Below are positions 1 through 64,000 of a stretch of 64,000 nucleotides of DNA, one piece after another. Position numbers and translations under genes: made by a program. The DNA lies in NCBI GenBank assembly GCA_947587615.1, contig CANPYC010000009.1:1-64000 (forward strand). The letters run 5' to 3'. The stretch's first letter is position 1. Each line of letters begins with the position of its first letter. Origin of the DNA: Candidatus Gastranaerophilales bacterium (GTDB taxonomy: Bacteria > Cyanobacteriota > Vampirovibrionia > Gastranaerophilales > Gastranaerophilaceae). The notes beneath the pieces are model-generated. The model did not search any database. It worked only from the letters and a program-made list of their open reading frames with translations, and had not been told where the DNA came from.

Positions 1-687
1 AAATTTGAAAGTTTTTCAATTTTTATCTATGCTCTTTTGGTAGGTTTAATAGGCGCTTTGGGAAATTCTTTTCAAATTAAAGCTCTTGAGGAAGGTGAGC
101 TTTCAGTCTTAGCACCGATTAATTCATTTAAAATTATTTTCAGTTTGATTTTTTCTCTTTTAATTTTGTCTGAAATACCTAATTATAGCGCTCTAGTCGG
201 AATTTTTATGATACTTTTTGCAAGCTGTTTTCTTTTTGATACAACTAAAGAAGGGTTTTCCTTTGCGCTTTTTAAAAGAAAAGATATACAATATCGCTTT
301 GCAGCGGTTTTTATGACTGCACTTGAAGCGATTTTTATTAAAAAACTTATACTTTTATCAAATGTTCAATTTGCACTTTTTTTGTGGGCATTTGCTTCTT
401 GTCTGTTTTCTTTTTTGTTTATCAAAGAAAAGAAGGAGTTTTATAGGGTTAAAAATTTGAATATGTTTTTGTGTCTTACTTTAACAATGGCAATTATGCA
501 GTTTAGCACAAATATTCTTTTTAAGATTATGAATGTAAGCTATGCACTGAGCTTGTTTCAGCTTTCTTCAATTCTTAGTGTGGTTTTAGGGTGGAAAATA
601 TTTAAAGAAAAAAATGTCATAAAAAAGCTTATAGCTACAACTGTTATGATTATAGGTGCAGTGATAATAATTTTAACAAATGGTTAA
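1..687 (+). CDS. EamA/DMT-family membrane transporter, 5' end outside window
   Basis: The reading frame is open from base 1 (K-F-E-S-F-S...), so the start lies upstream; the TTG at 37 is only the first legal start codon inside the window. What is visible is about seven hydrophobic helices. The stretch ALEEGELSVLAPINSFK followed by a helix and ILSEIPNY resembles the second half of an EamA repeat, in which a conserved helix precedes an acidic 'SE' turn. A second repeat follows, ending in a charged tail. DMT/EamA proteins export small metabolites such as amino acids or nucleotides across the inner membrane; the substrate cannot be read from sequence. Family assignment is from overall pattern, not from a search. 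Confidence 0.6.
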   Translation, partial: KFESFSIFIYALLVGLIGALGNSFQIKALEEGELSVLAPINSFKIIFSLIFSLLILSEIPNYSALVGIFMILFASCFLFDTTKEGFSFALFKRKDIQYRFAAVFMTALEAIFIKKLILLSNVQFALFLWAFASCLFSFLFIKEKKEFYRVKNLNMFLCLTLTMAIMQFSTNILFKIMNVSYALSLFQLSSILSVVLGWKIFKEKNVIKKLIATTVMIIGAVIIILTNG

Positions 688-790
688 AATAAAATATTAA
701 AATATGTAACAATTTTTTTATTGATTAAAATTTGAGTTTGAAATAATACTTTAAATATATAGTATATAAATATTATATAAAGGCAATATT

Positions 791-1705
791 TTGATACAAC
801 TTCAAGTAGATTTTAGTTTATTAAATAAATATTTTGGAATTTCTTTGAATAAAATTCCTCAATATGCTAACAAAGATATTGAGGAAATTATGGAGCTTGA
901 AGCCCAACAGGGCAACACAAAGGCTGCTAACTATGAAAAAATATTGTCAGACCCTGATAAAATAATAGAAATTTTCAAACTTTCAAACCCTGAAAATAAG
1001 CTAATAATTTTGCAAAATATGTCTGAAGGAGATTTAGACGACCTTTTACCCTTCTTGAAGAATGAACAGCTTTCTTTGGGTTTAAATTTCTTCACTGATG
1101 AAAAACTGCTTACTATGTGTCAGGGGCTGCCTGTTGAAGAAATTGTCGGCATGATTTTTGAAAAATTTAACCTTTTTGACGTTCTTTCTTTAATGGAAGA
1201 TGATAATATGAACGATTTTCTTATGCAGCCTGATGTTGAGAGAAAATACGCACAGAAATATTTTGAATCGTTAGACGAGCAAACCCTGAAAAATATTATG
1301 GTTTATTCTTTCGGCGTCGAATTTAAGGATAAAGATTATAGGGAAAATATTGAACATCTTGAGAATTTGAACGATAGGGAATATAAACGCTTTATGCTTT
1401 CTTTAGAGCGGGAAAATAAGATGAATTTAATTAACGGAATTGTTGAACAGGAAGAAGATTTGCTGCTTCTGTTTGAACCTTCGGATTTAATTGCTCCGAT
1501 GACTTTGCTTATGAAGCAGGATAAAGTTAAGATGATGAAAAATTTAGACCCTGAATTTTTAATACCTATGATACAAGAGCTCCCGATTGATTTAACTCAA
1601 ATTGTTTTAACTCAAATAGACCCGATGGAATTTGCAAAAGTATTGGTAAAAGACTTTAAAGACATCCTGCCTTCGGTTGTGCTGTTTTCAACTAAGACGA
1701 ATTAA
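791..1705 (+). CDS. Helical-repeat protein, MgtE-N/FliG-like pattern, function unknown
   Basis: A 304-residue soluble protein starting at TTG 791, chosen because AAAGG lies about eight bases upstream and no better start exists before residue 33. It is almost entirely predicted helix and acidic, built from short repeats with the pattern 'xxLLPFLxxEQLxxGLxFFxDEKLL' and 'EFLIPMIQELPIDLTQIVLTQIDP'. This resembles the superhelical MgtE intracellular N-domain or FliG-type repeats. No membrane segment, no CBS domain and no catalytic motif is visible, so it is not a complete MgtE transporter. It ends four bases before the convergent TOPRIM-like gene. Being in a flagellated genome, a motor-associated role is possible, but that is a guess. 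Confidence 0.5.
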   Translation: MIQLQVDFSLLNKYFGISLNKIPQYANKDIEEIMELEAQQGNTKAANYEKILSDPDKIIEIFKLSNPENKLIILQNMSEGDLDDLLPFLKNEQLSLGLNFFTDEKLLTMCQGLPVEEIVGMIFEKFNLFDVLSLMEDDNMNDFLMQPDVERKYAQKYFESLDEQTLKNIMVYSFGVEFKDKDYRENIEHLENLNDREYKRFMLSLERENKMNLINGIVEQEEDLLLLFEPSDLIAPMTLLMKQDKVKMMKNLDPEFLIPMIQELPIDLTQIVLTQIDPMEFAKVLVKDFKDILPSVVLFSTKTN

Positions 1706-1709
1706 AAAT

Positions 1710-2369
1710 TTAGCGCAAAGACAGGTCTTTTAAAAACTTTTTGATTAAATCAAAAACATCAGAATTGATATTAAAAATATCATCTTCAAATGCTTCACCT
1801 AAGGATTTTTTATGTCCCTTTTTTGCTTTTAGTGCAATAAAAGATAATACTTTTCTTTTTTCAATATAATCTAAGTCGTTTTTTATTCCTTTAGCGTTAG
1901 ATATAAAGCTTTCAACACAGTTATAAAACGGGTCATCTTTAACGGAATTTAAGCACAATGTTTCTAACATACCACAGCACTTGCAATCGGGCATGATAAA
2001 CACTGCGGCTTTTGTTTTTGAATTGGTAAATTCTGCAAATTTTTTAGGAATATCAAAATCTAAATTTTTTATTTTTCTTTTTTGCAGTTCTTTTAAAATT
2101 GAACAAGCTTTTTGAAAGCTTGATTTTGCTTCGTTATCGGCATCAAGCATAATAGCAAACGCATTAATTTGAAAATCTGTTTCTTTTGGAGATTTTAGCG
2201 CAGCAGATAGTGTATCTATAAATTTTTTACGATTATCCTTGCCATCTATACAAATAACTTGTATATTGTCAATATTTAATGATTTTAAAAGCCGATAAAT
2301 TACTGCCCTATCATCAACACCTTCAACAAACAATAACTTATCTTTATTTATTCTTAAAGAGTCGCTCAT
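1710..2369 (-). CDS. TOPRIM-like DUF3226-type protein, partner of adjacent AAA ATPase
   Basis: A 219-residue protein with the marks of a TOPRIM-like fold: LLFVEGVDDR near the N-terminus (acidic E16) and IMLDADNEA with Asp76/Asp78. These are the metal-binding acidic residues of TOPRIM nucleases and OLD-family proteins. A Cys cluster (DCKCCGM, about residue 126) follows. The length and 'VEGVDDRAVI' opening fit DUF3226-type proteins. It starts 13 bases after the stop of the AAA ATPase on the same strand, so the two are surely co-expressed. ATPase plus TOPRIM two-gene modules include known phage-defence systems (for example PARIS, which uses a DUF4435 TOPRIM-like partner), but a defence role here is inference. 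Confidence 0.7.
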   Translation of the reverse strand: MSDSLRINKDKLLFVEGVDDRAVIYRLLKSLNIDNIQVICIDGKDNRKKFIDTLSAALKSPKETDFQINAFAIMLDADNEAKSSFQKACSILKELQKRKIKNLDFDIPKKFAEFTNSKTKAAVFIMPDCKCCGMLETLCLNSVKDDPFYNCVESFISNAKGIKNDLDYIEKRKVLSFIALKAKKGHKKSLGEAFEDDIFNINSDVFDLIKKFLKDLSLR

Positions 2370-2382
2370 TTGAATACTGCCC

Positions 2383-3390
2383 TTATCTTATTTCAAAGTT
2401 GTTTTGAAGTGCGTTTTTTAATTCATCCGTTGTATATTCAACAGAAATTATCTCGTCTTGTTTAGCTTCAAGTCTGTAATAGTTATCAAAATCATCCTCT
2501 AATTCCAGCTCGTTGAATGCTTTTAGATAATTTTCAATACATTCTTTTGAATGGGTTGTTGCAAAAATTTGCACTCCAAATTCCTTAGCAGCTTTAAGTA
2601 TAACCTTCCAAACACTATTCATAACGGAATAATGAAAACCGTTTTCAATTTCATCAATTAAAATTATCCCGTCTTTTGTAGTGTAGATTGTTGTTAAAAT
2701 TTTAAACAACGTTTTTATGCCATCCCCTAAAGCACTAAAAGGCAAATATTTATCCAGCCCTAAATCAACTTTTAGAGTGTTATCCTGCGATAAGGTTATA
2801 TTATTAAGCCTTGGAGCAATGGTTTCTTTTAAAAGTTTGATAAGTATATCATCTTGTTTGTTTGTTTGAATTTCATCAAATTGTTTAACATAATTATCAA
2901 GATATGTATTTCTAAGATTAATTAATTTTGTATCGGATATATGTATTTTATCTGATTTATTTGTTTGATAATAATTACCGTTGGTATTTATAAATAAATC
3001 TGTTTTAGCTTTATTTTTTGAAGAGTATAAAAATCTAAACCCTGTTTCTTTTTTTGTAATGTTTTCGGGCTTTTCATCTTTTATAAATCTTTGCTCTTCT
3101 TTAATATTTTCGCATAAATGAATATTTAATTTTAAGTTATTATGTGATGTGGATATAATTATAGGGTCTTGTGTGTTTAAATTATGAAAAAAACTATAAC
3201 AATTGTTTGAATTAAAACCGCTGAAATTAATAAAATAAACAGATTTAGGATTATACAAAAGAGATATGGCTTCTAAAAGGGTTGATTTTCCGGTATTATT
3301 TTTACCCGTAATAAGATTAATTTGTTTTAAATTATCCAGTTGAAAATCTTTAAAACCTTTATAGTTTTTTATTTTAATATCTTTTATCAT
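2383..3390 (-). CDS. AAA (AAA_15/AAA_21-type, OLD/SMC-like) ATPase
   Basis: A 335-residue ABC/SMC-like ATPase. The Walker A motif GKNNTGKST is at residues 29-37, Walker B with the catalytic acidic pair is IILIDEIENG at about 242-251, and the switch histidine is in ATTHS (about 280). The opening IKNYKGFKDFQLDNLKQINLITGKNN is typical of RecF/OLD-like ATPases of the AAA_15/AAA_21 groups. The middle region (about 90-200) is variable and probably carries the arm or sensor. It has only a weak AGGCG ribosome site. The TOPRIM-like gene follows after 13 bases on the same strand, so the two probably form one functional module acting on nucleic acid. Confidence 0.8.
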   Translation of the reverse strand: MIKDIKIKNYKGFKDFQLDNLKQINLITGKNNTGKSTLLEAISLLYNPKSVYFINFSGFNSNNCYSFFHNLNTQDPIIISTSHNNLKLNIHLCENIKEEQRFIKDEKPENITKKETGFRFLYSSKNKAKTDLFINTNGNYYQTNKSDKIHISDTKLINLRNTYLDNYVKQFDEIQTNKQDDILIKLLKETIAPRLNNITLSQDNTLKVDLGLDKYLPFSALGDGIKTLFKILTTIYTTKDGIILIDEIENGFHYSVMNSVWKVILKAAKEFGVQIFATTHSKECIENYLKAFNELELEDDFDNYYRLEAKQDEIISVEYTTDELKNALQNNFEIR

Positions 3391-3475
3391 ATAATTACGC
3401 CTAAAAATTAAAATTAACCTTATATTTATAGCATAAAAATCTTAAAATTAGAATATATCATAAGTTTTATTGTTT

Positions 3476-4642
3476 TTATATCTTATACGCCTTTTTATAA
3501 AACAAAAATCCCCCGACTATGCTTATAATAATAACGGGAAGCCAAGCAGCCAAAAAGGGCGGGATTGTATTTGTTGCGCCAAGGTTGAGAGAAAGCGCTC
3601 TTATAACGTAATAAACAAAAATTATTAATATGCTGAATAAAAAGCCCCTGTTGTATCTTACTCTTGGCGGTGTTATTGCAAGAGGTACACCTATTAAAGC
3701 AAGCGCTATTGTTGTCATAGGCAGGGCAAGCTTATCAAACAAATTTATTTGATATTCAACAATTATTTTTTCTTCAAGCAGTTTTTTTTGTTTTTTAATA
3801 TGCTTCATAAGTTTAATAAAGTTATATTCATCGGTTGTTTCTTTGACCATCTCGTTAACATCGCCTATTCCAAAATTTACTTTTGATTCTTCAAATAAGC
3901 TTGTGTTGAAGATTTTGCCGTTTTTTGAAATTGTATATATAACCCCGTTATCAAATTTCCAACCGTAGTCTGAGGTTGTTCCTTTTTTTGCTTGAATGAT
4001 TTTTATATTTTTTTCATCCGATATATCAATAACGGTAACGTTATTTAAAGTTTTATCCTTGCATTTTTGAGCATAAAAAAGCCTTTTTAGACTTCCGTCT
4101 TTTCCTAAGTCTTTAACTGTAAAATTCATTTTGTTTTCAGGGATATGCTTTTGCTCAATTGAATAAATCGCTAATGACTTAGAACCTATTGTCGTAGCGG
4201 GAACAATAAATTCATTAATTAAAAAGCTTACAATTGTCATTAAAATTGCAAAACAAAAAATCGGTCTTGCAACTCTTTCAATGCTAATTCCGCAAGCTTT
4301 AAAAATCGTTATTTCGGATTTTAAGCTTAAATCATTAACCGTCATAACGGTTGCAAAAAGGGTAGATATCGGAATGGTTAAAGTAAAAACCTGCGGAAGG
4401 TTTAAAATTATCATCATAATTGCAATATGAAAGGGCATTCCGTAAAGAGAAATTTGCTTAATTAGCTGTGTAAAGGTTTCAGAAGCAAAAATAATTGATG
4501 TAAAAATTATAACGCCAAGCACAAAAACGCTTGATAATTGCTTTATTATGTATCTGTCCAAAATGCTTAATCTGCTATATTGGTTTATAACATAATTTTT
4601 TAAATCGTTATATTTTGAATATATTTTTTCCGTTTTTATCAT
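3476..4642 (-). CDS. LptF/LptG family permease (YjgP/YjgQ)
   Basis: An inner-membrane protein with the LptF/G layout: RLSILDRYIIKQLSSVF leading into the first helix, ASETFTQLIKQISLYGMP, a group of N-terminal helices, a soluble beta-rich periplasmic domain (about 150-270), then three C-terminal helices. LptF/G extract lipopolysaccharide from the inner membrane with the LptB ATPase. It implies an outer membrane with LPS-like lipid. An upstream ATG at 4693 exists in frame, but ATG 4642 is preferred: it has AAAGAG upstream, overlaps the end of tyrA by 35 bases, and avoids a hydrophilic N-terminal extension. Only one LptF/G paralogue lies in the window. Confidence 0.85.
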   Translation of the reverse strand: MIKTEKIYSKYNDLKNYVINQYSRLSILDRYIIKQLSSVFVLGVIIFTSIIFASETFTQLIKQISLYGMPFHIAIMMIILNLPQVFTLTIPISTLFATVMTVNDLSLKSEITIFKACGISIERVARPIFCFAILMTIVSFLINEFIVPATTIGSKSLAIYSIEQKHIPENKMNFTVKDLGKDGSLKRLFYAQKCKDKTLNNVTVIDISDEKNIKIIQAKKGTTSDYGWKFDNGVIYTISKNGKIFNTSLFEESKVNFGIGDVNEMVKETTDEYNFIKLMKHIKKQKKLLEEKIIVEYQINLFDKLALPMTTIALALIGVPLAITPPRVRYNRGFLFSILIIFVYYVIRALSLNLGATNTIPPFLAAWLPVIIISIVGGFLFYKKAYKI

Positions 4643-5429
4643 ACATTTTTGCTCTTTTTTGTGCAATTGTATTAAATAACTTGATTTTCTCACTATCGGA
4701 AAGATTTTTCAAGTAATTTAAACGTTTTTTAAGCAATTCAAATGCGCTAAAAATATTTTCACCGTTATTTTTAAGCATGCCCATAATTAAATCGCTGTTT
4801 GTCATAGCAAGCCTTGTTGTATCTCTAAAGCCGCTTGATGCAATTTGTTTTGAATAATCGTCTGCGCAATCAAACAGCAAAAAGGATAATAATGCAGGTA
4901 AATGCGATATTTGAGCGCACATATAGTCATGATTATTCATATCAATTTTTAAAGGTATTGCTTCCACATCTTCTATAACCTGAATTAAAAGTTTGTTGTT
5001 CTTTTGAATAAGCCACTTTGACCCTTTAAAAAGGTTTTTATCTCCTGCCTTAAAACCTGTTTTTTCGCTCCCTGCCATCGGGTGAGAGAGAATAAAATTA
5101 AAATTATATTTTTTATTTGATAAATTATTTAATAACTCGGCTTTTATTGAAGCAACATCGCAAACAATCGTTTTCTTGTTTAAAATATTATTTAATCCCT
5201 CCAGTTCTTCAAGAGTTTTAGAGAATTTTGAGCAAACAAAAATAATATCGCAATTTTTTAGAATATTTATATCGTTACTTGAATTTTTGCAATATTTCAA
5301 AGCATTTTTGAAACTTGAATTTGAATGGCAGTATATTTCATATTTTTCGTTTTTATAAAGCGCTTTTAATAATGAGCTTCCAATAAGCCCGAGCCCCAGT
5401 ATTCCAAGTTTTATTCGTGCATTTTTCAT
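4608..5429 (-). CDS. tyrA: Prephenate/arogenate dehydrogenase
   Basis: A 273-residue NAD(P)-dependent dehydrogenase of tyrosine biosynthesis. The Rossmann motif GLGLIG is at residues 12-17, followed by SSLLKAL. Conserved family segments are visible: ILSHPMAGSEKTGFKAGD with the active-site His, HDYMCAQISHLPALLS, and SSGFRDTTRLA. No chorismate mutase or ACT domain is attached. The frame runs upstream to a TTG at 5465, but ATG 5429 gives the normal distance to the Rossmann motif. A TATAAT lies just upstream, which could provide a promoter inside the flagellar gene cluster. Whether prephenate or arogenate is the substrate cannot be read here. Confidence 0.88.
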   Translation of the reverse strand: MKNARIKLGILGLGLIGSSLLKALYKNEKYEIYCHSNSSFKNALKYCKNSSNDINILKNCDIIFVCSKFSKTLEELEGLNNILNKKTIVCDVASIKAELLNNLSNKKYNFNFILSHPMAGSEKTGFKAGDKNLFKGSKWLIQKNNKLLIQVIEDVEAIPLKIDMNNHDYMCAQISHLPALLSFLLFDCADDYSKQIASSGFRDTTRLAMTNSDLIMGMLKNNGENIFSAFELLKKRLNYLKNLSDSEKIKLFNTIAQKRAKMYDKNGKNIFKI

Positions 5430-5515
5430 AGAAAAATTATAACATTTGGATAACTTGAGCTGCAATTTATTTGTTAATTTTTGTTGATTAATTGTTATAA
5501 CTCATAAAACAAGAG

Positions 5516-5983
5516 CTAAATTTGCATATTTTTAAATTCATTATAAGCGTTTAACATTTGATTTCTTAGCTGAATTGCCATCTGCATTGCAAGGCTTGAC
5601 TTTTCCGCTGAAATCATAACATCATGAACGCTTATATCCCCGCCTGCGGAGAATGTTTCAAAGTCGCTTTCCGCTTTTCTTACGGTAGTATTTAATTCAT
5701 TCAAACCGTTTGATAACCCGTTTTGAATATCTTGCGCCATTTTTGCGGTCGGTGAAATATTTTGAACTTTTTGAGCGTTAATACTGTCAAGCCCTATAAA
5801 CATTTCGCTATGCCCTTTTAGGGGCTGCGAGCTTGTGTCGGAGATTGAATTAAAAATTTGACTAAAATCTTCTTCAGAGCTTGTTTTGCTAAATTCCGGA
5901 GAAAAATCTTTATTAAATTGTCTGAAGGTTTTTTCAAAACCGTCAAGTCGAAAATTAGGATTAATATTAAAACCGTTGTTCAT
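5516..5983 (-). CDS. fliE: Flagellar hook-basal body protein FliE
   Basis: FliE joins the MS ring to the proximal rod. The C-terminal two thirds fit the family: helix ISPTAKMAQDIQNGLSNGLN, then GGDISVHDVMISAEKSSLAM and a final helix QLRNQMLNAYNEFKNMQI. At 155 residues it is longer than usual (about 100), the excess being an N-terminal segment rich in Asn, Phe and Ser. The start is ATG 5983, because AAGGTGG ends about five bases upstream; the GTG at 5992 lies inside that ribosome site. It follows flgC by 27 bases in the flgB-flgC-fliE order seen in many bacteria. Confidence 0.9.
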   Translation of the reverse strand: MNNGFNINPNFRLDGFEKTFRQFNKDFSPEFSKTSSEEDFSQIFNSISDTSSQPLKGHSEMFIGLDSINAQKVQNISPTAKMAQDIQNGLSNGLNELNTTVRKAESDFETFSAGGDISVHDVMISAEKSSLAMQMAIQLRNQMLNAYNEFKNMQI

Positions 5984-6010
5984 ACTTACCACCTTATAAA
6001 ATCAACTAAA

Positions 6011-6502
6011 TTATATATTCATAGCGCTTTGAATCATTGATTTTGTGGTTTGCGCCAATGTGACATTTGCTTCATAAGACCTTGAAGCGTTAACCATATT
6101 AACCATTTCTTCAACCACGCTGACATTTGGAAGCTCTACAAAGCCGTTTTCATCAGCGTCAGGATGATTAGGGTCATATACTATTTTTGTCGGGTTTTTT
6201 GCTTCCGTTATTGAATCAACCATAACTCCTTTTGGTATAACGTTTTCACCCATTGTTACTCCGCCTTTTAAATATGGTTCATTCGGCGGGTCAAATTCAA
6301 CGTAAGCATTGCCTCTTGGGAAACTGAAACCTTTTTGAAGTGCCATTTCTTTAAAATTTACTTCTTTCTTTTTATAGACTTCACGCTCCCCTTGAGCATT
6401 TCTTGTTGTATTCACGTTTGCAATATTTGATGAAATTGTATCCATCTTTATTCTTTGAGCGTGCATTCCGCTTGCCGCTATGTCAAATAATTCAAAACTC
6501 AT
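6011..6502 (-). CDS. flgC: Flagellar basal-body rod protein FlgC
   Basis: A 163-residue proximal rod protein. It opens with SFELFDIAASGMHAQRIKMD followed by ISSNIANVNTTRN, the classical N-terminal rod/hook signature, and ends with the matching helix VEEMVNMVNASRSYEANVT plus a Met/Gln-rich tail. YDPNHPDADENGFVELPNV is the conserved FlgC segment. The start ATG is preceded by AAAGGATAG. It is exported through the flagellar type III apparatus and has no cleavable signal. Located 24 bases after flgB. Confidence 0.95.
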   Translation of the reverse strand: MSFELFDIAASGMHAQRIKMDTISSNIANVNTTRNAQGEREVYKKKEVNFKEMALQKGFSFPRGNAYVEFDPPNEPYLKGGVTMGENVIPKGVMVDSITEAKNPTKIVYDPNHPDADENGFVELPNVSVVEEMVNMVNASRSYEANVTLAQTTKSMIQSAMNI

Positions 6503-6526
6503 ATTCTATCCTTTTTAATTTAAAGA

Positions 6527-6991
6527 TTAGCTGTTTTGTCCTCTTATAATATCTTTAAGCTCTGTATAAGACTTTGATAAAAGAGAAGCAACAACTTGAT
6601 ATTGCATACCGTTTCTTGCTTCATCCATCATTTCAACTTCAAGATTGACATTATTACCATCAGCGCTTGTTGGCTCAGCCATATCAAGCTCGGTATCAAT
6701 AAAAAAACCTTGGCTAACTTGTGTATTCATAAATGCGATTTGTTCAGGCGTTTGACCTTGAAGAAAAGTCGGATTTTTTTGATAATTGATTGAATTTTGC
6801 AGTTTTATTTGCTCTTTTTCGTTTTCTCTTTTGATAACGTTTTGCAAACTTCCTTCAAAACTTACTTCCCTTCTTTGATAACCGGGTGTTAAAACGTTTG
6901 CCGTGTTGGCTGATATTGCCTTAGAGCGCTCGTAGAGTCCGTCGAGCGCCATTGAAGCAATATCTTTTGTTCTGTTGTTGATTAAGTCCAT
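6527..6991 (-). CDS. flgB: Flagellar basal-body rod protein FlgB
   Basis: A 154-residue proximal rod protein, first gene of the flgB-flgC-fliE run. The N-terminal helix ALDGLYERSKAISANTANV leads into LTPGYQRREVSFE, and the C-terminal NNVNLEVEMMDEARNGMQYQ is the FlgB signature with the NxVxxExEM pattern. A good AAGGAT ribosome site precedes the ATG. It starts 45 bases after the histidine kinase gene stop on the same strand, so the regulator pair and the rod genes may share a transcript. Confidence 0.95.
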   Translation of the reverse strand: MDLINNRTKDIASMALDGLYERSKAISANTANVLTPGYQRREVSFEGSLQNVIKRENEKEQIKLQNSINYQKNPTFLQGQTPEQIAFMNTQVSQGFFIDTELDMAEPTSADGNNVNLEVEMMDEARNGMQYQVVASLLSKSYTELKDIIRGQNS

Positions 6992-7036
6992 ATTCTAATT
7001 CTATCCTTACAATATACACGCATTATTTTTTAATTT

Positions 7037-8251
7037 TTAAGCAAGAGGCAGGGTGATTGAAAAAATCGTTTCTTCGCTGTCGCTTTTTATTAATTCAAAA
7101 ACTCCAAACTGCGAACCTATGAACTTTTTGCATACCCCAAGACCTATTCCCCAGCCGTCTTTTTTTGTAGTGTAACCTGATTCAAATATTTTTTGTCTGT
7201 TTTGCTCTGCAATCATCTCGCCATGGTTTATAAACAGTATTTTTATTTTTTCCTCCTGTTGAGTTAGCTTGATAATAATTTCGTCGTTTTTCGTGGAATC
7301 GTTCGCATTTTTAATAATATTACCCACAACGATTTCAAATTTTTGTTCATCAACAAAAGCACTTGCCTCAAACCCTGCCATCTCATCAATTAAAACAAGT
7401 TTATTATTTTTTTCTTTAAGAATATTTGTATAGGTTTTAATTGAATCTTGAATAATTGTTTTGATATCTTTTTGTTGTAAATTAACAACATCAATATTTT
7501 TAAATTGTTCAATTTGAGCTTTAATAAGGGCAATTGATTTTTTAATCGGCTCTGTAGTTTCGCTGTCCCCTGTTTTCTTTTCAAAAATTCTTGTGTAAAT
7601 ATCCATTATACTTAATTGATTTTTAATCTCATGGGCAATTTGTTTTGCATTTTCATAGATTTCATTTCTCAATGTCGTATTTGTGGAATTAATATTTTTA
7701 TAATTTTCCTGAATTTTTGTATTGTACTCGTTTTCTTGTATGGTTTCCTGATAAGATTTAATTATGTTTAAAATTACCCCGTTCATAAGAGAGTTATCTC
7801 TGCGCTCGGGTTTGTAGGAGTGAAATTCTTCGTCGTAGTTAATTAAAAACAACGATTTTAAAGTTTTATAAACATCTCCAACAAGCTTTGAATTTAATTT
7901 TAAATATATTTCATACTTATCTTCTTCAACTTCTCTGTATAAAAAAGCACAGTTATATCTTTGTGAATTTAATACAATAAAGCCGATTTCATCCACGTCA
8001 AACTTTGAAAATTCAAAGTCGCTAAACTCTCTTAAGGTTACGTCGTTACAGTATTCAAGCCTTTTTATTAAGCTGTCTGTTCCTTCGATATTTTTCAAAC
8101 GGGTGAAGACAATTGCTTTTGCGTGATTTGCGGCAATCGGTTCTAAAACACTTCTGGCAATTGATTTAATAACACTAAGCGAATACTGTTCGTTTTTTGT
8201 CAAATCAACATTTTCAAAATATGTATTGAAATTTTTTTTTGTTCTTTGCAT
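7037..8251 (-). CDS. Cytoplasmic sensor histidine kinase upstream of flagellar rod genes
   Basis: A 404-residue kinase with no membrane helix. The phosphoacceptor box AHEIKNQLSIMDIY has its His at about residue 210, and a HATPase_c domain follows: N box VVGNIIKNANDST and G box DGWGIGLGVCKKF. The first 190 residues form an unrecognised, possibly GAF-like sensor region, with a short coiled coil before the H box. A kinase of this NtrB-like layout directly before flgB recalls FlrB/FlgS-type flagellar kinases, though the adjacent regulator is of NarL type rather than NtrC type. The signal is presumably cytoplasmic. It lies 50 bases after the response regulator gene on the same strand. Confidence 0.85.
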   Translation of the reverse strand: MQRTKKNFNTYFENVDLTKNEQYSLSVIKSIARSVLEPIAANHAKAIVFTRLKNIEGTDSLIKRLEYCNDVTLREFSDFEFSKFDVDEIGFIVLNSQRYNCAFLYREVEEDKYEIYLKLNSKLVGDVYKTLKSLFLINYDEEFHSYKPERRDNSLMNGVILNIIKSYQETIQENEYNTKIQENYKNINSTNTTLRNEIYENAKQIAHEIKNQLSIMDIYTRIFEKKTGDSETTEPIKKSIALIKAQIEQFKNIDVVNLQQKDIKTIIQDSIKTYTNILKEKNNKLVLIDEMAGFEASAFVDEQKFEIVVGNIIKNANDSTKNDEIIIKLTQQEEKIKILFINHGEMIAEQNRQKIFESGYTTKKDGWGIGLGVCKKFIGSQFGVFELIKSDSEETIFSITLPLA

Positions 8252-8301
8252 ATTAACTTACCATTATATTTTTAGCGTATAAGTCTTGCGCAAAACAAGA
8301 C

Positions 8302-9015
8302 TTATACTGCAATTTTTTTAGCTTTTGGTTTAAAGCCTTTATTAATAGCGTACAATACCGCTTGAGTTTTTTCTTTAACCTGTAATTTTTGGAAAATATT
8401 GTTTACATGGGTTTTTACGGTTGTTTCAGAGATAAATAAATCTCTTGCAACGTCTTTATATGTAGCTCCTTCAAGCAGTAATGACAATACTTCTTCTTCT
8501 CTGTTTGTTAAGTAGTGGAGCAGATTTTCTTCCCCGTCATCTTCCTGATTGTTTTGTCCGTTCTTTTCAAAGTCTTGGAAATATTCAAAGAATTTAGAAC
8601 ACAATACATTAGGAAGATAAATCTTACCCATTGAAACTTCGTTCAGCGCTTTAATTAATTGAGCGGAAACCATTGTTTTTAATACATAACCGCAAGCGCC
8701 GACTTTCATTGCTCTATATATTAAATCAGCGTCATCATAAGCGGTTAAGACAATTACTCTTGTTTTTAAACCGAGTTTTTGAATTTCCGCAATTGCCGTA
8801 ATTCCGTCAACTTCAGGCATATTGATATCCATTAAGACAATATCGGGTTGATATTTCTTAATTAAAGAAATAGCGACATTAGCATTACCTGCATTAGCCG
8901 TTACTTCATAGTCGTTTTCTAAATTTACCAGTTCACGAACCCCTGAGGCGTGCTCATATTTGTCATCAACGACAATGACTTTTTGCTTCCTCTTAAAATC
9001 CATCGTTCTTCCCAT
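8302..9015 (-). CDS. NarL/LuxR-type response regulator
   Basis: A 237-residue two-domain regulator. The receiver domain has the acidic pair VVDD (17-18), phosphoacceptor Asp63 in LMDINMP, a switch Thr in VLTAYDD and the conserved Lys in GYVLKTM. A LuxR helix-turn-helix follows: LTNREEEVLSLLLEGATYKDVA and SETTVKTHVNNIFQKLQV. The start is well fixed by GGAGG just upstream of the ATG. It is probably phosphorylated by the kinase encoded immediately downstream, and may control that operon or the flagellar regulon; targets cannot be read from sequence. The long hydrophilic linker between domains contains a run of Gln, Glu and Asp. Confidence 0.92.
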   Translation of the reverse strand: MGRTMDFKRKQKVIVVDDKYEHASGVRELVNLENDYEVTANAGNANVAISLIKKYQPDIVLMDINMPEVDGITAIAEIQKLGLKTRVIVLTAYDDADLIYRAMKVGACGYVLKTMVSAQLIKALNEVSMGKIYLPNVLCSKFFEYFQDFEKNGQNNQEDDGEENLLHYLTNREEEVLSLLLEGATYKDVARDLFISETTVKTHVNNIFQKLQVKEKTQAVLYAINKGFKPKAKKIAV

Positions 9016-9241
9016 TAATCCTCCAAAAAGTATATTTTTATTATTATTTAATCTAAATTATGTAACTTACATTTAGAATATACTTCTTTAGGGCGATTTA
9101 TTCATCAATAGCAAGATTTAAATTTAGCCTATTTAAACTGCTTCTTTTTATCTAAATCTTTAGATTGATATTTTTTTCTATGACAAATTTCAACATAATG
9201 ATATAATTTTTTTATAAATCATTTTACTTTAGGTGGATATT

Positions 9242-10990
9242 ATGAAATATGAATACGGACTTAGTTTAGAAGAATTAGAAAAGAGAACTTCAAAAGATTA
9301 TCTTGTTACAAAAAAAATGCTTGACCTTGATGCTTTTGAGTTTCTTAAATTGGCTGACGGTGATAAAAAAGCACTAAGCTACCTTGTTAAAGCGGCAAGA
9401 ATAATTGAAAAAATTAATATGCAGCTTGACTCACATCATAATCTTCCTTTTAAAAATTTTCTTGATGAAGAATTAAAAAAAGGTGCTAAGGCTGATAAAA
9501 GAGCACAATTAACAAAAATTCTTTTTGACGCTCAAAAGGGAATATTTGCTCTTGATTGTGAATCTAATATGGTTAAACTTGCAGCAAATTTAGAAAAAAG
9601 AGCAGGCAGGGGTCTTTATCCCGATAATCTTGAAAAAGAAGAATTTCACAACATCTTAATAAATATGATTAATGAAGGAAAAATTTTGGATGTTAAAAAA
9701 ATTCTAAACCAAAGAAGCGTTGTTGAAAGAAAAGATAAAGAGCTTGTCGCAATTGATTATGTTGATAAATTTGAACAGGATTTTAAAAAAATAGCGGAAC
9801 TCCTCTTAAGAGCAAGTTGTTTATCGACAAATACGGAATTTAACGAATATTTAAGATTACAAGCCCAGGCTTTTTTGGTGGCTGACCCTATGCTTGACGC
9901 TTATGCGGATAAAAAATGGGCAGCGCTTCAAGATACACCATTGGAGTTTACCATTACAAGAGAAAACTACTCGGATGAAATGACTGAAACGGTCTATGAG
10001 AACCCTAAGTTAAGCGAATTATTAAAAAAACACGATATCCCCGTTATATCAAAAGATTACTTAGGGGCAAGAGTAGGAATAGTTAATAAGGAAGGAACGG
10101 ACTATATTTTAAAAGTTAAAGACTATCTTCCTTTAATGGCGCTTCACATGCCCTATAGTGACGAGTATGAACAGGTAATTAAACAAGACTCTGAAGTTTC
10201 TCAAACAATGGTTGATGTAGATTTAATTGAAGTAGCGGGAGATGTCGGAGCATTTAGAGCGGGAATAACATTAGCTGAAAATCTTCCGAATAATGATAAG
10301 CTCTCTTTAACAATAGGCGGCGGAAGAAGAAATGTTTACCACAGACAAATTCGCTTTATTACAAGCGAGGACGCTAAACAAAAACTTCAAGAAAGATTGG
10401 ATAATATCTTAGAAAAAGAATTTCATCAATATTATGATGATACTATGGATCATCCTTTTACAATCGGGCATGAAAACGGTCATTCTCTAGGTCCAAAGGG
10501 AGGCTGCGAAGCTTTAGGAAAGTATAAATCAATAATTGAAGAAAATAAGGCAGATATGGTTTCTCTTTCTATGCTTGATATATTAACAGAAGAAGGATTG
10601 TATACGGAAGAGCAAAGAAAGAAAATTATTGTAACTTATGCAGCGGATAATATGCTAAAATCTAAACCTGAGCTCACTCAAGCGCATAGAGTTCGCTCTG
10701 TTATGCAAAATTATTACTTTATTCAAAATGAAGCAATGAAAATATCTAAAGACGGGTTTTTATCGGTAAATATTGACAGAATGGTTTATATAGCCCGTCA
10801 AATGCTTGGTGAAATTGTCAAAGTTCAAATGAGCGGAGATTTTAAACAAGGTGAAAAATATGTTTTGGATAATTTTATCTGGACGGACGAGATGGAAATT
10901 GTAAGCCAAAAATTAAAGAAAATATCAAAAAGATTAAACGGCACAGTTGAGCATAAACTTGCAGATAAATTATTTGAAGAAAAAATATAA
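9242..10990 (+). CDS. M49-like (dipeptidyl-peptidase III-related) zinc metallopeptidase
   Basis: A 582-residue protein with a gluzincin zinc site: HENGH at 410-414 and the downstream acidic ligand region EENKADM (Glu433/Glu434). The flanks GHSLGPKGG and the position of the motif late in a long, otherwise alpha-helical protein resemble peptidase family M49, especially the Nudix-linked branch. The classical M49 motif is the longer HELLGH, so this has the five-residue HExxH spacing. No signal peptide or membrane helix is seen, so a cytosolic peptidase is likely. The start is ATG 9242; the in-frame GTG at 9233 is within the AGGTGG ribosome site. It stands alone, ending at a bidirectional terminator. 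Confidence 0.65.
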   Translation: MKYEYGLSLEELEKRTSKDYLVTKKMLDLDAFEFLKLADGDKKALSYLVKAARIIEKINMQLDSHHNLPFKNFLDEELKKGAKADKRAQLTKILFDAQKGIFALDCESNMVKLAANLEKRAGRGLYPDNLEKEEFHNILINMINEGKILDVKKILNQRSVVERKDKELVAIDYVDKFEQDFKKIAELLLRASCLSTNTEFNEYLRLQAQAFLVADPMLDAYADKKWAALQDTPLEFTITRENYSDEMTETVYENPKLSELLKKHDIPVISKDYLGARVGIVNKEGTDYILKVKDYLPLMALHMPYSDEYEQVIKQDSEVSQTMVDVDLIEVAGDVGAFRAGITLAENLPNNDKLSLTIGGGRRNVYHRQIRFITSEDAKQKLQERLDNILEKEFHQYYDDTMDHPFTIGHENGHSLGPKGGCEALGKYKSIIEENKADMVSLSMLDILTEEGLYTEEQRKKIIVTYAADNMLKSKPELTQAHRVRSVMQNYYFIQNEAMKISKDGFLSVNIDRMVYIARQMLGEIVKVQMSGDFKQGEKYVLDNFIWTDEMEIVSQKLKKISKRLNGTVEHKLADKLFEEKI

Positions 10991-11029
10991 TAAAAACGTT
11001 ATCAAAAAACACAATAAATATCATACTTA

Positions 11030-11061
11030 AATACCTGATTTATTTATATAAATCAGGTATT
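11030..11061. terminator. Bidirectional hairpin terminator
   Basis: A perfect 14-base-pair inverted repeat (arm AATACCTGATTTAT at 11030-11043, partner 11048-11061) with a four-base TTAT loop. It sits between convergent genes (the metallopeptidase and the 231-residue unknown) and is followed on both strands by A/T-rich sequence. It probably ends transcripts from both sides. Confidence 0.8.
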
Positions 11062-11084
11062 ATTTAAAAAACATATAAGAGAGT

Positions 11085-11780
11085 TTAACCCATTACCGTT
11101 TTTAAATTTTTAAAGCCGTTGTTTATGGTTTTTATTCTGCTCTTGCAATTTGCGTCATCTTCGTATTTATGAAGATGTAACATTTCAATATAATTTTTAT
11201 CCGCAGTATTATCTCGAACTTGCGCTACAAGAAGGGACAATTCTTTATCTTCATCAGCGGAAAGATAAGCTTCCATACTGTAAGAATAATCGTCATCATT
11301 TGCGGTTTTATTGCTTAATAGTTCTATTAAGCTGTTGATATTTGAAGTTAAACTTTCAATTGTTTCATCTTTTGAAGCGCAATCTTTTGTTGCAAGATAA
11401 ATTGCTTTAGCAACATCAGCCCTGTTTAGAGCAACTTTAGAGGATGGTGCGTTTAATTTATCATAGATTTCTTTTACTTTTTCATAATAATTTTCTAATC
11501 TTTGAGCTTTTATGATTTCTTCTTTTGAAAGCGCTGCACAAGCTTTGCTGTCGTTATATTTATCAACAAGTTTTTTGTCTTGTGAATTTAAAATTTGCGG
11601 CTCTTTGTTTGAAGCTTCATCAAAGTTATTATTTTTTAATTTGCTTTCAAAAGAGACACTGTCTTTTTGTTCGATATTTTGAAATGATTGAAAATTATTT
11701 TTTAGTGTTAGATTTTGATTATTTTTAAATTTATCTGAGAAAATATTTGTTTTAATCGGATTAATTGGACTTACTCTCAT
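11085..11780 (-). CDS. Lineage-type unknown protein with INPI N-terminus
   Basis: A 231-residue hydrophilic protein with no recognised domain. It starts MRVSPINPIKTNIFSDKF and continues through an Asn/Gln/Lys-rich low-complexity region with VSFESK (about 43-48), then a helical C-terminal part containing NSQDKKLVDKYNDSK and several Asp/Lys-rich helices. The opening resembles those of neighbouring GH13-operon proteins (for example INPINPYAINK), suggesting a shared N-terminal sequence of unknown meaning. It has AAAGGA upstream of the ATG. It is monocistronic, between a terminator and a divergent small gene. Confidence 0.6.
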   Translation of the reverse strand: MRVSPINPIKTNIFSDKFKNNQNLTLKNNFQSFQNIEQKDSVSFESKLKNNNFDEASNKEPQILNSQDKKLVDKYNDSKACAALSKEEIIKAQRLENYYEKVKEIYDKLNAPSSKVALNRADVAKAIYLATKDCASKDETIESLTSNINSLIELLSNKTANDDDYSYSMEAYLSADEDKELSLLVAQVRDNTADKNYIEMLHLHKYEDDANCKSRIKTINNGFKNLKTVMG

Positions 11781-12016
11781 CTTTTTTCCTTTCTTTGTAT
11801 TTACAAAAACGCTGAAAGAAAAAATTTGCTCATTTGATTACAAAAAAGTTAATATTTTCTAATACGTTATGAAGCTTAACATACTCTTTTCAAAATATTA
11901 AAAATACTATATAATTAAGTAAACTTTTGTAAATATATGCTTATGTTGTAACACTTTATTTTTTCACCTTACTTTAATAAAACAACAAAATGCATGTGCA
12001 AAAACCAGAGGTTAAA

Positions 12017-12334
12017 ATGAATTTTAAAAATTTTAAAATAGTTAGAAAATTAAAAGATTTAAGCCCGACAAGATTAAAATTGGCAATGTTTCAAGGTATT
12101 CAAGACTGTAAAATTGCTTCAAGATACATTGACTATTTAATTCCCGAAGAAAATAAAGGAATAAATAAGGATAATGAAAAACTTGAAAAGATGGTAAGAG
12201 ATACCCTGATTAAAGAATTTTCTCCCAAGATTAAAGATATGAAGTCTTTAGAATTGTTAGTTGACGCAACTGTTCATAATATTAAACAAAAGCAGCTTAA
12301 AGCAATGGGCGGTTGGGAAGATATAGAATTATAA
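12017..12334 (+). CDS. Small basic protein of unknown function
   Basis: A 105-residue, Lys-rich protein. ATG 12017 is preferred over the in-frame ATG at 11990, since AGAGG lies seven bases upstream of the former. It is predicted mainly helical (LSPTRLKLAMFQGIQDCKIASRY, then two amphipathic helices) and has no membrane segment or known motif. It is followed by a long gap and a strong bidirectional terminator. I cannot assign a function. Confidence 0.5.
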   Translation: MNFKNFKIVRKLKDLSPTRLKLAMFQGIQDCKIASRYIDYLIPEENKGINKDNEKLEKMVRDTLIKEFSPKIKDMKSLELLVDATVHNIKQKQLKAMGGWEDIEL

Positions 12335-12508
12335 GCTTTAATAATTAATCTTATTATTTGTGTGTCGGTGTTGAAAGATATGGCGGCTTGAGTGTCCGCT
12401 TGTAAAATATAAATTATATTTATAGGGATTTTTGGATGTTTTAATCAAAGCAAATATTCCTTATAAAACTTGTATTATTTTGATATCAGAGTTTATTAAG
12501 TTGAAGAT

Positions 12509-12554
12509 AAATTTAATCCGTTATTATTTTATAGTTTAATAACGGATTAAATTT
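12509..12554. terminator. Strong bidirectional hairpin between convergent genes
   Basis: A perfect 18-base-pair inverted repeat: AAATTTAATCCGTTATTA at 12509-12526 and its complement at 12537-12554, with a 10-base loop. T-rich tracts follow on the plus strand. It lies between the small plus-strand gene ending at 12334 and the end of the GH13 operon at 12589, so it serves both. The 150 bases before it (12335-12508) show no gene. Confidence 0.85.
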
Positions 12555-12588
12555 AATTATATATATTTAAAAATTTTATTTTTTATTT

Positions 12589-15500
12589 TTATCTTGAGGG
12601 AACGTAAAAAGTTTCAACTGTATCACCCAGAATAATATTACCTGCTTCAGACTTTATTGCGCCGTCTTCAACAAAATATCTTATGTTGTCATCAACATAT
12701 TTTTTACATTCTTCGCTGTAAACTTTTCTTCTTAGCCTTGTTCCGTCTTTAAGCGGACAGTTGCCTTTTTTGTCTTTTATTTCAATTTCTTCGACCTGCG
12801 TTTTTTTAGGTCTTAAGTCATTTTCTTTAAAAGACTGCCCTTTAGGCAAGCCGTTTTTGGTTATGATACTTATTACTTTTGAACCTTGTTCGTCGTAGCT
12901 GTATATCGGCCAAAAATAAAGAGGGCTTTCACTTAATTTAAGATTTTCCTTAAGTGTATCAATATTATCTTCAAATGCTTTTATATTATCGCCGTTAATA
13001 CCGATGTCACCTAAACATTTTTCATATTTTTGCGCACCTTTAGCTTTATTTTTTTCAATTGTTTCAAAAAATTTATCAACGGTTGTGTTATTTTTGCCGA
13101 TTGCTTTTTTTACAAGCCCTTCAACATAATTATAAGCACCTTCGTTTCCTTTGGGATTAGTCGCTTTTGCGGGAATTTCAAGAGAGATTTTAAAACCGTC
13201 TTTCAGTGCGTTTAAGTCCTTTTGTTTATAAAGAGAAGTAATTGCGCTTACTTTTTTGTAATAGTCAACAAAGGGTGAATTTTTATCCGTTGCTCTCTGG
13301 TGAAGAATTTGATTTCTGTTTGTAACATCGGGATTTTTGCAGGATTCTTCATAGCCCGTTTGAGCGTATTCCATACCGTTATAAAGAGCATTAACACCGC
13401 CTATTGCGCAGAGCACCTGCCACAATCTTTCTTGTATGCCCATTGAATTTGAAAGAATTTTATAACAAAACTCCGTGATTTCAGCTTCGTTATAGTCGCC
13501 TGCGTTTCTAAACAGGTCATAAACGGAAATTTCATAAGGCATATTTCCAAAAGCATTTGCTCTTTTATAGTCACGGTCATTTCCGTCACCTTCGGGTCTT
13601 GAGCCGTTTGTGAGTTTTCTTAAGGACTTATAAAGAGCTTCTTTTTTGGTTTCGTCATTTGAATATAAATCTTCAATAGCTTTAGAGAATATCTGCGCAA
13701 CGGCTATTGCTCTCGGGCTCATATTTTTATAATCAACTCTGCCTGTGATTTTTTCTGCAAATTTTTTGGTTTCATCATCTGCAGCATTAAAATTTTGCAT
13801 TAAAAAGAGATTCATATCCAAAGGAAGTGTATGCAATAAGCGAGGTTTATCATGGTTTTCAAAGAAAACATGAGATAGCATTGCAGTATTCGGCTGAGCA
13901 TATTGCATAAAATTTTGTGTTTTATCTTTTAATACTTTTAAATTACCCGCTTGGCTAATAGCATCATCGCTTCCATTTTCGGGGTTAACACCTGCAAACA
14001 TTGAAAGATTGTTAAAATATGCGTCATAGTTTGAACCTGTTGTTGCGTTAATTTGTTCAAGAAAATCCATCTCCTTTGTGTAGGGAAGTTCTTTTTCATG
14101 GAGTCTGTTGTATCTGTCATGATTAAAGTAGTCTTTTGCAAGTTTGGAGTCAAAATTGTATAATTCTTCGTCCGACCAATTGCCTAAGAAACTCCATAAA
14201 TCGGTAATTTCAGCAATTATATATGAAGCAGGGTTATATTTTCTAACATTTTCAATATATTCCCTCCAGAAACTTTGTGCATCTTGCCAAATACGCTCAA
14301 ACGTTGCATCGCCGCTTCTAACACTATCAAGGTCGGCTATATCTTTTGAAGCGTCAAATCTCCAGTTTAGTCCGCCTCTGCCTTTTTCGACAATGGCTTC
14401 AGCAAGTTTAAAATCTTCAAGAGAAATGTTTTCTAAATCTTCTTTCATTTCCTTGAATATGCCAACTGCCGAGTCTTCTTTAATTTCTTTTTTAATAAGG
14501 TCTATAACTTTTGTTTTTTCTTTTTCGGGCGACATACAAGCAAAAGAAGTTAAAGATTTAATATATGTATTAGAGAGCTTTTTATAGTCGATATCGCCGT
14601 TTTTATCATTCAGCGCTTGAGGACACATTGCTCCCGCTAAAATATTTTTAATTATCCTTGGTGCGTAAGTTTTAACGACGTATGTTTTATATTCTCCATT
14701 GTCTTTATATTGCTTCGGAATTGCATCTTCAATATATTTGTTTACGATTTTATTAAATCTGTCAAGCGTACCTGAGCTAAATAATTCATCATTAAAACCG
14801 GGCTGAGCAAAAATTGCACTTAACTCCGGTGCGGTTTCGATTGACTGAAGAGGAAATTCTTTAATATATTGTTCGATTGATTTATTCTGTTCCAATACCA
14901 AAGAATGAATATCATCTAAATTATCTTTAATTTCTTCGTATTCTTGGGGTGTAATTCTGTTGTTTTTTGCAATTTCTTCTTTTCTTCTCGGGCTTTCTTT
15001 TGCGGTGTTTAAAATTAAATCCGATTGAACGGTTTCACTCCAAAAAGAAGCAACATTTAAAAGATAGTTTCTTGCGTCAATACAGCCTTGAATTTTACCT
15101 TCATCAAGACCCGGATTTGATAAATTCATTTTAATAATATCAACATTACCATCCCAGAAATTTGCACCGCCTGCGTGTGATTTATCAACAATTTCAAAAT
15201 TATCAAAAACCAAAAAGTCTTTAATTTTTTCAGTGCTGCTTAAAGAAATAACATTGTTGTATCTGAAAGCTTCTTTTATTTTCTTGTCGCTCGGGTCAAC
15301 TTCAAAATAGTAAGGTTGAACAGAGTCGTTATGAGTAACTATATCATAATGATCTTTTGGTTCTTGGTCATAGCTAAAGCAGAGGTTTTTAGTATCATCT
15401 CTTTTTTCGGGGCTTAAAAGCCTTTTATCAAAGAATTGAAGATATGTTGGTCTTTTGTCGTCGTAATCGGGAGTGTTGGGTCTGTTAACCAATCTTATAC

Positions 15501-16440
15501 CGATATTTTCCAATGTATCTTTACCTGCCTTAAGTTTATCGGGCAGAATACCGAGTTGAATTTTGCCTTCAACTTTGAGCATATTATAAAAAGGAGAATT
15601 TTTACCCCATTTAAGAACATGTTGAACCAAAGGAGATTGGATTCCTTGGGAAGTGAAAGCGCCGTCTGCTATGTAGCCTTTTCCTCTTTTAAAAAGCTCA
15701 TAGTTAAATTCTTTAAAATCATCTATGTTAGAGCATTGGTATTGATTGCTTGGCCAGTATTTATGACTTGAAACTTTGTCTGCACCAATGTCAGGAGTTG
15801 ACATAATATATGTATAAGGGTCTAATACGTTACTGTGCTTTAAAAGGTAGGTTAAACCCTTGGTGCTTCCGCCAAGCTTATTGAAGTGATTTCTTACAAA
15901 GCTTTTGTCTTGCGGCTTTAAGATTGATTCTTTATCTTTGTCTTTGATTAAAATTGCGTCGCTATCCAAAAAAGAATGACGCATAGGTCCGATTTTCGGA
16001 GTTATTGCGTAATTTACACCCTGCTCAATCAGGTTTAATTTGCCCTCTGTATTGCCTGTTGAGTCCAATAAATCAATTGTTTTGAAGTCGTCAACAAAGT
16101 ATCTTGTTTCGCCTTCCCGTTTGTCTATGGGGTCAATTCTAAATCTGTATGCAAAGCCGTCTGAGAAGTATTTTACATCTTCCTGTTCTATATCGATACA
16201 GTCTTTACCTTCTTCGGCTTCAATTTCTTGCAAATCATCAACCGAAGGAGAAAGATATCTGTCATTTTTGTCTTTTGATAAAATTGCAAGTTCAAGAGTT
16301 ACTTTTTCTTTGTCCTTATCATAAGGCGGTAAAACAAATTTAAAAACAGGGATGTTTTGAGCGTTGTAAGCTCCTTTCATGCCTGAAAAATTAATTTTAT
16401 TTTGTTTAATGTTTTTAATTTTGTTAATTGATAAGTCCAT
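12589..16440 (-). CDS. Very large divergent GH13-like alpha-amylase-family protein
   Basis: A 1283-residue protein, last gene of a four-gene operon. The catalytic triad of the alpha-amylase clan is visible: nucleophile Asp696 in LNWRFDASKD, acid/base Glu744 in IIAEITDLW, and Asp864 in FFENHDKPR (region IV). Region I is degenerate (YIADGAFTSQG, without the usual NH). Between region I and the nucleophile lie some 400 extra residues, far more than in ordinary GH13 enzymes. No signal peptide is visible; the start MDLSINKIKNIKQNKINFSG has the N-terminal style of neighbouring proteins. It likely acts on an alpha-glucan such as glycogen or dietary starch, but the reaction is not deducible. Confidence 0.75.
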   Translation of the reverse strand: MDLSINKIKNIKQNKINFSGMKGAYNAQNIPVFKFVLPPYDKDKEKVTLELAILSKDKNDRYLSPSVDDLQEIEAEEGKDCIDIEQEDVKYFSDGFAYRFRIDPIDKREGETRYFVDDFKTIDLLDSTGNTEGKLNLIEQGVNYAITPKIGPMRHSFLDSDAILIKDKDKESILKPQDKSFVRNHFNKLGGSTKGLTYLLKHSNVLDPYTYIMSTPDIGADKVSSHKYWPSNQYQCSNIDDFKEFNYELFKRGKGYIADGAFTSQGIQSPLVQHVLKWGKNSPFYNMLKVEGKIQLGILPDKLKAGKDTLENIGIRLVNRPNTPDYDDKRPTYLQFFDKRLLSPEKRDDTKNLCFSYDQEPKDHYDIVTHNDSVQPYYFEVDPSDKKIKEAFRYNNVISLSSTEKIKDFLVFDNFEIVDKSHAGGANFWDGNVDIIKMNLSNPGLDEGKIQGCIDARNYLLNVASFWSETVQSDLILNTAKESPRRKEEIAKNNRITPQEYEEIKDNLDDIHSLVLEQNKSIEQYIKEFPLQSIETAPELSAIFAQPGFNDELFSSGTLDRFNKIVNKYIEDAIPKQYKDNGEYKTYVVKTYAPRIIKNILAGAMCPQALNDKNGDIDYKKLSNTYIKSLTSFACMSPEKEKTKVIDLIKKEIKEDSAVGIFKEMKEDLENISLEDFKLAEAIVEKGRGGLNWRFDASKDIADLDSVRSGDATFERIWQDAQSFWREYIENVRKYNPASYIIAEITDLWSFLGNWSDEELYNFDSKLAKDYFNHDRYNRLHEKELPYTKEMDFLEQINATTGSNYDAYFNNLSMFAGVNPENGSDDAISQAGNLKVLKDKTQNFMQYAQPNTAMLSHVFFENHDKPRLLHTLPLDMNLFLMQNFNAADDETKKFAEKITGRVDYKNMSPRAIAVAQIFSKAIEDLYSNDETKKEALYKSLRKLTNGSRPEGDGNDRDYKRANAFGNMPYEISVYDLFRNAGDYNEAEITEFCYKILSNSMGIQERLWQVLCAIGGVNALYNGMEYAQTGYEESCKNPDVTNRNQILHQRATDKNSPFVDYYKKVSAITSLYKQKDLNALKDGFKISLEIPAKATNPKGNEGAYNYVEGLVKKAIGKNNTTVDKFFETIEKNKAKGAQKYEKCLGDIGINGDNIKAFEDNIDTLKENLKLSESPLYFWPIYSYDEQGSKVISIITKNGLPKGQSFKENDLRPKKTQVEEIEIKDKKGNCPLKDGTRLRRKVYSEECKKYVDDNIRYFVEDGAIKSEAGNIILGDTVETFYVPSR

Positions 16441-16509
16441 ATCTTTTCCCTTATTATTATAATAAATTTCCCTTTTTAGAAATGTCTTTAACGACCTTTT
16501 AGCAATACA

Positions 16510-18408
16510 TCAAGCAAATTTTTGCCCAAGAACGTTTTGGGGTTTAGACAGCTTTTCAATTTCGCTGTCGTCAATTTCAAATACGCAAGCTCTGCTTGTT
16601 CCGAGTTCTACCGTAACCGAGCCGTCTTTATTGTTTTGGAATTTACATTCTTCGCCATATTTGGGTATTAAGTTTTGGAATTTTTGTTCGGGTTTTAATC
16701 CGGGGATTTCGACCTTGCCGCCTATTGTACTGTTAACATTTCTGTTACCTATAAACAACAGTGTTTTTCCGTCTTTATGTCTTGCAAAAGCAATAATTTC
16801 AGGGTTATTAGTCGGAAGTATTATAAACGAACCTTTTGTAATAACGTCTTGCGGGTCTTTCATTTGAAGTTTTACATTGGATTTCAGTTCGTCATATTTA
16901 TTGCTTCTTAAATAGAATGCGGCTTTAATAACGTCGCTTATACCTTGGAAGTTGCCTCCCGGTTTTCTTGATTTATTAAAGATATCCATTCTTCCTGTGT
17001 GAACGGTGCATTCGTGGCAATCTGTTTCGGTATTTTTAACCAGAGCATGGTCATAAGGGAATATATAGTAATCACCCGTCTGAACGCCGTCTGTCATATA
17101 TGTATTAACTTGAGGAAGCATACTTTGCAGAACTGATGTAAAGCAAACCCAGTCGGGACCTCCATACAACATTGGAGATGAATCGTCATGCGTTGCAAAA
17201 GAACCGATTAAGGCTTTTGGACCGCATTTTTTAACGATTTCATTATTCATATCTAAATTTTCTTTTATATAGTCATATAAATCTTGAGCTTTTGTCCAGT
17301 TGTTGAAGATGTGGTATTGACCGTAGTAGCTGTCAAAACCAACTTCCAGGAGTTCTTTTGGTCTGTCATAAGGCATATTAAGTTGCGGCGAAGCGTCTTC
17401 ATGGGTATAAGTTTCTGCTAACCAGCCAAATTCAGGGTCTTTTGCTCTTGAATAGTTGATAATAACATTCCAAAATTCGACGGGTTTTGCCCTGCCGACG
17501 TCTGCTCTAATGCCGTCAAAGCCTAAGTCAACGCACATATCAACATATTTTTTGTGCATATCAAGCAGTTCTTTGTTTAAAGTTCTTGTTTGTTCATCTT
17601 GAAAAGGCTTAAACATTCTGATATCTTGCCAGCCTTGCGGTACTTTTTCCTTGCCGTCTGCACCTACTGCCATCATCTCGGGATGTTTTTGAGCAAAATC
17701 AACGCTTGCGCATGAGGGAAGGTCGAGCATTAACTTTAAACCTCTTTTGTGGCATTCATCGATAAAATATTTACATTGGCTGAATGCTACTTCAGGGTCA
17801 TTTTTATCCATTTTTTCAAGCTTTTTGCCTGTTTTTTCAAAGTATATTTCTTCTATTTTTTTTCTTGCTTCAAGGGGCGGGTTTTCATCAACAAGCTCAG
17901 GATCAAGTGTTAAAAAGTCGGCAGGTGCGTATAAAGAGCCTGCTGTACCCATAGCTTTAATTTTTCCTGCGGGGTGAATAGGTAAGACATGTAAAGTATC
18001 AAAACCTGTTGATTTAATCTCATCAAGCCTTCCTACCGCATTAACAAAGTTACCCGAAGTTTCATCACCCTGGATTAATTCGTTTCCGTCCGTATCTTGA
18101 GCGTTCATAATCCTTGGAATAACGGCAAGAATATTTGCCCTGTTATTAACAAGACTTGTTCTTAAGTCGTTTTTATAGCCCTCAACTCTTTTTTGAGCTT
18201 CGGTTTGATGAACTTTTTGAGTGCCTTGAGCTGAAAGATAGTTTTTATTCTGCGCTATAATCATCTTGGACAAAAGAGGACTATAAGGGTTTTGAACTTG
18301 AGTTTGAGCTTGAATAGTGTTTGATTTTGGCAGCGTTTGTTTAATATCAACATATTTAAGGCTCGTTTTATTTATTGCATAAGGATTAATCGGATTAATG
18401 TATGTCAT
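16510..18408 (-). CDS. GH13-family glycosidase or glucanotransferase
   Basis: A 632-residue GH13 protein. Asp303 in GIRADVG (nucleophile), Glu332 in LAETYT (acid/base) and Asp408 in ATHDDS (region IV) are present, and LMLDLPSCASVDF is region I. The run from there through HPEMM and GWQDI to KPVEFWNVI and LAETYT recalls the GlgE-like GH13_3 pattern (CSPDHP, HPEWF, YQDI, KPxxFW, LAEAF), so a maltosyl-type transferase relative is possible. A C-terminal beta domain follows. The start overlaps the stop of the upstream membrane-protein gene (TAATG), implying translational coupling. The N-terminal 90 residues are low complexity and begin INPINPYAINK. Confidence 0.8.
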   Translation of the reverse strand: MTYINPINPYAINKTSLKYVDIKQTLPKSNTIQAQTQVQNPYSPLLSKMIIAQNKNYLSAQGTQKVHQTEAQKRVEGYKNDLRTSLVNNRANILAVIPRIMNAQDTDGNELIQGDETSGNFVNAVGRLDEIKSTGFDTLHVLPIHPAGKIKAMGTAGSLYAPADFLTLDPELVDENPPLEARKKIEEIYFEKTGKKLEKMDKNDPEVAFSQCKYFIDECHKRGLKLMLDLPSCASVDFAQKHPEMMAVGADGKEKVPQGWQDIRMFKPFQDEQTRTLNKELLDMHKKYVDMCVDLGFDGIRADVGRAKPVEFWNVIINYSRAKDPEFGWLAETYTHEDASPQLNMPYDRPKELLEVGFDSYYGQYHIFNNWTKAQDLYDYIKENLDMNNEIVKKCGPKALIGSFATHDDSSPMLYGGPDWVCFTSVLQSMLPQVNTYMTDGVQTGDYYIFPYDHALVKNTETDCHECTVHTGRMDIFNKSRKPGGNFQGISDVIKAAFYLRSNKYDELKSNVKLQMKDPQDVITKGSFIILPTNNPEIIAFARHKDGKTLLFIGNRNVNSTIGGKVEIPGLKPEQKFQNLIPKYGEECKFQNNKDGSVTVELGTSRACVFEIDDSEIEKLSKPQNVLGQKFA

Positions 18409-21158
18409 TATTTAATTCCTCCTTTGCCGGCTTCATCTTCAAATTCGTTTTTGATATTACCAAACAACGGTTGAACCGCAAGCGTTATACCGACAAGAGC
18501 GGCAAACATTGGAACAAAAGTCTTTTTCCAAGCTTTATTGTTGAATATTTCCGTTGCACGTACTTTTAGAATATGACTTAAACTTAATAATTTTTTAGAA
18601 TCTTTAAAGCTGTTAATTTGAGAACTTGATAAGTTATCAATAACATCTTTGAGTTCAGGGAACGCTTCGAGCTCGGCTTTGAATTTCTCTTTGTTGAATA
18701 TCATTTTTATTAAGTCGGGTGCTCTTTTTACGTCTTCTAAATATAAATTATTGTTACGACGTGCGGTGCCGTCGTCATAAACAAGCAGTTTAAGCTGATT
18801 GATTATATCTTCAACTTTATCGTCAAGCATTTTTGATTCGTCAATAATTTTAATCAGAGGATTAACTTCATCTTCGGATAGTCCTAAGTTTTTAATTTGT
18901 TTTATTACGGAACTTACTTTGTCTTTAGATGATGTTTCCAGTGCATTAATTTCTTCAATCAGAGGATTAACTTTATCTTCGGATAGTCTTAAGCCTTCAA
19001 TTTTTTCTATTAAAGATTTAATTTTATCACCTGAAAAATCCATATATCTGATTTCATCTTTCAAAGAACCGTCTTTCAATCTTTGTTCAAAGTTAGCGCA
19101 GATAATAGCTCTTGTTTTAATTGCTTCTATGTTAACTTGAGCTTCTTTGATAAATTTTTGCAGATGGCTTTTGATACCATTAGCGTTTTTGCCGCCCGCT
19201 ATTGCAGAATCAAGTTCTTTCAAAAGTTTATCATCCGAAGAATTTTGACAGATTGTATCAAGCATTCTTTCATCTTCAAGATTTTTGATTACTTTTTCAA
19301 TGTTTTCACCAATTCTATCCGAGTAAAGTTGTGAAATAAATTCTTTGTACTCTTCAGAACCGTATTCAATATTGGCTACTTTTGCTGCAAATAAATCGTG
19401 AAGCATATTTGCAACATTTACATGTCGAGATTCTTTGAGTTTGGAAAGGGTTATTTCCTGTGAATTTTTTTCGACCGATTTTTGAGGTATATGTAGTATT
19501 GCTGCAATTTTTGCCAAGCGTGGATTTTGTCGTTTACCCATAGGTAAATCAAAGCTTTTGAGTAGTTTTTGCGTTGTTTGAGAAATCGATTGCGTGTAAA
19601 TTGACTCTTCGCATTCACCAACAACCGGAGTTAAAAGTTTTAGATATTCTTTTAGCCTTGTTCTTGTTGCGCTTAACATATTTTCGTTGTAGTTCAAAAT
19701 TGTTTTTTTAAATTCATCTTTACCTTTAGGAAGAATGCTTATTGTAATATTATCTAGAATATTATCGGTATAACCTTTTTTTGCTAACAGGTCTTTAATC
19801 TGTCTGGCCGTTAAATCCTTTACTTGTTCCGGGTCAAGAACAACTCTTTCAACGTAATCTTTTAAAAGTTTGGTTTTTATTTGCGATATTGCTTCTTTAA
19901 TATCAAGATTATCAATTCCGTTTGTTAATTCGGTTTTTATAGAGTTGTCAAATCCCGAAGCTTCAATTGCAGTTTTGATATTATCCTTATCTTTACATTT
20001 TTTGATTGCTTTGAATAAATTATAATGTTCGCTTTTGTTTTTGGGCTCTATGAAGCCTTTACCAAAAACCGCTCCTTCAAATTCTTCTTGCATTAATTGC
20101 TCGGCTATATTTTTTATATTAACCTTGTCGCCGTTTTTATATATTTTTTCAAGTACTTTTGCAACCCCTTCTTTATCGTAAGTTATTTTTCCAATCGGTT
20201 TTAGGGTATCAGAGTCTTTAAAATCATTTGTGATATCTAAATTTAAATATCCCGCAAGTTCTTTAAAGAAGTCGGAGTCAAATTCTTTATTTTCTGCCAT
20301 GTATCTGCTAAATAGTGCTTCAATTTCTTTAACATTTCTCACATCAGATTCTTGCCTTTTTAAGCCTGATAAATATTTAATTAATTCTTCGCTTGAAGTA
20401 ACCTTTTTTTCAACTTTTTTATATTCATGTTTAATCAGCGCATCTTTAACTTTAGGCTCTATCTTATCACATGCTAAAGCCGTCATTAAAGGTGTTGCAA
20501 AACCAACGGTTGCCATATTCAGAGTTCTGTTTTGAAGAATTGTTTTTTGAATTTTTCTTTGAATTTTTTCTTTTCCGTTTTTACTGTCGTAGTCAATACC
20601 CGTTCTTTTTGCCGCTTTTCTTAAATCTTCTTCGGGTACTGCGTCCCAAACATAGTATTGGTTATCTAAGCCAAAGTCTTTTTTGTCACCCTGTGCGCTT
20701 ATGTATTTTTTATCGATATTAAAACCATGAACAATTCTTGCGGGTAAATTTATGAAGATTTTAGGCCATAAGGACATTGAAGCGATAAAACCCGCACCGC
20801 CTATGAAATTCATTGCAGCTTGTTTTTTTGTTCTTGCCTGAGTGGTTAAAAAGCTTGCAATTAAAACCGCACCGAGTTTTAAACCGACGTCGTTTAATCT
20901 TCCTAAGTTGTGGTCGCTTGTTTTACCTGTTTTCATTATATTAACAAAATTAACACAGTCTTTACCCGTATCTTTAACTGCGGAAACTGCGCTTTGAAGC
21001 ATGTTTTCTTTAACTATTTTTGCTTTTGCTTCATTAGGTTTAACGGAATTTGCCCTTCTTGTTAAGTCGTTGTAAATTTTATCATCCTGTTGAGGGGCAT
21101 TATTGCCGTTTTTAATTGCGTTTATTTTGTTTTGTAAAATCGGACTGATAGAAGTCAT
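18408..21158 (-). CDS. Large helical membrane-anchored protein of GH13 operon, unknown
   Basis: A 916-residue protein starting MTSISPILQNKINAIKNGN. Hydrophobic segments lie near the N-terminus (LGAVLIASFLTTQA and FIGGAGFIASMSLW, about 90-135), around 215 (MATVGFATPLMTALA) and at the C-terminus (FVPMFAALVGITLAVQPLF). Between them is a long Lys/Glu-rich helical region, including an imperfect repeat around the words LSEDKVNPLIEEI and LSEDEVNPLIKII (about 745-785). No known domain is recognised. It overlaps its neighbours by one base at both ends (TAATG), so it is coupled to the upstream membrane protein and the downstream GH13 enzyme. A scaffold for the glycosidases is a possible role, but speculative. 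Confidence 0.65.
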   Translation of the reverse strand: MTSISPILQNKINAIKNGNNAPQQDDKIYNDLTRRANSVKPNEAKAKIVKENMLQSAVSAVKDTGKDCVNFVNIMKTGKTSDHNLGRLNDVGLKLGAVLIASFLTTQARTKKQAAMNFIGGAGFIASMSLWPKIFINLPARIVHGFNIDKKYISAQGDKKDFGLDNQYYVWDAVPEEDLRKAAKRTGIDYDSKNGKEKIQRKIQKTILQNRTLNMATVGFATPLMTALACDKIEPKVKDALIKHEYKKVEKKVTSSEELIKYLSGLKRQESDVRNVKEIEALFSRYMAENKEFDSDFFKELAGYLNLDITNDFKDSDTLKPIGKITYDKEGVAKVLEKIYKNGDKVNIKNIAEQLMQEEFEGAVFGKGFIEPKNKSEHYNLFKAIKKCKDKDNIKTAIEASGFDNSIKTELTNGIDNLDIKEAISQIKTKLLKDYVERVVLDPEQVKDLTARQIKDLLAKKGYTDNILDNITISILPKGKDEFKKTILNYNENMLSATRTRLKEYLKLLTPVVGECEESIYTQSISQTTQKLLKSFDLPMGKRQNPRLAKIAAILHIPQKSVEKNSQEITLSKLKESRHVNVANMLHDLFAAKVANIEYGSEEYKEFISQLYSDRIGENIEKVIKNLEDERMLDTICQNSSDDKLLKELDSAIAGGKNANGIKSHLQKFIKEAQVNIEAIKTRAIICANFEQRLKDGSLKDEIRYMDFSGDKIKSLIEKIEGLRLSEDKVNPLIEEINALETSSKDKVSSVIKQIKNLGLSEDEVNPLIKIIDESKMLDDKVEDIINQLKLLVYDDGTARRNNNLYLEDVKRAPDLIKMIFNKEKFKAELEAFPELKDVIDNLSSSQINSFKDSKKLLSLSHILKVRATEIFNNKAWKKTFVPMFAALVGITLAVQPLFGNIKNEFEDEAGKGGIK

Positions 21159-22159
21159 TATGCCACCTCGAATTCTTTTTTGTCATCAATTTTTGTTTTG
21201 ATGGTGTCGGGTTTTCTCTTGAAAGTTAAGCTCGGAATAATCCAAGCCAATAAAGTAGTTGCTAAACTTGCAATGGCAAGCGTTCTGCCGTAATATTTCG
21301 TGAGTATGTTTTTACCTTTTTTGGGCTGCCAAAGTTGTTTGCAGGCTTTTTTGAAACAGCTTATATAAGTTGTGGGGTGAGCAATTTTTAAATCTTCAAA
21401 AGCTGCTTGATTGCCAAGAGCAACACCGCATGCCGCCGTTACATATTTTGATATGCTCTCAAGAGCCGTTGCTCTTGCTTTTGTAGCTCTGATTTTATCT
21501 CCGGTTGTTTGTTCGGGGTCGTTTAGTTTTTTATCATATCCCAATTTTTTAGCCAGTTGGTCGTTGAAATAGTAAAGGTTGCCGTGGTTGATTTCCCCGT
21601 CTTTAGCTAAGATATCACGTCTGTAAAAATTAACGGAGTCAAATATTTTCGGATATTGAACCCTGACAAGTCCTTTTTCTCTACCCGGTTCGGGGAGCTC
21701 GTTAACACGATTTAAGAAATATAAATCCAAGGGAATGCCTGTTGTTTTGTGGATTAGTGTTCTTGATAATTTTTGAGAAGCAAGCTTTCCAAGCCCGTAC
21801 AGAACGACACCTGCGCCGAAACGTTTTGCACATTTACCGGCTTCCATAGCGTCTGAAGCGTTGTATAGTTTGTTTGGTAAATTTGTTGCGATGAGCATGG
21901 CTGAACCTACAAGATAAGGAACCATGCCTAAAGATAAATATTCATAAAAATCACTGTTTTTTGAGCCTGAAAAACCTTTTGGGAAATATGTAAAAATGTC
22001 ATTCGTAAGTCTGTGAGCACTGACTTTTATACCTGCCAAAGGACCTTGTTTGTGAATATGTGATTCATTTTTATAAAATTTTTCTTTTTTCTGCTCGTTT
22101 GAAACGTAGTATCCCGTAGGCGGGAGATTATCAACACTAGTTAATTTGACTTGTTGCAT
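21158..22159 (-). CDS. Membrane protein, first gene of GH13 operon, unknown
   Basis: A 333-residue protein with two or three candidate membrane helices: MVPYLVGSAMLIATNLP, GAGVVLYGLGKLASQ and, near the C-terminus, TLAIASLATTLLAWIIPSL. The rest is basic. No domain is recognised. The ATG at 22159 is chosen over an in-frame TTG at 22177 because GGGG lies eight bases upstream of the ATG. It heads the operon whose second member also has N- and C-terminal hydrophobic segments; the two may form a complex. Confidence 0.6.
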   Translation of the reverse strand: MQQVKLTSVDNLPPTGYYVSNEQKKEKFYKNESHIHKQGPLAGIKVSAHRLTNDIFTYFPKGFSGSKNSDFYEYLSLGMVPYLVGSAMLIATNLPNKLYNASDAMEAGKCAKRFGAGVVLYGLGKLASQKLSRTLIHKTTGIPLDLYFLNRVNELPEPGREKGLVRVQYPKIFDSVNFYRRDILAKDGEINHGNLYYFNDQLAKKLGYDKKLNDPEQTTGDKIRATKARATALESISKYVTAACGVALGNQAAFEDLKIAHPTTYISCFKKACKQLWQPKKGKNILTKYYGRTLAIASLATTLLAWIIPSLTFKRKPDTIKTKIDDKKEFEVA

Positions 22160-22329
22160 GCATTTACCCCAAAACAACTACACTATATTAATAAACAATG
22201 CTAAATTTAATTTTTTGCCCGTATAAATAAAAACTCTTTACAATATTTAATAACGTAAAATGTACACCTAATCACATTTTGCGGTATTTAACAACACCTG
22301 TTTTCATGTATGAAAAGAATAATTACCTA

Positions 22330-22359
22330 TTGCATTCAACACCACAATTTTTGTAAAAT
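22330..22359 (+). promoter_or_regulatory. Possible promoter for a leaderless TPR-gene transcript
   Basis: TTGCAT (22330-22335), an 18-base spacer and TAAAAT (22354-22359) lie so close to the ATG at 22369 that transcription would begin almost at the start codon. No ribosome site precedes this ATG, which agrees with a leaderless message. In AT-rich DNA such matches arise easily, so this is tentative. Confidence 0.35.
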
Positions 22360-22368
22360 AACAGTATT

Positions 22369-24699
22369 ATGACTCAAGGCTTTTTTCAATTTAACAAATC
22401 TATTATAAACCAAATATTAAATTTTGCCACATCTACTTTCGACCTACTTTTTCTGGCGGGGGTCAAAGGTTCATCAAAAAGTGAAACTCTAAACAAAGCA
22501 ATAACCATGCTCGGGGATGACTTTTTGGTATTTCAACACTTCTGTTTTTCAAACAGTGTAATAGATGATTTTTTGTTAAATTTTTATGATGAGCTAAGAA
22601 GTTTTGTTCTTGCGCAGAAAATTTCTCTGAAAAAATATCCCTCCGATAATTTTAAAGAAAAAGTAAGCCATTATTTTAAAACAATAAATTCCAACTGCAT
22701 AATTACGGTTGAAAACTTTGAAAATGTTGAAGATAATCTTGAAATAATAAATTTTTTAAGCGTTCTTGCTAACTTTGAAAATGTTAAAATTATTATAGTT
22801 TCAAGAAATCCTGAGAAAAATTTATTCAGATTTAAAAAGATTAAAATGCAGACGCTAAATTTTCTCCCGATAGACAAAGAAGAATTTAAATCAAAAATAA
22901 CGGCTTTGTATGAACAAGTAGACAACGCTTTTTGTGATAAATTTTATTCCATTACAAAAGGTCTTGAGCTATATTTAAAAATGTCTTTAAAATATTGCTC
23001 TTTGACGGCGGTTAATTTGCCTGATTTGGTTGATGAATATGAAAGAAAACACAATAGCTTAAATATTGATTTTGAAGAGTTTATAGTTTCAAAATTTATC
23101 TCAATTACTCCGAGTGTTTATAGAGATATGTTTAAGATTATGTGCACGCTTGAACACCCTGTAAGCATGGAATTTTTAAAAGAATATAACCTTGCTAATG
23201 CAGACTATACGGCATATTTATCTCAAAACTTTTTATTAAGCAGCTTTAAAGATGAGTTTTATGTTAAAGACTACTTTAAGCAATACATTGTCAAAAATTT
23301 CTCAATTAAAGAAAAAATAAACTATTACAGAAAAATAATAGAAATTTATGAAAATGAATTAACAAAAAGCCCTGCGGACAGACTTGTTCGACTTTCAAGA
23401 GAATCTATCAGGAAATTAGTTAATTATTATGAAAATTCAATTCCTCAAATTAAACACACAAGCGATTCAAAAGCTTTTTCATACCTTGGCATGTCCTCTG
23501 TTTCAAACAGTGATGAAAAAACAAGACAAAAAGAAAAGCTTGCTCAAAAGCTGAATAAAATTAAAGAAAGAAAAAATGCTCTTATGGAAAACATTAATTC
23601 TTCTGATGACGAAAACGAGCAAATAGTTGAAATAAGAGAAAATGTTTTTGAAAAACAAAGAGAAACCAGACTTTCTGTTGTTAAATTAATTGATTCGGCA
23701 AAAGAATTTACAAAAAACTATAAATATCAACAGGCAATAGACGAGCTTTTAAGAGCTGATGAGGTTGATGTTGAAGATTTCAGAATTGATATTTTGTTGG
23801 ACATTGCAAAAAATTATGAATATTTAACAAATTATCAAGAAGCCCAAAGCTACTATTCAAAAGCTTTAGATAATGCCGTTTCGCTGAGTGATAAAAGAAT
23901 AGGTGAAATTCAGCTTGCAATTGCTTTAATTGACAAAAATTTGTATAAAATTGATAAAGCAAAAGAAAAGTTTGAAATAATATCAAAAAATATTGACTTT
24001 AGTGAAATTATAAGAGCAAAAGCATATCTTGAGCTTGCTGAAATTAACGAAGTAAACTCGGATATAAATTCTGCAATAGAAAATTATGAAAATTCAATTG
24101 AACTAATTAAAGATAAAGATATTGAGCTTCTTTGTAAAAGTTATTATAAACTTGCGGTTTTGTACGACGAAAACCAAGACACCGAAAGAGCCGTTGAGTT
24201 CTATCAAAAGAATTATATGACAAGTACGGATAGAAAAGAGAATAAATATTGCGGCTCTTCTTTAACCAATCTTGCGGTTATAAATCTTGAGCAATCCAAC
24301 TGGACAAGAGCAAAAGACTACTTCAAGCTTGCGCTTTATTATGACAGCGAAGTTAACGACTTTGAGAATATGTATTTTTCTCAAAAAGAGCTTGCAAAGC
24401 TCTGCGCAAGGCTGGGAGATGCCGAAGCGGGGGAATACTTTAAACAGGCGCTAAACAGTGCTCAAAAATTAAATGATATTTTCAAACAAGCGCTTATATA
24501 CTTTGAAGCGGGCGAGTTTTACTATGATAAACAAGAAGATAAAAAAGCGCTTATGAATTTTATCAATGCAAAAAATGCACTGAAAAACAGCTCTGATACT
24601 GAAAATATTGCAAGAATTAACTCAAGAATTAACGATATCAAAGTAAGAATGGATATTGAAAGTTTTAAAACAATTTTGGAGCGCTATGATAACACCTGA
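22369..24699 (+). CDS. STAND-like NTPase domain fused to TPR repeats, probable regulator
   Basis: A 776-residue protein. The N-terminal 300 residues look like a degenerate STAND/AAA NTPase: a Walker A-like loop AGVKGSSKSE (missing the usual Gly before Lys), a Walker B-like strand CIITVENFENVED and a sensor-like strand KIIIVSRNP. A Lys/Glu-rich coiled segment follows (about 380-440), then at least six tetratricopeptide units (for example DILLDIAKNYEYLTNYQEAQ, KAYLELAEINEVNSDINSA) to the C-terminus. It is likely a cytosolic signalling or scaffold protein, with the altered P-loop possibly inactive. Its last 14 bases overlap the start of rsmG, which ties their translation together. Confidence 0.65.
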   Translation: MTQGFFQFNKSIINQILNFATSTFDLLFLAGVKGSSKSETLNKAITMLGDDFLVFQHFCFSNSVIDDFLLNFYDELRSFVLAQKISLKKYPSDNFKEKVSHYFKTINSNCIITVENFENVEDNLEIINFLSVLANFENVKIIIVSRNPEKNLFRFKKIKMQTLNFLPIDKEEFKSKITALYEQVDNAFCDKFYSITKGLELYLKMSLKYCSLTAVNLPDLVDEYERKHNSLNIDFEEFIVSKFISITPSVYRDMFKIMCTLEHPVSMEFLKEYNLANADYTAYLSQNFLLSSFKDEFYVKDYFKQYIVKNFSIKEKINYYRKIIEIYENELTKSPADRLVRLSRESIRKLVNYYENSIPQIKHTSDSKAFSYLGMSSVSNSDEKTRQKEKLAQKLNKIKERKNALMENINSSDDENEQIVEIRENVFEKQRETRLSVVKLIDSAKEFTKNYKYQQAIDELLRADEVDVEDFRIDILLDIAKNYEYLTNYQEAQSYYSKALDNAVSLSDKRIGEIQLAIALIDKNLYKIDKAKEKFEIISKNIDFSEIIRAKAYLELAEINEVNSDINSAIENYENSIELIKDKDIELLCKSYYKLAVLYDENQDTERAVEFYQKNYMTSTDRKENKYCGSSLTNLAVINLEQSNWTRAKDYFKLALYYDSEVNDFENMYFSQKELAKLCARLGDAEAGEYFKQALNSAQKLNDIFKQALIYFEAGEFYYDKQEDKKALMNFINAKNALKNSSDTENIARINSRINDIKVRMDIESFKTILERYDNT

Positions 24700-25321
24700 A
24701 AGAGTTGAAATATTAAAAAACGAGCTTAATTTAGTTTTGGATGAGGGGACGATTGAAAAACTCAAGCGCTGGCATGAAATTTTTTTAAACTACAACTCTC
24801 ATACAAATTTGATGAGTAAAAATGATATTGAAGTAATTTTTGAAAAGCATGTTTTTGATTCTTTGGCAATTTTAAAATGGGATAAGTTTAAAAATCATAA
24901 AAAAATATTGGATGTAGGTTGCGGTGGCGGTTTTCCGAGCGTAATTTTAGCAATTTGCTTTCCTCAAATTAAAGTTATTGCAAATGATTCAAGAATTAAA
25001 AAAATTAATTTCATTAAAGAAATTAAAGAAAAATTAACTCTTGATAATTTAGAAATTCTCTATTCAAGAATTGAAAGCGCAAATTGCGTTGAGGCTGATT
25101 TAATTGTTTCAAGAGCAGTTGGTAAAATGTTTGATGTTTATGAACTATCTAAAAAACATCTGAATAAAAAAGGCAGTTTTGTTTTTTATAAAGCAAAACT
25201 GTTAAGTGAAGAAATTGAAAATTTTTGCTCACGCTACAATAAGGCAAAATTTGAAATTTTACCTTATAAGCTTCCTATGAAGGAAAATTTTAGCAGAAAT
25301 TTAGTTATTTTATCGCCTTAA
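24686..25321 (+). CDS. rsmG: 16S rRNA (guanine-527-N7)-methyltransferase RsmG
   Basis: A 211-residue RsmG (GidB). It has the family's N-terminal helix LKRWHEIFLNYNSHTNLMS, the VFEKHVFDSL segment, the SAM-binding motif ILDVGCGGGFPSVILA, and the later IVSRAVGK strand. It methylates N7 of G527 of 16S rRNA using SAM. ATG 24686 is preceded by GGAG at a good distance and lies inside the end of the TPR gene; the frame runs further upstream, but that part overlaps the neighbour. The 3' end overlaps the convergent methyltransferase by 17 bases. Confidence 0.93.
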   Translation: MITPERVEILKNELNLVLDEGTIEKLKRWHEIFLNYNSHTNLMSKNDIEVIFEKHVFDSLAILKWDKFKNHKKILDVGCGGGFPSVILAICFPQIKVIANDSRIKKINFIKEIKEKLTLDNLEILYSRIESANCVEADLIVSRAVGKMFDVYELSKKHLNKKGSFVFYKAKLLSEEIENFCSRYNKAKFEILPYKLPMKENFSRNLVILSP

Positions 25322-26171
25322 TTAAAGCAGTATTTGCCTTAACGATAATTTCTTTATCTGATAGCGCATTTTGAACTTCTGAAATAAAGTTATCAACTTT
25401 TTTTTCTTCAAAATAATCTAAAAATCTTTCTTTCATTGTTTTTTGATCCGGTGCCGGGGGAGATATAAACCAATTTAAAATCGCTTCTTTTGTAGCAGAA
25501 TATTTTGAAGCAGTCAATTCAACATTAATTTTAACATCGCTAAAACCTGCTTGAGATAAGTCATTATCAAGACTTTCAGCGCTAAAATTAACCAATGGGT
25601 CGTCGGGGTTTTCCATAAATTCTTTTTCGGCTTTTTTAAATTCAAAATAATCACTCACTTTATCAGGCAGCAAAAGTTCATAGTATCTTGTGTTTTGAGA
25701 AATTATGGGTTCAAAAGCGCAATAATATCCGCCTTCTTTTAAGACTCTGTGAAATTCACTAAATGCGCTTAATTTATCTTTAACATGCACTAATACCGAG
25801 CGGGTAAGAGCTCTATCAAGATAGTTATTTTCAAGTTTGATATCTAAAACATCACTCTGTAAAAATTTAGCGTTATTTAAAGTATTTGAATTTGTTAATA
25901 TTTTTTTACATTCATCTAAGCAATCTTGAAACTTATCAGAAAAAATAATTTCAACCTTATCTTCAAATCTCTCCAAAACTCCAAAAGCTAATAAGCCCGT
26001 GCCGCAGCCAAAATCCGCAATTTTTTGATTGTCTTTAAGCTCCGCTAAATCCAAAACTTTATCCCTGATTAACAAAAGCCAGTTAAGAGTTTGTTGAATT
26101 TGGGTATCATTCATATATGAGAACCTTGTTTTTTTTAACCATGTTGACCAATTTTTGCAAATATTGTTCAT
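25305..26171 (-). CDS. Class I SAM-dependent methyltransferase
   Basis: A 288-residue methyltransferase with motif I IADFGCGTGLLAFGVLE (about 46-62), an acidic residue at the end of the second strand (IIFSDKFQ), and FHRVLKEGGYYCAFEP, the Methyltransf_11/25 post-IV segment. The substrate is not evident. AGGAGG lies just before the ATG. It faces rsmG tail to tail with a short overlap. Similar lone methyltransferases act on small molecules or quinones; no neighbour narrows this. Confidence 0.75.
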   Translation of the reverse strand: MNNICKNWSTWLKKTRFSYMNDTQIQQTLNWLLLIRDKVLDLAELKDNQKIADFGCGTGLLAFGVLERFEDKVEIIFSDKFQDCLDECKKILTNSNTLNNAKFLQSDVLDIKLENNYLDRALTRSVLVHVKDKLSAFSEFHRVLKEGGYYCAFEPIISQNTRYYELLLPDKVSDYFEFKKAEKEFMENPDDPLVNFSAESLDNDLSQAGFSDVKINVELTASKYSATKEAILNWFISPPAPDQKTMKERFLDYFEEKKVDNFISEVQNALSDKEIIVKANTALIKAIK

Positions 26172-26269
26172 TTATCCTCCTAAAGTTGTATTTAGATTGT
26201 TAAAGAGTGATTTTTGTACTTGTAGCATTTATAATTATTGGTAGTTAGTCAGATGGATTTTTAATTCTA

Positions 26270-27937
26270 ATGCCCGCAGAATATGATTTAGTTTTGGAAA
26301 ATAATATAAGATATCTTAGCATGATGTTTGAAGTTAGCACAATTGCTAATCAAACAGATGATGTATTTGAACTTTTAAAAAAATTAAAAGAATATTGTTC
26401 AAATATGATAGGTTCGGATGATATAACTTTTTATATTCTTGAAAATCAACATTTTAAATGCGTTTGCACAAGCGACAACACAAGAAGCAATGAATTTTTT
26501 GAATGTGAAGAAGGCAACTCTCAATTCTGGGACGCTGTTAATCAAGCTAAATTAACAAGAATGAAAGACGGTTCGGGCGCTCATTTATTCAAGTCTTTCC
26601 TTGAATATAACAACATTCTTTCACTGGACCCGAGCCATGTAAGAGTATTCTTTTATAATACAATTCCTATTTGCTTCTGTTTTATAAAGGAAAATCCGCA
26701 AAGACCGATTACGCCTGCAATTTTCCAAAATTTAAATCATGCTTTTGATTACATGGAGCCAATTATCGGTAAGCTTCATAAAAAAATTAAAAAAGATGAA
26801 GAAATAGCGCAGCTTCAAAAATCTCTGCATAATATTTCAATTCTTTATAACATCTCTCAAGCGGTTAATTTTATCGATGACCTTAAAAGACTTTTACAGG
26901 TTATTATTCAAAAAGCGCTTGTTACGCTTGACGCTGAAAAAGGCTCTTTAATGCTTTATGATTATTCAATTAATGCCTTGCAGGTTAGAATAGTTTCCGG
27001 TTTGCAGGATAAAAAGCTTGAAGACGCTATTAATAACGGCGCTGTTCAGTGTGCTAAAATCGGAATTGGCGAAGGAATAGCGGGAACCGTATTTTTAGAG
27101 CGAAAACCGATTATAACAAACCTTGGTTCGGCTGACCCTCGTTTTATTGTTAAAGAAATTTTATCAAATACAAAATCGCTTCTTTGTGTTCCTCTGATAG
27201 CTAAAGGCGAAGTAATCGGGGTAATTAACATTACAAATAAGAAGCATGATAAATTATTCAATCAAAAAGACTTGGAATTTATTACTTCTTTAGCTAATCA
27301 AGCGGCAATTGCGATTGATAACGCAAAATTATACGAACTTGCAACAAAAGACGGTATGACAAAACTCTATATCTATCGTCACTTCTATACATTACTTGAA
27401 AATGAAATAAGAAGATGTCAAAGATATAAACGCAACATGTCTTTAATTATGATGGATATTGATAACTTCAAAAGAATTAACGATACCTACGGGCATTTAA
27501 CGGGCGATACAATCCTAAAAAGACTGGCTGCGGTTTTACAGGAAACTGTAAGAAAAATTGATATTCCTGCAAGATATGGCGGTGAAGAATTTGTCGTAAT
27601 ATTACCTGAAACGGATAAAGAGGACGCTTGCTCAATTGCAGAGCGTATCAGAAAAAATGTTTCTCAAATTGTTGTTAAAGTTAACGAAACGGAAAACCTT
27701 TCTCCGACCGTTTCAATAGGCGTAGCTCAATATACAACCGACGCTCAGGAAGCAAAAGAGCTTATAAACTGTGCTGACACGGCTTTATATTTCTCTAAGC
27801 ACAACGGCAAAAATATGGTTTCAACATACCATAAAGAAGGCTGTAAAAAGGTTGAACAGGTTAACGTTAATATTCAGGTGCACTCTGATGGATTTGATTT
27901 TAATAGCGATGTCATACAGGATGAAACAGGGTTGTAA
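26270..27937 (+). CDS. GAF-domain diguanylate cyclase (GGDEF)
   Basis: A 555-residue soluble signalling protein. The N-terminal ~170 residues are a GAF-like region, followed by a clear GAF domain (about 200-350; AEKGSLMLYDY, IGIGEGIAGTVFLERKPI, LLCVPLIAKGEVIGVINI) and a GGDEF domain (about 365-520). The active motif is GGEEF at 437-441 and an RxxD inhibitory site (RKID, 428-431) lies five residues before it, so it should make cyclic di-GMP with product inhibition. A TATAAT at 26230-26235 precedes the gene, but no clear ribosome site is seen. It probably links an intracellular ligand to motility or surface control. It ends 17 bases before a convergent gene. Confidence 0.9.
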   Translation: MPAEYDLVLENNIRYLSMMFEVSTIANQTDDVFELLKKLKEYCSNMIGSDDITFYILENQHFKCVCTSDNTRSNEFFECEEGNSQFWDAVNQAKLTRMKDGSGAHLFKSFLEYNNILSLDPSHVRVFFYNTIPICFCFIKENPQRPITPAIFQNLNHAFDYMEPIIGKLHKKIKKDEEIAQLQKSLHNISILYNISQAVNFIDDLKRLLQVIIQKALVTLDAEKGSLMLYDYSINALQVRIVSGLQDKKLEDAINNGAVQCAKIGIGEGIAGTVFLERKPIITNLGSADPRFIVKEILSNTKSLLCVPLIAKGEVIGVINITNKKHDKLFNQKDLEFITSLANQAAIAIDNAKLYELATKDGMTKLYIYRHFYTLLENEIRRCQRYKRNMSLIMMDIDNFKRINDTYGHLTGDTILKRLAAVLQETVRKIDIPARYGGEEFVVILPETDKEDACSIAERIRKNVSQIVVKVNETENLSPTVSIGVAQYTTDAQEAKELINCADTALYFSKHNGKNMVSTYHKEGCKKVEQVNVNIQVHSDGFDFNSDVIQDETGL

Positions 27938-27954
27938 ACTTTAAACCATTGCAG

Positions 27955-28851
27955 TTAAGCCATTGTGGGGTCGTTGAAGATAATCTTTGTATTTTTAAAT
28001 AAGCTGTCTTCCTTAATTTCTCTATAATAGTCTTTAGCAAGTATTTGGCTTTTTGAAATAAATTCGCAATTGTTATCTTTAAGCGCAGCAATTAATTCTT
28101 TGGAATTTAAAAAATAATCTTTAACTTTAATATAAAGATTAAAATTTTTATTCCTTTGTTTTAATTTATTGTAAATAAATTTCAAAGAATCGATTAAATA
28201 GATACTGTATGCAAAATCAAGAGAAAAATTAATGTAATAATCAACATGATTAGCGCTCATTACTTCAAAATATCCGAGAATTTTACCCTCGTCTTTAGCA
28301 TGGAATATAAACTTTTGACAATTGTTTAAAAATTGATAATTCTGTCTTGCAAACAAAAAACGGTTAAAAGAATTTATATTCTCGTTGTAAAAGTCGCAAA
28401 CGGGCTTAACATTTCCCTTTTTAAAAGGTTTTAAAATCAAAGGATAGGTTGAGTTAATCGAGTTAACTTTATATAAATATTCATTTGCGCAAAGCCTGAA
28501 ATTAAGTTCGTTTTTAAAGATATTCAATAAATCCGTACTTTTTTCATCGACAACAACATAAAAAGAAGTTGCGCCCATTGCTCTGTAACGTGAAATAACA
28601 TAATTAACAAGCTGTGTAGCAATTAAAGAAGAATTTTCCTCTAAAATTAATTTGGTAATTTTAAAACGTGTAAAGCTTTTTGAATCTTTATCAAGAGTAA
28701 TCAGCGCTTTAATTTTTTTATCTACAAGAACGGCAAAACTTTCATTTGCAAATTTTAACCTTAAAGGAAGAAGATAGTTAAAAAAGCATAGGATATTTTT
28801 TAAAAAATTTTTGTTGCAATTAGTAAAAACTATGTTTTTAATTTCAATCAT
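27955..28851 (-). CDS. GNAT-like (possibly tandem) acetyltransferase fold protein
   Basis: A 298-residue protein with GNAT-like features: NESFAVLVDKKIKALITLD followed by TKLILEENSSLIATQLVNYV and RYRAMGATSFYVVVDEKS, where an acetyl-CoA loop would lie, then a second region with FIFHAKDEGKILGYFEVMS that resembles another GNAT core. It might be a double-GNAT protein. The acetyl-CoA loop (usually Q/RxxGxG/A) is not well conserved, so activity is uncertain. It is downstream of folE2 by 14 bases on the same strand. Confidence 0.45.
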   Translation of the reverse strand: MIEIKNIVFTNCNKNFLKNILCFFNYLLPLRLKFANESFAVLVDKKIKALITLDKDSKSFTRFKITKLILEENSSLIATQLVNYVISRYRAMGATSFYVVVDEKSTDLLNIFKNELNFRLCANEYLYKVNSINSTYPLILKPFKKGNVKPVCDFYNENINSFNRFLFARQNYQFLNNCQKFIFHAKDEGKILGYFEVMSANHVDYYINFSLDFAYSIYLIDSLKFIYNKLKQRNKNFNLYIKVKDYFLNSKELIAALKDNNCEFISKSQILAKDYYREIKEDSLFKNTKIIFNDPTMA

Positions 28852-28865
28852 AATTTTACCTTAGC

Positions 28866-29663
28866 TTATTTATAACATTTTTGGTATGCCCATGCGTTGT
28901 GATTATGGATTGATTCCATTGCTTCAATTTCCGCTTCATAAAATTTAATTACCGGGTTTTCGTTTAACTTAACAACAACATCTCTTATAACGTCTTCAAC
29001 AAACTTAGGGTTTTTATAGGCAGCTTCCGTTACAAATTTTTCATCCTCTCTTTTTAAAAGAGGATAAATCTCGCTTGAAGCGCAGCTTTCTGCCATTTTG
29101 ATTAAATCTTCAAGCCAAATATGTTTATCATTATCATAACTTACCTTCAACTTTAAAAGCGCTCTTTGATTGTGTGCGCCAAAGTCTGAAATTTCTTTTG
29201 AGCAGGGGCATAGGGTAGTAATTGGAACGCAAACGATTAAATAAAAATTAAAGTTGCAATCTTCGTCTAATTCCCCTTCAAAAGCGCAATTATAACACAT
29301 TAAAGATTCAAGTTTTGAAATTGGAGCATATTTTTTTATGAAATATTTAAAATCAAACTTTAAATAGGCATTTGTTGCATCTAACCTGTTTTTCATATCA
29401 AAAAGTACACGCTCAATATCTGTTGAGAGTAAGCTTTCTTTTTTATAATCGTTTAAAATTTCAATAAAACGGGACATGTGAGTACCTTTAAAGTCTGAAG
29501 GCAAGCTCACGGACATTTTTGTTTTAGCGTATACAACTTCAAGCTCGCTTTTGTTGTCCTTGGTCTTTCTTTCAATTTTTAAAGGTATTTCAACATCTTT
29601 AACCCCAACTTTTTGAATTGGGATATTTCTTAAATCTTTTTGATTTTGGACATCTTTAATCAT
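28866..29663 (-). CDS. folE2: GTP cyclohydrolase IB (FolE2/MptA family)
   Basis: A 265-residue type IB GTP cyclohydrolase, making the first intermediate of folate (and possibly queuosine) synthesis. Family marks are DLRNIPIQKVGVKDVEIPL, TKMSVSLPSDFKGTHMSRF, and VPITTLCPCSKEISDFGAHNQR, which holds the catalytic Cys and metal ligands. ATG 29663 overlaps the upstream 110-residue gene by eight bases. An upstream in-frame TTG (29684) is possible but overlaps further. FolE2 typically uses metals other than zinc and often replaces FolE1 in organisms facing zinc limitation. Confidence 0.93.
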   Translation of the reverse strand: MIKDVQNQKDLRNIPIQKVGVKDVEIPLKIERKTKDNKSELEVVYAKTKMSVSLPSDFKGTHMSRFIEILNDYKKESLLSTDIERVLFDMKNRLDATNAYLKFDFKYFIKKYAPISKLESLMCYNCAFEGELDEDCNFNFYLIVCVPITTLCPCSKEISDFGAHNQRALLKLKVSYDNDKHIWLEDLIKMAESCASSEIYPLLKREDEKFVTEAAYKNPKFVEDVIRDVVVKLNENPVIKFYEAEIEAMESIHNHNAWAYQKCYK

Positions 29664-29988
29664 CTTCAAAGCTGTTTTTTTCAAGAGCTAAAAGAAGTTT
29701 AAGAGCGGCAATTCTTTGTGTTTTAGGGTCAGCTTGCCTTAACATTTCAACCGCTTTAATCATAACAGGGTCGTTATCATACCAACGGTTACCAACGCCT
29801 TGATATTGAGTTACAATTTGATAAATTCTCTCAATAACATCCTGCGCAACATTTTCTTGCAATTCAAGCATGAAATCTTTTGCCTGCTCTTTTTGGTCGT
29901 CTGACGATAATCTTAAAAGGTCAAGCGCTTCTTTTAAAATCGGGTCTTTATCGTACCAACGTTTACCAACTCCTGTATATTCGCTCAT
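29656..29988 (-). CDS. Small protein of two GxGxRWYDxDP repeats, unknown
   Basis: A 110-residue protein made of two tandem copies of a ~50-residue unit: TGVGKRWYDKDPILKEALDLL near the N-terminus and QGVGNRWYDNDPVMIKAVEML in the middle, each followed by a helix ending AKDFMLELQE or ALKLLLALEK. The unit is not one I can name. A very strong ribosome site (AAAGGTGG) precedes the ATG, and the 3' end overlaps folE2 by eight bases, so the two are coupled. It may be a regulator or partner of FolE2, but this is only from position. Confidence 0.6.
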   Translation of the reverse strand: MSEYTGVGKRWYDKDPILKEALDLLRLSSDDQKEQAKDFMLELQENVAQDVIERIYQIVTQYQGVGNRWYDNDPVMIKAVEMLRQADPKTQRIAALKLLLALEKNSFEDD

Positions 29989-30151
29989 AGGTCCACCTTT
30001 CTAATGAGATTAGTATAGCAAATTTTTAATATTTTTTAAAGTAAAAATACATTTTTTTAATTCCACGAAATTTTTAATTATACCCATCTGTCTAATTTTA
30101 ATTTACATTCTTAATTTTTAAAATAGTTGAAAATAAGGAGTAAGAATTACT

Positions 30152-31018
30152 ATGCAAAATCAAAAATCACCGTTTATGACAGCACCTCGAATAGAATTGA
30201 AAAATTTACAAAATCTCTTTTTTCAGCTTTGTTCAAAAACTTGTAATTTGAAGTGTAAACATTGCTATATAGAAAAAAATCCCTATAAAAACGAAGAAGA
30301 TTTTATAAGTATTGAAAAAATTAAAGAAGCCCTGCTTCAAGTGCGCTCTCAAAGGCTTAGTTCAATTTACCTTACGGGCGGAGAGCCTTTAATGCACCCT
30401 GATTTCAACCAGATATTAAGAATGTGCCTTAAAGTTTCCAATACAACCGTTATGTCTAACGGGGTTATGATTAATGATAAAAAAGCTCGTTTTTTAAGGA
30501 AAATTGATGACGAGAGCCAATTTGAAACAATTTATCGAATTAGTCTTGATTCAATTAATGAAATTGAAAACGATAATTTAAGAGGAAGAGGAAGCTTTAG
30601 AAAAGCAATTTGCGCTATTATGAGCCTGCTAAAATATGAATTTAATCCTATAATCAGTGTTATAAACTATAATAACCGCTCAAGAGAGGAGATTTTTTTA
30701 GAATTTCGAGATTTCTTCTTTAAAAAAGGTTTTGAACTTGATGATATTAATTTAAAAGTCATACCCTACTTTCCCGAAAACGGGCAAATGAGCCAATTAG
30801 AATTTATTGATGATACAAATATTAAAAAACTTGATTGTTATAATTCAAGAGTAGTTGCACAAAACGGGGTTTATTCCTGCCCTGTTTTGGTTAATGATTA
30901 CAGAGCCCGCTTAGGGTTAAATCTTGCAAATTGTTCTAAAGTTAATTACCTGGATTGTGAAAAGTGTTCAATTTGTACTAAAATTAATCAAAAAGCGCAA
31001 GTTAATGATTGGATGTAG
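30152..31018 (+). CDS. Radical SAM protein with C-terminal Cys cluster
   Basis: A 288-residue radical SAM enzyme. The 4Fe-4S motif CNLKCKHC (Cys31, Cys35, Cys38) is followed by LTGGEPLMHPDF, the SAM-binding GGE. Additional Cys residues (CPVLVNDY, NCSKVNYLDCEKCSICTK) near the C-terminus suggest an auxiliary cluster of SPASM type. Substrates of this broad group include peptides and sulfatases; none is evident here. A ribosome site AAGGAG lies upstream. Downstream is a hairpin at 31068-31102. Confidence 0.85.
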   Translation: MQNQKSPFMTAPRIELKNLQNLFFQLCSKTCNLKCKHCYIEKNPYKNEEDFISIEKIKEALLQVRSQRLSSIYLTGGEPLMHPDFNQILRMCLKVSNTTVMSNGVMINDKKARFLRKIDDESQFETIYRISLDSINEIENDNLRGRGSFRKAICAIMSLLKYEFNPIISVINYNNRSREEIFLEFRDFFFKKGFELDDINLKVIPYFPENGQMSQLEFIDDTNIKKLDCYNSRVVAQNGVYSCPVLVNDYRARLGLNLANCSKVNYLDCEKCSICTKINQKAQVNDWM

Positions 31019-31067
31019 CGCTATAACAGTGCTTTTGATTTATGGAATAATATAAAAAGAAAATTAT

Positions 31068-31102
31068 AAGGTGTCTAAAGATTATTTTACAACGGGCACC
31101 TT
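31068..31102 (+). terminator. Hairpin terminator after radical SAM gene
   Basis: AAGGTGTC (31068-31075) pairs with GGCACCTT (31095-31102) with one wobble pair, and is followed by TTATTTTA. The loop is long (19 bases), so strength is uncertain. The whole gap 31019-31322 (304 bases) to the end of neuC holds no other gene that I can support. Confidence 0.5.
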
Positions 31103-31322
31103 TTATTTTAGCTGATTGTCGGTTGAATTTTTAATGTCTTATATGTTGATATAATATTTAGCAAGATTGCAACAAACTAAACCTTTTCTTTTTTCAAAAT
31201 TCTTTCAGTCCTTTTTGCCCCTGTAACGACATAAAGAAAGGAAGTGCCGTTTTAAAAAGACCTTACTTAAAGCACTCGTTTTTACCAAAGAGCTGCTTTA
31301 CGCTCTTCGCTATCTTATAACC

Positions 31323-32474
31323 TTATAAGCTTTTTAAATCGTAAAATGCCTTTGGCTCTTTTGTATCTTTTTTCAATCTATTCAACAACAAAAGCGTTGT
31401 TTTATAATAATTATCCGCACAATTAGGCTTATAGTAAGGGTTTTTGGGTTTTATTGTTTTATAATCTCTAAGAACCTTCTCAATTGCTTCTTTAATCTCT
31501 TCAAGAGTACATCTTGCATTAATTACGCTGTTTGCTTGTATTCTTCCTTGCTGTCTGTCCCCTATATTTACTGTATAAATACCTAAAGACGGAGCTTCGA
31601 TAATTCCCGAAGAAGAGTTACCGATTAAGCAAATTGAGTTTTTTAGCAAATAGTGATATCCTGCTGTCGGCAGGTTTTCTATATATTTTGTATTGGAATT
31701 ATTTTTTACATATTCCTTAACTTTTTGTCTTATAATTTGTGAATGTGTGTCAGCATTTGAGCCTAAAAAAACAAAGTTATAATCCTTAAAGCAATCAATT
31801 GCGCCTAAAAGATTGTTTATTTGCTCAAGCGGATTAACATTAGTTAATGTTTCCGGGTGAAAAAGTACCGTAAAATAATTTTTTAAACCTTTTATATCAT
31901 TTGGCACTTTGTCTTCTTCAATCAGCATACAATTCTCAGCCCCTAAAGCGCCCAAATCAAAAACCCTTTCAGGGTTTTCACCAAGTTGAATTATTCTGTT
32001 TGCATACTCTTTTGTTGAAGCAAAGTGGTACAGGCTCATTTTAGTAATTGAGTGGCGGATAAATTCATCATAATTTGCGTTTGTTGCTTCTCCTCCGTGC
32101 AAGTGGAGTATGGGAAGTTTTTGCATGGCTGCTGCGAGCGCAAAAGACATAATTTCAAATCTGTCTCCAAGAATAATAACCAAATCATATTTATTATCTT
32201 CAAACCATTCGCCCGCCTTATCAAGTGCGCATGACATTGCTTTAAGAGTATCCGATACTTTTGTGGAATTTAGCGGAATTTCAATTTTAGCGTCAATTTT
32301 AAAACCGTCTTGTTCAATTAAATCAACCTGATGACCGTATTCATCGGATAACAGTGCGCCTGTTGTAATTATTCTTAAATCAATATTTTTATCATTATTT
32401 AAAAGGTTTAAATATCTTCTTACTATTCCCCAGTCGGCACGTGAACCTGTAATATATGCAATTTTTTTAGTCAT
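31323..32474 (-). CDS. neuC: UDP-GlcNAc 2-epimerase (hydrolysing), NeuC
   Basis: A 383-residue enzyme releasing ManNAc from UDP-GlcNAc, the first step of sialic acid synthesis. It starts KKIAYITGSRADWGIVRRYL (the NeuC signature GSRADWG) and has LVIILGDRFEIMSFALAA, LHLHGGEATNANYDEFIRHS, and the later GNSSSGIIEAP of the GT-B epimerase fold. Overlap with neuA is eight bases. A LegG-type activity on GDP-GlcNAc is the alternative, but the other legionaminic acid genes (legB, legC, legH) are not in the window. Confidence 0.9.
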   Translation of the reverse strand: MTKKIAYITGSRADWGIVRRYLNLLNNDKNIDLRIITTGALLSDEYGHQVDLIEQDGFKIDAKIEIPLNSTKVSDTLKAMSCALDKAGEWFEDNKYDLVIILGDRFEIMSFALAAAMQKLPILHLHGGEATNANYDEFIRHSITKMSLYHFASTKEYANRIIQLGENPERVFDLGALGAENCMLIEEDKVPNDIKGLKNYFTVLFHPETLTNVNPLEQINNLLGAIDCFKDYNFVFLGSNADTHSQIIRQKVKEYVKNNSNTKYIENLPTAGYHYLLKNSICLIGNSSSGIIEAPSLGIYTVNIGDRQQGRIQANSVINARCTLEEIKEAIEKVLRDYKTIKPKNPYYKPNCADNYYKTTLLLLNRLKKDTKEPKAFYDLKSL

Positions 32475-33162
32475 TGATATATTTTTCCTTTATTATTTGA
32501 GCAAGCTCTAAATCAATTATATTGTCAATATCAATTGATGAAAGTTCATCCATAATATATGCTATACTTTTTTCTCCGTAAAAATGTTTTTGAGATAAAT
32601 ATTCTTTAATTTTTGCAATATAAATAGCGCCGTTAGGGCTGTAATCGTTATAGTCTTGCCTTCTGTATCTTGAATAATCAATATTAAAATATTTCATGGA
32701 ATTATCTTCACCCAAAGCATGAACAAGTACCGAAGGCTGATGAGCTTTAACTACGGAGGATAGAAAATCAAACTTATTATAATTCTTTTCAAAAAGCTCA
32801 AGCGCTTCTTTTATATGTTTTTCGTTTCTTAAAGGCGAAGTCGGCTGAAGCAGAACAAAATAGTTTATATTTTCATCTTTTGTTCTTTTTAAAATATCTT
32901 CTATAACGTCATACGTGGGAGTATTGTCTTGAGCCAGATGACAAGGGCGCATGATTATATCCGCACCATAAGTTTTTGCAATTTGCGCATATTTTTCAGA
33001 CTCGGTTGAAACGTATACTTTTTCAAATGCACCGCTTTTAAGCGCCGCTTCAATTGAGTGCGCCATTAAAGGCTTAGAACATAAAAGCGCAATATTTTTA
33101 TCTTTTAGCCCTTTAGAACCTGAACGGGCAGGAATTATCGCTATTTTTTTTAATTTTTGCAT
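32467..33162 (-). CDS. neuA: CMP-N-acylneuraminate cytidylyltransferase, NeuA
   Basis: A 231-residue CMP-sialic acid synthetase. The N-terminal nucleotide-binding loop is IIPARSGSKGLKDKNI, and the family's YFVLLQPTSPLRNEKHI and DYSPNGAIYIAK are present. It activates the sugar with CTP for the transferases encoded upstream. Ends overlap both neighbours: 13 bases with the SGNH hydrolase and eight with neuC, so the operon is translationally tight. No extra acetylhydrolase domain, unlike E. coli K1 NeuA. Confidence 0.92.
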   Translation of the reverse strand: MQKLKKIAIIPARSGSKGLKDKNIALLCSKPLMAHSIEAALKSGAFEKVYVSTESEKYAQIAKTYGADIIMRPCHLAQDNTPTYDVIEDILKRTKDENINYFVLLQPTSPLRNEKHIKEALELFEKNYNKFDFLSSVVKAHQPSVLVHALGEDNSMKYFNIDYSRYRRQDYNDYSPNGAIYIAKIKEYLSQKHFYGEKSIAYIMDELSSIDIDNIIDLELAQIIKEKYIND

Positions 33163-33881
33163 ATATTTTCTTCCAATATCTCTTTCAGTTTTTCATAACC
33201 CGCTTCGCTTAAATGAAGCCCGTCGGGTGTGTAAATTTCTTTCAGATTTCCGTTTGCGTCGTTCATTTCATCGGCTGAAATATACTTTACATCTTTTGGA
33301 AAGTTTTTCTTAACGTATGAATTAAGCTCATTTATAACTTTGTTATCTCTATCTTTTCTGTTATTTACGTTTAGGGTTGCAATATAGAATATATTAGCAT
33401 TACTATCATTCTTTTTTATGTAGTCCGTAAGTATTTTCAGCTCTTTTGATATTTCTTCGCTTGTCCTGTTGTAAACTATGTCATTTGTTCCTCCGAGGAT
33501 TATGTAATATTTTGAATTACATTTCAAAAGATTTTTTTCTAAAATCTGTTCACGATACTCTACCATTGAAATTCCGTTTATGCCGCAATTTCTTACTTTT
33601 AAACCGAGAAGCTCGTCAATATTCCACCTGTGAAACTGTGAATGACCGATAAGACAAACTGAATTTGTAACATTTGCGCTATTTTTCAGTATCGGAGTTT
33701 TATCTTTTACAATTTTTTTTACTGTTTCTTTAATTACCAAACTTTTATGAATACTCATTTTTTCAACAAAAGTCTGCATTTTTAATTCCTTACCCCCCCC
33801 TCTTTTTGCTAAAAGAAAAAAATTTGCTAAATTTTTTATAAAATTATTCCAAGTAGTATAACAATAATATTTAAAAAGCAT
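33150..33881 (-). CDS. SGNH/GDSL hydrolase, possible sialate O-acetylesterase
   Basis: A 243-residue frame with SGNH blocks: IGHSQFHRWN (block I Ser), GGTNDI (Asn) and DGLHLSEAGY (catalytic Asp and His). Its place between neuB and neuA suggests it edits acetyl groups on the sugar. Two starts compete. ATG 33881 overlaps the neuB stop (TAATG) and reads a G8 tract as Gly28-30. ATG 33779 lies just after the tract and has its own AAGGAA site; from it the protein is 209 residues and retains all catalytic blocks. The 34-residue extension is hydrophobic and poorly conserved in look, so 33779 may be the main start. The tract could decide which form is made. Confidence 0.8.
   Translation of the reverse strand: MLFKYYCYTTWNNFIKNLANFFLLAKRGGGKELKMQTFVEKMSIHKSLVIKETVKKIVKDKTPILKNSANVTNSVCLIGHSQFHRWNIDELLGLKVRNCGINGISMVEYREQILEKNLLKCNSKYYIILGGTNDIVYNRTSEEISKELKILTDYIKKNDSNANIFYIATLNVNNRKDRDNKVINELNSYVKKNFPKDVKYISADEMNDANGNLKEIYTPDGLHLSEAGYEKLKEILEENICKN
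33793..33800 (-). repeat. Homopolymeric G8 tract before SGNH ribosome site
   Basis: Eight G residues on the coding strand, followed by TAAGGAATTAAAAATG. In the frame from ATG 33881 a gain of one G puts TAA directly after the tract, and a loss of one G gives TAA three codons later. Translation could then restart at ATG 33779, so tract length may set which N-terminus is made. Confidence 0.75.
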
Positions 33882-34906
33882 TAAAAGCCCTCCATAGTAA
33901 TCAGTTCGTCTTCTTCAAAGTCACAGTGCGCTTTTTTTCCTAATACCTCATACCAACTCATAGGGCTGATACCGTTACCCGGGCGCTTGGTTGTAATATT
34001 TTCAAGCGTTAAAAGCTCACCTTTTTTTATGGCACACTTTGCAACAATGGATTTTCTTGCTGCGATTTTATTTTTTTCTTCAGAGTTTGTAACAATTTTT
34101 TTAGATGAACCCATCATTTTTTCAATTCGTCTGACATTTTGACAAAGAAGCATTAAATCTTGAGGATCTGCAGAGGCTTTATGATCAGGGCCTTGCATAT
34201 TTTTATCAAGGGTAAAATGTTTTTCAATCATACATATACCCATCGCTGCGGCGCCAAGCGCCGCAATATAGCCTCTTGAGTGATCGGAAAAGCCGATTTT
34301 AAATTTTGGAAAATTATTTTTTAAATCATATATTGCGCCGAGGTTTATTTCTTCATCCTCTGCCGGATATTGCGTAGTACAGTGCAGAATTATGATTTCA
34401 TCTTCTTTTGTGCCGTTTTTAATCAAGATATCAATTGCCGTTTTAATTTCTTGAATTGTTGCCATGCCTGTTGATAAGATAATTTTTTTATTATCGCATT
34501 CAATTGAGCCGATTTTTTCTAAGTAGGGAAGGTTTGTAATTTCTCCCGAGGGAATTTTCCAAACGCTTTGTTTATTTTTATTTAGAAAATCAATTGATTT
34601 TAAATCAAAAGGGGTTGAAAAAACAATAAGCCCGAGGCTTGAAGCGTATTCTTTAAGCTTTAAGTATTCATCCCCTTTAAGCTCAAGCTTTTTTGTCATC
34701 TCAAGTTGAGTATCTTTTGTTCCTGTTGTAATTTCCTGATAGGGTGCTTTTGGAGCATAGCGTGAGATTAAATCTTCAGAATTAAAAGTTTGAAATTTAA
34801 CGCCGTCAACCCCGCATTCTTTAGCCTTTGCAACCATTTCACGAGCAAGATTATAATTTCCGTTATGGTTGCAGCCGATTTCGGCAATGATAAGTATTTT
34901 AGACAT
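33881..34906 (-). CDS. neuB: N-acetylneuraminate synthase NeuB
   Basis: A 341-residue enzyme condensing ManNAc with phosphoenolpyruvate. Family marks: ILIIAEIGCNHNGNYNLAREM, GVKFQTF, STPFDLKSIDFL, KIPSGEITNLPYL, STGMA, ILHCTTQYPAE, GFSDHSRGYIAALGAAAMG and IEKHFTLDKNMQGPDHKAS, then a C-terminal SAF (antifreeze-like) domain from about residue 280 (ARKSIVAKCAIKKGELLT). The ATG lies 10 bases after the neuD stop, downstream of a G9 tract and an AGGA site. Its stop overlaps the SGNH hydrolase ATG. LegI-type specificity is possible, but the neighbours fit Neu5Ac. Confidence 0.93.
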   Translation of the reverse strand: MSKILIIAEIGCNHNGNYNLAREMVAKAKECGVDGVKFQTFNSEDLISRYAPKAPYQEITTGTKDTQLEMTKKLELKGDEYLKLKEYASSLGLIVFSTPFDLKSIDFLNKNKQSVWKIPSGEITNLPYLEKIGSIECDNKKIILSTGMATIQEIKTAIDILIKNGTKEDEIIILHCTTQYPAEDEEINLGAIYDLKNNFPKFKIGFSDHSRGYIAALGAAAMGICMIEKHFTLDKNMQGPDHKASADPQDLMLLCQNVRRIEKMMGSSKKIVTNSEEKNKIAARKSIVAKCAIKKGELLTLENITTKRPGNGISPMSWYEVLGKKAHCDFEEDELITMEGF

Positions 34907-34915
34907 AATAATATC

Positions 34916-35554
34916 CTACCCCCCCCCTCTAACAGATTTAATAATTTTAGCGGGAACACCTGCAACGGTTGTATTCGATTCAACATTTCTAATTACAACC
35001 GCACCCGCTCCAACGGTTGCCCATTGCCCGATTTCAATTTGACCTATTGAAACTGAAGAACTCCCGATAAAGCTTCCGTCTTGAACCTTGACATCCCCGT
35101 TAAGAATTGAATAAGTGGAGACGTTGACATGATTTCCGACAAAACACCCGTGCTCAACTAAAGCGCCCGTGTTTATAATGCAATTATAGCCGATTTTAGC
35201 GCCACTATTTATTATTGCACGCTTGCCGACAAAAATACTTCCTTCTTTTGATAATTCCGCATTGGGGGATACTATTGCAGAGTTATCAATTACGTTGATT
35301 ATTTCTAAGTTGTGTGATTTTAATAAATCATACCATCTTTTTCTGTTGATGTTATTTCCAACGGCTATAAAATAAACATAATCTTTAGGGTTTTTTAAAT
35401 CGGCAAATTTATTGCATAAAACGCTGTAGCCCATATGTTCTTTTTTATTAGAAAATTCATCAATAAAACCCGTCATTTGTATTTTGTTTTTATCAACGGA
35501 ATCTAAAACTGATTTTGAGTACCCGCCCGCACCTATTATAATAAGTTTTTTCAT
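34916..35554 (-). CDS. neuD: NeuD-type sialic acid O-acetyltransferase (hexapeptide)
   Basis: A 212-residue protein with a short Rossmann-like start IIIGAGGYSKSVLDSVD and a left-handed beta-helix of hexapeptide repeats (from about residue 100: GSIFVGKRAIINSGAKIGYN, VEHGCFVGNHVNVS) ending VAGVPAKII. NeuD-family proteins O-acetylate sialic acid or related sugars using acetyl-CoA. It is first in the neu operon and has AAGGAA before its ATG. The last codons are a G9 tract followed at once by TAG. One G fewer would remove this stop and extend the protein about 50 residues into neuB in another frame. Confidence 0.88.
   Translation of the reverse strand: MKKLIIIGAGGYSKSVLDSVDKNKIQMTGFIDEFSNKKEHMGYSVLCNKFADLKNPKDYVYFIAVGNNINRKRWYDLLKSHNLEIINVIDNSAIVSPNAELSKEGSIFVGKRAIINSGAKIGYNCIINTGALVEHGCFVGNHVNVSTYSILNGDVKVQDGSFIGSSSVSIGQIEIGQWATVGAGAVVIRNVESNTTVAGVPAKIIKSVRGGG
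34919..34927 (-). repeat. Homopolymeric G9 tract at neuD stop and neuB leader
   Basis: Nine G residues on the coding strand form the last three neuD codons, then TAGGATATTATTATG, which holds the neuD stop, the neuB ribosome site and the neuB ATG. Slippage therefore changes where neuD ends relative to neuB and may switch translational coupling. The layout (poly-G, TA, GGA, ATG) matches the tract before the SGNH gene. Confidence 0.8.
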
Positions 35555-35575
35555 TTAGATTTTTCCTTTATGAAT

Positions 35576-35620
35576 ATGATAATATAAAAAAATAATTGGT
35601 GATAGTGTGAATTTTAAATT
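35576..35620 (-). promoter_or_regulatory. Conserved upstream block, copy A (neuD promoter candidate)
   Basis: A 45-base block nearly identical to those upstream of two transferase genes (38583-38627 and about 40106-40150). On the minus strand it reads CCAATT, a T run, then TATATTATC, about 20 bases from each gene's start, which suits a -10 element. No convincing -35 box is seen. Conservation among three places with the same spacing argues for a shared promoter or regulator site. Confidence 0.5.
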
Positions 35621-35645
35621 GCTTGTCAGTGGATTGAAGTTATCA

Positions 35646-35712
35646 GCAGACTAAAGTCTACCCTACTTTTGATGGAGATTATAATACCTGTAGGGTGGAC
35701 TTCGCTCCACCG
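35646..35712. repeat. Nested palindromic repeat, copy 1
   Basis: Left palindrome GCAGACTAAAGTCTACC then CCTAC, a 22-base spacer, then TGTAGGGTGGACTTCGCTCC and ACCG. The two ends are also inverted repeats of one another (CCTAC/GTAGGG), so the unit can fold as one long arm or two small hairpins. Lies in the 479-base gap 35555-36033, which has no gene. Confidence 0.8.
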
Positions 35713-35761
35713 TTTCTGCTGCATTTGACAGTATATTTTAAATCTGTTGATGCTAGTTATC

Positions 35762-35829
35762 GGTAGACTAAAGTCTACCCTACTTTTGATGGAGATTATA
35801 ATACCTGTAGGGTGGACTTCGCTCCACCG
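35762..35829. repeat. Nested palindromic repeat, copy 2
   Basis: Same unit as copy 1, with GGTAGACTAAAGTCTACC as left palindrome and the right half ending CTTCGCTCCACCG. The spacer (TTTTGATGGAGATTATAAT) is identical to copy 1, pointing to recent duplication. Confidence 0.8.
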
Positions 35830-35913
35830 TTTTTGTAGTCTGTGGAGATTAAAATCAAAACTTTCTTGTTGCTTATCTGTATCATTAGTTATCGGTAGAC
35901 TAAAGTCTACCCT
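35824..35913. repeat. 90-base direct repeat, left copy
   Basis: Matches 40347-40436 with about two differences over 90 bases, same orientation. It spans the end of palindromic unit 2, a unique linker (containing TTTCTTGTTGCTTATCTGT) and the start of half-unit 3. Two such copies 4.5 kb apart flank three transferase genes. Confidence 0.8.
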
Positions 35914-35915
35914 AC
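35894..35915. repeat. Palindromic half-unit, copy 3
   Basis: Only the left half of the repeat unit (GGTAGACTAAAGTCTACC plus CTAC) is present here, followed by TTTGACGGTATATTTTAAAT instead of the right half. It appears to be a truncated or rearranged copy. Confidence 0.7.
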
Positions 35916-35948
35916 ATTTGACGGTATATTTTAAATCTGTTGATGCTA

Positions 35949-36026
35949 GAGACTAAAGTTATCTAAAGTCTACCCTGCGTTTGACAGCTAGATTGTAATA
36001 TCCGTAGGGTGGACTTTAGTCCACCG
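35949..36026. repeat. Nested palindromic repeat, copy 4
   Basis: A variant whose left half is interrupted (AGACTAAAGTTATCTAAAG then TCTACCCTGC) and whose right half is a clean GTAGGGTGGACTTTAGTCC plus ACCG. It ends just before the stop of the downstream transferase gene at 36034, so its hairpin could also act on that transcript's 3' end. Confidence 0.7.
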
Positions 36027-36033
36027 TTTCTAT

Positions 36034-37284
36034 TTATTGATTTAGTATATCTTGCAAATATTTATTCTTAGAAAGAACAGGTTTATTATTTAAAAATTCT
36101 TCATATTTTCTTTTTAGTATTTCACTTACTTCTCTAAAAGATTTATTTTTTACGTCAAATGAAAGCATTTCATTTACATGGGGACAGTATTCTTTAATTA
36201 AATTTATTCCAAAATCTTTTTGTGCATGCTTTATAAGGTTTGCACAATTAAAACCCGGAATTTGATAGTAATGATACATATGTATTAATACTGATGAAAA
36301 TAATGAAACGACTGCGCAGCACTTATCTTTAAGATAATAGCACTCAAGCGGTAATTTTGTTTTTATAATTTTTATTTTATCACTATTTTTATATTCGTAT
36401 AAATCTCTCGGGTGTGGTTTAAAGTAAACAGTGTAACCGTGCAAAACAAGTTTTTCCATTACGGAATTTTGATATTCCTGCAATTCTTCAAACGTATAAT
36501 ACTGACCTGTTTTTATAGAGCAGAATGTTCCTAAGAATATAATATTTTTTTCATTTTCTTTCATTTTTATATCGAAAGGAATCATTTTACTTGCCTTGTT
36601 TGATATTTTTAAAAATTCTGATTTTTGTAAAGGAGTTATATTTTTACAAAAACCTTCTTTTTCCCCTGCGTAATCAAGTTTATTCAGATATATTGAAAAA
36701 AAGAAATTTTTAACATTCTTGTAATTTGAACTTTTAGCAGGAAACAAAGTGCAGCAGCCTTCCTCCGTAATATAGCGTTTTGCTTTAGGAAAATATCTGA
36801 CAAGCCTTCTAAATAGTCTGTGCCCGTTTGTGTAGTATATTTCATCAAAATCGGTAAGCATATTTTTTATGAAAAAGTATATAAATTCTTCATGATTAGT
36901 ATTGCAAAGTGAATAATAATGATGAATAGGAACGAGTGTTGATATTTTTTTCATTGTTTCTTCAAACTCGGGGAGTGCTTCAGACCAAACAACAAGACTA
37001 TTCTCGCAATTTTCTTTTAAATTCAGTTGATTAATCAATGCAAGAGAATTGACAAGATTAAAATTTCCGTTTGTTAAAATTAAACGTCTTGTTATACCGT
37101 CCGATTTTTTGTTTGTAAATTTTCTGTATTTTTGTTTGTATAAAGCAATCTCTTTTATGTATTTAAGATTGGAAATTTTTAAAGAAAAGCGAATAAAACC
37201 AATAGTTAATCTGTAACGAGTATATCGAATTTGGGTCTTTTTTGTAAAACAAAAAAATTTTTGATTGTTAAAATTTTGTTTCCT
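36034..37284 (-). CDS. Sialyltransferase-like paralogue 2, open frame without its own start
   Basis: Coding similarity to the neighbouring paralogues runs from just after the poly-C tract (about 37284) to the stop at 36034, about 416 residues. The frame has DEG in YITEEGCCTLFP, the HP motif in FKPHPRDLYEYK and the SS motif in VSLFSSVLIHMYHY, as in bacterial sialyltransferases. Between the tract and 37038 there is no ATG, GTG or TTG in frame; starting at TTG 37038 would lose the conserved RRLILTNGN segment. Where paralogues have ATG AAA, this gene has AGG AAA. Deletion of one C upstream would fuse it to the preceding gene, so its expression probably depends on tract length. Confidence 0.7.
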   Translation of the reverse strand, partial: RKQNFNNQKFFCFTKKTQIRYTRYRLTIGFIRFSLKISNLKYIKEIALYKQKYRKFTNKKSDGITRRLILTNGNFNLVNSLALINQLNLKENCENSLVVWSEALPEFEETMKKISTLVPIHHYYSLCNTNHEEFIYFFIKNMLTDFDEIYYTNGHRLFRRLVRYFPKAKRYITEEGCCTLFPAKSSNYKNVKNFFFSIYLNKLDYAGEKEGFCKNITPLQKSEFLKISNKASKMIPFDIKMKENEKNIIFLGTFCSIKTGQYYTFEELQEYQNSVMEKLVLHGYTVYFKPHPRDLYEYKNSDKIKIIKTKLPLECYYLKDKCCAVVSLFSSVLIHMYHYYQIPGFNCANLIKHAQKDFGINLIKEYCPHVNEMLSFDVKNKSFREVSEILKRKYEEFLNNKPVLSKNKYLQDILNQ

Positions 37285-38551
37285 TGGGGGGGGGGTCTAT
37301 AAGATTTTGCTTTTTACAATGGTTAGGAAGCTTGTTATATAAAAATTTATTTTCGCTTAATAATGGCTTGTTTTTAAGCCAATTTTCATATTTTTCAATT
37401 AGCTCATCTTGGACTTCTTTAAATGTTTTAAAACGTGCATCGACGGTTAAAAGCATATCGATATCGGGTGTGTATTCTTCAAGTATCAGTGTCGGAAAAT
37501 CATCTTTCGCATTTTTTAAAAAGTTAATTGAGGAAAACCCCGGTATTCCCTGATAATGATACATCTGGCATGAAGCCGATGAAAACACCGAAGCAACTGC
37601 GACAAAATTTTCTTTTAAAGGGTAGCACTCTAAAGGCAGTGTTGTTTTTAATAATTTAAAGTTTTTATCTTCCTTGTATTCGTATAAATCTCTGGGGTGA
37701 GGTTTAAAGTATACCTTGTAACCTTTTTGAGTAAGTTTTTTCATTAATTCAAGCTGATAGGATAATAATTCTTCAAATGTGTAAAAATTAGAAGTTTTCC
37801 CGTGGCAATATGTGCCTAAGAATATTATGTTTTTATCTTCTTTGTTTTGGGGTATATTGAGAGGATAGAGTTTTGAACATTTTTCTCCTGTTTTTATAAA
37901 TTCTTCTTTGGATAGTTCAACAACATTTTGACCAAATCCTTTTGTTGTACCTATTCTATCCAATTTATCAAGATATTTTGCCCAAATAAACCCGCTAACT
38001 TTTGTATAATCTATTCCATACATAGGATAAAGACAGCATACCCCTTCATCCGTTATATATCTTTTTGATTTAGGAAATAAATCCGCAAGATTTTGAAAAG
38101 GAATATGCCCGTTGGTAAAAAAGATTTCGTCAAAATTGCAAAGAAAATTATTTATAAAGTATGTTATCATTTTTTTGCTTTCAATATTGCAAAAAGAATA
38201 ATAATTTTTAACATCAAATTGCTTAACTATTTTTTTCATTGCTTCTTCAAAATCGCTTCTTGCTTGTGTGCAGGAAATTATACTGTTTTCATAGCGATTG
38301 TTTGAATTTATTTGATTAATTGCGCTAATGGAATTTATTAAATTCAGATTTCCGTTTGTAATTATCAAACGTCTTATAATTCCGTCGTTATTTTTTTCAA
38401 TGTATCTGTTGTATTTCTTTTTAAAAATTAAATATTTAAAATATAAAACCAAGCTGTTACATGCTTTAAAGGAAAATTTTATTCCAAAAAATCGGATTTT
38501 ATATTTTGAATAAAGCGCAAAAGATGTTTTTTCTATGTTAAGCAGTTTCAT
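37268..38551 (-). CDS. Sialyltransferase-like paralogue 1, C10 tract near 3' end
   Basis: A 427-residue transferase-like protein. The N-terminal segment IIRRLIITNGNLNLINSISA is shared by all four paralogues. Sialyltransferase marks are the acidic DEG motif (YITDEGVCCLYP), the HP motif (YFKPHPRDLYEYK), LPLECYPL and ASVFSSASCQMYHYQGIPGF. This fits GT52/polysialyltransferase-type enzymes, using CMP-sialic acid from the adjacent neu genes; acceptor unknown. ATG 38551 is preceded by GGAAG at five bases. Near the C-terminus the frame passes through C10 (DPPPKETKF, then stop). With C9 the frame continues into paralogue 2 as one protein of roughly 840 residues. Confidence 0.75.
   Translation of the reverse strand: MKLLNIEKTSFALYSKYKIRFFGIKFSFKACNSLVLYFKYLIFKKKYNRYIEKNNDGIIRRLIITNGNLNLINSISAINQINSNNRYENSIISCTQARSDFEEAMKKIVKQFDVKNYYSFCNIESKKMITYFINNFLCNFDEIFFTNGHIPFQNLADLFPKSKRYITDEGVCCLYPMYGIDYTKVSGFIWAKYLDKLDRIGTTKGFGQNVVELSKEEFIKTGEKCSKLYPLNIPQNKEDKNIIFLGTYCHGKTSNFYTFEELLSYQLELMKKLTQKGYKVYFKPHPRDLYEYKEDKNFKLLKTTLPLECYPLKENFVAVASVFSSASCQMYHYQGIPGFSSINFLKNAKDDFPTLILEEYTPDIDMLLTVDARFKTFKEVQDELIEKYENWLKNKPLLSENKFLYNKLPNHCKKQNLIDPPPKETKF
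37286..37295 (-). repeat. Homopolymeric C10 tract joining paralogues 1 and 2
   Basis: Ten C residues on the coding strand (G10 on plus). State C10: paralogue 1 stops eight residues after the Asp codon that ends in the first C. State C9: GAC CCC CCC CCA AGG AAA enters the frame of paralogue 2. State C11: a different tail of under 30 residues. This is the longest G/C run that I found in the window. Confidence 0.85.
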
Positions 38552-38582
38552 TTTAACTTCCAAAATAAATTGTTATAGGATT

Positions 38583-38627
38583 ATGATAATATAAAAAAAT
38601 AATTGGTGATAGTGTGAATTTTAAATT
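38583..38627 (-). promoter_or_regulatory. Conserved upstream block, copy B
   Basis: Copy of the block before neuD (35576-35620), nearly identical through ATAATTGGTGATAGTGTG. It lies about 32 bases upstream of the paralogue 1 ATG, and is a candidate promoter or shared regulator site. Confidence 0.5.
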
Positions 38628-38651
38628 GGTTGGTAGTTGATTGAAGTTGTC

Positions 38652-38721
38652 GGTAGACTAAAGTCTACCCTACATTTGATGGTTAGATTGTAATACCTGT
38701 AGGGTGGACTTCAGTCCACCG
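38652..38721. repeat. Nested palindromic repeat, copy 5
   Basis: A complete unit: GGTAGACTAAAGTCTACC at the left, GTAGGGTGGACTTCAGTCC plus ACCG at the right. In this copy the right half is a near-perfect palindrome (GGTGGACTTCAGTCCACC), so it probably shows the ancestral form. It lies in the gap 38564-38818, which has no gene. Confidence 0.8.
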
Positions 38722-38818
38722 TTTCTGCTTAAATATTAAAGTTAAATCTTTCCTAAAGCAGGGCGAGTTTCGCTTCATCCGATAACAAAATTACCCCCGC
38801 CTTACCGTTACAACCTTT

Positions 38819-39475
38819 TTAATACAAGACATTACGGAAATTCTCATATACTTTTTCTATCTTCCTGTTTTGCGACAACAAGGGCTTATCTTTAATAAAA
38901 TCCAAATATTCTTTGTTAATTTCATCTCTCAATTGTTCAAAAGTTTTTGATTTTGTATCAATCTTAAGAAGAATATTAACGTTTGGGCTATATTCTTTGA
39001 TAATATTAATTCCTATATCATTCTCAGCCTTTTTAATTAAATCAGCTGCGCAAAACCCCGCAATATTTTGATAATGATACATTTGACACAAAGCAGAAGA
39101 AAAAAGAGAAACAATTGCCAGGCACTTATCCTTTAAATTGTAGCATTCAAGAGGAAGCTTTGTTTTTAGAATTTTAAAATTTTCATTATCTTTATATTCT
39201 TTTAAATCTCTGGGGTGAGGTTTAAAATATACCTTATAGCCTTTTTCGATTAATTTTTTGATGATGGTGTTTTGATAAGCTGTTAATTCTTCAAAAGTAA
39301 AAAATTGAGAAGATTTTTTTGAGCAAAAAGTCGCAAGAAAGATTATGTTTTTATCGTTAGGATTAAGTTCAATATCAAGCGGATAGAGCTTTTCTAAGTT
39401 TGAAGAGGTTTTTAAAAATTCATCTTTGCTGATATTACAGCTTACCCCCCCCCTTCCAGTCGCTAAAAGCACCAA
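38819..39475 (-). CDS. Sialyltransferase-like paralogue 3, C-terminal part (out of frame)
   Basis: The C-terminal half of a transferase split by a G9 tract: SKDEFLKTSSNLEKLYPLDIE, the HP motif YFKPHPRDLKEYK, LPLECYNLKDKCLAIVSLFSS and QMYHYQNIAGF. The only upstream start is a GTG at 39475, with no convincing ribosome site. It has no DEG segment, which is in the other half. The segment around KTKLPLECYNLKDKCLAIVS is identical to that in paralogue 4, which suggests gene conversion. It is expected to be functional only when joined to the N-terminal half. Confidence 0.75.
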   Translation of the reverse strand: MVLLATGRGGVSCNISKDEFLKTSSNLEKLYPLDIELNPNDKNIIFLATFCSKKSSQFFTFEELTAYQNTIIKKLIEKGYKVYFKPHPRDLKEYKDNENFKILKTKLPLECYNLKDKCLAIVSLFSSALCQMYHYQNIAGFCAADLIKKAENDIGINIIKEYSPNVNILLKIDTKSKTFEQLRDEINKEYLDFIKDKPLLSQNRKIEKVYENFRNVLY

Positions 39476-40067
39476 TTCTGTCGATTTTATTTAAATAGTT
39501 CGCAAAATATATGTTTTTAATTTTTGAATAGTCAATAAAACTTGCGGGATATAGGGGGTTTATACCTTCATCGGTGATATTTTGAATAATATTGGGATAA
39601 AGCTTTGTAATTCTATGAAACAGCGCATGACCGTTGGTAAAATAGACTTCATCATAATCGGTTAGAAGATTATCGATAAAATATTTAACTACATAATCAT
39701 GGCTTTTGTTGCAAAAAGAAAGATATTTTTCTAAAGGTGTTGTATTACTTATATTTTTTAATACTTTTTCATATTCCTCATCAGCAGATGTCCAAACCAA
39801 AAGAGTGTTTTTAGAATTTTTGTCTAATTCAAGTTGGTTAATTAAACAAAGGGTGTTGATTAAATTTAAATTCCCGTTTGTTAAAAAGAGCCTTCTCACT
39901 GTATTGTCTTTTTTGCTTTTTGAATATTTTTTGTATTTGTAATTAAAAAGCATAAACTTAAACTTTTCTAATTTAAAAATTTTAAAAGAAAATTTTATGA
40001 AAAAAAATGTCAGCCTGATTTTTGTTTGAAAAAAGTCTGATGTTTTTTCAATGTTAAATAATTTCAT
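39435..40067 (-). CDS. Sialyltransferase-like paralogue 3, N-terminal part (phase OFF)
   Basis: The N-terminal half, starting MKLFNIEKTSDFF as in paralogue 1 (MKLLNIEKTSF), with VRRLFLTNGNLNLINTL and the DEG motif NITDEGINPLYP. It ends at a premature stop just after the tract (WKGGGKL, stop). In paralogue 1 the same place reads DRIGTTKGFGQNVVELSKEEF and continues. With G8 (one base fewer) this frame becomes WKGGVSCNISKDEF and runs on into the C-terminal half without any stop. The present sequence is therefore the OFF state of a phase-variable gene, or an assembly or consensus error in the tract. ATG 40067 is chosen; the frame extends to TTG 40088. Confidence 0.8.
   Translation of the reverse strand: MKLFNIEKTSDFFQTKIRLTFFFIKFSFKIFKLEKFKFMLFNYKYKKYSKSKKDNTVRRLFLTNGNLNLINTLCLINQLELDKNSKNTLLVWTSADEEYEKVLKNISNTTPLEKYLSFCNKSHDYVVKYFIDNLLTDYDEVYFTNGHALFHRITKLYPNIIQNITDEGINPLYPASFIDYSKIKNIYFANYLNKIDRIGAFSDWKGGGKL
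39445..39453 (-). repeat. Homopolymeric G9 tract inside paralogue 3
   Basis: Nine G residues on the coding strand. G9 gives AAG GGG GGG GGT AAG CTG TAA (stop). G8 gives AAG GGG GGG GTA AGC TGT, the frame of the C-terminal half. G11 would also restore it. This is the clearest coding-sequence switch of the set. Confidence 0.88.
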
Positions 40068-40105
40068 TTGAATTTTAATTTCCTGCAATAAACTGCTATA
40101 TGGTT

Positions 40106-40150
40106 ATGATAATATAAAAAAAATAATTGGTGGTAGAATAAATTTTTAAT
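40106..40150 (-). promoter_or_regulatory. Conserved upstream block, copy C
   Basis: Third copy of the block (ATGATAATATAAAAAA, ATAATTGGTG), with a few more differences than copies A and B, about 40 bases upstream of the paralogue 3 ATG. Confidence 0.45.
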
Positions 40151-40175
40151 TGATTGTTGGCAGACTGAAACTATT

Positions 40176-40197
40176 GGTAGACTAAAGTCTACCCTAC
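40176..40197. repeat. Palindromic half-unit, copy 6
   Basis: Left half only (GGTAGACTAAAGTCTACC plus CTAC), followed by the usual spacer (TTTGATGGAGATTATAAT) but then by TGATGCTAGAGACTAAAG instead of the right half. This is a sign of deletion or recombination inside the unit. Confidence 0.7.
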
Positions 40198-40280
40198 GTT
40201 TGATGGAGATTATAATACCTGTAGTTGATGCTAGAGACTAAAGTTATCTAAAGTTATCGGTATATTTTAAATCTGTTGAT

Positions 40281-40352
40281 GGTAGACTAAAGTCTACCCT
40301 ACGGCTTTGACATCTAGATTATAATATCCGTAGGGTGGACTTCAGTCCACCG
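40281..40352. repeat. Nested palindromic repeat, copy 7
   Basis: A complete unit with GGTAGACTAAAGTCTACC on the left and GTAGGGTGGACTTCAGTCC plus ACCG on the right; the spacer differs from other copies (GGCTTTGACATCTAGATTA). Part of the 510-base gene-free gap 40089-40598, which consists largely of repeats. Confidence 0.8.
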
Positions 40353-40436
40353 TTTTTGTAGTCTGTGGAGATTGAAATCAAAACTTTCTTGTTGCTTATC
40401 TGTATCATTAGTTATCGGCAGACTAAAGTCTACCCT
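40347..40436. repeat. 90-base direct repeat, right copy
   Basis: Partner of 35824-35913, same orientation, differing at about two positions. Recombination between the copies would delete about 4.5 kb, removing paralogues 1 and 2 and most of paralogue 3. Confidence 0.8.
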
Positions 40437-40485
40437 GCATTTGACAGTTAATTATAATATCCGTAGGGTGGACTTCGCTCCACCG
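40417..40485. repeat. Nested palindromic repeat, copy 8
   Basis: Left half GGCAGACTAAAGTCTACC (one change), right half ending GGACTTCGCTCCACCG. The variant CGCT in place of CAGT in the right half is shared with copies 1 and 2. Confidence 0.75.
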
Positions 40486-40598
40486 TCTTTATGGTTTAAC
40501 CCGTGTAATCTTTCTGAATATATACTTTCAAGCTCAAAGATTGCCTGCTGACACTCCTTTTAAAAATAAATTGTTATAATATTGCGACTTAATTAAAA

Positions 40599-41966
40599 TT
40601 ATTTGATTGTTTTATAATTCATAATGCCCCAATAATTTTTTAATTTTTTAGAATACAGCATAGCGGGAATATTTCTTTTTAAAGCGAATTTATGCAATTG
40701 AAGCTTGGAAAGATACCTGTCTTGGGGGGGGGTCTTGTAGCTTTTATATTTATTTATCAAGTACTTGTTTTTTGATAATAAAGGTTTTTTATTTATCCAA
40801 TTTTCGTACATGTTTAAAATTTCATCCCTGAGTTCGTTAAATGTTTTATTATTTGTATCAATTTCAAGAAGCATATCAACCGATGGACAATATTGTTCAA
40901 TCATGTTTATTCCTATGTCCGGTGCGTCTTTTATTAAATTGTTTAAAGAAAAAGCTGCGATTTTTTGATAATCATACATTTGACAGGATGTTGAAGAAAA
41001 AAGAGAAACAATTGCCAAACATTTATCTTTTAAATTGTAACATTCAAGAGGAAGTTTTGTTTTTAAAACTTTGAAATTCTCATTTTCGCTATACTTATAT
41101 GTATCTCTCGGATGAGGTTTGAAAATTATTTTATAGCCCTTTTTGATTAGCTTTTCAGTAATTGAGTTTTGATAATTTAATATTTCGCTAAAACTCCAAA
41201 TTCCAAGATTTGCCAATGTTGCACAAAAGATTATATTTTTATCTTCGCTGTTGAGGTTTATGTCAATGGGATAGAGCTGTTCGCATTTGTCTGCAATTTT
41301 TTTAAATTCATTTTTATTTATGAATATTAATTTTTCTTTGTTTTCTTCTTTGAGATTTAAAACATCAAATTTATTTAAATAGTTAAAAAATATCAAATTT
41401 TTAACATTTGAATAGTCTACGCCTTTATGTTCTAAAATTGTGCAAGCGCCTTCGTCGGTTACATAGTATTTTGAATAAGGAAAAAGTATATTAACCACCT
41501 CAAACATATATTTGCAGTTTGGAAAATAAACCTCGTCAAAATCAAATAAATAATTTTTTATAAAGAAAGAATATAAATCAATTATTTCAGTGTTGCAAAA
41601 TTCAAAAGTGCGCTTAAAGTTTTTAAATTTGCCTATTTGTCTGTTGATTTTTTTAAATTCATCGCTTCCCATGTGTGACCATACAAGAAGATTATTTTCG
41701 CCATCCGTTAAATTCAGTTGATTTATTATCGCAAGGTTGTTTATTAAACTTAAATTCCCTGAGGTTATGAATAATCTTTTTTTAAGGTTTTCGGGTTTTG
41801 GTGTGTTATTGTATTCTTCAAGTTTTTTTAAATATTTTTGATATTGAAAAATAAATTTAATAAAAGAGGGGTTTAAAAATTTAAAAGATATTTTTATTTT
41901 GAAGATATAAAGCTGATATTTAATGTATTTACCTGATTCTACACGTTTGAAATTAAAAATATTCAT
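40599..41966 (-). CDS. Sialyltransferase-like paralogue 4, C9 tract before tail
   Basis: A 455-residue paralogue: KKRLFITSGNLSLINNLAII, DEG motif YVTDEGACTILE, FKPHPRDTYKYS, LPLECYNLKDKCLAIVSLFSS and QMYDYQKIAAF. Here the usual TNGN is TSGN. The ATG has AGGATA upstream. At the position where paralogue 2 ends, the frame enters a C9 tract (YKTPPQDRY) and continues 41 residues with a basic tail. One C more or fewer gives tails of about 13 to 17 residues, so the tract mainly varies the C-terminus, not the catalytic part. It is the first gene of the transferase run and probably shares a transcript or promoter style with the others. Confidence 0.75.
   Translation of the reverse strand: MNIFNFKRVESGKYIKYQLYIFKIKISFKFLNPSFIKFIFQYQKYLKKLEEYNNTPKPENLKKRLFITSGNLSLINNLAIINQLNLTDGENNLLVWSHMGSDEFKKINRQIGKFKNFKRTFEFCNTEIIDLYSFFIKNYLFDFDEVYFPNCKYMFEVVNILFPYSKYYVTDEGACTILEHKGVDYSNVKNLIFFNYLNKFDVLNLKEENKEKLIFINKNEFKKIADKCEQLYPIDINLNSEDKNIIFCATLANLGIWSFSEILNYQNSITEKLIKKGYKIIFKPHPRDTYKYSENENFKVLKTKLPLECYNLKDKCLAIVSLFSSTSCQMYDYQKIAAFSLNNLIKDAPDIGINMIEQYCPSVDMLLEIDTNNKTFNELRDEILNMYENWINKKPLLSKNKYLINKYKSYKTPPQDRYLSKLQLHKFALKRNIPAMLYSKKLKNYWGIMNYKTIK
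40724..40732 (-). repeat. Homopolymeric C9 tract in paralogue 4 3' end
   Basis: Nine C residues on the coding strand read as ACC CCC CCC CAA. It is at the same relative place in the gene as the C10 tract of paralogue 1, suggesting that both descend from one duplicated junction. Confidence 0.75.
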
Positions 41967-42160
41967 CTTATCCTCGCTATTAATTTTATTAAAACATAAA
42001 TTTTTGATTTTGGGTTTTTAGATTTATGGGTTGGAAAATTTGACTTGATGTCATAATTTTGATAATAATTTAACTTTTTAAAAAAATATGCGCAGTTACA
42101 AGTTTTATTAAGGTTTAACCCATGGCAATCTTGCTGAACAGGCAGTTGTTCTAAGTGTAA

Positions 42161-42235
42161 TGGTAGACTAAAGTCTACTCTACGGATAGTGCTACGGCGC
42201 AGAACTATAATTGTAGAGTAGACTTTAGTCTACCA
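42161..42235. repeat. Perfect inverted form of the palindromic unit, copy 9
   Basis: Arms 42161-42183 and 42213-42235 are perfect 23-base inverted repeats (TGGTAGACTAAAGTCTAC plus TCTAC), each arm itself palindromic. The spacer is unrelated to other copies. It lies in the 432-base gap 41967-42398, with no gene otherwise; a short stretch near 42113 (TTTAACCCATGGCAATC) resembles one near 40494. Confidence 0.85.
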
Positions 42236-42398
42236 TCCTAAAAACCCTAACTTGCGGCTTATTTATTCTGTGATAAATCCAATTCAACCCTTATACCATT
42301 GCTCTCTTAACCAAACTTAAAACCCAATAATAAAATTTTAACAAAATAAATAAATTTAATACTTTAAATTAAACTGTTTTTAATGTAAAATTATAACA

Positions 42399-43772
42399 AT
42401 GTTTGAAAAATTTACGCAAAAAGCAATAGACGTTGTTCAAAGTGCGCAAAGTTATGCAGCACGCTATAAGCACAAAAGAGTACTCTCACAGCATCTTTTG
42501 ATAGGCTTAGTTACTCAATCTAAAGGGGTGCAGGCTAAAATTCTCAATTTTGACAAAATCAATTTTGGCGATTTATCAACAGAGATTGCCCTAAGCTCTA
42601 AAGCTGATCCTAATCAAAAAGAGGACAGCAACATCCTTTTTTCTTTAGAAGCAAGGGATATTTTAAAAAAAGCAACAGAGCTTACCCAAGAGCTTAATTC
42701 AACGTTTGTTATGCCGCAACATATCGCACTTGCTTTGTTTTTATGCAAAGAGTGCGGAGCATACAAAATTATCAAAAAATTTGATATTGATGAAGTAAAA
42801 ATAATATCAAATCTAAGAAAAATGCTTGATAAGAGCTCGGATATTAAAGTTCCTCATCCCGAAACAACGCTTGAAAATACTCAATTTCTCAATGTTAACG
42901 CCTTTTTTAGGGAACCTTCGATTGCTCAAATTTTATCCAATGCGCAAGCAAAAGTTACAACCCTTGGTTATGAAATTGTAGGTTCGGAGCAAATTTTGCA
43001 GTCGATTTTGGACAACCAAGACTATAAAATTGTTGATATTTTAAATAAATATTCAATTAATTCGCAAACTTTTGCGCAAAAGCTTGCGCAGTTTACTTCA
43101 AGATATGCTGAGTTTGAAAACTCTGAAAAACAAATAATTTTTACTCCCAATGCTTTTTTGGCTCTTGTGCATGCGATTGATTGCGCTAAAGAATCGGGCA
43201 GCGTAGGAATTGAAGCGGAGCATATAGTTTTGGGGGTGCTGAAATCTAAAGCGGGAATTGCTTATAAGATATTGTCATCTGCAATATCGGATACGGATGA
43301 ATTTGAAGATTTGGTAATGAAAAAACTGAACGATAAAATCCCTGAAACTTTGGCAATTTTAAGACTTGCAAAAGAAGAAACAAGACTGCTTAATTCTTCA
43401 ACAATCGGTACTGAGATGATTTTATTGGGTATGCTCTCTTACGGCGCCGGGGTTGCTTCAAATACTCTAAGGCGCTTGGGAATTACTTTAAAAGATGCAA
43501 GAAAACAGGTTGAAAAATTAATAAAAGCACAAAGAACCTCTGCAAATGAAGAAAATTTAAGTTATAGCCCCAGAGCTAAAAAAACGTTAGAGCTTGCATA
43601 CGAAACCGCCAGAGAGCATAAGAAAACAAAAGTCAAATCTGAAAATCTGCTCTATAGCATTACAAAAATACCTGATTGTGTAGCAATGCAAGTGTTATCA
43701 AACCTTGGAACAGATGTTTTAGAACTTCAACAAGGTATTAAACAAGAGCTTTTGGGCGGAATGGATTTATAA
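42399..43772 (+). CDS. Stand-alone Clp N-terminal (Clp_N) domain protein, three tandem domains
   Basis: A 457-residue protein built only from Clp_N-type domains: residues ~1-140 (FTQKAIDVVQSAQSYAARYKHKRVLSQHLLIGLV), ~165-300 (NAFLALVHAIDCAKESGSVGIEAEHIVLGVL) and ~305-455 (LAILRLAKEETRLLNSSTIGTEMILLGML; SPRAKKTLELAYETAREHK). Each has the double-repeat pattern that ClpA/ClpC use to bind adaptors and substrates. No AAA ATPase follows. It might be a substrate adaptor or competitor for a ClpC-type unfoldase. No ribosome site is seen; a TAAAAT lies seven bases upstream of the ATG, so the message may be leaderless. Confidence 0.75.
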   Translation: MFEKFTQKAIDVVQSAQSYAARYKHKRVLSQHLLIGLVTQSKGVQAKILNFDKINFGDLSTEIALSSKADPNQKEDSNILFSLEARDILKKATELTQELNSTFVMPQHIALALFLCKECGAYKIIKKFDIDEVKIISNLRKMLDKSSDIKVPHPETTLENTQFLNVNAFFREPSIAQILSNAQAKVTTLGYEIVGSEQILQSILDNQDYKIVDILNKYSINSQTFAQKLAQFTSRYAEFENSEKQIIFTPNAFLALVHAIDCAKESGSVGIEAEHIVLGVLKSKAGIAYKILSSAISDTDEFEDLVMKKLNDKIPETLAILRLAKEETRLLNSSTIGTEMILLGMLSYGAGVASNTLRRLGITLKDARKQVEKLIKAQRTSANEENLSYSPRAKKTLELAYETAREHKKTKVKSENLLYSITKIPDCVAMQVLSNLGTDVLELQQGIKQELLGGMDL

Positions 43773-43778
43773 CTTTTA

Positions 43779-44333
43779 ATGTTCAGACTTATTATAATCT
43801 TTTTTATAGCGCTTTTTTCAGTGTCTTTAGCAGATGACGAGATTATAAGGGCTGAAATAAAATATAATGAATTAAGCGCAAAAAAAGAAGCATTCAAGAA
43901 TATTCAAAGAAAGCTTGATAAAAATTCTTTTAAGGATTATCTCAAAGACCCTGATTATAAAGAAAATATGGAGCTAATAAAGAAAAATATATTTCTTGTT
44001 GAGCTAAAAAGAGAGCTTTGCCCTTTCTATTTAAGAAAAACCCTTGCGAGCTACAGCGTAACCTATGTTGATAAGCCTTATAATGCCTACTACTATAATA
44101 TTTTAGGTAATTTAATTAAAGTTGACTATATCGAGCAAAATTCATACCCCAAAAAGACTTTAGGTTATTCAAGATATGGCAATTTGATAAGCGTTGCTTT
44201 TAGTGTCAGCGAGGAAGAAGAATTTGTTTATGATGAAAAAGGAAACCTTGAAGCTCATTGGATAGGAGGCGAGATGATTAATAAAAACAACAAAGAACCA
44301 AAAATTTTAAAGCTTAAAAGAGGCGAAATATAA
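43779..44333 (+). CDS. Secreted or periplasmic protein of unknown function
   Basis: A 184-residue protein with a plausible signal peptide (MFRLIIIFFIALFSVSLADD, cleavage after SLA). The mature part is charged and helical at first, then beta-rich: NAYYYNILGNLIKVDYIEQ and LGYSRYGNLISVAFSVS, with FVYDEKGNLEAHWIGGE resembling YD/RHS-like strands. No catalytic motif is seen. It follows the Clp_N protein gene by only six bases, so they are co-transcribed. Confidence 0.6.
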   Translation: MFRLIIIFFIALFSVSLADDEIIRAEIKYNELSAKKEAFKNIQRKLDKNSFKDYLKDPDYKENMELIKKNIFLVELKRELCPFYLRKTLASYSVTYVDKPYNAYYYNILGNLIKVDYIEQNSYPKKTLGYSRYGNLISVAFSVSEEEEFVYDEKGNLEAHWIGGEMINKNNKEPKILKLKRGEI

Positions 44334-44948
44334 TTAACTTTTTCTTGATAATATCATACCGCTTCCAAGCTCTAATATTTGCGATTGGTAATCATTTCTA
44401 TTAAAAAGAGTATCAACATAATCTTTTACTTTTTCATAATGCGATATAATATTATCAGCAAGAATTATTCCGTTTTTAGCAAGGATTTTATCAACCAAGG
44501 AAAAATATTTAACATATTCTTTTTTGTTTGCGTCAATAAAAATAAAATCAAATTTTTCTCTTTCGTTATTTTCAATTTCTTGCGCTAAGTCTTCTAGAAT
44601 AATAAAAGCTGAACCGATTTTTGCTTCAACAACCGAATTTGGAGAGCATAATTTAAAATTTTTTCGAGCAACACTTTGTCTTTTTTCCCAAAATTCTATT
44701 GTCGTAAGTTTTCCCTTTGTCTCTTCAAGTGCTTTTAAAATCCAAATTCCGCTATAACCGTTTGATGTACCAATTTCCAGCACTCGCTTTGAATTGTTAA
44801 TTTTAACAAGCATGTTTAAAAAATTGGCGCACTCTCTATCCAAATTCCAAAAATTTTCTCTTGTTACTTCAAGATTGGATAAAATATTTTCCGTAGTTTC
44901 ACTGAAGCATTGAGGAATAATTTTTGGAATTTGTGAACTATCTTGCAT
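44334..44948 (-). CDS. O-methyltransferase family 3/24 protein
   Basis: A 204-residue class I methyltransferase: RVLEIGTSNGYSGIWILKAL (motif I), LTTIEFWEKRQSVARKNF, FDFIFIDANKKEYVKYFSL (the acidic motif with Asp for metal or substrate) and GIILADNIISH. This matches cation-dependent O-methyltransferases of the caffeoyl-CoA type. The biological substrate is not known. It ends directly against the end of the convergent secreted-protein gene. Confidence 0.8.
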   Translation of the reverse strand: MQDSSQIPKIIPQCFSETTENILSNLEVTRENFWNLDRECANFLNMLVKINNSKRVLEIGTSNGYSGIWILKALEETKGKLTTIEFWEKRQSVARKNFKLCSPNSVVEAKIGSAFIILEDLAQEIENNEREKFDFIFIDANKKEYVKYFSLVDKILAKNGIILADNIISHYEKVKDYVDTLFNRNDYQSQILELGSGMILSRKS

Positions 44949-44954
44949 TTTTAA

Positions 44955-46424
44955 CTATAACCTTTGTGATTTATCAAGTATTATAATATTAGCTACGTCA
45001 ATATATGATTCTTGTTTTTTAACAAGCTTCATTGTTTCAAGATTATATATCAAATAGCTTTTTGAATTCATGCCCGTAATTATAATGTTTTTATCGTTTG
45101 GAATGAACGTCATCTTTGAATAAAAGCCATCTTTAGACAGCTGCTCTCTTGATATTATCTTATCGTTTACAGTGTCATAAACATCCATATAGCCGTCTTT
45201 AGAGCATAGGATAAATATTTTTGTACCAAAGACAACAGCGTCTGTTGGTTTTTGGTCAATTTCAAGAGTGCTAATTAATTTTGCCTGATTTTTGTCAAAA
45301 ACATATAAAACATTATGTGTCCTTGAAAGAGCATAAATATTTGCAACGTCGCAAATAATCTTTGAAACATTGCTTGCGCTTCCCATCGCCTGAACTACAT
45401 ACTCGGAACCGTTTTTTGTAACGTTGTATATTTTTGAAGCGTACTCATCAAAAAAAGCAATCGAATCATCAACTTCGCCATAGGCAATTTGAGAAGGCTT
45501 TTGATCAAGCTTAACCACCTGTTTTAACTGCATTGCGCTTAAATCAACGACATAAATTGCATTTGCGTTTTGAGAAGCTACATAGGCAAGATTTTGCTTT
45601 TTATTTATGGCAACGTCGGTTGCAGGTGCGTCAATCGGGATTTTAGCAACAACATTTTCATCTTTTAAGTCTATTATTTCAAGCTCTTTAGAATTCCAAT
45701 AAAGAACAAGTGCTACTTTTGAAACGTCGGATGTAACGATTTTCAAAGGCATTGCGCTTAATTTTAATTCATATAAAGGATTTTGAGATGTTGTGTCGTA
45801 AACCTCTAAAAATTTAGAATTTTTTGGATTTATAAGAGTTTTTTTGTCTTTAAGTTCAACCGTTGAAACAAATTCATTCCTTTTAACGGCAGGAGAATAC
45901 GGGTTTTTATATTTTCGTTTGTCCTCTTCGTTTAAAGCAAGGGATGTTTCTTCTTTTGAAGGAATTAGTAAATCTCCCAGAGTAAGCTTTAAACTCTCGG
46001 GCATTTTTAAACCAATCGGAGTTAACATATCCTGCGGCATTAATCCAAGCCTTACTTTAATCGGCAGGTCGTCTTTTTTAGTTAGAGTATAGTTTCCGCC
46101 TTCGTCTTTAAAAACTTTTAAAAGAGAATAACCGTTATTCAGCAATACAACTTCGGGTTTTTGAGCTAATGTCATATTGGAAGGGTAAACATATTCAGGC
46201 ATAATCTTGCTTACTGTTGTGTTTGTCGGAGGATAAAGAGGGATGTACATAACATCATCCGACAGCACAACAACGCTGTCAAACCTTTGTTGAGCGTTAG
46301 GAAAGCTTGCTTTGATAAATTTCCAAACATCATCCGGCAGTTTTGAAGCATGCGCAATGTTTGATAAATTTGACAATAGCGCAAACACAAAAAGAATATT
46401 TATAAAAAATTTTTTAATTTTCAT
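44955..46424 (-). CDS. Secreted YNCE-like beta-propeller protein
   Basis: A 489-residue exported protein: signal peptide MKIKKFFINILFVFALLSNL ending before SKLPDD, then a long N-terminal part and, from about 200, repeated beta-propeller blades of YVTN type (for example NLAYVASQNANAIYVVDLSA, NIYALSRTHNVLYVFDKNQ, VFGTKIFILCSKDGYMDVYD). Such propellers bind ligands or stabilise envelopes; no catalytic site is visible. A strong GGGAGG precedes the ATG. It follows dnaJ by 19 bases but is a different class of protein, so co-transcription may be incidental. Confidence 0.7.
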   Translation of the reverse strand: MKIKKFFINILFVFALLSNLSNIAHASKLPDDVWKFIKASFPNAQQRFDSVVVLSDDVMYIPLYPPTNTTVSKIMPEYVYPSNMTLAQKPEVVLLNNGYSLLKVFKDEGGNYTLTKKDDLPIKVRLGLMPQDMLTPIGLKMPESLKLTLGDLLIPSKEETSLALNEEDKRKYKNPYSPAVKRNEFVSTVELKDKKTLINPKNSKFLEVYDTTSQNPLYELKLSAMPLKIVTSDVSKVALVLYWNSKELEIIDLKDENVVAKIPIDAPATDVAINKKQNLAYVASQNANAIYVVDLSAMQLKQVVKLDQKPSQIAYGEVDDSIAFFDEYASKIYNVTKNGSEYVVQAMGSASNVSKIICDVANIYALSRTHNVLYVFDKNQAKLISTLEIDQKPTDAVVFGTKIFILCSKDGYMDVYDTVNDKIISREQLSKDGFYSKMTFIPNDKNIIITGMNSKSYLIYNLETMKLVKKQESYIDVANIIILDKSQRL

Positions 46425-46443
46425 TAATTTAACCTCCCTGCTT

Positions 46444-47574
46444 TTATTTTCTTAAAGCAGATTTCATTCTATCCAAAAAAGAATCTTTTTCCTGTTGTTT
46501 AGATAAGACAAACAATTCTTTATATAATTTTTCTTCTTGAGAAGATAATTTTTTAGGAATGTTTACTTTAATTGTAATATAATGGTTTCCTTTTTGTGTA
46601 TCACTGCCAAGGTAAGGTACACCCTGTCCTCTTAGAGTAATCCTATCTCCGTTTTGCACTCCTTGGGGAATTTTAGCGATAGTTTCACCGTGTATTGTTT
46701 TTACGGTTATTTCATCACCTAAAACGGCTTGAGGAGTTGATATTTCAAGTTCTGTATAAATATCAAAGCCTTCTCTTATAAATTCTTTTGATTGCTTTGT
46801 ATGTAATACAACATATAAATCGCCCGTCATTCCGCCGTTTCTTCCGGAATTACCTTCGTGCGCCACACGCATTTTAGAGCCGTGTTCAATTCCATGGGGG
46901 ATTTTTATTGTCAATTTCTTTTCTTTTTCAACGGCACCTAAGCCCCCGCAAGCTTTGCAGAATGCTTTGGGGTTTTTACCCGTCCCATGACATGTTGGGC
47001 AAGTTGTAACGGATGTAAACGAACCCAAGATTGTTTGAGTGCTTTTTTGAACTCTGCCCACCCCTTTGCAAGTCGGACAAACCGTATCTTTTGCGTCTTT
47101 TTGCATGCCTGTTGAATTGCATTCTTCGCAGGGTTCTAAGTGTCTGATTTTTATTTCTTTTTCGCACCCGAAGCATGCTTCAAGAAAGTCAATTTCAATA
47201 TCAAGCCTTAAGTCTTCCCCTCTTTGAGGAGCATTAGGATTTCTTTCATAACCCGATGAAAACCCAAAACCGCTTCCAAAAAACGAAGAAAAAATATCTG
47301 ATAGGTCGATATCATCCATACTAAATGAATTAGGGTTAAATCCTGCGTTGGACAAACCGTCCTCGCCGTATCTGTCATATATTTCTCTTTTGTTGTCGTC
47401 GGATAAAGTTTCATAAGCTTTTCCGATTTCTTTAAATTTTTCCGCTGCGTCAGGCGCTTTGTTAACGTCGGGGTGATACTGGCGGGCTTTTTGTCTGAAT
47501 GCTTTTTTTATTTCATCTTTTGATGCATTCTTGTCCACTCCCAGTATTTCATAATAATCCATTGTTTTATTCAT
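46444..47574 (-). CDS. dnaJ: Chaperone protein DnaJ
   Basis: A 376-residue Hsp40: J domain with YHPDVNK (HPD), Gly/Phe-rich region ([15 protein letters not shown]), four CxxCxGxG zinc repeats ([32 protein letters not shown]) and the C-terminal peptide-binding domain. It stimulates DnaK ATPase and holds unfolded proteins. ATG 47574 overlaps the grpE stop by eight bases; a seven-codon upstream extension (TTG start) is unnecessary. dnaK is not in the window. Confidence 0.96.
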
Positions 47575-48178
47575 TTTCCTTCTTCTTTGCAACACCTACA
47601 AGTGCAGGTCTTATTATTCTATCTTCCAATTTATAGCCCTTTTGAGCAACAACAGCTACGGTATCGGGCTCATATTCGTCCGTTGGTACTTGAGTAATTG
47701 CTTCATGCTCGTTTGGGTTAAAAGCTTGTCCAAGTGCTTCAATTTCTTGCATACCGATTTTTTTTAAGGTATCAACAAATTGCTTATAAGCGACTTCGTA
47801 GCCGTCTTTTACCGTTTGACAATTGTCTATATCTTTTAAGTGTTCTTTTGCTCTGTCAAAGGTATCTAAAACAGCGGCAATTTTCTTTAAAACCTGAACG
47901 GTTGTATATTTTGATAATTCTTCTTTTTCTTGAGTTGTTCTTTTTCTGAAGTTGTCAAAATCGGCTGCAAGTCTTAAATATTTATTGTTTAAATCTTCAT
48001 ATTTTTGTTCAAAATCTTCTTTTTGTTCTTGGGATGTTTCATCTTGAGTTGTTTCTTCTTCGTCTGTTTTTGAATTTTCTTCTTCAAGAGGAGCTTCTTC
48101 TTTTATTTCTTGCGTGGTTGTTTCTTTTTCTTCTTCTTTTTCTTTGAAGGGATTTTCGGGCTTTTCTTTATCTTGCAT
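47567..48178 (-). CDS. grpE: Nucleotide exchange factor GrpE
   Basis: A 203-residue GrpE. The first ~70 residues are a Glu/Lys/Thr-rich disordered tail; then the long helix ([25 protein letters not shown]) and the beta domain ending [23 protein letters not shown], the family signature. It releases ADP from DnaK. First in a grpE-dnaJ pair. The upstream promoter region holds an AGGAGG-like site (AAGGAGG) before the ATG. Confidence 0.96.
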
Positions 48179-48276
48179 TGTTCCTCCTTAAAAATAACAA
48201 GTCTTACATATTATTATAAGATATGAATTGATAATGTCGAGTAGTCTTTTGAATTAATCAAAAACAATTAATAATA

Positions 48277-48304
48277 AAAAGACATCTTTTAAAAGATGTC
48301 TTTT
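48277..48304 (-). terminator. Palindromic terminator after sepF
   Basis: A perfect 28-base palindrome (AAAAGACATCTTTT and its complement) followed on the minus strand by TTTTTATTATT. It lies between the sepF stop (48348) and grpE (48178), so it separates the cell-division and chaperone transcripts. Confidence 0.85.
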
Positions 48305-48347
48305 ATAAACTTCTCTATTCTATTCCGATGCACTAATGTACCATCAT

Positions 48348-48857
48348 TTAGGCTTTTGTCCACATTGCGTCAGATGATAATTTTGAATTTACAAACTCTT
48401 GAGAGATATTTATATTTGATGGAGTAAAGATGAAAACGCTTTCGCCGATTTTTCTTTGCGAACCGTCTAAAGCATGAGTACATCCGCATAAGAAATCAAC
48501 GATACGTTGTGATTGTTCTCTATCGAGTAATTGAAGATTTAGGATGACAGTTTTTCTTTCTTTCAGAGCTTCTACAATAGTTATTGATTCGTTATATGCT
48601 TTTGGTTCAATTACTACAACTTCATAAGCACCAAATTTCGGCTGAGGAAGCAGTCTTAAATTTCCTTTATTTTTTCTTTGGGGTGCAGTCTCCGTAAAGC
48701 TCGGAGCTAATGCAGCGTTTCTGTCCGTTTGGTAATCTTGATTAAAATTAATATTTTCGGGGTCATCATCATATATATTGCTGCCATCATCGCCTATGGG
48801 GTTTAAGGAATCAGTTAATGCTCCGATTATTTCCTTAATTTTTTCTGAAAGTGCCAT
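48348..48857 (-). CDS. sepF: Cell division protein SepF
   Basis: A 169-residue SepF, which bundles FtsZ and anchors it to the membrane through an N-terminal amphipathic helix (ALSEKIKEIIGAL). The core domain is visible: EVVVIEPKAYNESITIVEAL, RKTVILNLQLLDREQSQRIVDFLCGC and FIFTPSNINIS. SepF replaces FtsA/ZipA in Gram-positives and cyanobacteria, so it supports the cyanobacterial affiliation. ATG 48857 is chosen for its AAAGGAG site; the frame extends upstream to 48881. Confidence 0.93.
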   Translation of the reverse strand: MALSEKIKEIIGALTDSLNPIGDDGSNIYDDDPENINFNQDYQTDRNAALAPSFTETAPQRKNKGNLRLLPQPKFGAYEVVVIEPKAYNESITIVEALKERKTVILNLQLLDREQSQRIVDFLCGCTHALDGSQRKIGESVFIFTPSNINISQEFVNSKLSSDAMWTKA

Positions 48858-48867
48858 CTTTTCTCCT

Positions 48868-49512
48868 TTAATTATTTTCAAATAAAATTCTGCCTAATCT
48901 AATCATCGTTGCGCCGTTTTCAAGTGCTATTTTATAATCTCTGCTCATTCCCATTGAAAGTTCTTTAAGCTTGTATTCTTCTTTTAAAGCGTTCATTTGA
49001 GAAAAAAGCCTGCTTATTTCGCTTCTGTCATCGCTTAGCGGTGCGATATTCATTAAACCCGCCAACTCGACAGACTTGAGAAGTGAAACTTCTTCGATTA
49101 AATTTTTCAGTTGTGAAGGTGCAATTCCGAATTTTTGCTTTTCAAAAGCATTGTTTACCTGAATTAATATTTTTTGAACAATACCTTTTTTTAAAGCCTC
49201 GTCGTTAATACATTGTGCCAGTTTTAAACTATCTACGGAGTGTATATATTCAAAATTTCCAACAACATATTTGACTTTATTCGTTTGTAAATGTCCAATA
49301 AAATGATATACTGATTGCACTTTCATAGTATCATCCAAATTGTTGATTTTTTTGAGTGCATCCTGCGCCTTATTTTCGGCAAAATCCCTTAATCCTGCCT
49401 CATAAGCTTCTATCATTTTTTCTTTTGTACAGTATTTTGTTACTGCGATTATTCTCGGGTTATATTCGCTTATCCCTTTTGAAATTTTCTCCAGATTTTC
49501 AGCTACGGTCAT
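48868..49512 (-). CDS. YggS-family PLP homeostasis protein
   Basis: A 214-residue PLP-binding protein (PLPBP/YggS). The PLP lysine is in IAVTKYCT (Lys26), followed by FAENKAQDALKKI, YHFIGHLQTNKVKYV, IQVNNAFEKQKFGI, LMNIAP and LSMGMSRDYKIALENGATMIRLGR, all family segments. It buffers pyridoxal phosphate and has no enzymatic reaction. It lies 10 bases before sepF, a pairing typical of Gram-positives and cyanobacteria. Confidence 0.93.
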   Translation of the reverse strand: MTVAENLEKISKGISEYNPRIIAVTKYCTKEKMIEAYEAGLRDFAENKAQDALKKINNLDDTMKVQSVYHFIGHLQTNKVKYVVGNFEYIHSVDSLKLAQCINDEALKKGIVQKILIQVNNAFEKQKFGIAPSQLKNLIEEVSLLKSVELAGLMNIAPLSDDRSEISRLFSQMNALKEEYKLKELSMGMSRDYKIALENGATMIRLGRILFENN

Positions 49513-49761
49513 TTAAAAGTATTAAATACTCCCCTTTTTTTTTTATTAGAGCCACCGCTCTTATTTAATTATAGATGATAGTTTTTGAGTTGCAAAAAAT
49601 TAATTTTAAATATTTCATTTAATTTTATAAAACATGCTCAAATCATGTCCTGATACATGTTTTGACATGATGAGCTTTATGTAATATTTCTTAATATGTT
49701 TAACATTAGCGTAACAATTGGCATGCCTTTTGTTATACTTATATTAAAAGGATAAAATGAT

Positions 49762-50241
49762 ATGGAAAAAAACAATAATTCGGTTTTGGACTGGGATAAT
49801 TACTTTTTGGAAATTGCCCGCACGGTATCCAAACGCTCAAATTGTTTAAGAGCACAAGTCGGCGCTGTAATTGTCGGTGCTGATAAAAAAATTAAAGCAA
49901 CCGGTTATAACGGTGTTCCTTCAAAAGTTGTTTCCTGTATGGAGCTTGGCGAGTGCTATCGAATTAAAAATAATATTCAATCGGGTACTCGTTATGAAAC
50001 ATGCAGAAGTATTCACGCAGAACAAAACGCAATAATTCAAGCGGGGCAAGACAGATGTCAGGGTGCTTCAATGTATATCTTTGGGCATAATTTTATCTGT
50101 ATTTTATGCAAAAGATTTATTGTTCAATCGGGAATAGAAACAATCTATTTAAAGAAGGATGATAACAGCCCCATGGAAAAACTAAGCTCAACGCAGCTAA
50201 GGGATGAACTGTCGGGCGATATTTTAATTAGTCTTAAATAG
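49762..50241 (+). CDS. Deoxycytidylate deaminase-type protein (ComEB family)
   Basis: A 159-residue zinc deaminase. HAEQNAI holds the catalytic Glu and a zinc His, and CILC supplies the two zinc Cys residues; SNCLRAQVGAVIV and GYNGVPSKVVSC complete the family pattern. It most likely converts dCMP to dUMP for dTMP synthesis, although cytidine or other deaminase activity cannot be excluded. The usual PCxxC has Ile in place of Pro (ICILC). AAAGGA lies upstream of the ATG. Confidence 0.85.
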   Translation: MEKNNNSVLDWDNYFLEIARTVSKRSNCLRAQVGAVIVGADKKIKATGYNGVPSKVVSCMELGECYRIKNNIQSGTRYETCRSIHAEQNAIIQAGQDRCQGASMYIFGHNFICILCKRFIVQSGIETIYLKKDDNSPMEKLSSTQLRDELSGDILISLK

Positions 50242-50284
50242 AGTCTTTTGTATATGGTTTTTTAGAAGGTATAGTTTTAAAATA

Positions 50285-51052
50285 ATGTTTATGAAGAAAA
50301 TAATTATCTCGGCAATCGTTGTAACAACTTTGATTTTGGCTTTTAATCAAAAAAGCAACACTCAACCGAATTACAGTTATAAAGTTTATACACCCGATAA
50401 TATTGAAGGTGTAGCTAAAAATGTTGTCTCGGCACAAAAAGATTCTCAAATTCTTTTTATTGTTGATTTTTCAAATTCAATGAATGAAACGATAGGAAAT
50501 CAAACAAAAGTTGATATGGCAAGAGCTACACTGGCGGAGATTTTACCGAAAATTCCCCAAAACGTTAAAACAGGTCTTAGAGTTTACGGTCATCGGGCAG
50601 GGTTTACCTATTTACAAGGCTGTCAGGCTTCAACCTTAACGGTTCCTTTGGCGCAAAACAATGCTCAAGCAATTATGGGAAGCTTGTATGCTACGCATGC
50701 AACGGGTTGGACGCCTATAACATATTCTCTTAAGCAGGCTGTTAATAACGATTTAGCCTCGGTAACCGGTAAAAAACATATTATTCTTCTGACGGATGGC
50801 GGGGAGAATTGCGACGAAAGCCCTTGTACTTATGTAATCAACCTTATGAAAACAAGAGATGACATTGTAATTGATGTCATTGCTTTTGATGTTCATGATA
50901 TTGAAGCAAATAATCAGCTTAAATGCACCGCTTTAATGACATCGGGCAAGTTTTTAAGCGCTGATTCAATGGAGGATTTATCAAAATCTTTGTTTGAAAC
51001 GGTCGGAATTAATAAGGATGTCAGGGGAAGTATAAAAATTCCTCAACAGTAA
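50285..51052 (+). CDS. Secreted von Willebrand factor A domain protein
   Basis: A 255-residue protein with an N-terminal hydrophobic signal or anchor (KKIIISAIVVTTLILAF), then a VWA domain with a complete MIDAS metal site: DFSNS (Asp61, Ser63, Ser65), Thr143 in GWTP and Asp171 in LTDGGEN. It thus binds Mg2+ and a protein ligand outside the cytoplasm. Two Cys pairs (GCQAS, NCDESPC) suggest disulfides. Partner unknown. It is 43 bases downstream of the deaminase, probably co-transcribed. Confidence 0.78.
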   Translation: MFMKKIIISAIVVTTLILAFNQKSNTQPNYSYKVYTPDNIEGVAKNVVSAQKDSQILFIVDFSNSMNETIGNQTKVDMARATLAEILPKIPQNVKTGLRVYGHRAGFTYLQGCQASTLTVPLAQNNAQAIMGSLYATHATGWTPITYSLKQAVNNDLASVTGKKHIILLTDGGENCDESPCTYVINLMKTRDDIVIDVIAFDVHDIEANNQLKCTALMTSGKFLSADSMEDLSKSLFETVGINKDVRGSIKIPQQ

Positions 51053-51205
51053 CTTTTTTAGCTGATATTATCTTAAATATTTTCTTAAATTAAGTTGTGT
51101 AAAAATGTAAATTTAAATTATACAATATATCTTATTTTTGGCTTGTTTATATTACAATAAAGTAGGATGTGTCATTCCCGTTAGCAGTAACAAAAAGGAA
51201 ATAAG

Positions 51206-52579
51206 ATGTACAATGTTGCAATAGTTGGCGGCGGCCCTGCCGGTATTTTTACGGCATTAGAACTTACAAAACTCAAACCCGAGTGGAAAGTATTACTGAT
51301 TGAAAAAGGTTCAAGGATAGAAAAAAGAAAATGCCTTATAAGAGAAGGCATGAAGCAGTGTCCAACCTGCAAAACCTGCGGTTTGTTATGCGGTTGGGGA
51401 GGTGCAGGCGCTTTTTCAGACGGCAAATTAACTTTGACTCCCGAAGTCGGCGGGCATTTGGTTGATTATATGCCTTATGGTGATGTTGAAAATTTAATTG
51501 AATATTGTGATAACATTTATCTTGAACATGGTGCTACTAAAACAGTATTTGGCACAAACAAAGCGGATTTTTCGGATATTGAACATGCTGCAACTTTAGC
51601 TGAGCTTAAACTTGTTCATTCTCCCGTTCGACATTTGGGAACGGAAAAATCTTTGGCTGTTTTAAAATCTATGCAGGATTATTTAGAGAGCAGAATTGAT
51701 ATAATTAATAATGAACAGGTTGAAGAGCTGATAATTCAAGATAATGTAATTAAAGGCTTTACAACAAACAAAGGAAGTGAATATTTTGCCAACTATGTTG
51801 TTGTGGCACCCGGAAGAGAAGGGGCGGATTGGCTTTCTCATCAATTCTTGAAGCATAAAATTGAAATGGTTAATAACGCTGTTGACGTTGGTGTCAGAGT
51901 TGAATTGCCTGCTGCCGTTATGGAGCCTATAACCTCCCGTCTTTATGAGTCAAAATTAATCTATCATGCGCCGACGTTCGGTGATGAAGTTAGAACATTC
52001 TGCATGAACCCTAACGGCGAAGTTGTAAATGAAAACTATAACGGAATTTCAACCGTTAACGGGCATTCTTACGCCGATAAGAAAACGGCAAATACAAACT
52101 TTGCTCTTTTGGTTTCAAAAAAATTCACAGAGCCTTTCCATGAACCTATTAAATACGGTCAGCATATTGCTTCTTTGGCAAATATGCTCTCGGGCGGTAT
52201 TTTGGTTCAGCGCTTTGGCGATTTATTGGACGGCAGGCGCTCTACTCCTCAAAGAATTAAAGAATCCATTATTCAACCGACGCTTGAATGCGCAACTCCC
52301 GGGGATTTGAGCCTTGTTTTGCCGTACAGACAGCTTTTAAGTATAATTGAAATGCTCTATGCTCTTGATAAAATAGCGCCGGGTGTTGCTTCAAGATACA
52401 CTCTTTTATATGGAATCGAAGTTAAATTCTATTCGGCAAGAGTATTAATTTCAAACGAGCTTGAAACACTGGGAGTAAAAAATCTGTTTGCAATCGGCGA
52501 TGGCGCAGGGGTTACAAGAGGTTTAATGCAAGCAAGTGCTTCAGGGGTGCATGCTGCAAGAGTGATAGCAAAAAGATAA
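51206..52579 (+). CDS. NAD(P)/FAD-dependent oxidoreductase
   Basis: A 457-residue flavoprotein. The FAD dinucleotide motif is VAIVGGGPAGIFTALEL at the N-terminus, with LLIEKG ending the second strand and LFAIGDGAGVTRGLMQASA at the C-terminus. A CPTCKTCGLLCGWGGAGAFS segment precedes the substrate part; its Cys cluster is typical of a group of FAD-dependent dehydrogenases related to geranylgeranyl reductase or HI0933. Its reaction is not known. A ribosome site AAAGGA lies just upstream, and a terminator follows. Confidence 0.8.
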   Translation: MYNVAIVGGGPAGIFTALELTKLKPEWKVLLIEKGSRIEKRKCLIREGMKQCPTCKTCGLLCGWGGAGAFSDGKLTLTPEVGGHLVDYMPYGDVENLIEYCDNIYLEHGATKTVFGTNKADFSDIEHAATLAELKLVHSPVRHLGTEKSLAVLKSMQDYLESRIDIINNEQVEELIIQDNVIKGFTTNKGSEYFANYVVVAPGREGADWLSHQFLKHKIEMVNNAVDVGVRVELPAAVMEPITSRLYESKLIYHAPTFGDEVRTFCMNPNGEVVNENYNGISTVNGHSYADKKTANTNFALLVSKKFTEPFHEPIKYGQHIASLANMLSGGILVQRFGDLLDGRRSTPQRIKESIIQPTLECATPGDLSLVLPYRQLLSIIEMLYALDKIAPGVASRYTLLYGIEVKFYSARVLISNELETLGVKNLFAIGDGAGVTRGLMQASASGVHAARVIAKR

Positions 52580-52614
52580 AAGTAATACGCTCTATATGTA
52601 TATAAATAAAAATT

Positions 52615-52629
52615 CCGCACTTTGTGCGG
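52615..52629 (+). terminator. Rho-independent terminator after FAD oxidoreductase
   Basis: CCGCAC (52615-52620) pairs with GTGCGG (52624-52629) around a TTT loop, followed by TTTTTTATTTT. A classical compact intrinsic terminator for the plus strand; the A-rich upstream flank extends the stem. Confidence 0.85.
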
Positions 52630-52729
52630 TTTTTTATTTTCCTTTGTTTAATTTTTTAGTGTCGTTTTCTGCTTTTCCACTTTGCAGATTTTATAGCATA
52701 AAATAAGGGGGGATTGTATTATATTCTTT

Positions 52730-52906
52730 TTATCTGTTAATCCTAAAATTAATCATTGCTTTATGATTAACAGCAATTAACTCCATTGAATTCCAAAATT
52801 TATTAGGATCTATTGAAGATTGATTATTGTCTAAGTTAACGGTTACTCTGGATGAATAAAGTTCAGCTAATTTTTCATCGAAGTTATCAGCAATCTGTAA
52901 TTTCAT
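52730..52906 (-). CDS. Small unknown protein, 58 residues
   Basis: A short frame starting MKLQIADNFDEKLAELYSSR and ending INFRINR. It has AAAGGA nine bases upstream of the ATG. No domain is recognised and its composition is ordinary (Asn, Lys, Leu-rich). It occupies an otherwise empty stretch between a terminator and tRNA-Lys. Codon use looks like real coding sequence, but there is no independent support. Confidence 0.45.
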   Translation of the reverse strand: MKLQIADNFDEKLAELYSSRVTVNLDNNQSSIDPNKFWNSMELIAVNHKAMINFRINR

Positions 52907-53120
52907 CTTTATTATCCTTTATCATAACTCTTACATATATATAAAGTATATATCGAATACATAATTTCAATTTTAATTTATTTTGTTACAAAACTTAATA
53001 TTATATTGATTAATTTTAAAAATAGCTGTAATTTAAACAAAAATCATCAGCGTTTAACTGAAAAATAAATTAATCAGTCGTTTTATAAATGTTAATATTT
53101 TAACAATTGTAAAAAAAGGT

Positions 53121-53149
53121 TTGACGAAAAATTTTGTTCTTGTTATATT
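53121..53149 (+). promoter_or_regulatory. Sigma-70-type promoter of tRNA-Lys
   Basis: TTGACG (53121-53126), exact 17-base spacer, TATATT (53144-53149). It is about 40 bases upstream of the tRNA gene and matches the consensus well on both boxes, the best in the window. Confidence 0.8.
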
Positions 53150-53188
53150 AATAAAGCAGTTTAATTACTGTTAAATAAAATTAAATTT

Positions 53189-53261
53189 GCGTCTGTAGCT
53201 CAGCAGGTAGAGCACTCCCCTTTTAAGGGATAGGTCACGCGTTCGAATCGCGTCAGACGCA
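53189..53261 (+). tRNA. tRNA-Lys (anticodon UUU)
   Basis: A 73-base cloverleaf: acceptor GCGTCTG with CAGACGC, D arm GCTC...GAGC, anticodon loop CTTTTAA (UUU), variable AGGTC, T arm ACGCG-TTCGAAT-CGCGT and discriminator A. The CCA end is not encoded. The base pair closing the anticodon stem (C27 with U43) is mismatched. It reads AAA/AAG lysine codons. Confidence 0.95.
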
Positions 53262-53514
53262 AATTTTTTATTGCTTTATTTGTTTGCGGATAATTTGTGC
53301 GGCTTTAGTAATTATATTGAGCTTTTTGTTATGTTATAAAAGGCAAAATAGCAAAATATGTTTTATAAAACCATATATATTGATGTTTGTTATTTGGCAA
53401 ACGGTTGTAAAATATTTTAAGAGAATTTTTAAATTTTTTTAAAATTTCTTTATAAAAATTAAAGTATTTTAAAATTATGTCGTTAACCATGGCAAAACGA
53501 GGAGAGCATAGAAA

Positions 53515-54621
53515 ATGCCGAGTAATGTTAAAAATGATTTTTTCTTGAATAGTGTTGGTGATTTAATTAGTGCAGCGAGTGTAAATCAGGAACATACAAT
53601 TTTAATTGTTGATGATGAAGTAAATAATTTACAATTATTAAAAAGAACTTTTAGAAATAAATATAAAATTTTAACTGCTTCAAACGGTTTAGAAGGTCTG
53701 GAAATTTTAAAAAGAAATTTAAACGATGTTTCTTTAATTGTTTCCGACCATAAAATGCCTATAATGGAAGGAACGAAGTTTTTAGAGGAGGCAAATTTAA
53801 TTGCTCCCGATGTTATAAAAATTCTTCTTACGGGCTTTTCTGACATTGAAATTATAACGGATGCAATTAACAAATGTAATTTATTTCAATATGTCCTAAA
53901 ACCTTTTAACCCTGATGAACTGTTGGAAGCTGTCAGAAACGGTTTGGATAAGTTTGACCTCGTGAGCTCAAAATCGTTAATTTTAAAAGACTTAAAGGAA
54001 TTGTTTTACAAAACAATTAAATCAATTGCGTCGGCACTTGACGCAAAAGACCCTTATACGCACGGACATTCCATGAGAGTTACTTTATATTCTATTATAC
54101 TTGCTAAGGAATTGGGAGTACCTCAAGATAAACTTGAATTAATTGAAACATCGGGTTTGTTGCATGATATCGGTAAAATTGCTATTCCGCAAGCTATTCT
54201 TTGCAAGCCCGGAAAATTGGACGATAATGAATTTGTTGTAATGAAATCTCACCCTTCAAGTTCTGAGCGCTTAATTTCAAGTATAGAAAAATTACACGAC
54301 GTTTCCCCCGGTGTTAAACACCACCACGAAAGATGGGACGGCAGAGGCTATCCTGACAGATTAGCAGGTGAGGATATCCCCTTTACCGCAAGAATTATTG
54401 CAATTGCAGATACTTATGACGCTATGACCTCTACACGTTCATATAGAAAAGCGCTTGATCATGAAGTTGCAATAGCGGAAATTGAAAAATGCGCAGGCTC
54501 TCAATTTGATCCTGCTTTGGCTCAAAAATTTGTTGAAATTCAAGATATAATAAAAGCCGCTAAAGAAAACCCTGAAGAATATTATATGAAGTATTCAACT
54601 TTGTATAAAGAAATTAACTAG
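53515..54621 (+). CDS. Response regulator with HD-GYP c-di-GMP phosphodiesterase domain
   Basis: A 368-residue RpfG-like protein. The receiver domain (about 28-145) has VDDE, phosphoacceptor Asp78 (VSDHKMP), LTGF and YVLKPF. The HD-GYP domain (about 165-345) has HDIGKIAIP (His217-Asp218), HHERWDGRGYP (Gly278-Tyr279-Pro280) and ADTYDAM. It should degrade cyclic di-GMP when phosphorylated, opposing the GGDEF protein encoded at 26.3 kb. No kinase is adjacent. Together they point to c-di-GMP control, probably of motility or surface. A GAGGAG site precedes the ATG. Confidence 0.93.
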   Translation: MPSNVKNDFFLNSVGDLISAASVNQEHTILIVDDEVNNLQLLKRTFRNKYKILTASNGLEGLEILKRNLNDVSLIVSDHKMPIMEGTKFLEEANLIAPDVIKILLTGFSDIEIITDAINKCNLFQYVLKPFNPDELLEAVRNGLDKFDLVSSKSLILKDLKELFYKTIKSIASALDAKDPYTHGHSMRVTLYSIILAKELGVPQDKLELIETSGLLHDIGKIAIPQAILCKPGKLDDNEFVVMKSHPSSSERLISSIEKLHDVSPGVKHHHERWDGRGYPDRLAGEDIPFTARIIAIADTYDAMTSTRSYRKALDHEVAIAEIEKCAGSQFDPALAQKFVEIQDIIKAAKENPEEYYMKYSTLYKEIN

Positions 54622-54647
54622 CTTATAAAACTAAAACTATCTATATT

Positions 54648-54682
54648 AATTAAGCATTTTAGATTGTTATTAATGCTTAATT
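54648..54682. terminator. Hairpin between convergent HD-GYP and comEC genes
   Basis: AATTAAGCATT (54648-54658) and AATGCTTAATT (54672-54682) form a perfect 11-base-pair stem with a 13-base loop, followed by TTTATT on the plus strand. It lies between the two stop codons and abuts the comEC stop. Confidence 0.65.
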
Positions 54683-57247
54683 TTATTGGCGCTCTTTTTT
54701 TAAAAATTCTTCAAAATATTTACTTTTGTCAAATTCTTTGATTTTATTGTTTTTAAATTTTACCTTCTTTAGCTTTGAATTGGTTTTGTCAAAATAATAG
54801 ATGTTCATTTTATTGTTATTTAGAATAATTTTTGTAAAACCATAGTTTTTTGATGAAATTGTTTTAATATTTTTCTCATCTAAAAGAGAAATTGTTTTCG
54901 GGTAAGGATGATTAAATTTGTTAACACCTGTTGAAATCAAAGCAATTTCAGGTTTAATTCTCTCCAGCATATCAAAATCTACTGAATTAATTGCGCCATG
55001 ATGACCTGCTTTTAAAATATTGATTTTATCGGGCAGATTGTCTTTTATTTGATTAAAAGCTTCAGTACCTGCGTCTGCCATAAATAAGATATTTTTATTC
55101 TTATAAGTTAAAAGAGTGATTATTGATGTTTCATTATCAACCCTGTCTTTATTTGAATCTTCAAAAGCTGCCTTAAAAGTTTTAATTGTTAAATCTTTTT
55201 CGGAATATATTATCTTATTATTGCGCGCAATTTTATAATTTAATTTGTTTTCTTTTAAAAAGTTAAGAATTGAGCTTGATAATAATGATTTTGCTTCGTC
55301 TTTTTGAATATAGACCGTCTCAACCTTTTCATTTTGCAATATATCAAGACTTCCGCCGCAGTGGTCGGAGTCAAAATGTGTTATAATGAGCGCTTTAAGA
55401 GAATTTATTTTTTCATTTTTTAAAAATTTATTTATGATAATTTCTCCGCTTGAAATTCCTCTGAAAGATTTTTTGCCCGTATCAATAAGAATATATTTGT
55501 TCTTTGGGGTTTTAATCAGAAAACTGTCTGCGTTTCCAACGTCAAACATCATAATTTCAAGATTTTTATTAAATAAAAAATTAAAATTAACAAAGCTTAA
55601 AAGAAAAACAGCAAAACAAGATAACATTATCAAAATATGTTTTTTATTTTTAAAATTATATTTTAAATTTAGAATAAATCCTAAAACAAAAATCCAATAA
55701 ATAAAAATTTGAAAAATATTCAATCCAAAAGAGCTTAAATGGGAAATTTTAAAAGAAGAGAAAAATTCTCCGATTTTTATTAAAAGAGACAATAAAGGAT
55801 TAGCCAAACAATCAAAAAATTTTATTACAAAATCGCTTAAATTTGGAATAAGAGCAATAATTGAACCTATGAAACCGATGAAGCTAAGTATTCCGATAAA
55901 AGGAACAACGGCAATATTTGCAAATATGCTCAAAGGGTTAAGAGTGTTGAAATAGTGCATTTGTAGAGGTATTACCCAAATTTGAGCAACCAAAGGAACG
56001 CTCAATATCCCCGCAAGACTTTTAGGCGAGAGCAAAAAGAAGAAATATTTTTGAAAGCGGGTTAATTTTTTATACTTTCTTTTAAAATTGTCGTCTGATT
56101 TTTCAAATTTTGAAATAATTGTATTACAACACAAAACAAGACCGATTGTTACGACAAAAGAAAGCTCAAAGCCGATATCGAAAATCATTTTCGGACTGAC
56201 AATAAGAATTAAAAACGCAACAAAACAAACAAGAGCGAAAGAGTCTGTATCTCTGTTTATCAATTTCCCAAAAAGAACAAATAAAAGCATTAAGCCCGCT
56301 CTTAAAATTGAAGGCGGAAAGCCCGTCATAAAAGTATAAAGTATGACAAATATTGCACCGATTAAAATTGAAGGTTGATAAGGCAGTTTAAAGATGTTTG
56401 ATATCCACCACCAAATTCCAAAAATTAAAGCGACATTTAAACCGCTTGCAGCGAGAAGATGTAATAAACCTGAATTTTTAAAACTTTCTTTAATATTTTC
56501 ATCGGGACTTATTGTTTCGCTTCCAAATACAATCCCTCCAAGTATTTCAAGTTTTGGCGATTTGATATTTTTTGAATGTTTTTCTATAATTTTTATTCTC
56601 ATTAATTCAAATTGCTTTAAGATATAATAAAATTTATCGTTTAATGATGATGATAAAAATTTAACTTCTTTTGTCTTTTTAAAAGTCGAATTATCCCCAT
56701 ATAAAATATTATAAGTATCGTTATTTGAAAGATACTTTTTGTAGTCGAACTGGTGCGGGTTTGAAGCAGGATAGGGCGGTCTTAGCTTTCCTTTAATATA
56801 GAAGCTGTCCCCTATGATTATATTATTCAAAAGTTTTTCATCTAAATCCAGATAAATTAATACTTTGGAGTTTAAATCTTCCCAAAATCTTTCGTCAATT
56901 TTAAGTCTTGAAACGTTTGCGTAAAATCTTATTCTTTTGTTTGTCTTTGAAATATCTTTAGAAGAAACTATTTGTCCGTATATTTCAGCTTCATCATTTT
57001 TTATTCCTTCAATGAAATTATCATGGGCTAAAAAATTTACTCTTAATAATCCGAACAAAAAGAAAAAACACAAAATAAGCACTCTTTTATAAGGGTAGTT
57101 AAAAATTAATATTAAAAAACTTAAAAACAAAAATGCAATAATTATGCCGACAATTTCTAAATGGCAAAGTGCAACTACAACTGCGCTTATGTAGAAAATC
57201 GACAGCAATACGCTAAAGAGCTTATATTCGGTGATGTCTAAATTCAT
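54683..57247 (-). CDS. comEC: DNA uptake channel ComEC/Rec2
   Basis: An 854-residue multi-domain protein: N-terminal helices, an OB-like periplasmic segment (YGQIVSSKDISKTNKRIRFYA), the competence helix domain (LHLLAASGLNVALIFGIWWW; FPPSILRAGLML) and a C-terminal metallo-beta-lactamase-like domain with ITHFDSDHCGG and GHHGAINSVD. ComEC translocates single-stranded DNA into the cytoplasm in transformation. ATG 57247 is chosen since the TTG at 57259 overlaps ftsY further. The gene follows ftsY with the ATG within the last bases of that gene region. Other com genes are not in the window. Confidence 0.9.
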   Translation of the reverse strand: MNLDITEYKLFSVLLSIFYISAVVVALCHLEIVGIIIAFLFLSFLILIFNYPYKRVLILCFFFLFGLLRVNFLAHDNFIEGIKNDEAEIYGQIVSSKDISKTNKRIRFYANVSRLKIDERFWEDLNSKVLIYLDLDEKLLNNIIIGDSFYIKGKLRPPYPASNPHQFDYKKYLSNNDTYNILYGDNSTFKKTKEVKFLSSSLNDKFYYILKQFELMRIKIIEKHSKNIKSPKLEILGGIVFGSETISPDENIKESFKNSGLLHLLAASGLNVALIFGIWWWISNIFKLPYQPSILIGAIFVILYTFMTGFPPSILRAGLMLLFVLFGKLINRDTDSFALVCFVAFLILIVSPKMIFDIGFELSFVVTIGLVLCCNTIISKFEKSDDNFKRKYKKLTRFQKYFFFLLSPKSLAGILSVPLVAQIWVIPLQMHYFNTLNPLSIFANIAVVPFIGILSFIGFIGSIIALIPNLSDFVIKFFDCLANPLLSLLIKIGEFFSSFKISHLSSFGLNIFQIFIYWIFVLGFILNLKYNFKNKKHILIMLSCFAVFLLSFVNFNFLFNKNLEIMMFDVGNADSFLIKTPKNKYILIDTGKKSFRGISSGEIIINKFLKNEKINSLKALIITHFDSDHCGGSLDILQNEKVETVYIQKDEAKSLLSSSILNFLKENKLNYKIARNNKIIYSEKDLTIKTFKAAFEDSNKDRVDNETSIITLLTYKNKNILFMADAGTEAFNQIKDNLPDKINILKAGHHGAINSVDFDMLERIKPEIALISTGVNKFNHPYPKTISLLDEKNIKTISSKNYGFTKIILNNNKMNIYYFDKTNSKLKKVKFKNNKIKEFDKSKYFEEFLKKERQ

Positions 57248-57251
57248 TGTG

Positions 57252-58184
57252 TTATTCAAAGAGGGCGTTTACGAAATCGTATTTATTAAATTGTGCAATA
57301 TCTTCTATACCTTCTCCGATACCGATTAATTTTGTCGGAATTTTTAAATTTTTCGCAATTGAAAAAATAATTCCGCCTTTAGAGCTGCCATCAAGCTTTG
57401 TAATTGCAATTGAAGTAATATCAACCGCTTCATTAAATACCATTGCTTGATTTAAGCCGTTTTGTCCTTGTGTTCCATCCAGCACAAGAATTGTTTCAAG
57501 ATTATTGTTTTCAAGTTTTTTATTAATAACGTTTTTAATTTTTTTAAGTTCTTCAATTAAATTAAATTTATTCTGTAATCTGCCTGCGCTATCTATTATA
57601 ACAACGCTGTAGTTTTCCGCCTTTGCTTTATCCAGTGCCCGATAAGCCAAAGAGGCGCTATCTGCCTTGTCTTCTCTTAATATATCAACCTGCGCTCTTT
57701 TTGACCAAACTTCAAGCTGTTCTTCGGCTGCTGCTCTAAAAGTATCACCTGCAACAAGCAAAACTTTATTGCCTTCTTTTTTAAATTTGTTTGCAAGTTT
57801 TCCGATTAACGTTGTTTTTCCTGCGCCGTTTACACCCACAACAAAATAAACATTAATTTTATCTTTGTCATACTTTAACTCTTGCGGTTTTTCAAGGTCT
57901 AGGATGTTTGCAAATTCATTTTTAAGGAAATTTTTAAGCTCTGAAGATTTGATTTTTTGTTCTTTAATTTTTTGGGCAATTTCAACCGATAAATCAACTC
58001 CTAAATCTGCCCTGATTAAGGTTGATTCTATATCTTCAAGTTCAAGCTCGTTTATTGTTTCGCTTTTAACACTGTTTAAAACATTTTCCACAAGAGAATT
58101 TGCGGTTTTAGAAAGAATGTTTTTTAAAAAACCGCCCTGTTGCTTGGTGTCATTATTTTCTTTTTTTTTGAAAAAATTAAACAT
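57252..58184 (-). CDS. ftsY: Signal recognition particle receptor FtsY
   Basis: A 310-residue SRP GTPase. It lacks the long acidic A domain and starts with a short basic segment MFNFFKKKEN. The N domain is followed by the G domain: GVNGAGKTTLIGKLA (G1), DTFRAAAEEQLEVW (G2), DSAGRLQNK (G3) and ITKLDGSSKGG (G4/G5 region). It docks ribosome-SRP complexes at the membrane. The ATG overlaps the nusB stop by eight bases; an upstream TTG is possible. Confidence 0.95.
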   Translation of the reverse strand: MFNFFKKKENNDTKQQGGFLKNILSKTANSLVENVLNSVKSETINELELEDIESTLIRADLGVDLSVEIAQKIKEQKIKSSELKNFLKNEFANILDLEKPQELKYDKDKINVYFVVGVNGAGKTTLIGKLANKFKKEGNKVLLVAGDTFRAAAEEQLEVWSKRAQVDILREDKADSASLAYRALDKAKAENYSVVIIDSAGRLQNKFNLIEELKKIKNVINKKLENNNLETILVLDGTQGQNGLNQAMVFNEAVDITSIAITKLDGSSKGGIIFSIAKNLKIPTKLIGIGEGIEDIAQFNKYDFVNALFE

Positions 58185-58830
58185 ACTTTTCAACTACTCT
58201 TGCTAAAATGCCGTTTATAAATGACGGTGAGTCATCCGTTGAATATTTTTTGGCAAGCTCAAGCGCTTCATCAATTACAACCTTATGGGGTGCGTCTTTA
58301 ATATAAACAAGCTCGACAATTGCAATTCTTAAAATATCTTTATCGATTTTAAACAGTCTGTCTATATCCCAACCGAATGAAAATTCGCTAATCATTTTAT
58401 CGATTTCGTTTTTGTGAGCTTGAAAAGTTGAAGAAATATTTATAACATATTCTTTTACGCTATTATCGCTTGAAAGAGTTGATAATTCAGCAATATCCAG
58501 AGCGGAGAGTGTTTTTTCCGCAGCGTTTAACATTGTATCAATTTTTGCTTCAAAATCAGATGTTAAAGGGATTGCAACGGGTATATTTTCGCAATCTATC
58601 GGTCTTTGAAGGTTGTCCTCGTGATTGTTTTCAAAATCTATTATTTGATTTTTAATTTCATTTAATTGCGATACGCAAAGAGAAATTTCATCAGAAGAAG
58701 AAGAAATAAGTGTTCTTACCGATTTTAAAATCATTGATGAAAAGTCTTCGTTTTTATATTTTTCTAAATTTTTATCAAGTTGAGAAAAAAGTATCAATGC
58801 TAATTCTCGACTCGCTCGTCTTGCTTGCAT
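58177..58830 (-). CDS. nusB: Transcription antitermination factor NusB (long form)
   Basis: A 217-residue NusB. The start MQARRASRELALILFSQLD and C-terminal FGWDIDRLFKIDKDILRIAI, PHKVVIDEALELAKKYS and SFINGILARV are family signatures. It binds boxA RNA in rRNA leaders with NusE. Most bacteria have ~140 residues; the extra ~70 residues here lie in the middle (about 40-110) and resemble the long cyanobacterial form. AAAGGA lies before the ATG. It begins the nusB-ftsY-comEC run. Confidence 0.9.
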   Translation of the reverse strand: MQARRASRELALILFSQLDKNLEKYKNEDFSSMILKSVRTLISSSSDEISLCVSQLNEIKNQIIDFENNHEDNLQRPIDCENIPVAIPLTSDFEAKIDTMLNAAEKTLSALDIAELSTLSSDNSVKEYVINISSTFQAHKNEIDKMISEFSFGWDIDRLFKIDKDILRIAIVELVYIKDAPHKVVIDEALELAKKYSTDDSPSFINGILARVVEKYV

Positions 58831-58878
58831 TTGTTCATTCCTTTTATTGAGTATTAAAACTATTATATTTTAAAAAAA

Positions 58879-59952
58879 TCATTTTTCATAGATTTTTTTA
58901 ATAATTTCACAATATTTGTTCATAATTTTTTCTTTCTCATATTTCCTGATTTCTAAAAGCGTATTTTCAACTATTCTTTGTCTGTTTATGGAATTGATTT
59001 TATTCAACATATCTAAAATTGCTTCTTTTGTAGGTTCAATTAAAAAACCGTTATAGCCTGTTTTTATAATTCCTTCCATTCCTTCGTTTTTAGAGGCTAT
59101 TGTAATTAATCCTCTTGACATTGCTTCAATACAGCTTAAGCCGAAAGTTTCTTCAACCGAAGGAAGTATGAAAATATCAGAACTGTCCAGCTTTTCATAG
59201 ATTTCATCATGATTAAGTTTATCGTTAATTTTAATTTTAGAAGATAGTGAATATTTTTTTATTAAATTTTTAAGATGTTTTTCATGTTTACCAAATCCGT
59301 ATATGTTATATTCAAAATCACCTTTATAATCAGACAGAGCTTTAATTACAAGGTCTATATTTTTTCTTTTTATAAATTTTGATAGAGTAATTAACCTTAG
59401 CTTGTTTTTATCAAAATCTTTTTTTAAAACAATATTTTCTTTATTTACAAAAGAAGGCAGGATAAATTTTCCCTTCAGCTTTTCTTTAATTACCTTGTTT
59501 CTTGCGCCGATTAAAGTTGCGTTTTTTAGCGCATTTTTTAAGAGAGGACAAAAATAGAACTTATATTTTAGAGAAGTTAAAACCTTTTTGTCGCTGTTAT
59601 GTAAAATTGCAATATGGGGAATTTTAAGCTTTTTATTAATAAGATATGAATAAATATGCCCGCAGGGCAGATGAGATATTATTAAATCGTAACTATCCTC
59701 TAAAAAATCGCTCTTTGCTCTAAAAAAAGGATTAAAAAAATTATGATTATAAATTGTAATATTATTTCTTTTATACTTTCCTTCTTTAAATATTTTATGC
59801 TTTCTATAAATCGTATTAATTAAAAAGTTTGCTCTTATAACATCAACACTAAAACCCAATTCCACCAAAGCAAGCGCAAAATCCTCCAAAACAAGAGGGA
59901 TGGTTTCATCTTGAAAAAGAGGATATAAATCGCTTATAAGTAAAATTTTCAT
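58879..59952 (-). CDS. GT4-family glycosyltransferase
   Basis: A 357-residue GT-B glycosyltransferase. The donor-binding C-terminal half has TLSKFIKRKNIDLVIKALSD, IYGFGKHEKHLKNLI, and LPSVEETFGLSCIEAMSRGL with the E-x7-E (EETFGLSCIE) motif of GT4 enzymes. The N-terminal half has an open alpha/beta pattern with SDLYPLFQDETIPLVLED. It probably transfers a hexose to a cell-surface glycan, with substrate unknown. It follows glyS by 24 bases on the same strand, without a clear ribosome site. Confidence 0.8.
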   Translation of the reverse strand: MKILLISDLYPLFQDETIPLVLEDFALALVELGFSVDVIRANFLINTIYRKHKIFKEGKYKRNNITIYNHNFFNPFFRAKSDFLEDSYDLIISHLPCGHIYSYLINKKLKIPHIAILHNSDKKVLTSLKYKFYFCPLLKNALKNATLIGARNKVIKEKLKGKFILPSFVNKENIVLKKDFDKNKLRLITLSKFIKRKNIDLVIKALSDYKGDFEYNIYGFGKHEKHLKNLIKKYSLSSKIKINDKLNHDEIYEKLDSSDIFILPSVEETFGLSCIEAMSRGLITIASKNEGMEGIIKTGYNGFLIEPTKEAILDMLNKINSINRQRIVENTLLEIRKYEKEKIMNKYCEIIKKIYEK

Positions 59953-59976
59953 TATTTTTATAAATTAAATATCAAT

Positions 59977-62034
59977 TTATAAAGCTTCAAAATCGCAAAT
60001 AACGCTGAATTTTTTGGCTAACTCATATAGCAGAGCCAGTCTGTTATTTTTAATTTTTTCATCTTTATCCATAACAAGAACTTTGTCAAAGAAATTAACA
60101 ATAGGGTTAATTAATTGATTAAGCGAATTTATATAGTTATCAAGGTCTTTTGGGTTAGTATTATGGGCTTGAATTGCGCTATATAGTTCTTTTTCTTCAG
60201 ATAAAACAAAAAGATTTTCGCTTAGCGCTTGAGTTTTTGTATCTTTCAAAATTCTATTAACTCTGATTGCATTTTCTTTAATTATTTCAAAATCCTTATT
60301 GTTAAGGTATTTTGTTATTATTTCAACTTTTTGAATAAAACTTGTAAGATTTTCTAAAGGATTTGTATTTGAGCAAGCTTTAATCGTATTTGTTGAAAAA
60401 TCTTTTTCATACATAAACTGAAGCCTTGAAATAAAGAAATCTTTAATTTCATCTAAAATTGTATCCTCAAGAGAAATGTTAAATTCTTTTGAAAGCATTT
60501 CAAGTGATTGTTCTATTATTTTTTCAAGGTTAAGCTCCATTTTTGCTTCAATAACCGTTCTTATAATTCCAATTGCTGCTCGTCTTGCGCCCAGTGGGTC
60601 GTTTGAACCTGTCGGGCGTTTTTTCTTTTTATCGCCTTGAGTTGAGATGAATAGAGCGCAAATTGTGTCGATTTTATCGGCTATTGAAACAACTTTACCT
60701 TCAAGCACGGAAGGAAGAATTGAATTTGCGCCAAGAGGGAAATAATGTTCACAAATTCCGTTTGCAACATTCATCTTCTCACCGCTTAAAAGTGCATAAT
60801 TTTCACCGATAAAGCCTTGAAGTTCGGTAAATTCAAAAACAAGCTTTGTTGATAAATCACATTTTGATAACTGCGCACATCTTAGAATGTCTTTTTTATC
60901 TTCAATATTAAGTTCGCTTGCAATAATATCAGACAATTTAATCATTCTTTGAGTTTTGTCAAAAAGTGTACCTAAGCCTTTTTGGAAAGTCATACCTTTT
61001 AAATTATCTATTTTATCAATAAGCTTTGTTTTTGTATCTTCCTGATAGAAAAATACGCCGTCTTCAAGTCTTGCGGTTATTACTCTTTGATTTCCGGCTT
61101 TAATGTTTGAAAAATCGTCGCCAAGATAGTTTGCTATTGTTATAAATTTGTTTGAGAGTTTACCTTCCTTATCCCATAAAGGAAAATATCTCTGATGTTG
61201 CGTCATAACCGTTGTTGTAACAATATCGGGGATTTGAAGATATCTTTTGTCAAATTCGCACAAAAAGGCTCTCGGGTATTCCGTTATAAATGTTACTTCT
61301 TCGAGTAATTCCTCTAAAGAATCAAAATTAATTACAAGATTGTTTTCTTGAGCGCATTCTTGCGCCAATTTAACGATTAAATCCTGTCTTTCTTTTTGAT
61401 TAGCTATTACATCACCTTTTTTTAATATTTCAAGATAATTTTTAGCATGGTCAATTGTTAAATAGCGATTTTTAGAGTATCTATGCCCTTGAGTAGCGTT
61501 TGTTGATTTTTTATCAAGAATACTAAGTTCAATAACTTCATCATCAAACATTGCAACAACGTTTTCAATAGGGCGGGAAAATTTTTCGCTGTTATAGCCC
61601 CAGCGCATAAAATGCGAGCCTTGAAGTTTTAGAATTAAGTTTTGAGTGTTTTCTTTTAAAATTTCAGCGGCACTTTTTCCTTTTATTTCAACTTTTGCCC
61701 AAATATAGTTATCTTTTTCATAAAGAGCTGATAAATCAACATTGTTCTTTTTGGCAAAACCAATAGCCGCAGGGCTAAATTCGCTTTTATCATTTTTGGC
61801 TATTGAAAGAATAGGACCTTTAACATCTTTTAGAATTGTTTTTTGCTCTAAACTCAAATCATCAACCAAAACCGCCAAGCGTCTCGGAGTAGCCCAAACA
61901 TTAATTTTTGAATAATCAAGGGCATTGTCTTTAAATAATTTTTCAAATGAGCTTTTTAGCTGTTCAATTGCGCTTGGAATAAATTTATAAGGAAGCTCTT
62001 GAACCAATATTTCCAATAAAAAATCTTTTTTCAT
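59977..62034 (-). CDS. glyS: Glycyl-tRNA synthetase beta subunit
   Basis: A 685-residue beta subunit, which binds tRNA-Gly beside the catalytic alpha subunit (glyQ, not in window). It opens with FLLEILVQELPYKFIPSAIEQL, a family mark, and has WATPRRLAVLV, MRWGYNSEKFSRPIENVVAMFD and TVMTQHQRYFPL. An HD-like domain (about 340-480) and the C-terminal DALR-like region complete it. Normal length. The upstream region shows no ribosome site. The lack of glyQ nearby suggests the subunits are encoded apart. Confidence 0.95.
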   Translation of the reverse strand: MKKDFLLEILVQELPYKFIPSAIEQLKSSFEKLFKDNALDYSKINVWATPRRLAVLVDDLSLEQKTILKDVKGPILSIAKNDKSEFSPAAIGFAKKNNVDLSALYEKDNYIWAKVEIKGKSAAEILKENTQNLILKLQGSHFMRWGYNSEKFSRPIENVVAMFDDEVIELSILDKKSTNATQGHRYSKNRYLTIDHAKNYLEILKKGDVIANQKERQDLIVKLAQECAQENNLVINFDSLEELLEEVTFITEYPRAFLCEFDKRYLQIPDIVTTTVMTQHQRYFPLWDKEGKLSNKFITIANYLGDDFSNIKAGNQRVITARLEDGVFFYQEDTKTKLIDKIDNLKGMTFQKGLGTLFDKTQRMIKLSDIIASELNIEDKKDILRCAQLSKCDLSTKLVFEFTELQGFIGENYALLSGEKMNVANGICEHYFPLGANSILPSVLEGKVVSIADKIDTICALFISTQGDKKKKRPTGSNDPLGARRAAIGIIRTVIEAKMELNLEKIIEQSLEMLSKEFNISLEDTILDEIKDFFISRLQFMYEKDFSTNTIKACSNTNPLENLTSFIQKVEIITKYLNNKDFEIIKENAIRVNRILKDTKTQALSENLFVLSEEKELYSAIQAHNTNPKDLDNYINSLNQLINPIVNFFDKVLVMDKDEKIKNNRLALLYELAKKFSVICDFEAL

Positions 62035-62173
62035 AAGAAAATTATATAAAAAACATAAATAAATAAAAAATAATATTAAGAAAATGCAACAAATTATTGA
62101 AAATAAAGGTTAATTTTTTGAATTTTTTTCTTTTGTGTGTCAAATTATAGTTAAGGAGAGATTTAATTAACTA

Positions 62174-63910
62174 ATGCTGGATGTAGATATTATAGAGATT
62201 AACGACGAGCAATCGCATAACGCAAAGCTTTTAGCTAGTTCTCTAAGTGAGGTGCAAATAAGAAAAAGGGGTATGATAGACATGCTCGGCATTCAATGCG
62301 CCATCAATTATCTGCGCTCCAAAAAGTTTAAAATTGATACCAAAAGAAGCGTCTATAAGATTCCTGTTTTATTTGAAGAATTTAAAATAACCGATATTTA
62401 CTTTGGCAATTACAGAATAGATGTTATAACGCTTTATAAAGAAAAAAGCGTCAAAATTCCAAGAATACATGTTGATATGGATATTTTGCCTCATTTTTAC
62501 TTCATTGTACAAATCGGCGCAAAGATTAAAGAAGCAAAGATGATTGGTTTTATTGACGCAAAAAATATAAGAGCATGCTCGCATGATTCTAAATTCTATT
62601 ATCCTACACTCGATATGATAATGGATTTAAAACAGTTTTCTTCAATTGCTCGAAGGTCTATTCCTTCAAAAACCTTGTTAGGTAAGCATGTTGACTGTAT
62701 GGGTCTGTTTTTAAAATTCATTGATAATGACTTATCTTCCGTTTATAAAAGACAATTAATTCAGCATTTAATGAACTGTGACTCTTGCAGGGCAAACTTT
62801 ATTGACGCAATGGAGTTTGAAAAACTGGCTCTTAATTTGCGCTATTATCCGCTTTTAATGAAAAAATACGATAGCAGAGTTCCTATTAATGATACCAAAA
62901 GTGCAGATGGTGAAGTTAATCTTTCAAATTTGGAAGAAAAACTGAATAAAATTGAAATCAGAGAAAAATTGGCTTCTCAAACAACCCGAGATTATAGCGG
63001 AATAAAGCAAAAGCAGATTGCACAAATTCCTAAAGTTCCTCAAAACCCTCAAAGACTGCAAACAATAAAACAACCTGTCAGAAGAATGTCATCAATAGAA
63101 TTAAAACAAGAAATTCAAAGGCAAAAAGCATTAGGAAATTACAGAAGTTCTCAAATTAAGTCTTATGATACATCCGAGCGAGTTAATCAAAACGTAAGCA
63201 AAAAAGTTATAGATACAATATTTAATGAAATTCCCAAAGTTGAACTGCCTTCAATTAAAACAATAATAAGTGCTAAAAATAAAAGACTTATTTTGATGGT
63301 TTTTGCAATGTTCTTTATTTTAGCAAGCTTTACGGTAATTTCATTTAAAGGAAGTTCTGATATAATTGAGCAAAACGAGCAAATGAATACAGGTGCTAAT
63401 TTAGAAGCATTCGGGGATAATTTTGACAGCGGTTTAAGCGATGAAATCGGCGATTATGATTATCAATCTTCAAATCATCAAGCTCAATTAATACCTAAAG
63501 ATAGCACCCCTTCAAGCATTGATAATTTTACCATAATGCAGCCGGTATCAACACAACCGACTTATGCTCCGACTGTTTCAAATATCTCTTGGGAAGCGCC
63601 TGAAAGCCTTGTAAAAAAAGCGGAATATACAAAATTTTTACAGCTAATCGGTAAAAATGTTAAGTTAAATGTTCAAAATGACCTGCTTTTGGTTAGTGAT
63701 ATTCCTACAAATAAAATCGCAAAAGTTGATATACGAATTGAATCTAGTGGAGATGTTCAATTTATTAAAATTTCAAAATCTTCGGGTTCTGAAGCAATAG
63801 ATAACTCAATTTTAAAAGTTGTTGGTGATACCCTGAAATATATGAAACCCCCGGGTCATGGAATAATATCTAAAAAAGTTGATGTAACATTAGTTGTTGA
63901 GCTTAATTAA
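62174..63910 (+). CDS. Membrane protein with zinc-finger-like and TonB-C-like domains
   Basis: A 578-residue protein. The N-terminal ~190 residues are a soluble unknown domain. A CxxC-type pair in QHLMNCDSCRANF recalls the anti-sigma zinc finger (His-x3-Cys-x2-Cys). A Gln/Pro/Lys-rich linker follows, a single membrane helix RLILMVFAMFFILASFTVISF (about 374-394), an Asn/Asp/Ser-rich region, and a C-terminal TonB-like domain (VDIRIESSGDVQFIKISKSSGSEAIDNSI to the end). This would place the N-terminus in the cytoplasm and the TonB-like domain in the periplasm. It may sense and relay envelope signals or energy, but its role is unknown. Confidence 0.6.
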   Translation: MLDVDIIEINDEQSHNAKLLASSLSEVQIRKRGMIDMLGIQCAINYLRSKKFKIDTKRSVYKIPVLFEEFKITDIYFGNYRIDVITLYKEKSVKIPRIHVDMDILPHFYFIVQIGAKIKEAKMIGFIDAKNIRACSHDSKFYYPTLDMIMDLKQFSSIARRSIPSKTLLGKHVDCMGLFLKFIDNDLSSVYKRQLIQHLMNCDSCRANFIDAMEFEKLALNLRYYPLLMKKYDSRVPINDTKSADGEVNLSNLEEKLNKIEIREKLASQTTRDYSGIKQKQIAQIPKVPQNPQRLQTIKQPVRRMSSIELKQEIQRQKALGNYRSSQIKSYDTSERVNQNVSKKVIDTIFNEIPKVELPSIKTIISAKNKRLILMVFAMFFILASFTVISFKGSSDIIEQNEQMNTGANLEAFGDNFDSGLSDEIGDYDYQSSNHQAQLIPKDSTPSSIDNFTIMQPVSTQPTYAPTVSNISWEAPESLVKKAEYTKFLQLIGKNVKLNVQNDLLLVSDIPTNKIAKVDIRIESSGDVQFIKISKSSGSEAIDNSILKVVGDTLKYMKPPGHGIISKKVDVTLVVELN

Positions 63911-63925
63911 TTTTTAAAGTATAAT
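63897..63925 (+). promoter_or_regulatory. Promoter of dapL
   Basis: TTGAGC (63897-63902), 17-base spacer and TATAAT (63920-63925). The -35 box overlaps the end of the preceding coding sequence. The AAGGGG ribosome site and ATG follow at a normal distance. Confidence 0.7.
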
Positions 63926-63955
63926 GCCCCTATATTCTTAAATTAAGGGGAAGTT

Positions 63956-64000
63956 ATGAAAATTAACGAAAATTATAAAAAACTCAATGAAAGCTATCTT
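63956..64000 (+). CDS. dapL: LL-diaminopimelate aminotransferase N-terminus, cut by window end
   Basis: Fifteen codons are visible, MKINENYKKLNESYL, preceded by AAGGGG. This is the characteristic opening of LL-diaminopimelate aminotransferases (KINENYxKLxxxYLF). DapL makes LL-diaminopimelate directly from tetrahydrodipicolinate and is typical of cyanobacteria, plants and some other bacteria. The rest lies outside the window, so the call rests on these residues alone. Confidence 0.65.
   Translation, partial: MKINENYKKLNESYL

Follow-up and report, generated by a model that had tools for sequence, protein, structure and literature searches.

The 64,000-nucleotide stretch of DNA analysed here (the window) holds a run of ten cytosines between two complete paralogous sialyltransferase-type domains, encoded by T3 and T4, and the second of them has no start codon of its own. 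We propose that this C10 tract is probably a slipped-strand switch between T3 made alone and a T3-T4 fusion. What speaks for this is that T4 lacks a start codon and a leader, that T4 is intact, and that the tract lies between two complete domains.

Organization of the locus

Four related transferase genes, T1, T2, T3 and T4 in order of transcription, lie on the minus strand and are followed by NeuD, NeuB, a GDSL gene, a NeuA-like gene and NeuC (Table 1). The curated NCBIfam cutoffs were passed by NeuB and NeuC; the name NeuA comes from context only, and no NCBIfam model matched the transferases. Judged by gene content, the Neu5Ac pathway downstream of the T genes looks complete. The NeuB/NeuC donor pathway adjoins the T genes, for which polysialic acid synthesis is the predicted activity, and the function of a fused T3-T4 enzyme is predicted from family membership only. 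Among named genomes, the closest relatives belong to Candidatus Gastranaerophilales, and several of these come from samples labelled 'Lapin'. The T1-T2, T2-T3 and T4-NeuD gaps contain a few hundred bases of repeats; in the array gaps (35570-36040, 38576-38731, and 40098-40500) we observed the hairpin repeats GGTAGACT..AGTCTACC and GGTGGACT..AGTCCACC, adjoining the common leader described below. A NeuD gene 93% identical to that of the window (34916-35554) was seen at G160:C4:72859-73485, in a genome of a different genus, which suggests recent transfer of the sialic-acid locus.

Table 1. Features of the transferase array and the adjoining sialic-acid genes (window coordinates).
Feature	Position	Strand	Basis or remark
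T1, fourth PF07388 paralogue	40599..41966	(-)	PF07388 match above cutoff
C9 tract close to T1 3' end	40724..40732	(-)	
T2, third PF07388 paralogue; frame split by G9 tract (OFF)	38819..40067	(-)	Second half is the PF07388 match
G9 tract within T2	39445..39453	(-)	
Conserved leader 5' of T3	38552..38682	(-)	Repeat families D4/D14/D15; leaders compared by eye
T3 (paralogue 1 of the original prediction), complete PF07388 transferase, 427 aa at C10	37268..38551	(-)	
C10 homopolymer, proposed fusion switch	37286..37295	(-)	C9/C12 fused; C10/C11 T3 alone
T4 (paralogue 2 of the original prediction), complete PF07388 domain, ~415 codons and stop, without start codon	36034..37285	(-)	
NeuD acetyltransferase; G9 tract 34919-34927 at last codons	34916..35554	(-)	
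NeuB, N-acetylneuraminate synthase	33881..34906	(-)	TIGR03569
GDSL/SGNH hydrolase-like gene; G8 tract 33793-33800 close to start	33150..33881	(-)	
CMP-sialic acid synthetase-like (NeuA by context)	32467..33162	(-)	Best model PseF, under its cutoff
NeuC, UDP-GlcNAc 2-epimerase	31323..32474	(-)	TIGR03568

Tract phases and reading frames

Through the C10 tract the T3 frame reads GAC CCC CCC CCC AAG GAA ACA AAA TTT TAA (...QNLI D PPP KETKF and stop), so that T3 ends nine codons on when the Asp codon with the first C is counted. With C11 the T3 tail is 30 codons. With C9 or C12 the T3 frame continues into T4 through a Pro-containing linker (...NLIDPPPRKQNF...) to form a single ORF, of 838 residues at C9. 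The T4 frame runs CC CCC CCC CCA AGG AAA CAA and is open for 420 codons (36037-37296); at C10 it is closed by a TAG directly 5' of the tract, and in the C11 phase there is no start upstream for it. The T3 catalytic domain is whole at C9, C10, and C11. Since all three states leave T3 complete, what the tract length decides is whether a second catalytic domain is present, and it does not simply turn T3 on and off; in a classical on/off switch the upstream gene loses its product in one phase. The original prediction was borne out on these points: C10 ends the first paralogue just past the tract, C9 gives a two-domain transferase of about 840 residues, and tract length sets enzyme architecture and not merely an on/off state, which is supported as anatomy. 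Wherever a tract lies 5' of an open frame, one phase out of three will fuse, and the fusion at C9 is therefore in itself no evidence for a switch. Run through AlphaFold as a single sequence, the 838-residue fusion gave an uninformative model with a pLDDT of 33.

The assembly consensus, taken from one metagenome-assembled genome in which a second allele did not appear, is C10, the unfused state. A wrong tract length would leave either a gene that is always fused or a pair of normal genes, and although the assembly derives from metagenome reads and a homopolymer consensus can miss by one, we regard this as hardly credible: the anatomy of two domains, one tract and no second start holds under an error of one base, and a true C9 would be the fused state.

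Even if the tract were fixed at C10, part of the product could be fused by +1 ribosomal slippage on CCC or by RNA polymerase slippage, at a constant ratio and without a heritable switch. The shift required is indeed +1 (CCC A AGG), and CCC-N runs are +1-prone sites for tRNA-Pro. However, the T3 stop comes five codons after the tract and does not adjoin it as in typical programmed sites, and the genome-wide occurrence of long C/G tracts, described below, is better explained by DNA slippage, which leaves slippage at a fixed C10 an improbable account.

Start codon and leader of T4

A codon scan of the T4 frame agreed with the original prediction that no in-frame ATG, GTG, or TTG occurs between the tract and 37038, where the first such codon is a TTG at residue 86 of the frame. 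This TTG was rejected as the T4 start, as it would cut about 85 first residues of the fold. In the T4 model, residues 10-85 form strands and helices and include the first Rossmann strand. A start at 37038 would thus take away part of the core fold, namely the first Rossmann strand together with one helix and three further strands.

T2, T3, and NeuD share a common leader of ~107 nt followed by a Shine-Dalgarno-like sequence and ATG (families D4/D14/D15; by-eye comparison), and T3 accordingly has its own leader, Shine-Dalgarno sequence and ATG. Upstream of T4 neither leader nor Shine-Dalgarno sequence was found among the repeat families or in the by-eye comparison of leaders, and T4 abuts T3 without an intergenic gap. 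The near-cognate starts of T4 are ATT or ATA only. Separate translation of T4 from such a non-canonical start, or by reinitiation after the T3 stop, could draw on the in-frame ATT at codons 22, 31, and 34 and on the position of the T3 stop inside the T4 5' end. It is nevertheless very unlikely, as the ATT and ATA sites lack a Shine-Dalgarno sequence, the siblings use ATG with a leader, and in the structural model ATT starts would delete structured strands (residues 10-37).

With start, leader and Shine-Dalgarno sequence all missing, fusion is supported, as anatomy, as the only canonical route to full-length T4, in keeping with the earlier statement that it is the only evident one. The accompanying claim that an ancestral ATG AAA is kept as AGG AAA was not established: MAFFT aligned the sibling Met-Lys to T4 Gln7-Lys8 (CAA AAA), and the T4 N-terminus is too divergent for a decision on whether AGG derives from ATG.

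Conservation of T4

The PF07388 profile (curated cutoff 23.3 bits) scored 56.8 bits for T4, 39.2 for T3, 25.5 for T1, and 47.0 for the second half of T2. A search of solved-structure sequences with the family profile gave no match. The AlphaFold model of T4, computed with 21 relatives in the input, had a mean pLDDT of 92.2 and a pTM of 0.88; it matched GT-B enzymes including the Neisseria LOS sialyltransferase 2yk7, but not specifically. The D/E-D/E-G and HP motifs of bacterial sialyltransferases have been found essential by mutagenesis in the meningococcal polysialyltransferase (PMC2169525). Alignments read directly show DEG and HP in T3 and EEG and HP in T4, and E-G and H-P are invariant in 22 members.

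A leave-one-out comparison used 53 positions that do not vary among 13 close relatives; T4 was changed at 4 of them (0-5 for the other members), and all four changes were conservative (L/F, I/V, F/I, and L/M). Across 26 family members T4 was changed at none of 24 conserved positions. In the tree T4 falls with the T2/T3 clade, the grouping with T3 being weak (82/54), and its branch length was 0.71 vs. 0.60 for T3 from the same fork. Judged from these sequence comparisons T4 is not a decayed pseudogene, which agrees with what the original prediction needed of its second paralogue. An old pseudogene was rejected on the intact motifs, the open 420-codon frame and the ordinary branch length; had the start been lost only very recently, these conservation tests would look identical.

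Related genomes

The search covered a family-level and an order-level sample, which overlap and comprise 383 genomes each; 18 and 23 genomes, respectively, matched the query transferase. Single ORFs with two transferase domains, which the original prediction had proposed to look for in relatives, were found in one form and not in the other: GT2-polyST proteins occur, and no polyST-polyST ORF was present in either sample. ORFs of 787-845 aa in five genomes (G040, G128, G228, G162, and G073) carry one PF07388-type domain in the C-terminal half. The G040 protein is GT2 plus polyST by Pfam, the G228 sequence reads the same way, and the two-domain calls for G128, G162, and G073 were made by length and domain position. 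The predicted T3-T4 fusion product resembles these proteins in having a PF07388 domain as its C-terminal half, at a total size of 800-850 residues; unlike it, they are constitutive and without a tract, and they have a family-2 glycosyltransferase in the N-terminal half (by Pfam for G040 only). An 867-aa open frame in G086 was rejected as a polyST-polyST candidate, consisting of T1- and T2-like frames joined through a stop (446+1+420).

In G086 there are relatives of T1, T2, and T3, and NeuD comes immediately downstream of T3; in G024 the contig stops inside T3. A single-protein search of the genome contigs with T4 found no relative, and with these two arrays as they are T4 is left without a detected orthologue.

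A second tract between domains was found in G026 (L130, 3226-5472, G026:C23), where a C9 joins a complete aldo-keto reductase domain in frame to a complete radical-SAM domain; C8 ends the protein 5 codons on, and C10 15 codons on. Like T3-T4, this gene has its tract between complete domains, is fused in frame by C9 and keeps its first domain complete otherwise. Unlike in T3-T4, the two domains are non-homologous and the radical-SAM part has a downstream ATG as a possible start of its own. L128, a relative of L130, has both domains and a tract inside the reductase.

Homopolymeric tracts in the genome and genus

Genome-wide, we counted ~21 distinct C/G runs of at least 9 (24 overlapping 9-mer matches), against ~0.2 expected in 2.13 Mb by an independent-base estimate at the window's composition of 31.5% GC. 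The five runs of at least 8 in the window all lie within 33.8-40.7 kb. The C10 tract thus has one mark of homopolymer phase variation, being a long C/G run far beyond chance at a place where indels would alter the protein. Within the genus the tracts are unevenly distributed: 18 of 28 sampled genomes had no C/G run of at least 9, and four, including this one, had 24-45 matches. Tract-bearing genes in this genome encode glycosyltransferases, hexapeptide acyltransferases, an AlgX-like protein, FkbM methyltransferases, and a polysaccharide deacetylase; the tracts are mostly in surface-glycan genes.

We surveyed 118 tracts of at least 8 in fetched tract-bearing stretches, not every tract of every genome, from G000, G024, G025, G026, G086, G160, G255, and G344, with one from G120. 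Only one had homologous complete domains on both sides, namely T3-C10-T4 (48% identity over 392 columns). The T2 tract site is conserved in other genomes, as G9 with the frame open in G024, G12 open in G086, and G12 split in G160. The length of the T1 C9 tract sets a C-terminal tail of 44, 14, or 17-18 residues. Pro-codon C tracts near the 3' end of T1-like genes were observed in three genomes (40724-40732, L085:1765-1774, and L083:7892-7905), in each altering the tail only.

Tracts at the 3' end of polyST genes that fuse nothing thus recur (window 40724, G255 C10, and G160 C14); those of G255 and G160 were rejected as fusion switches after reading of the stretches, as no phase enters the next gene. 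This recurrence, the lack of a detected T4 orthologue with T4 absent from G086, and the variation in array content between genomes are what would be expected if T4 had recently lost its start and leader by deletion or recombination onto the T3 3' end, leaving a young pseudogene or silent recombination donor beside an incidental tract. T4 shows no decay in frame, motifs, or branch length, although a very recent loss would look alike, and we hold this explanation to be unlikely.

In G026, 5 of 28 tracts lay at most 100 nt from a contig end (binomial p ~5e-6), as did 2 of 15 in G025 (p 0.05). Such positions are consistent with length differences among reads; homopolymer assembly trouble could also put contig ends at tracts.

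Further tracts were seen in other genes. In G344 (G344:C23, L086:8185) a G10 tract sits where NeuD (11875-12511) splits into two overlapping frames, and NeuD itself may therefore be phase-variable there. A G tract lies just 5' of the apparent GDSL ATG in the window (G8, 33793-33800) and in G086 (G11, L081:2614), and a G9 tract in G160 (L084:10608) looks alike by size. From its position, the GDSL tract could influence coupling to the gene before it but would leave the catalytic domain untouched. At L045:12501-15900 three tandem genes each carry a G9 near the 3' end in the same sequence context, and the one scanned is an FkbM methyltransferase.

Discussion

Under the proposed slipped-strand switch, replication slippage would change the length of the C10 tract that separates the two complete catalytic domains. 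With C10 or C11, T3 would be made alone, with essentially no T4; with C9 or C12, the product would be a single protein of 838 residues carrying two sialyltransferase-type active sites. The sialic-acid surface glycan would probably change with it, for example by a second linkage or use of another acceptor. We infer variation of tract length in the population, production of the fusion and the effect on the glycan. The switch reading of the original prediction is carried by the anatomy and the context, that is the tract-rich genome and the interdomain C9 of G026, and its AGG-for-ATG argument is not supported. For the claim taken as a whole, a heritable and reversible switch between a one-domain and a two-paralogue enzyme that alters a glycan in non-photosynthetic relatives of Cyanobacteria, we see the odds as evenly balanced.

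In Neisseria meningitidis serogroup B, the polysialyltransferase gene siaD/csb is turned on and off by slipped-strand mispairing in a mononucleotide repeat (Hammerschmidt 1996, as cited in PMC8893959). There, as is predicted here, repeat slippage in a polysialyltransferase gene alters a sialic-acid surface glycan. Whereas the siaD/csb tract lies inside one gene, ours lies between complete paralogous domains and would set a one- vs. a two-domain enzyme. In the Campylobacter jejuni Type IIG restriction-modification gene Cj0031/Cj0032, indels in a polyG tract split one gene into two frames (PMC4889913). That system likewise has a homopolymer with conserved domains on either side, but both parts belong to one enzyme, whereas T3 and T4 are full paralogous enzymes, of which T3 stays complete whatever the state of the tract. 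Among open-licence papers, a literature search on Gastranaerophilales and phase variation found none.

Homopolymer phase variation is usually treated as on/off. From the anatomy of T3-T4, enzyme architecture is predicted to change while the first enzyme is retained throughout. This would be another kind of route to surface diversity, and the tract in G026 L130 is a second interdomain tract of note. A fusion switch of this kind is possibly a step toward permanent multidomain enzymes. The tracts described here also suggest that gut Gastranaerophilales carry a set of phase-variable glycan genes that has apparently escaped description.
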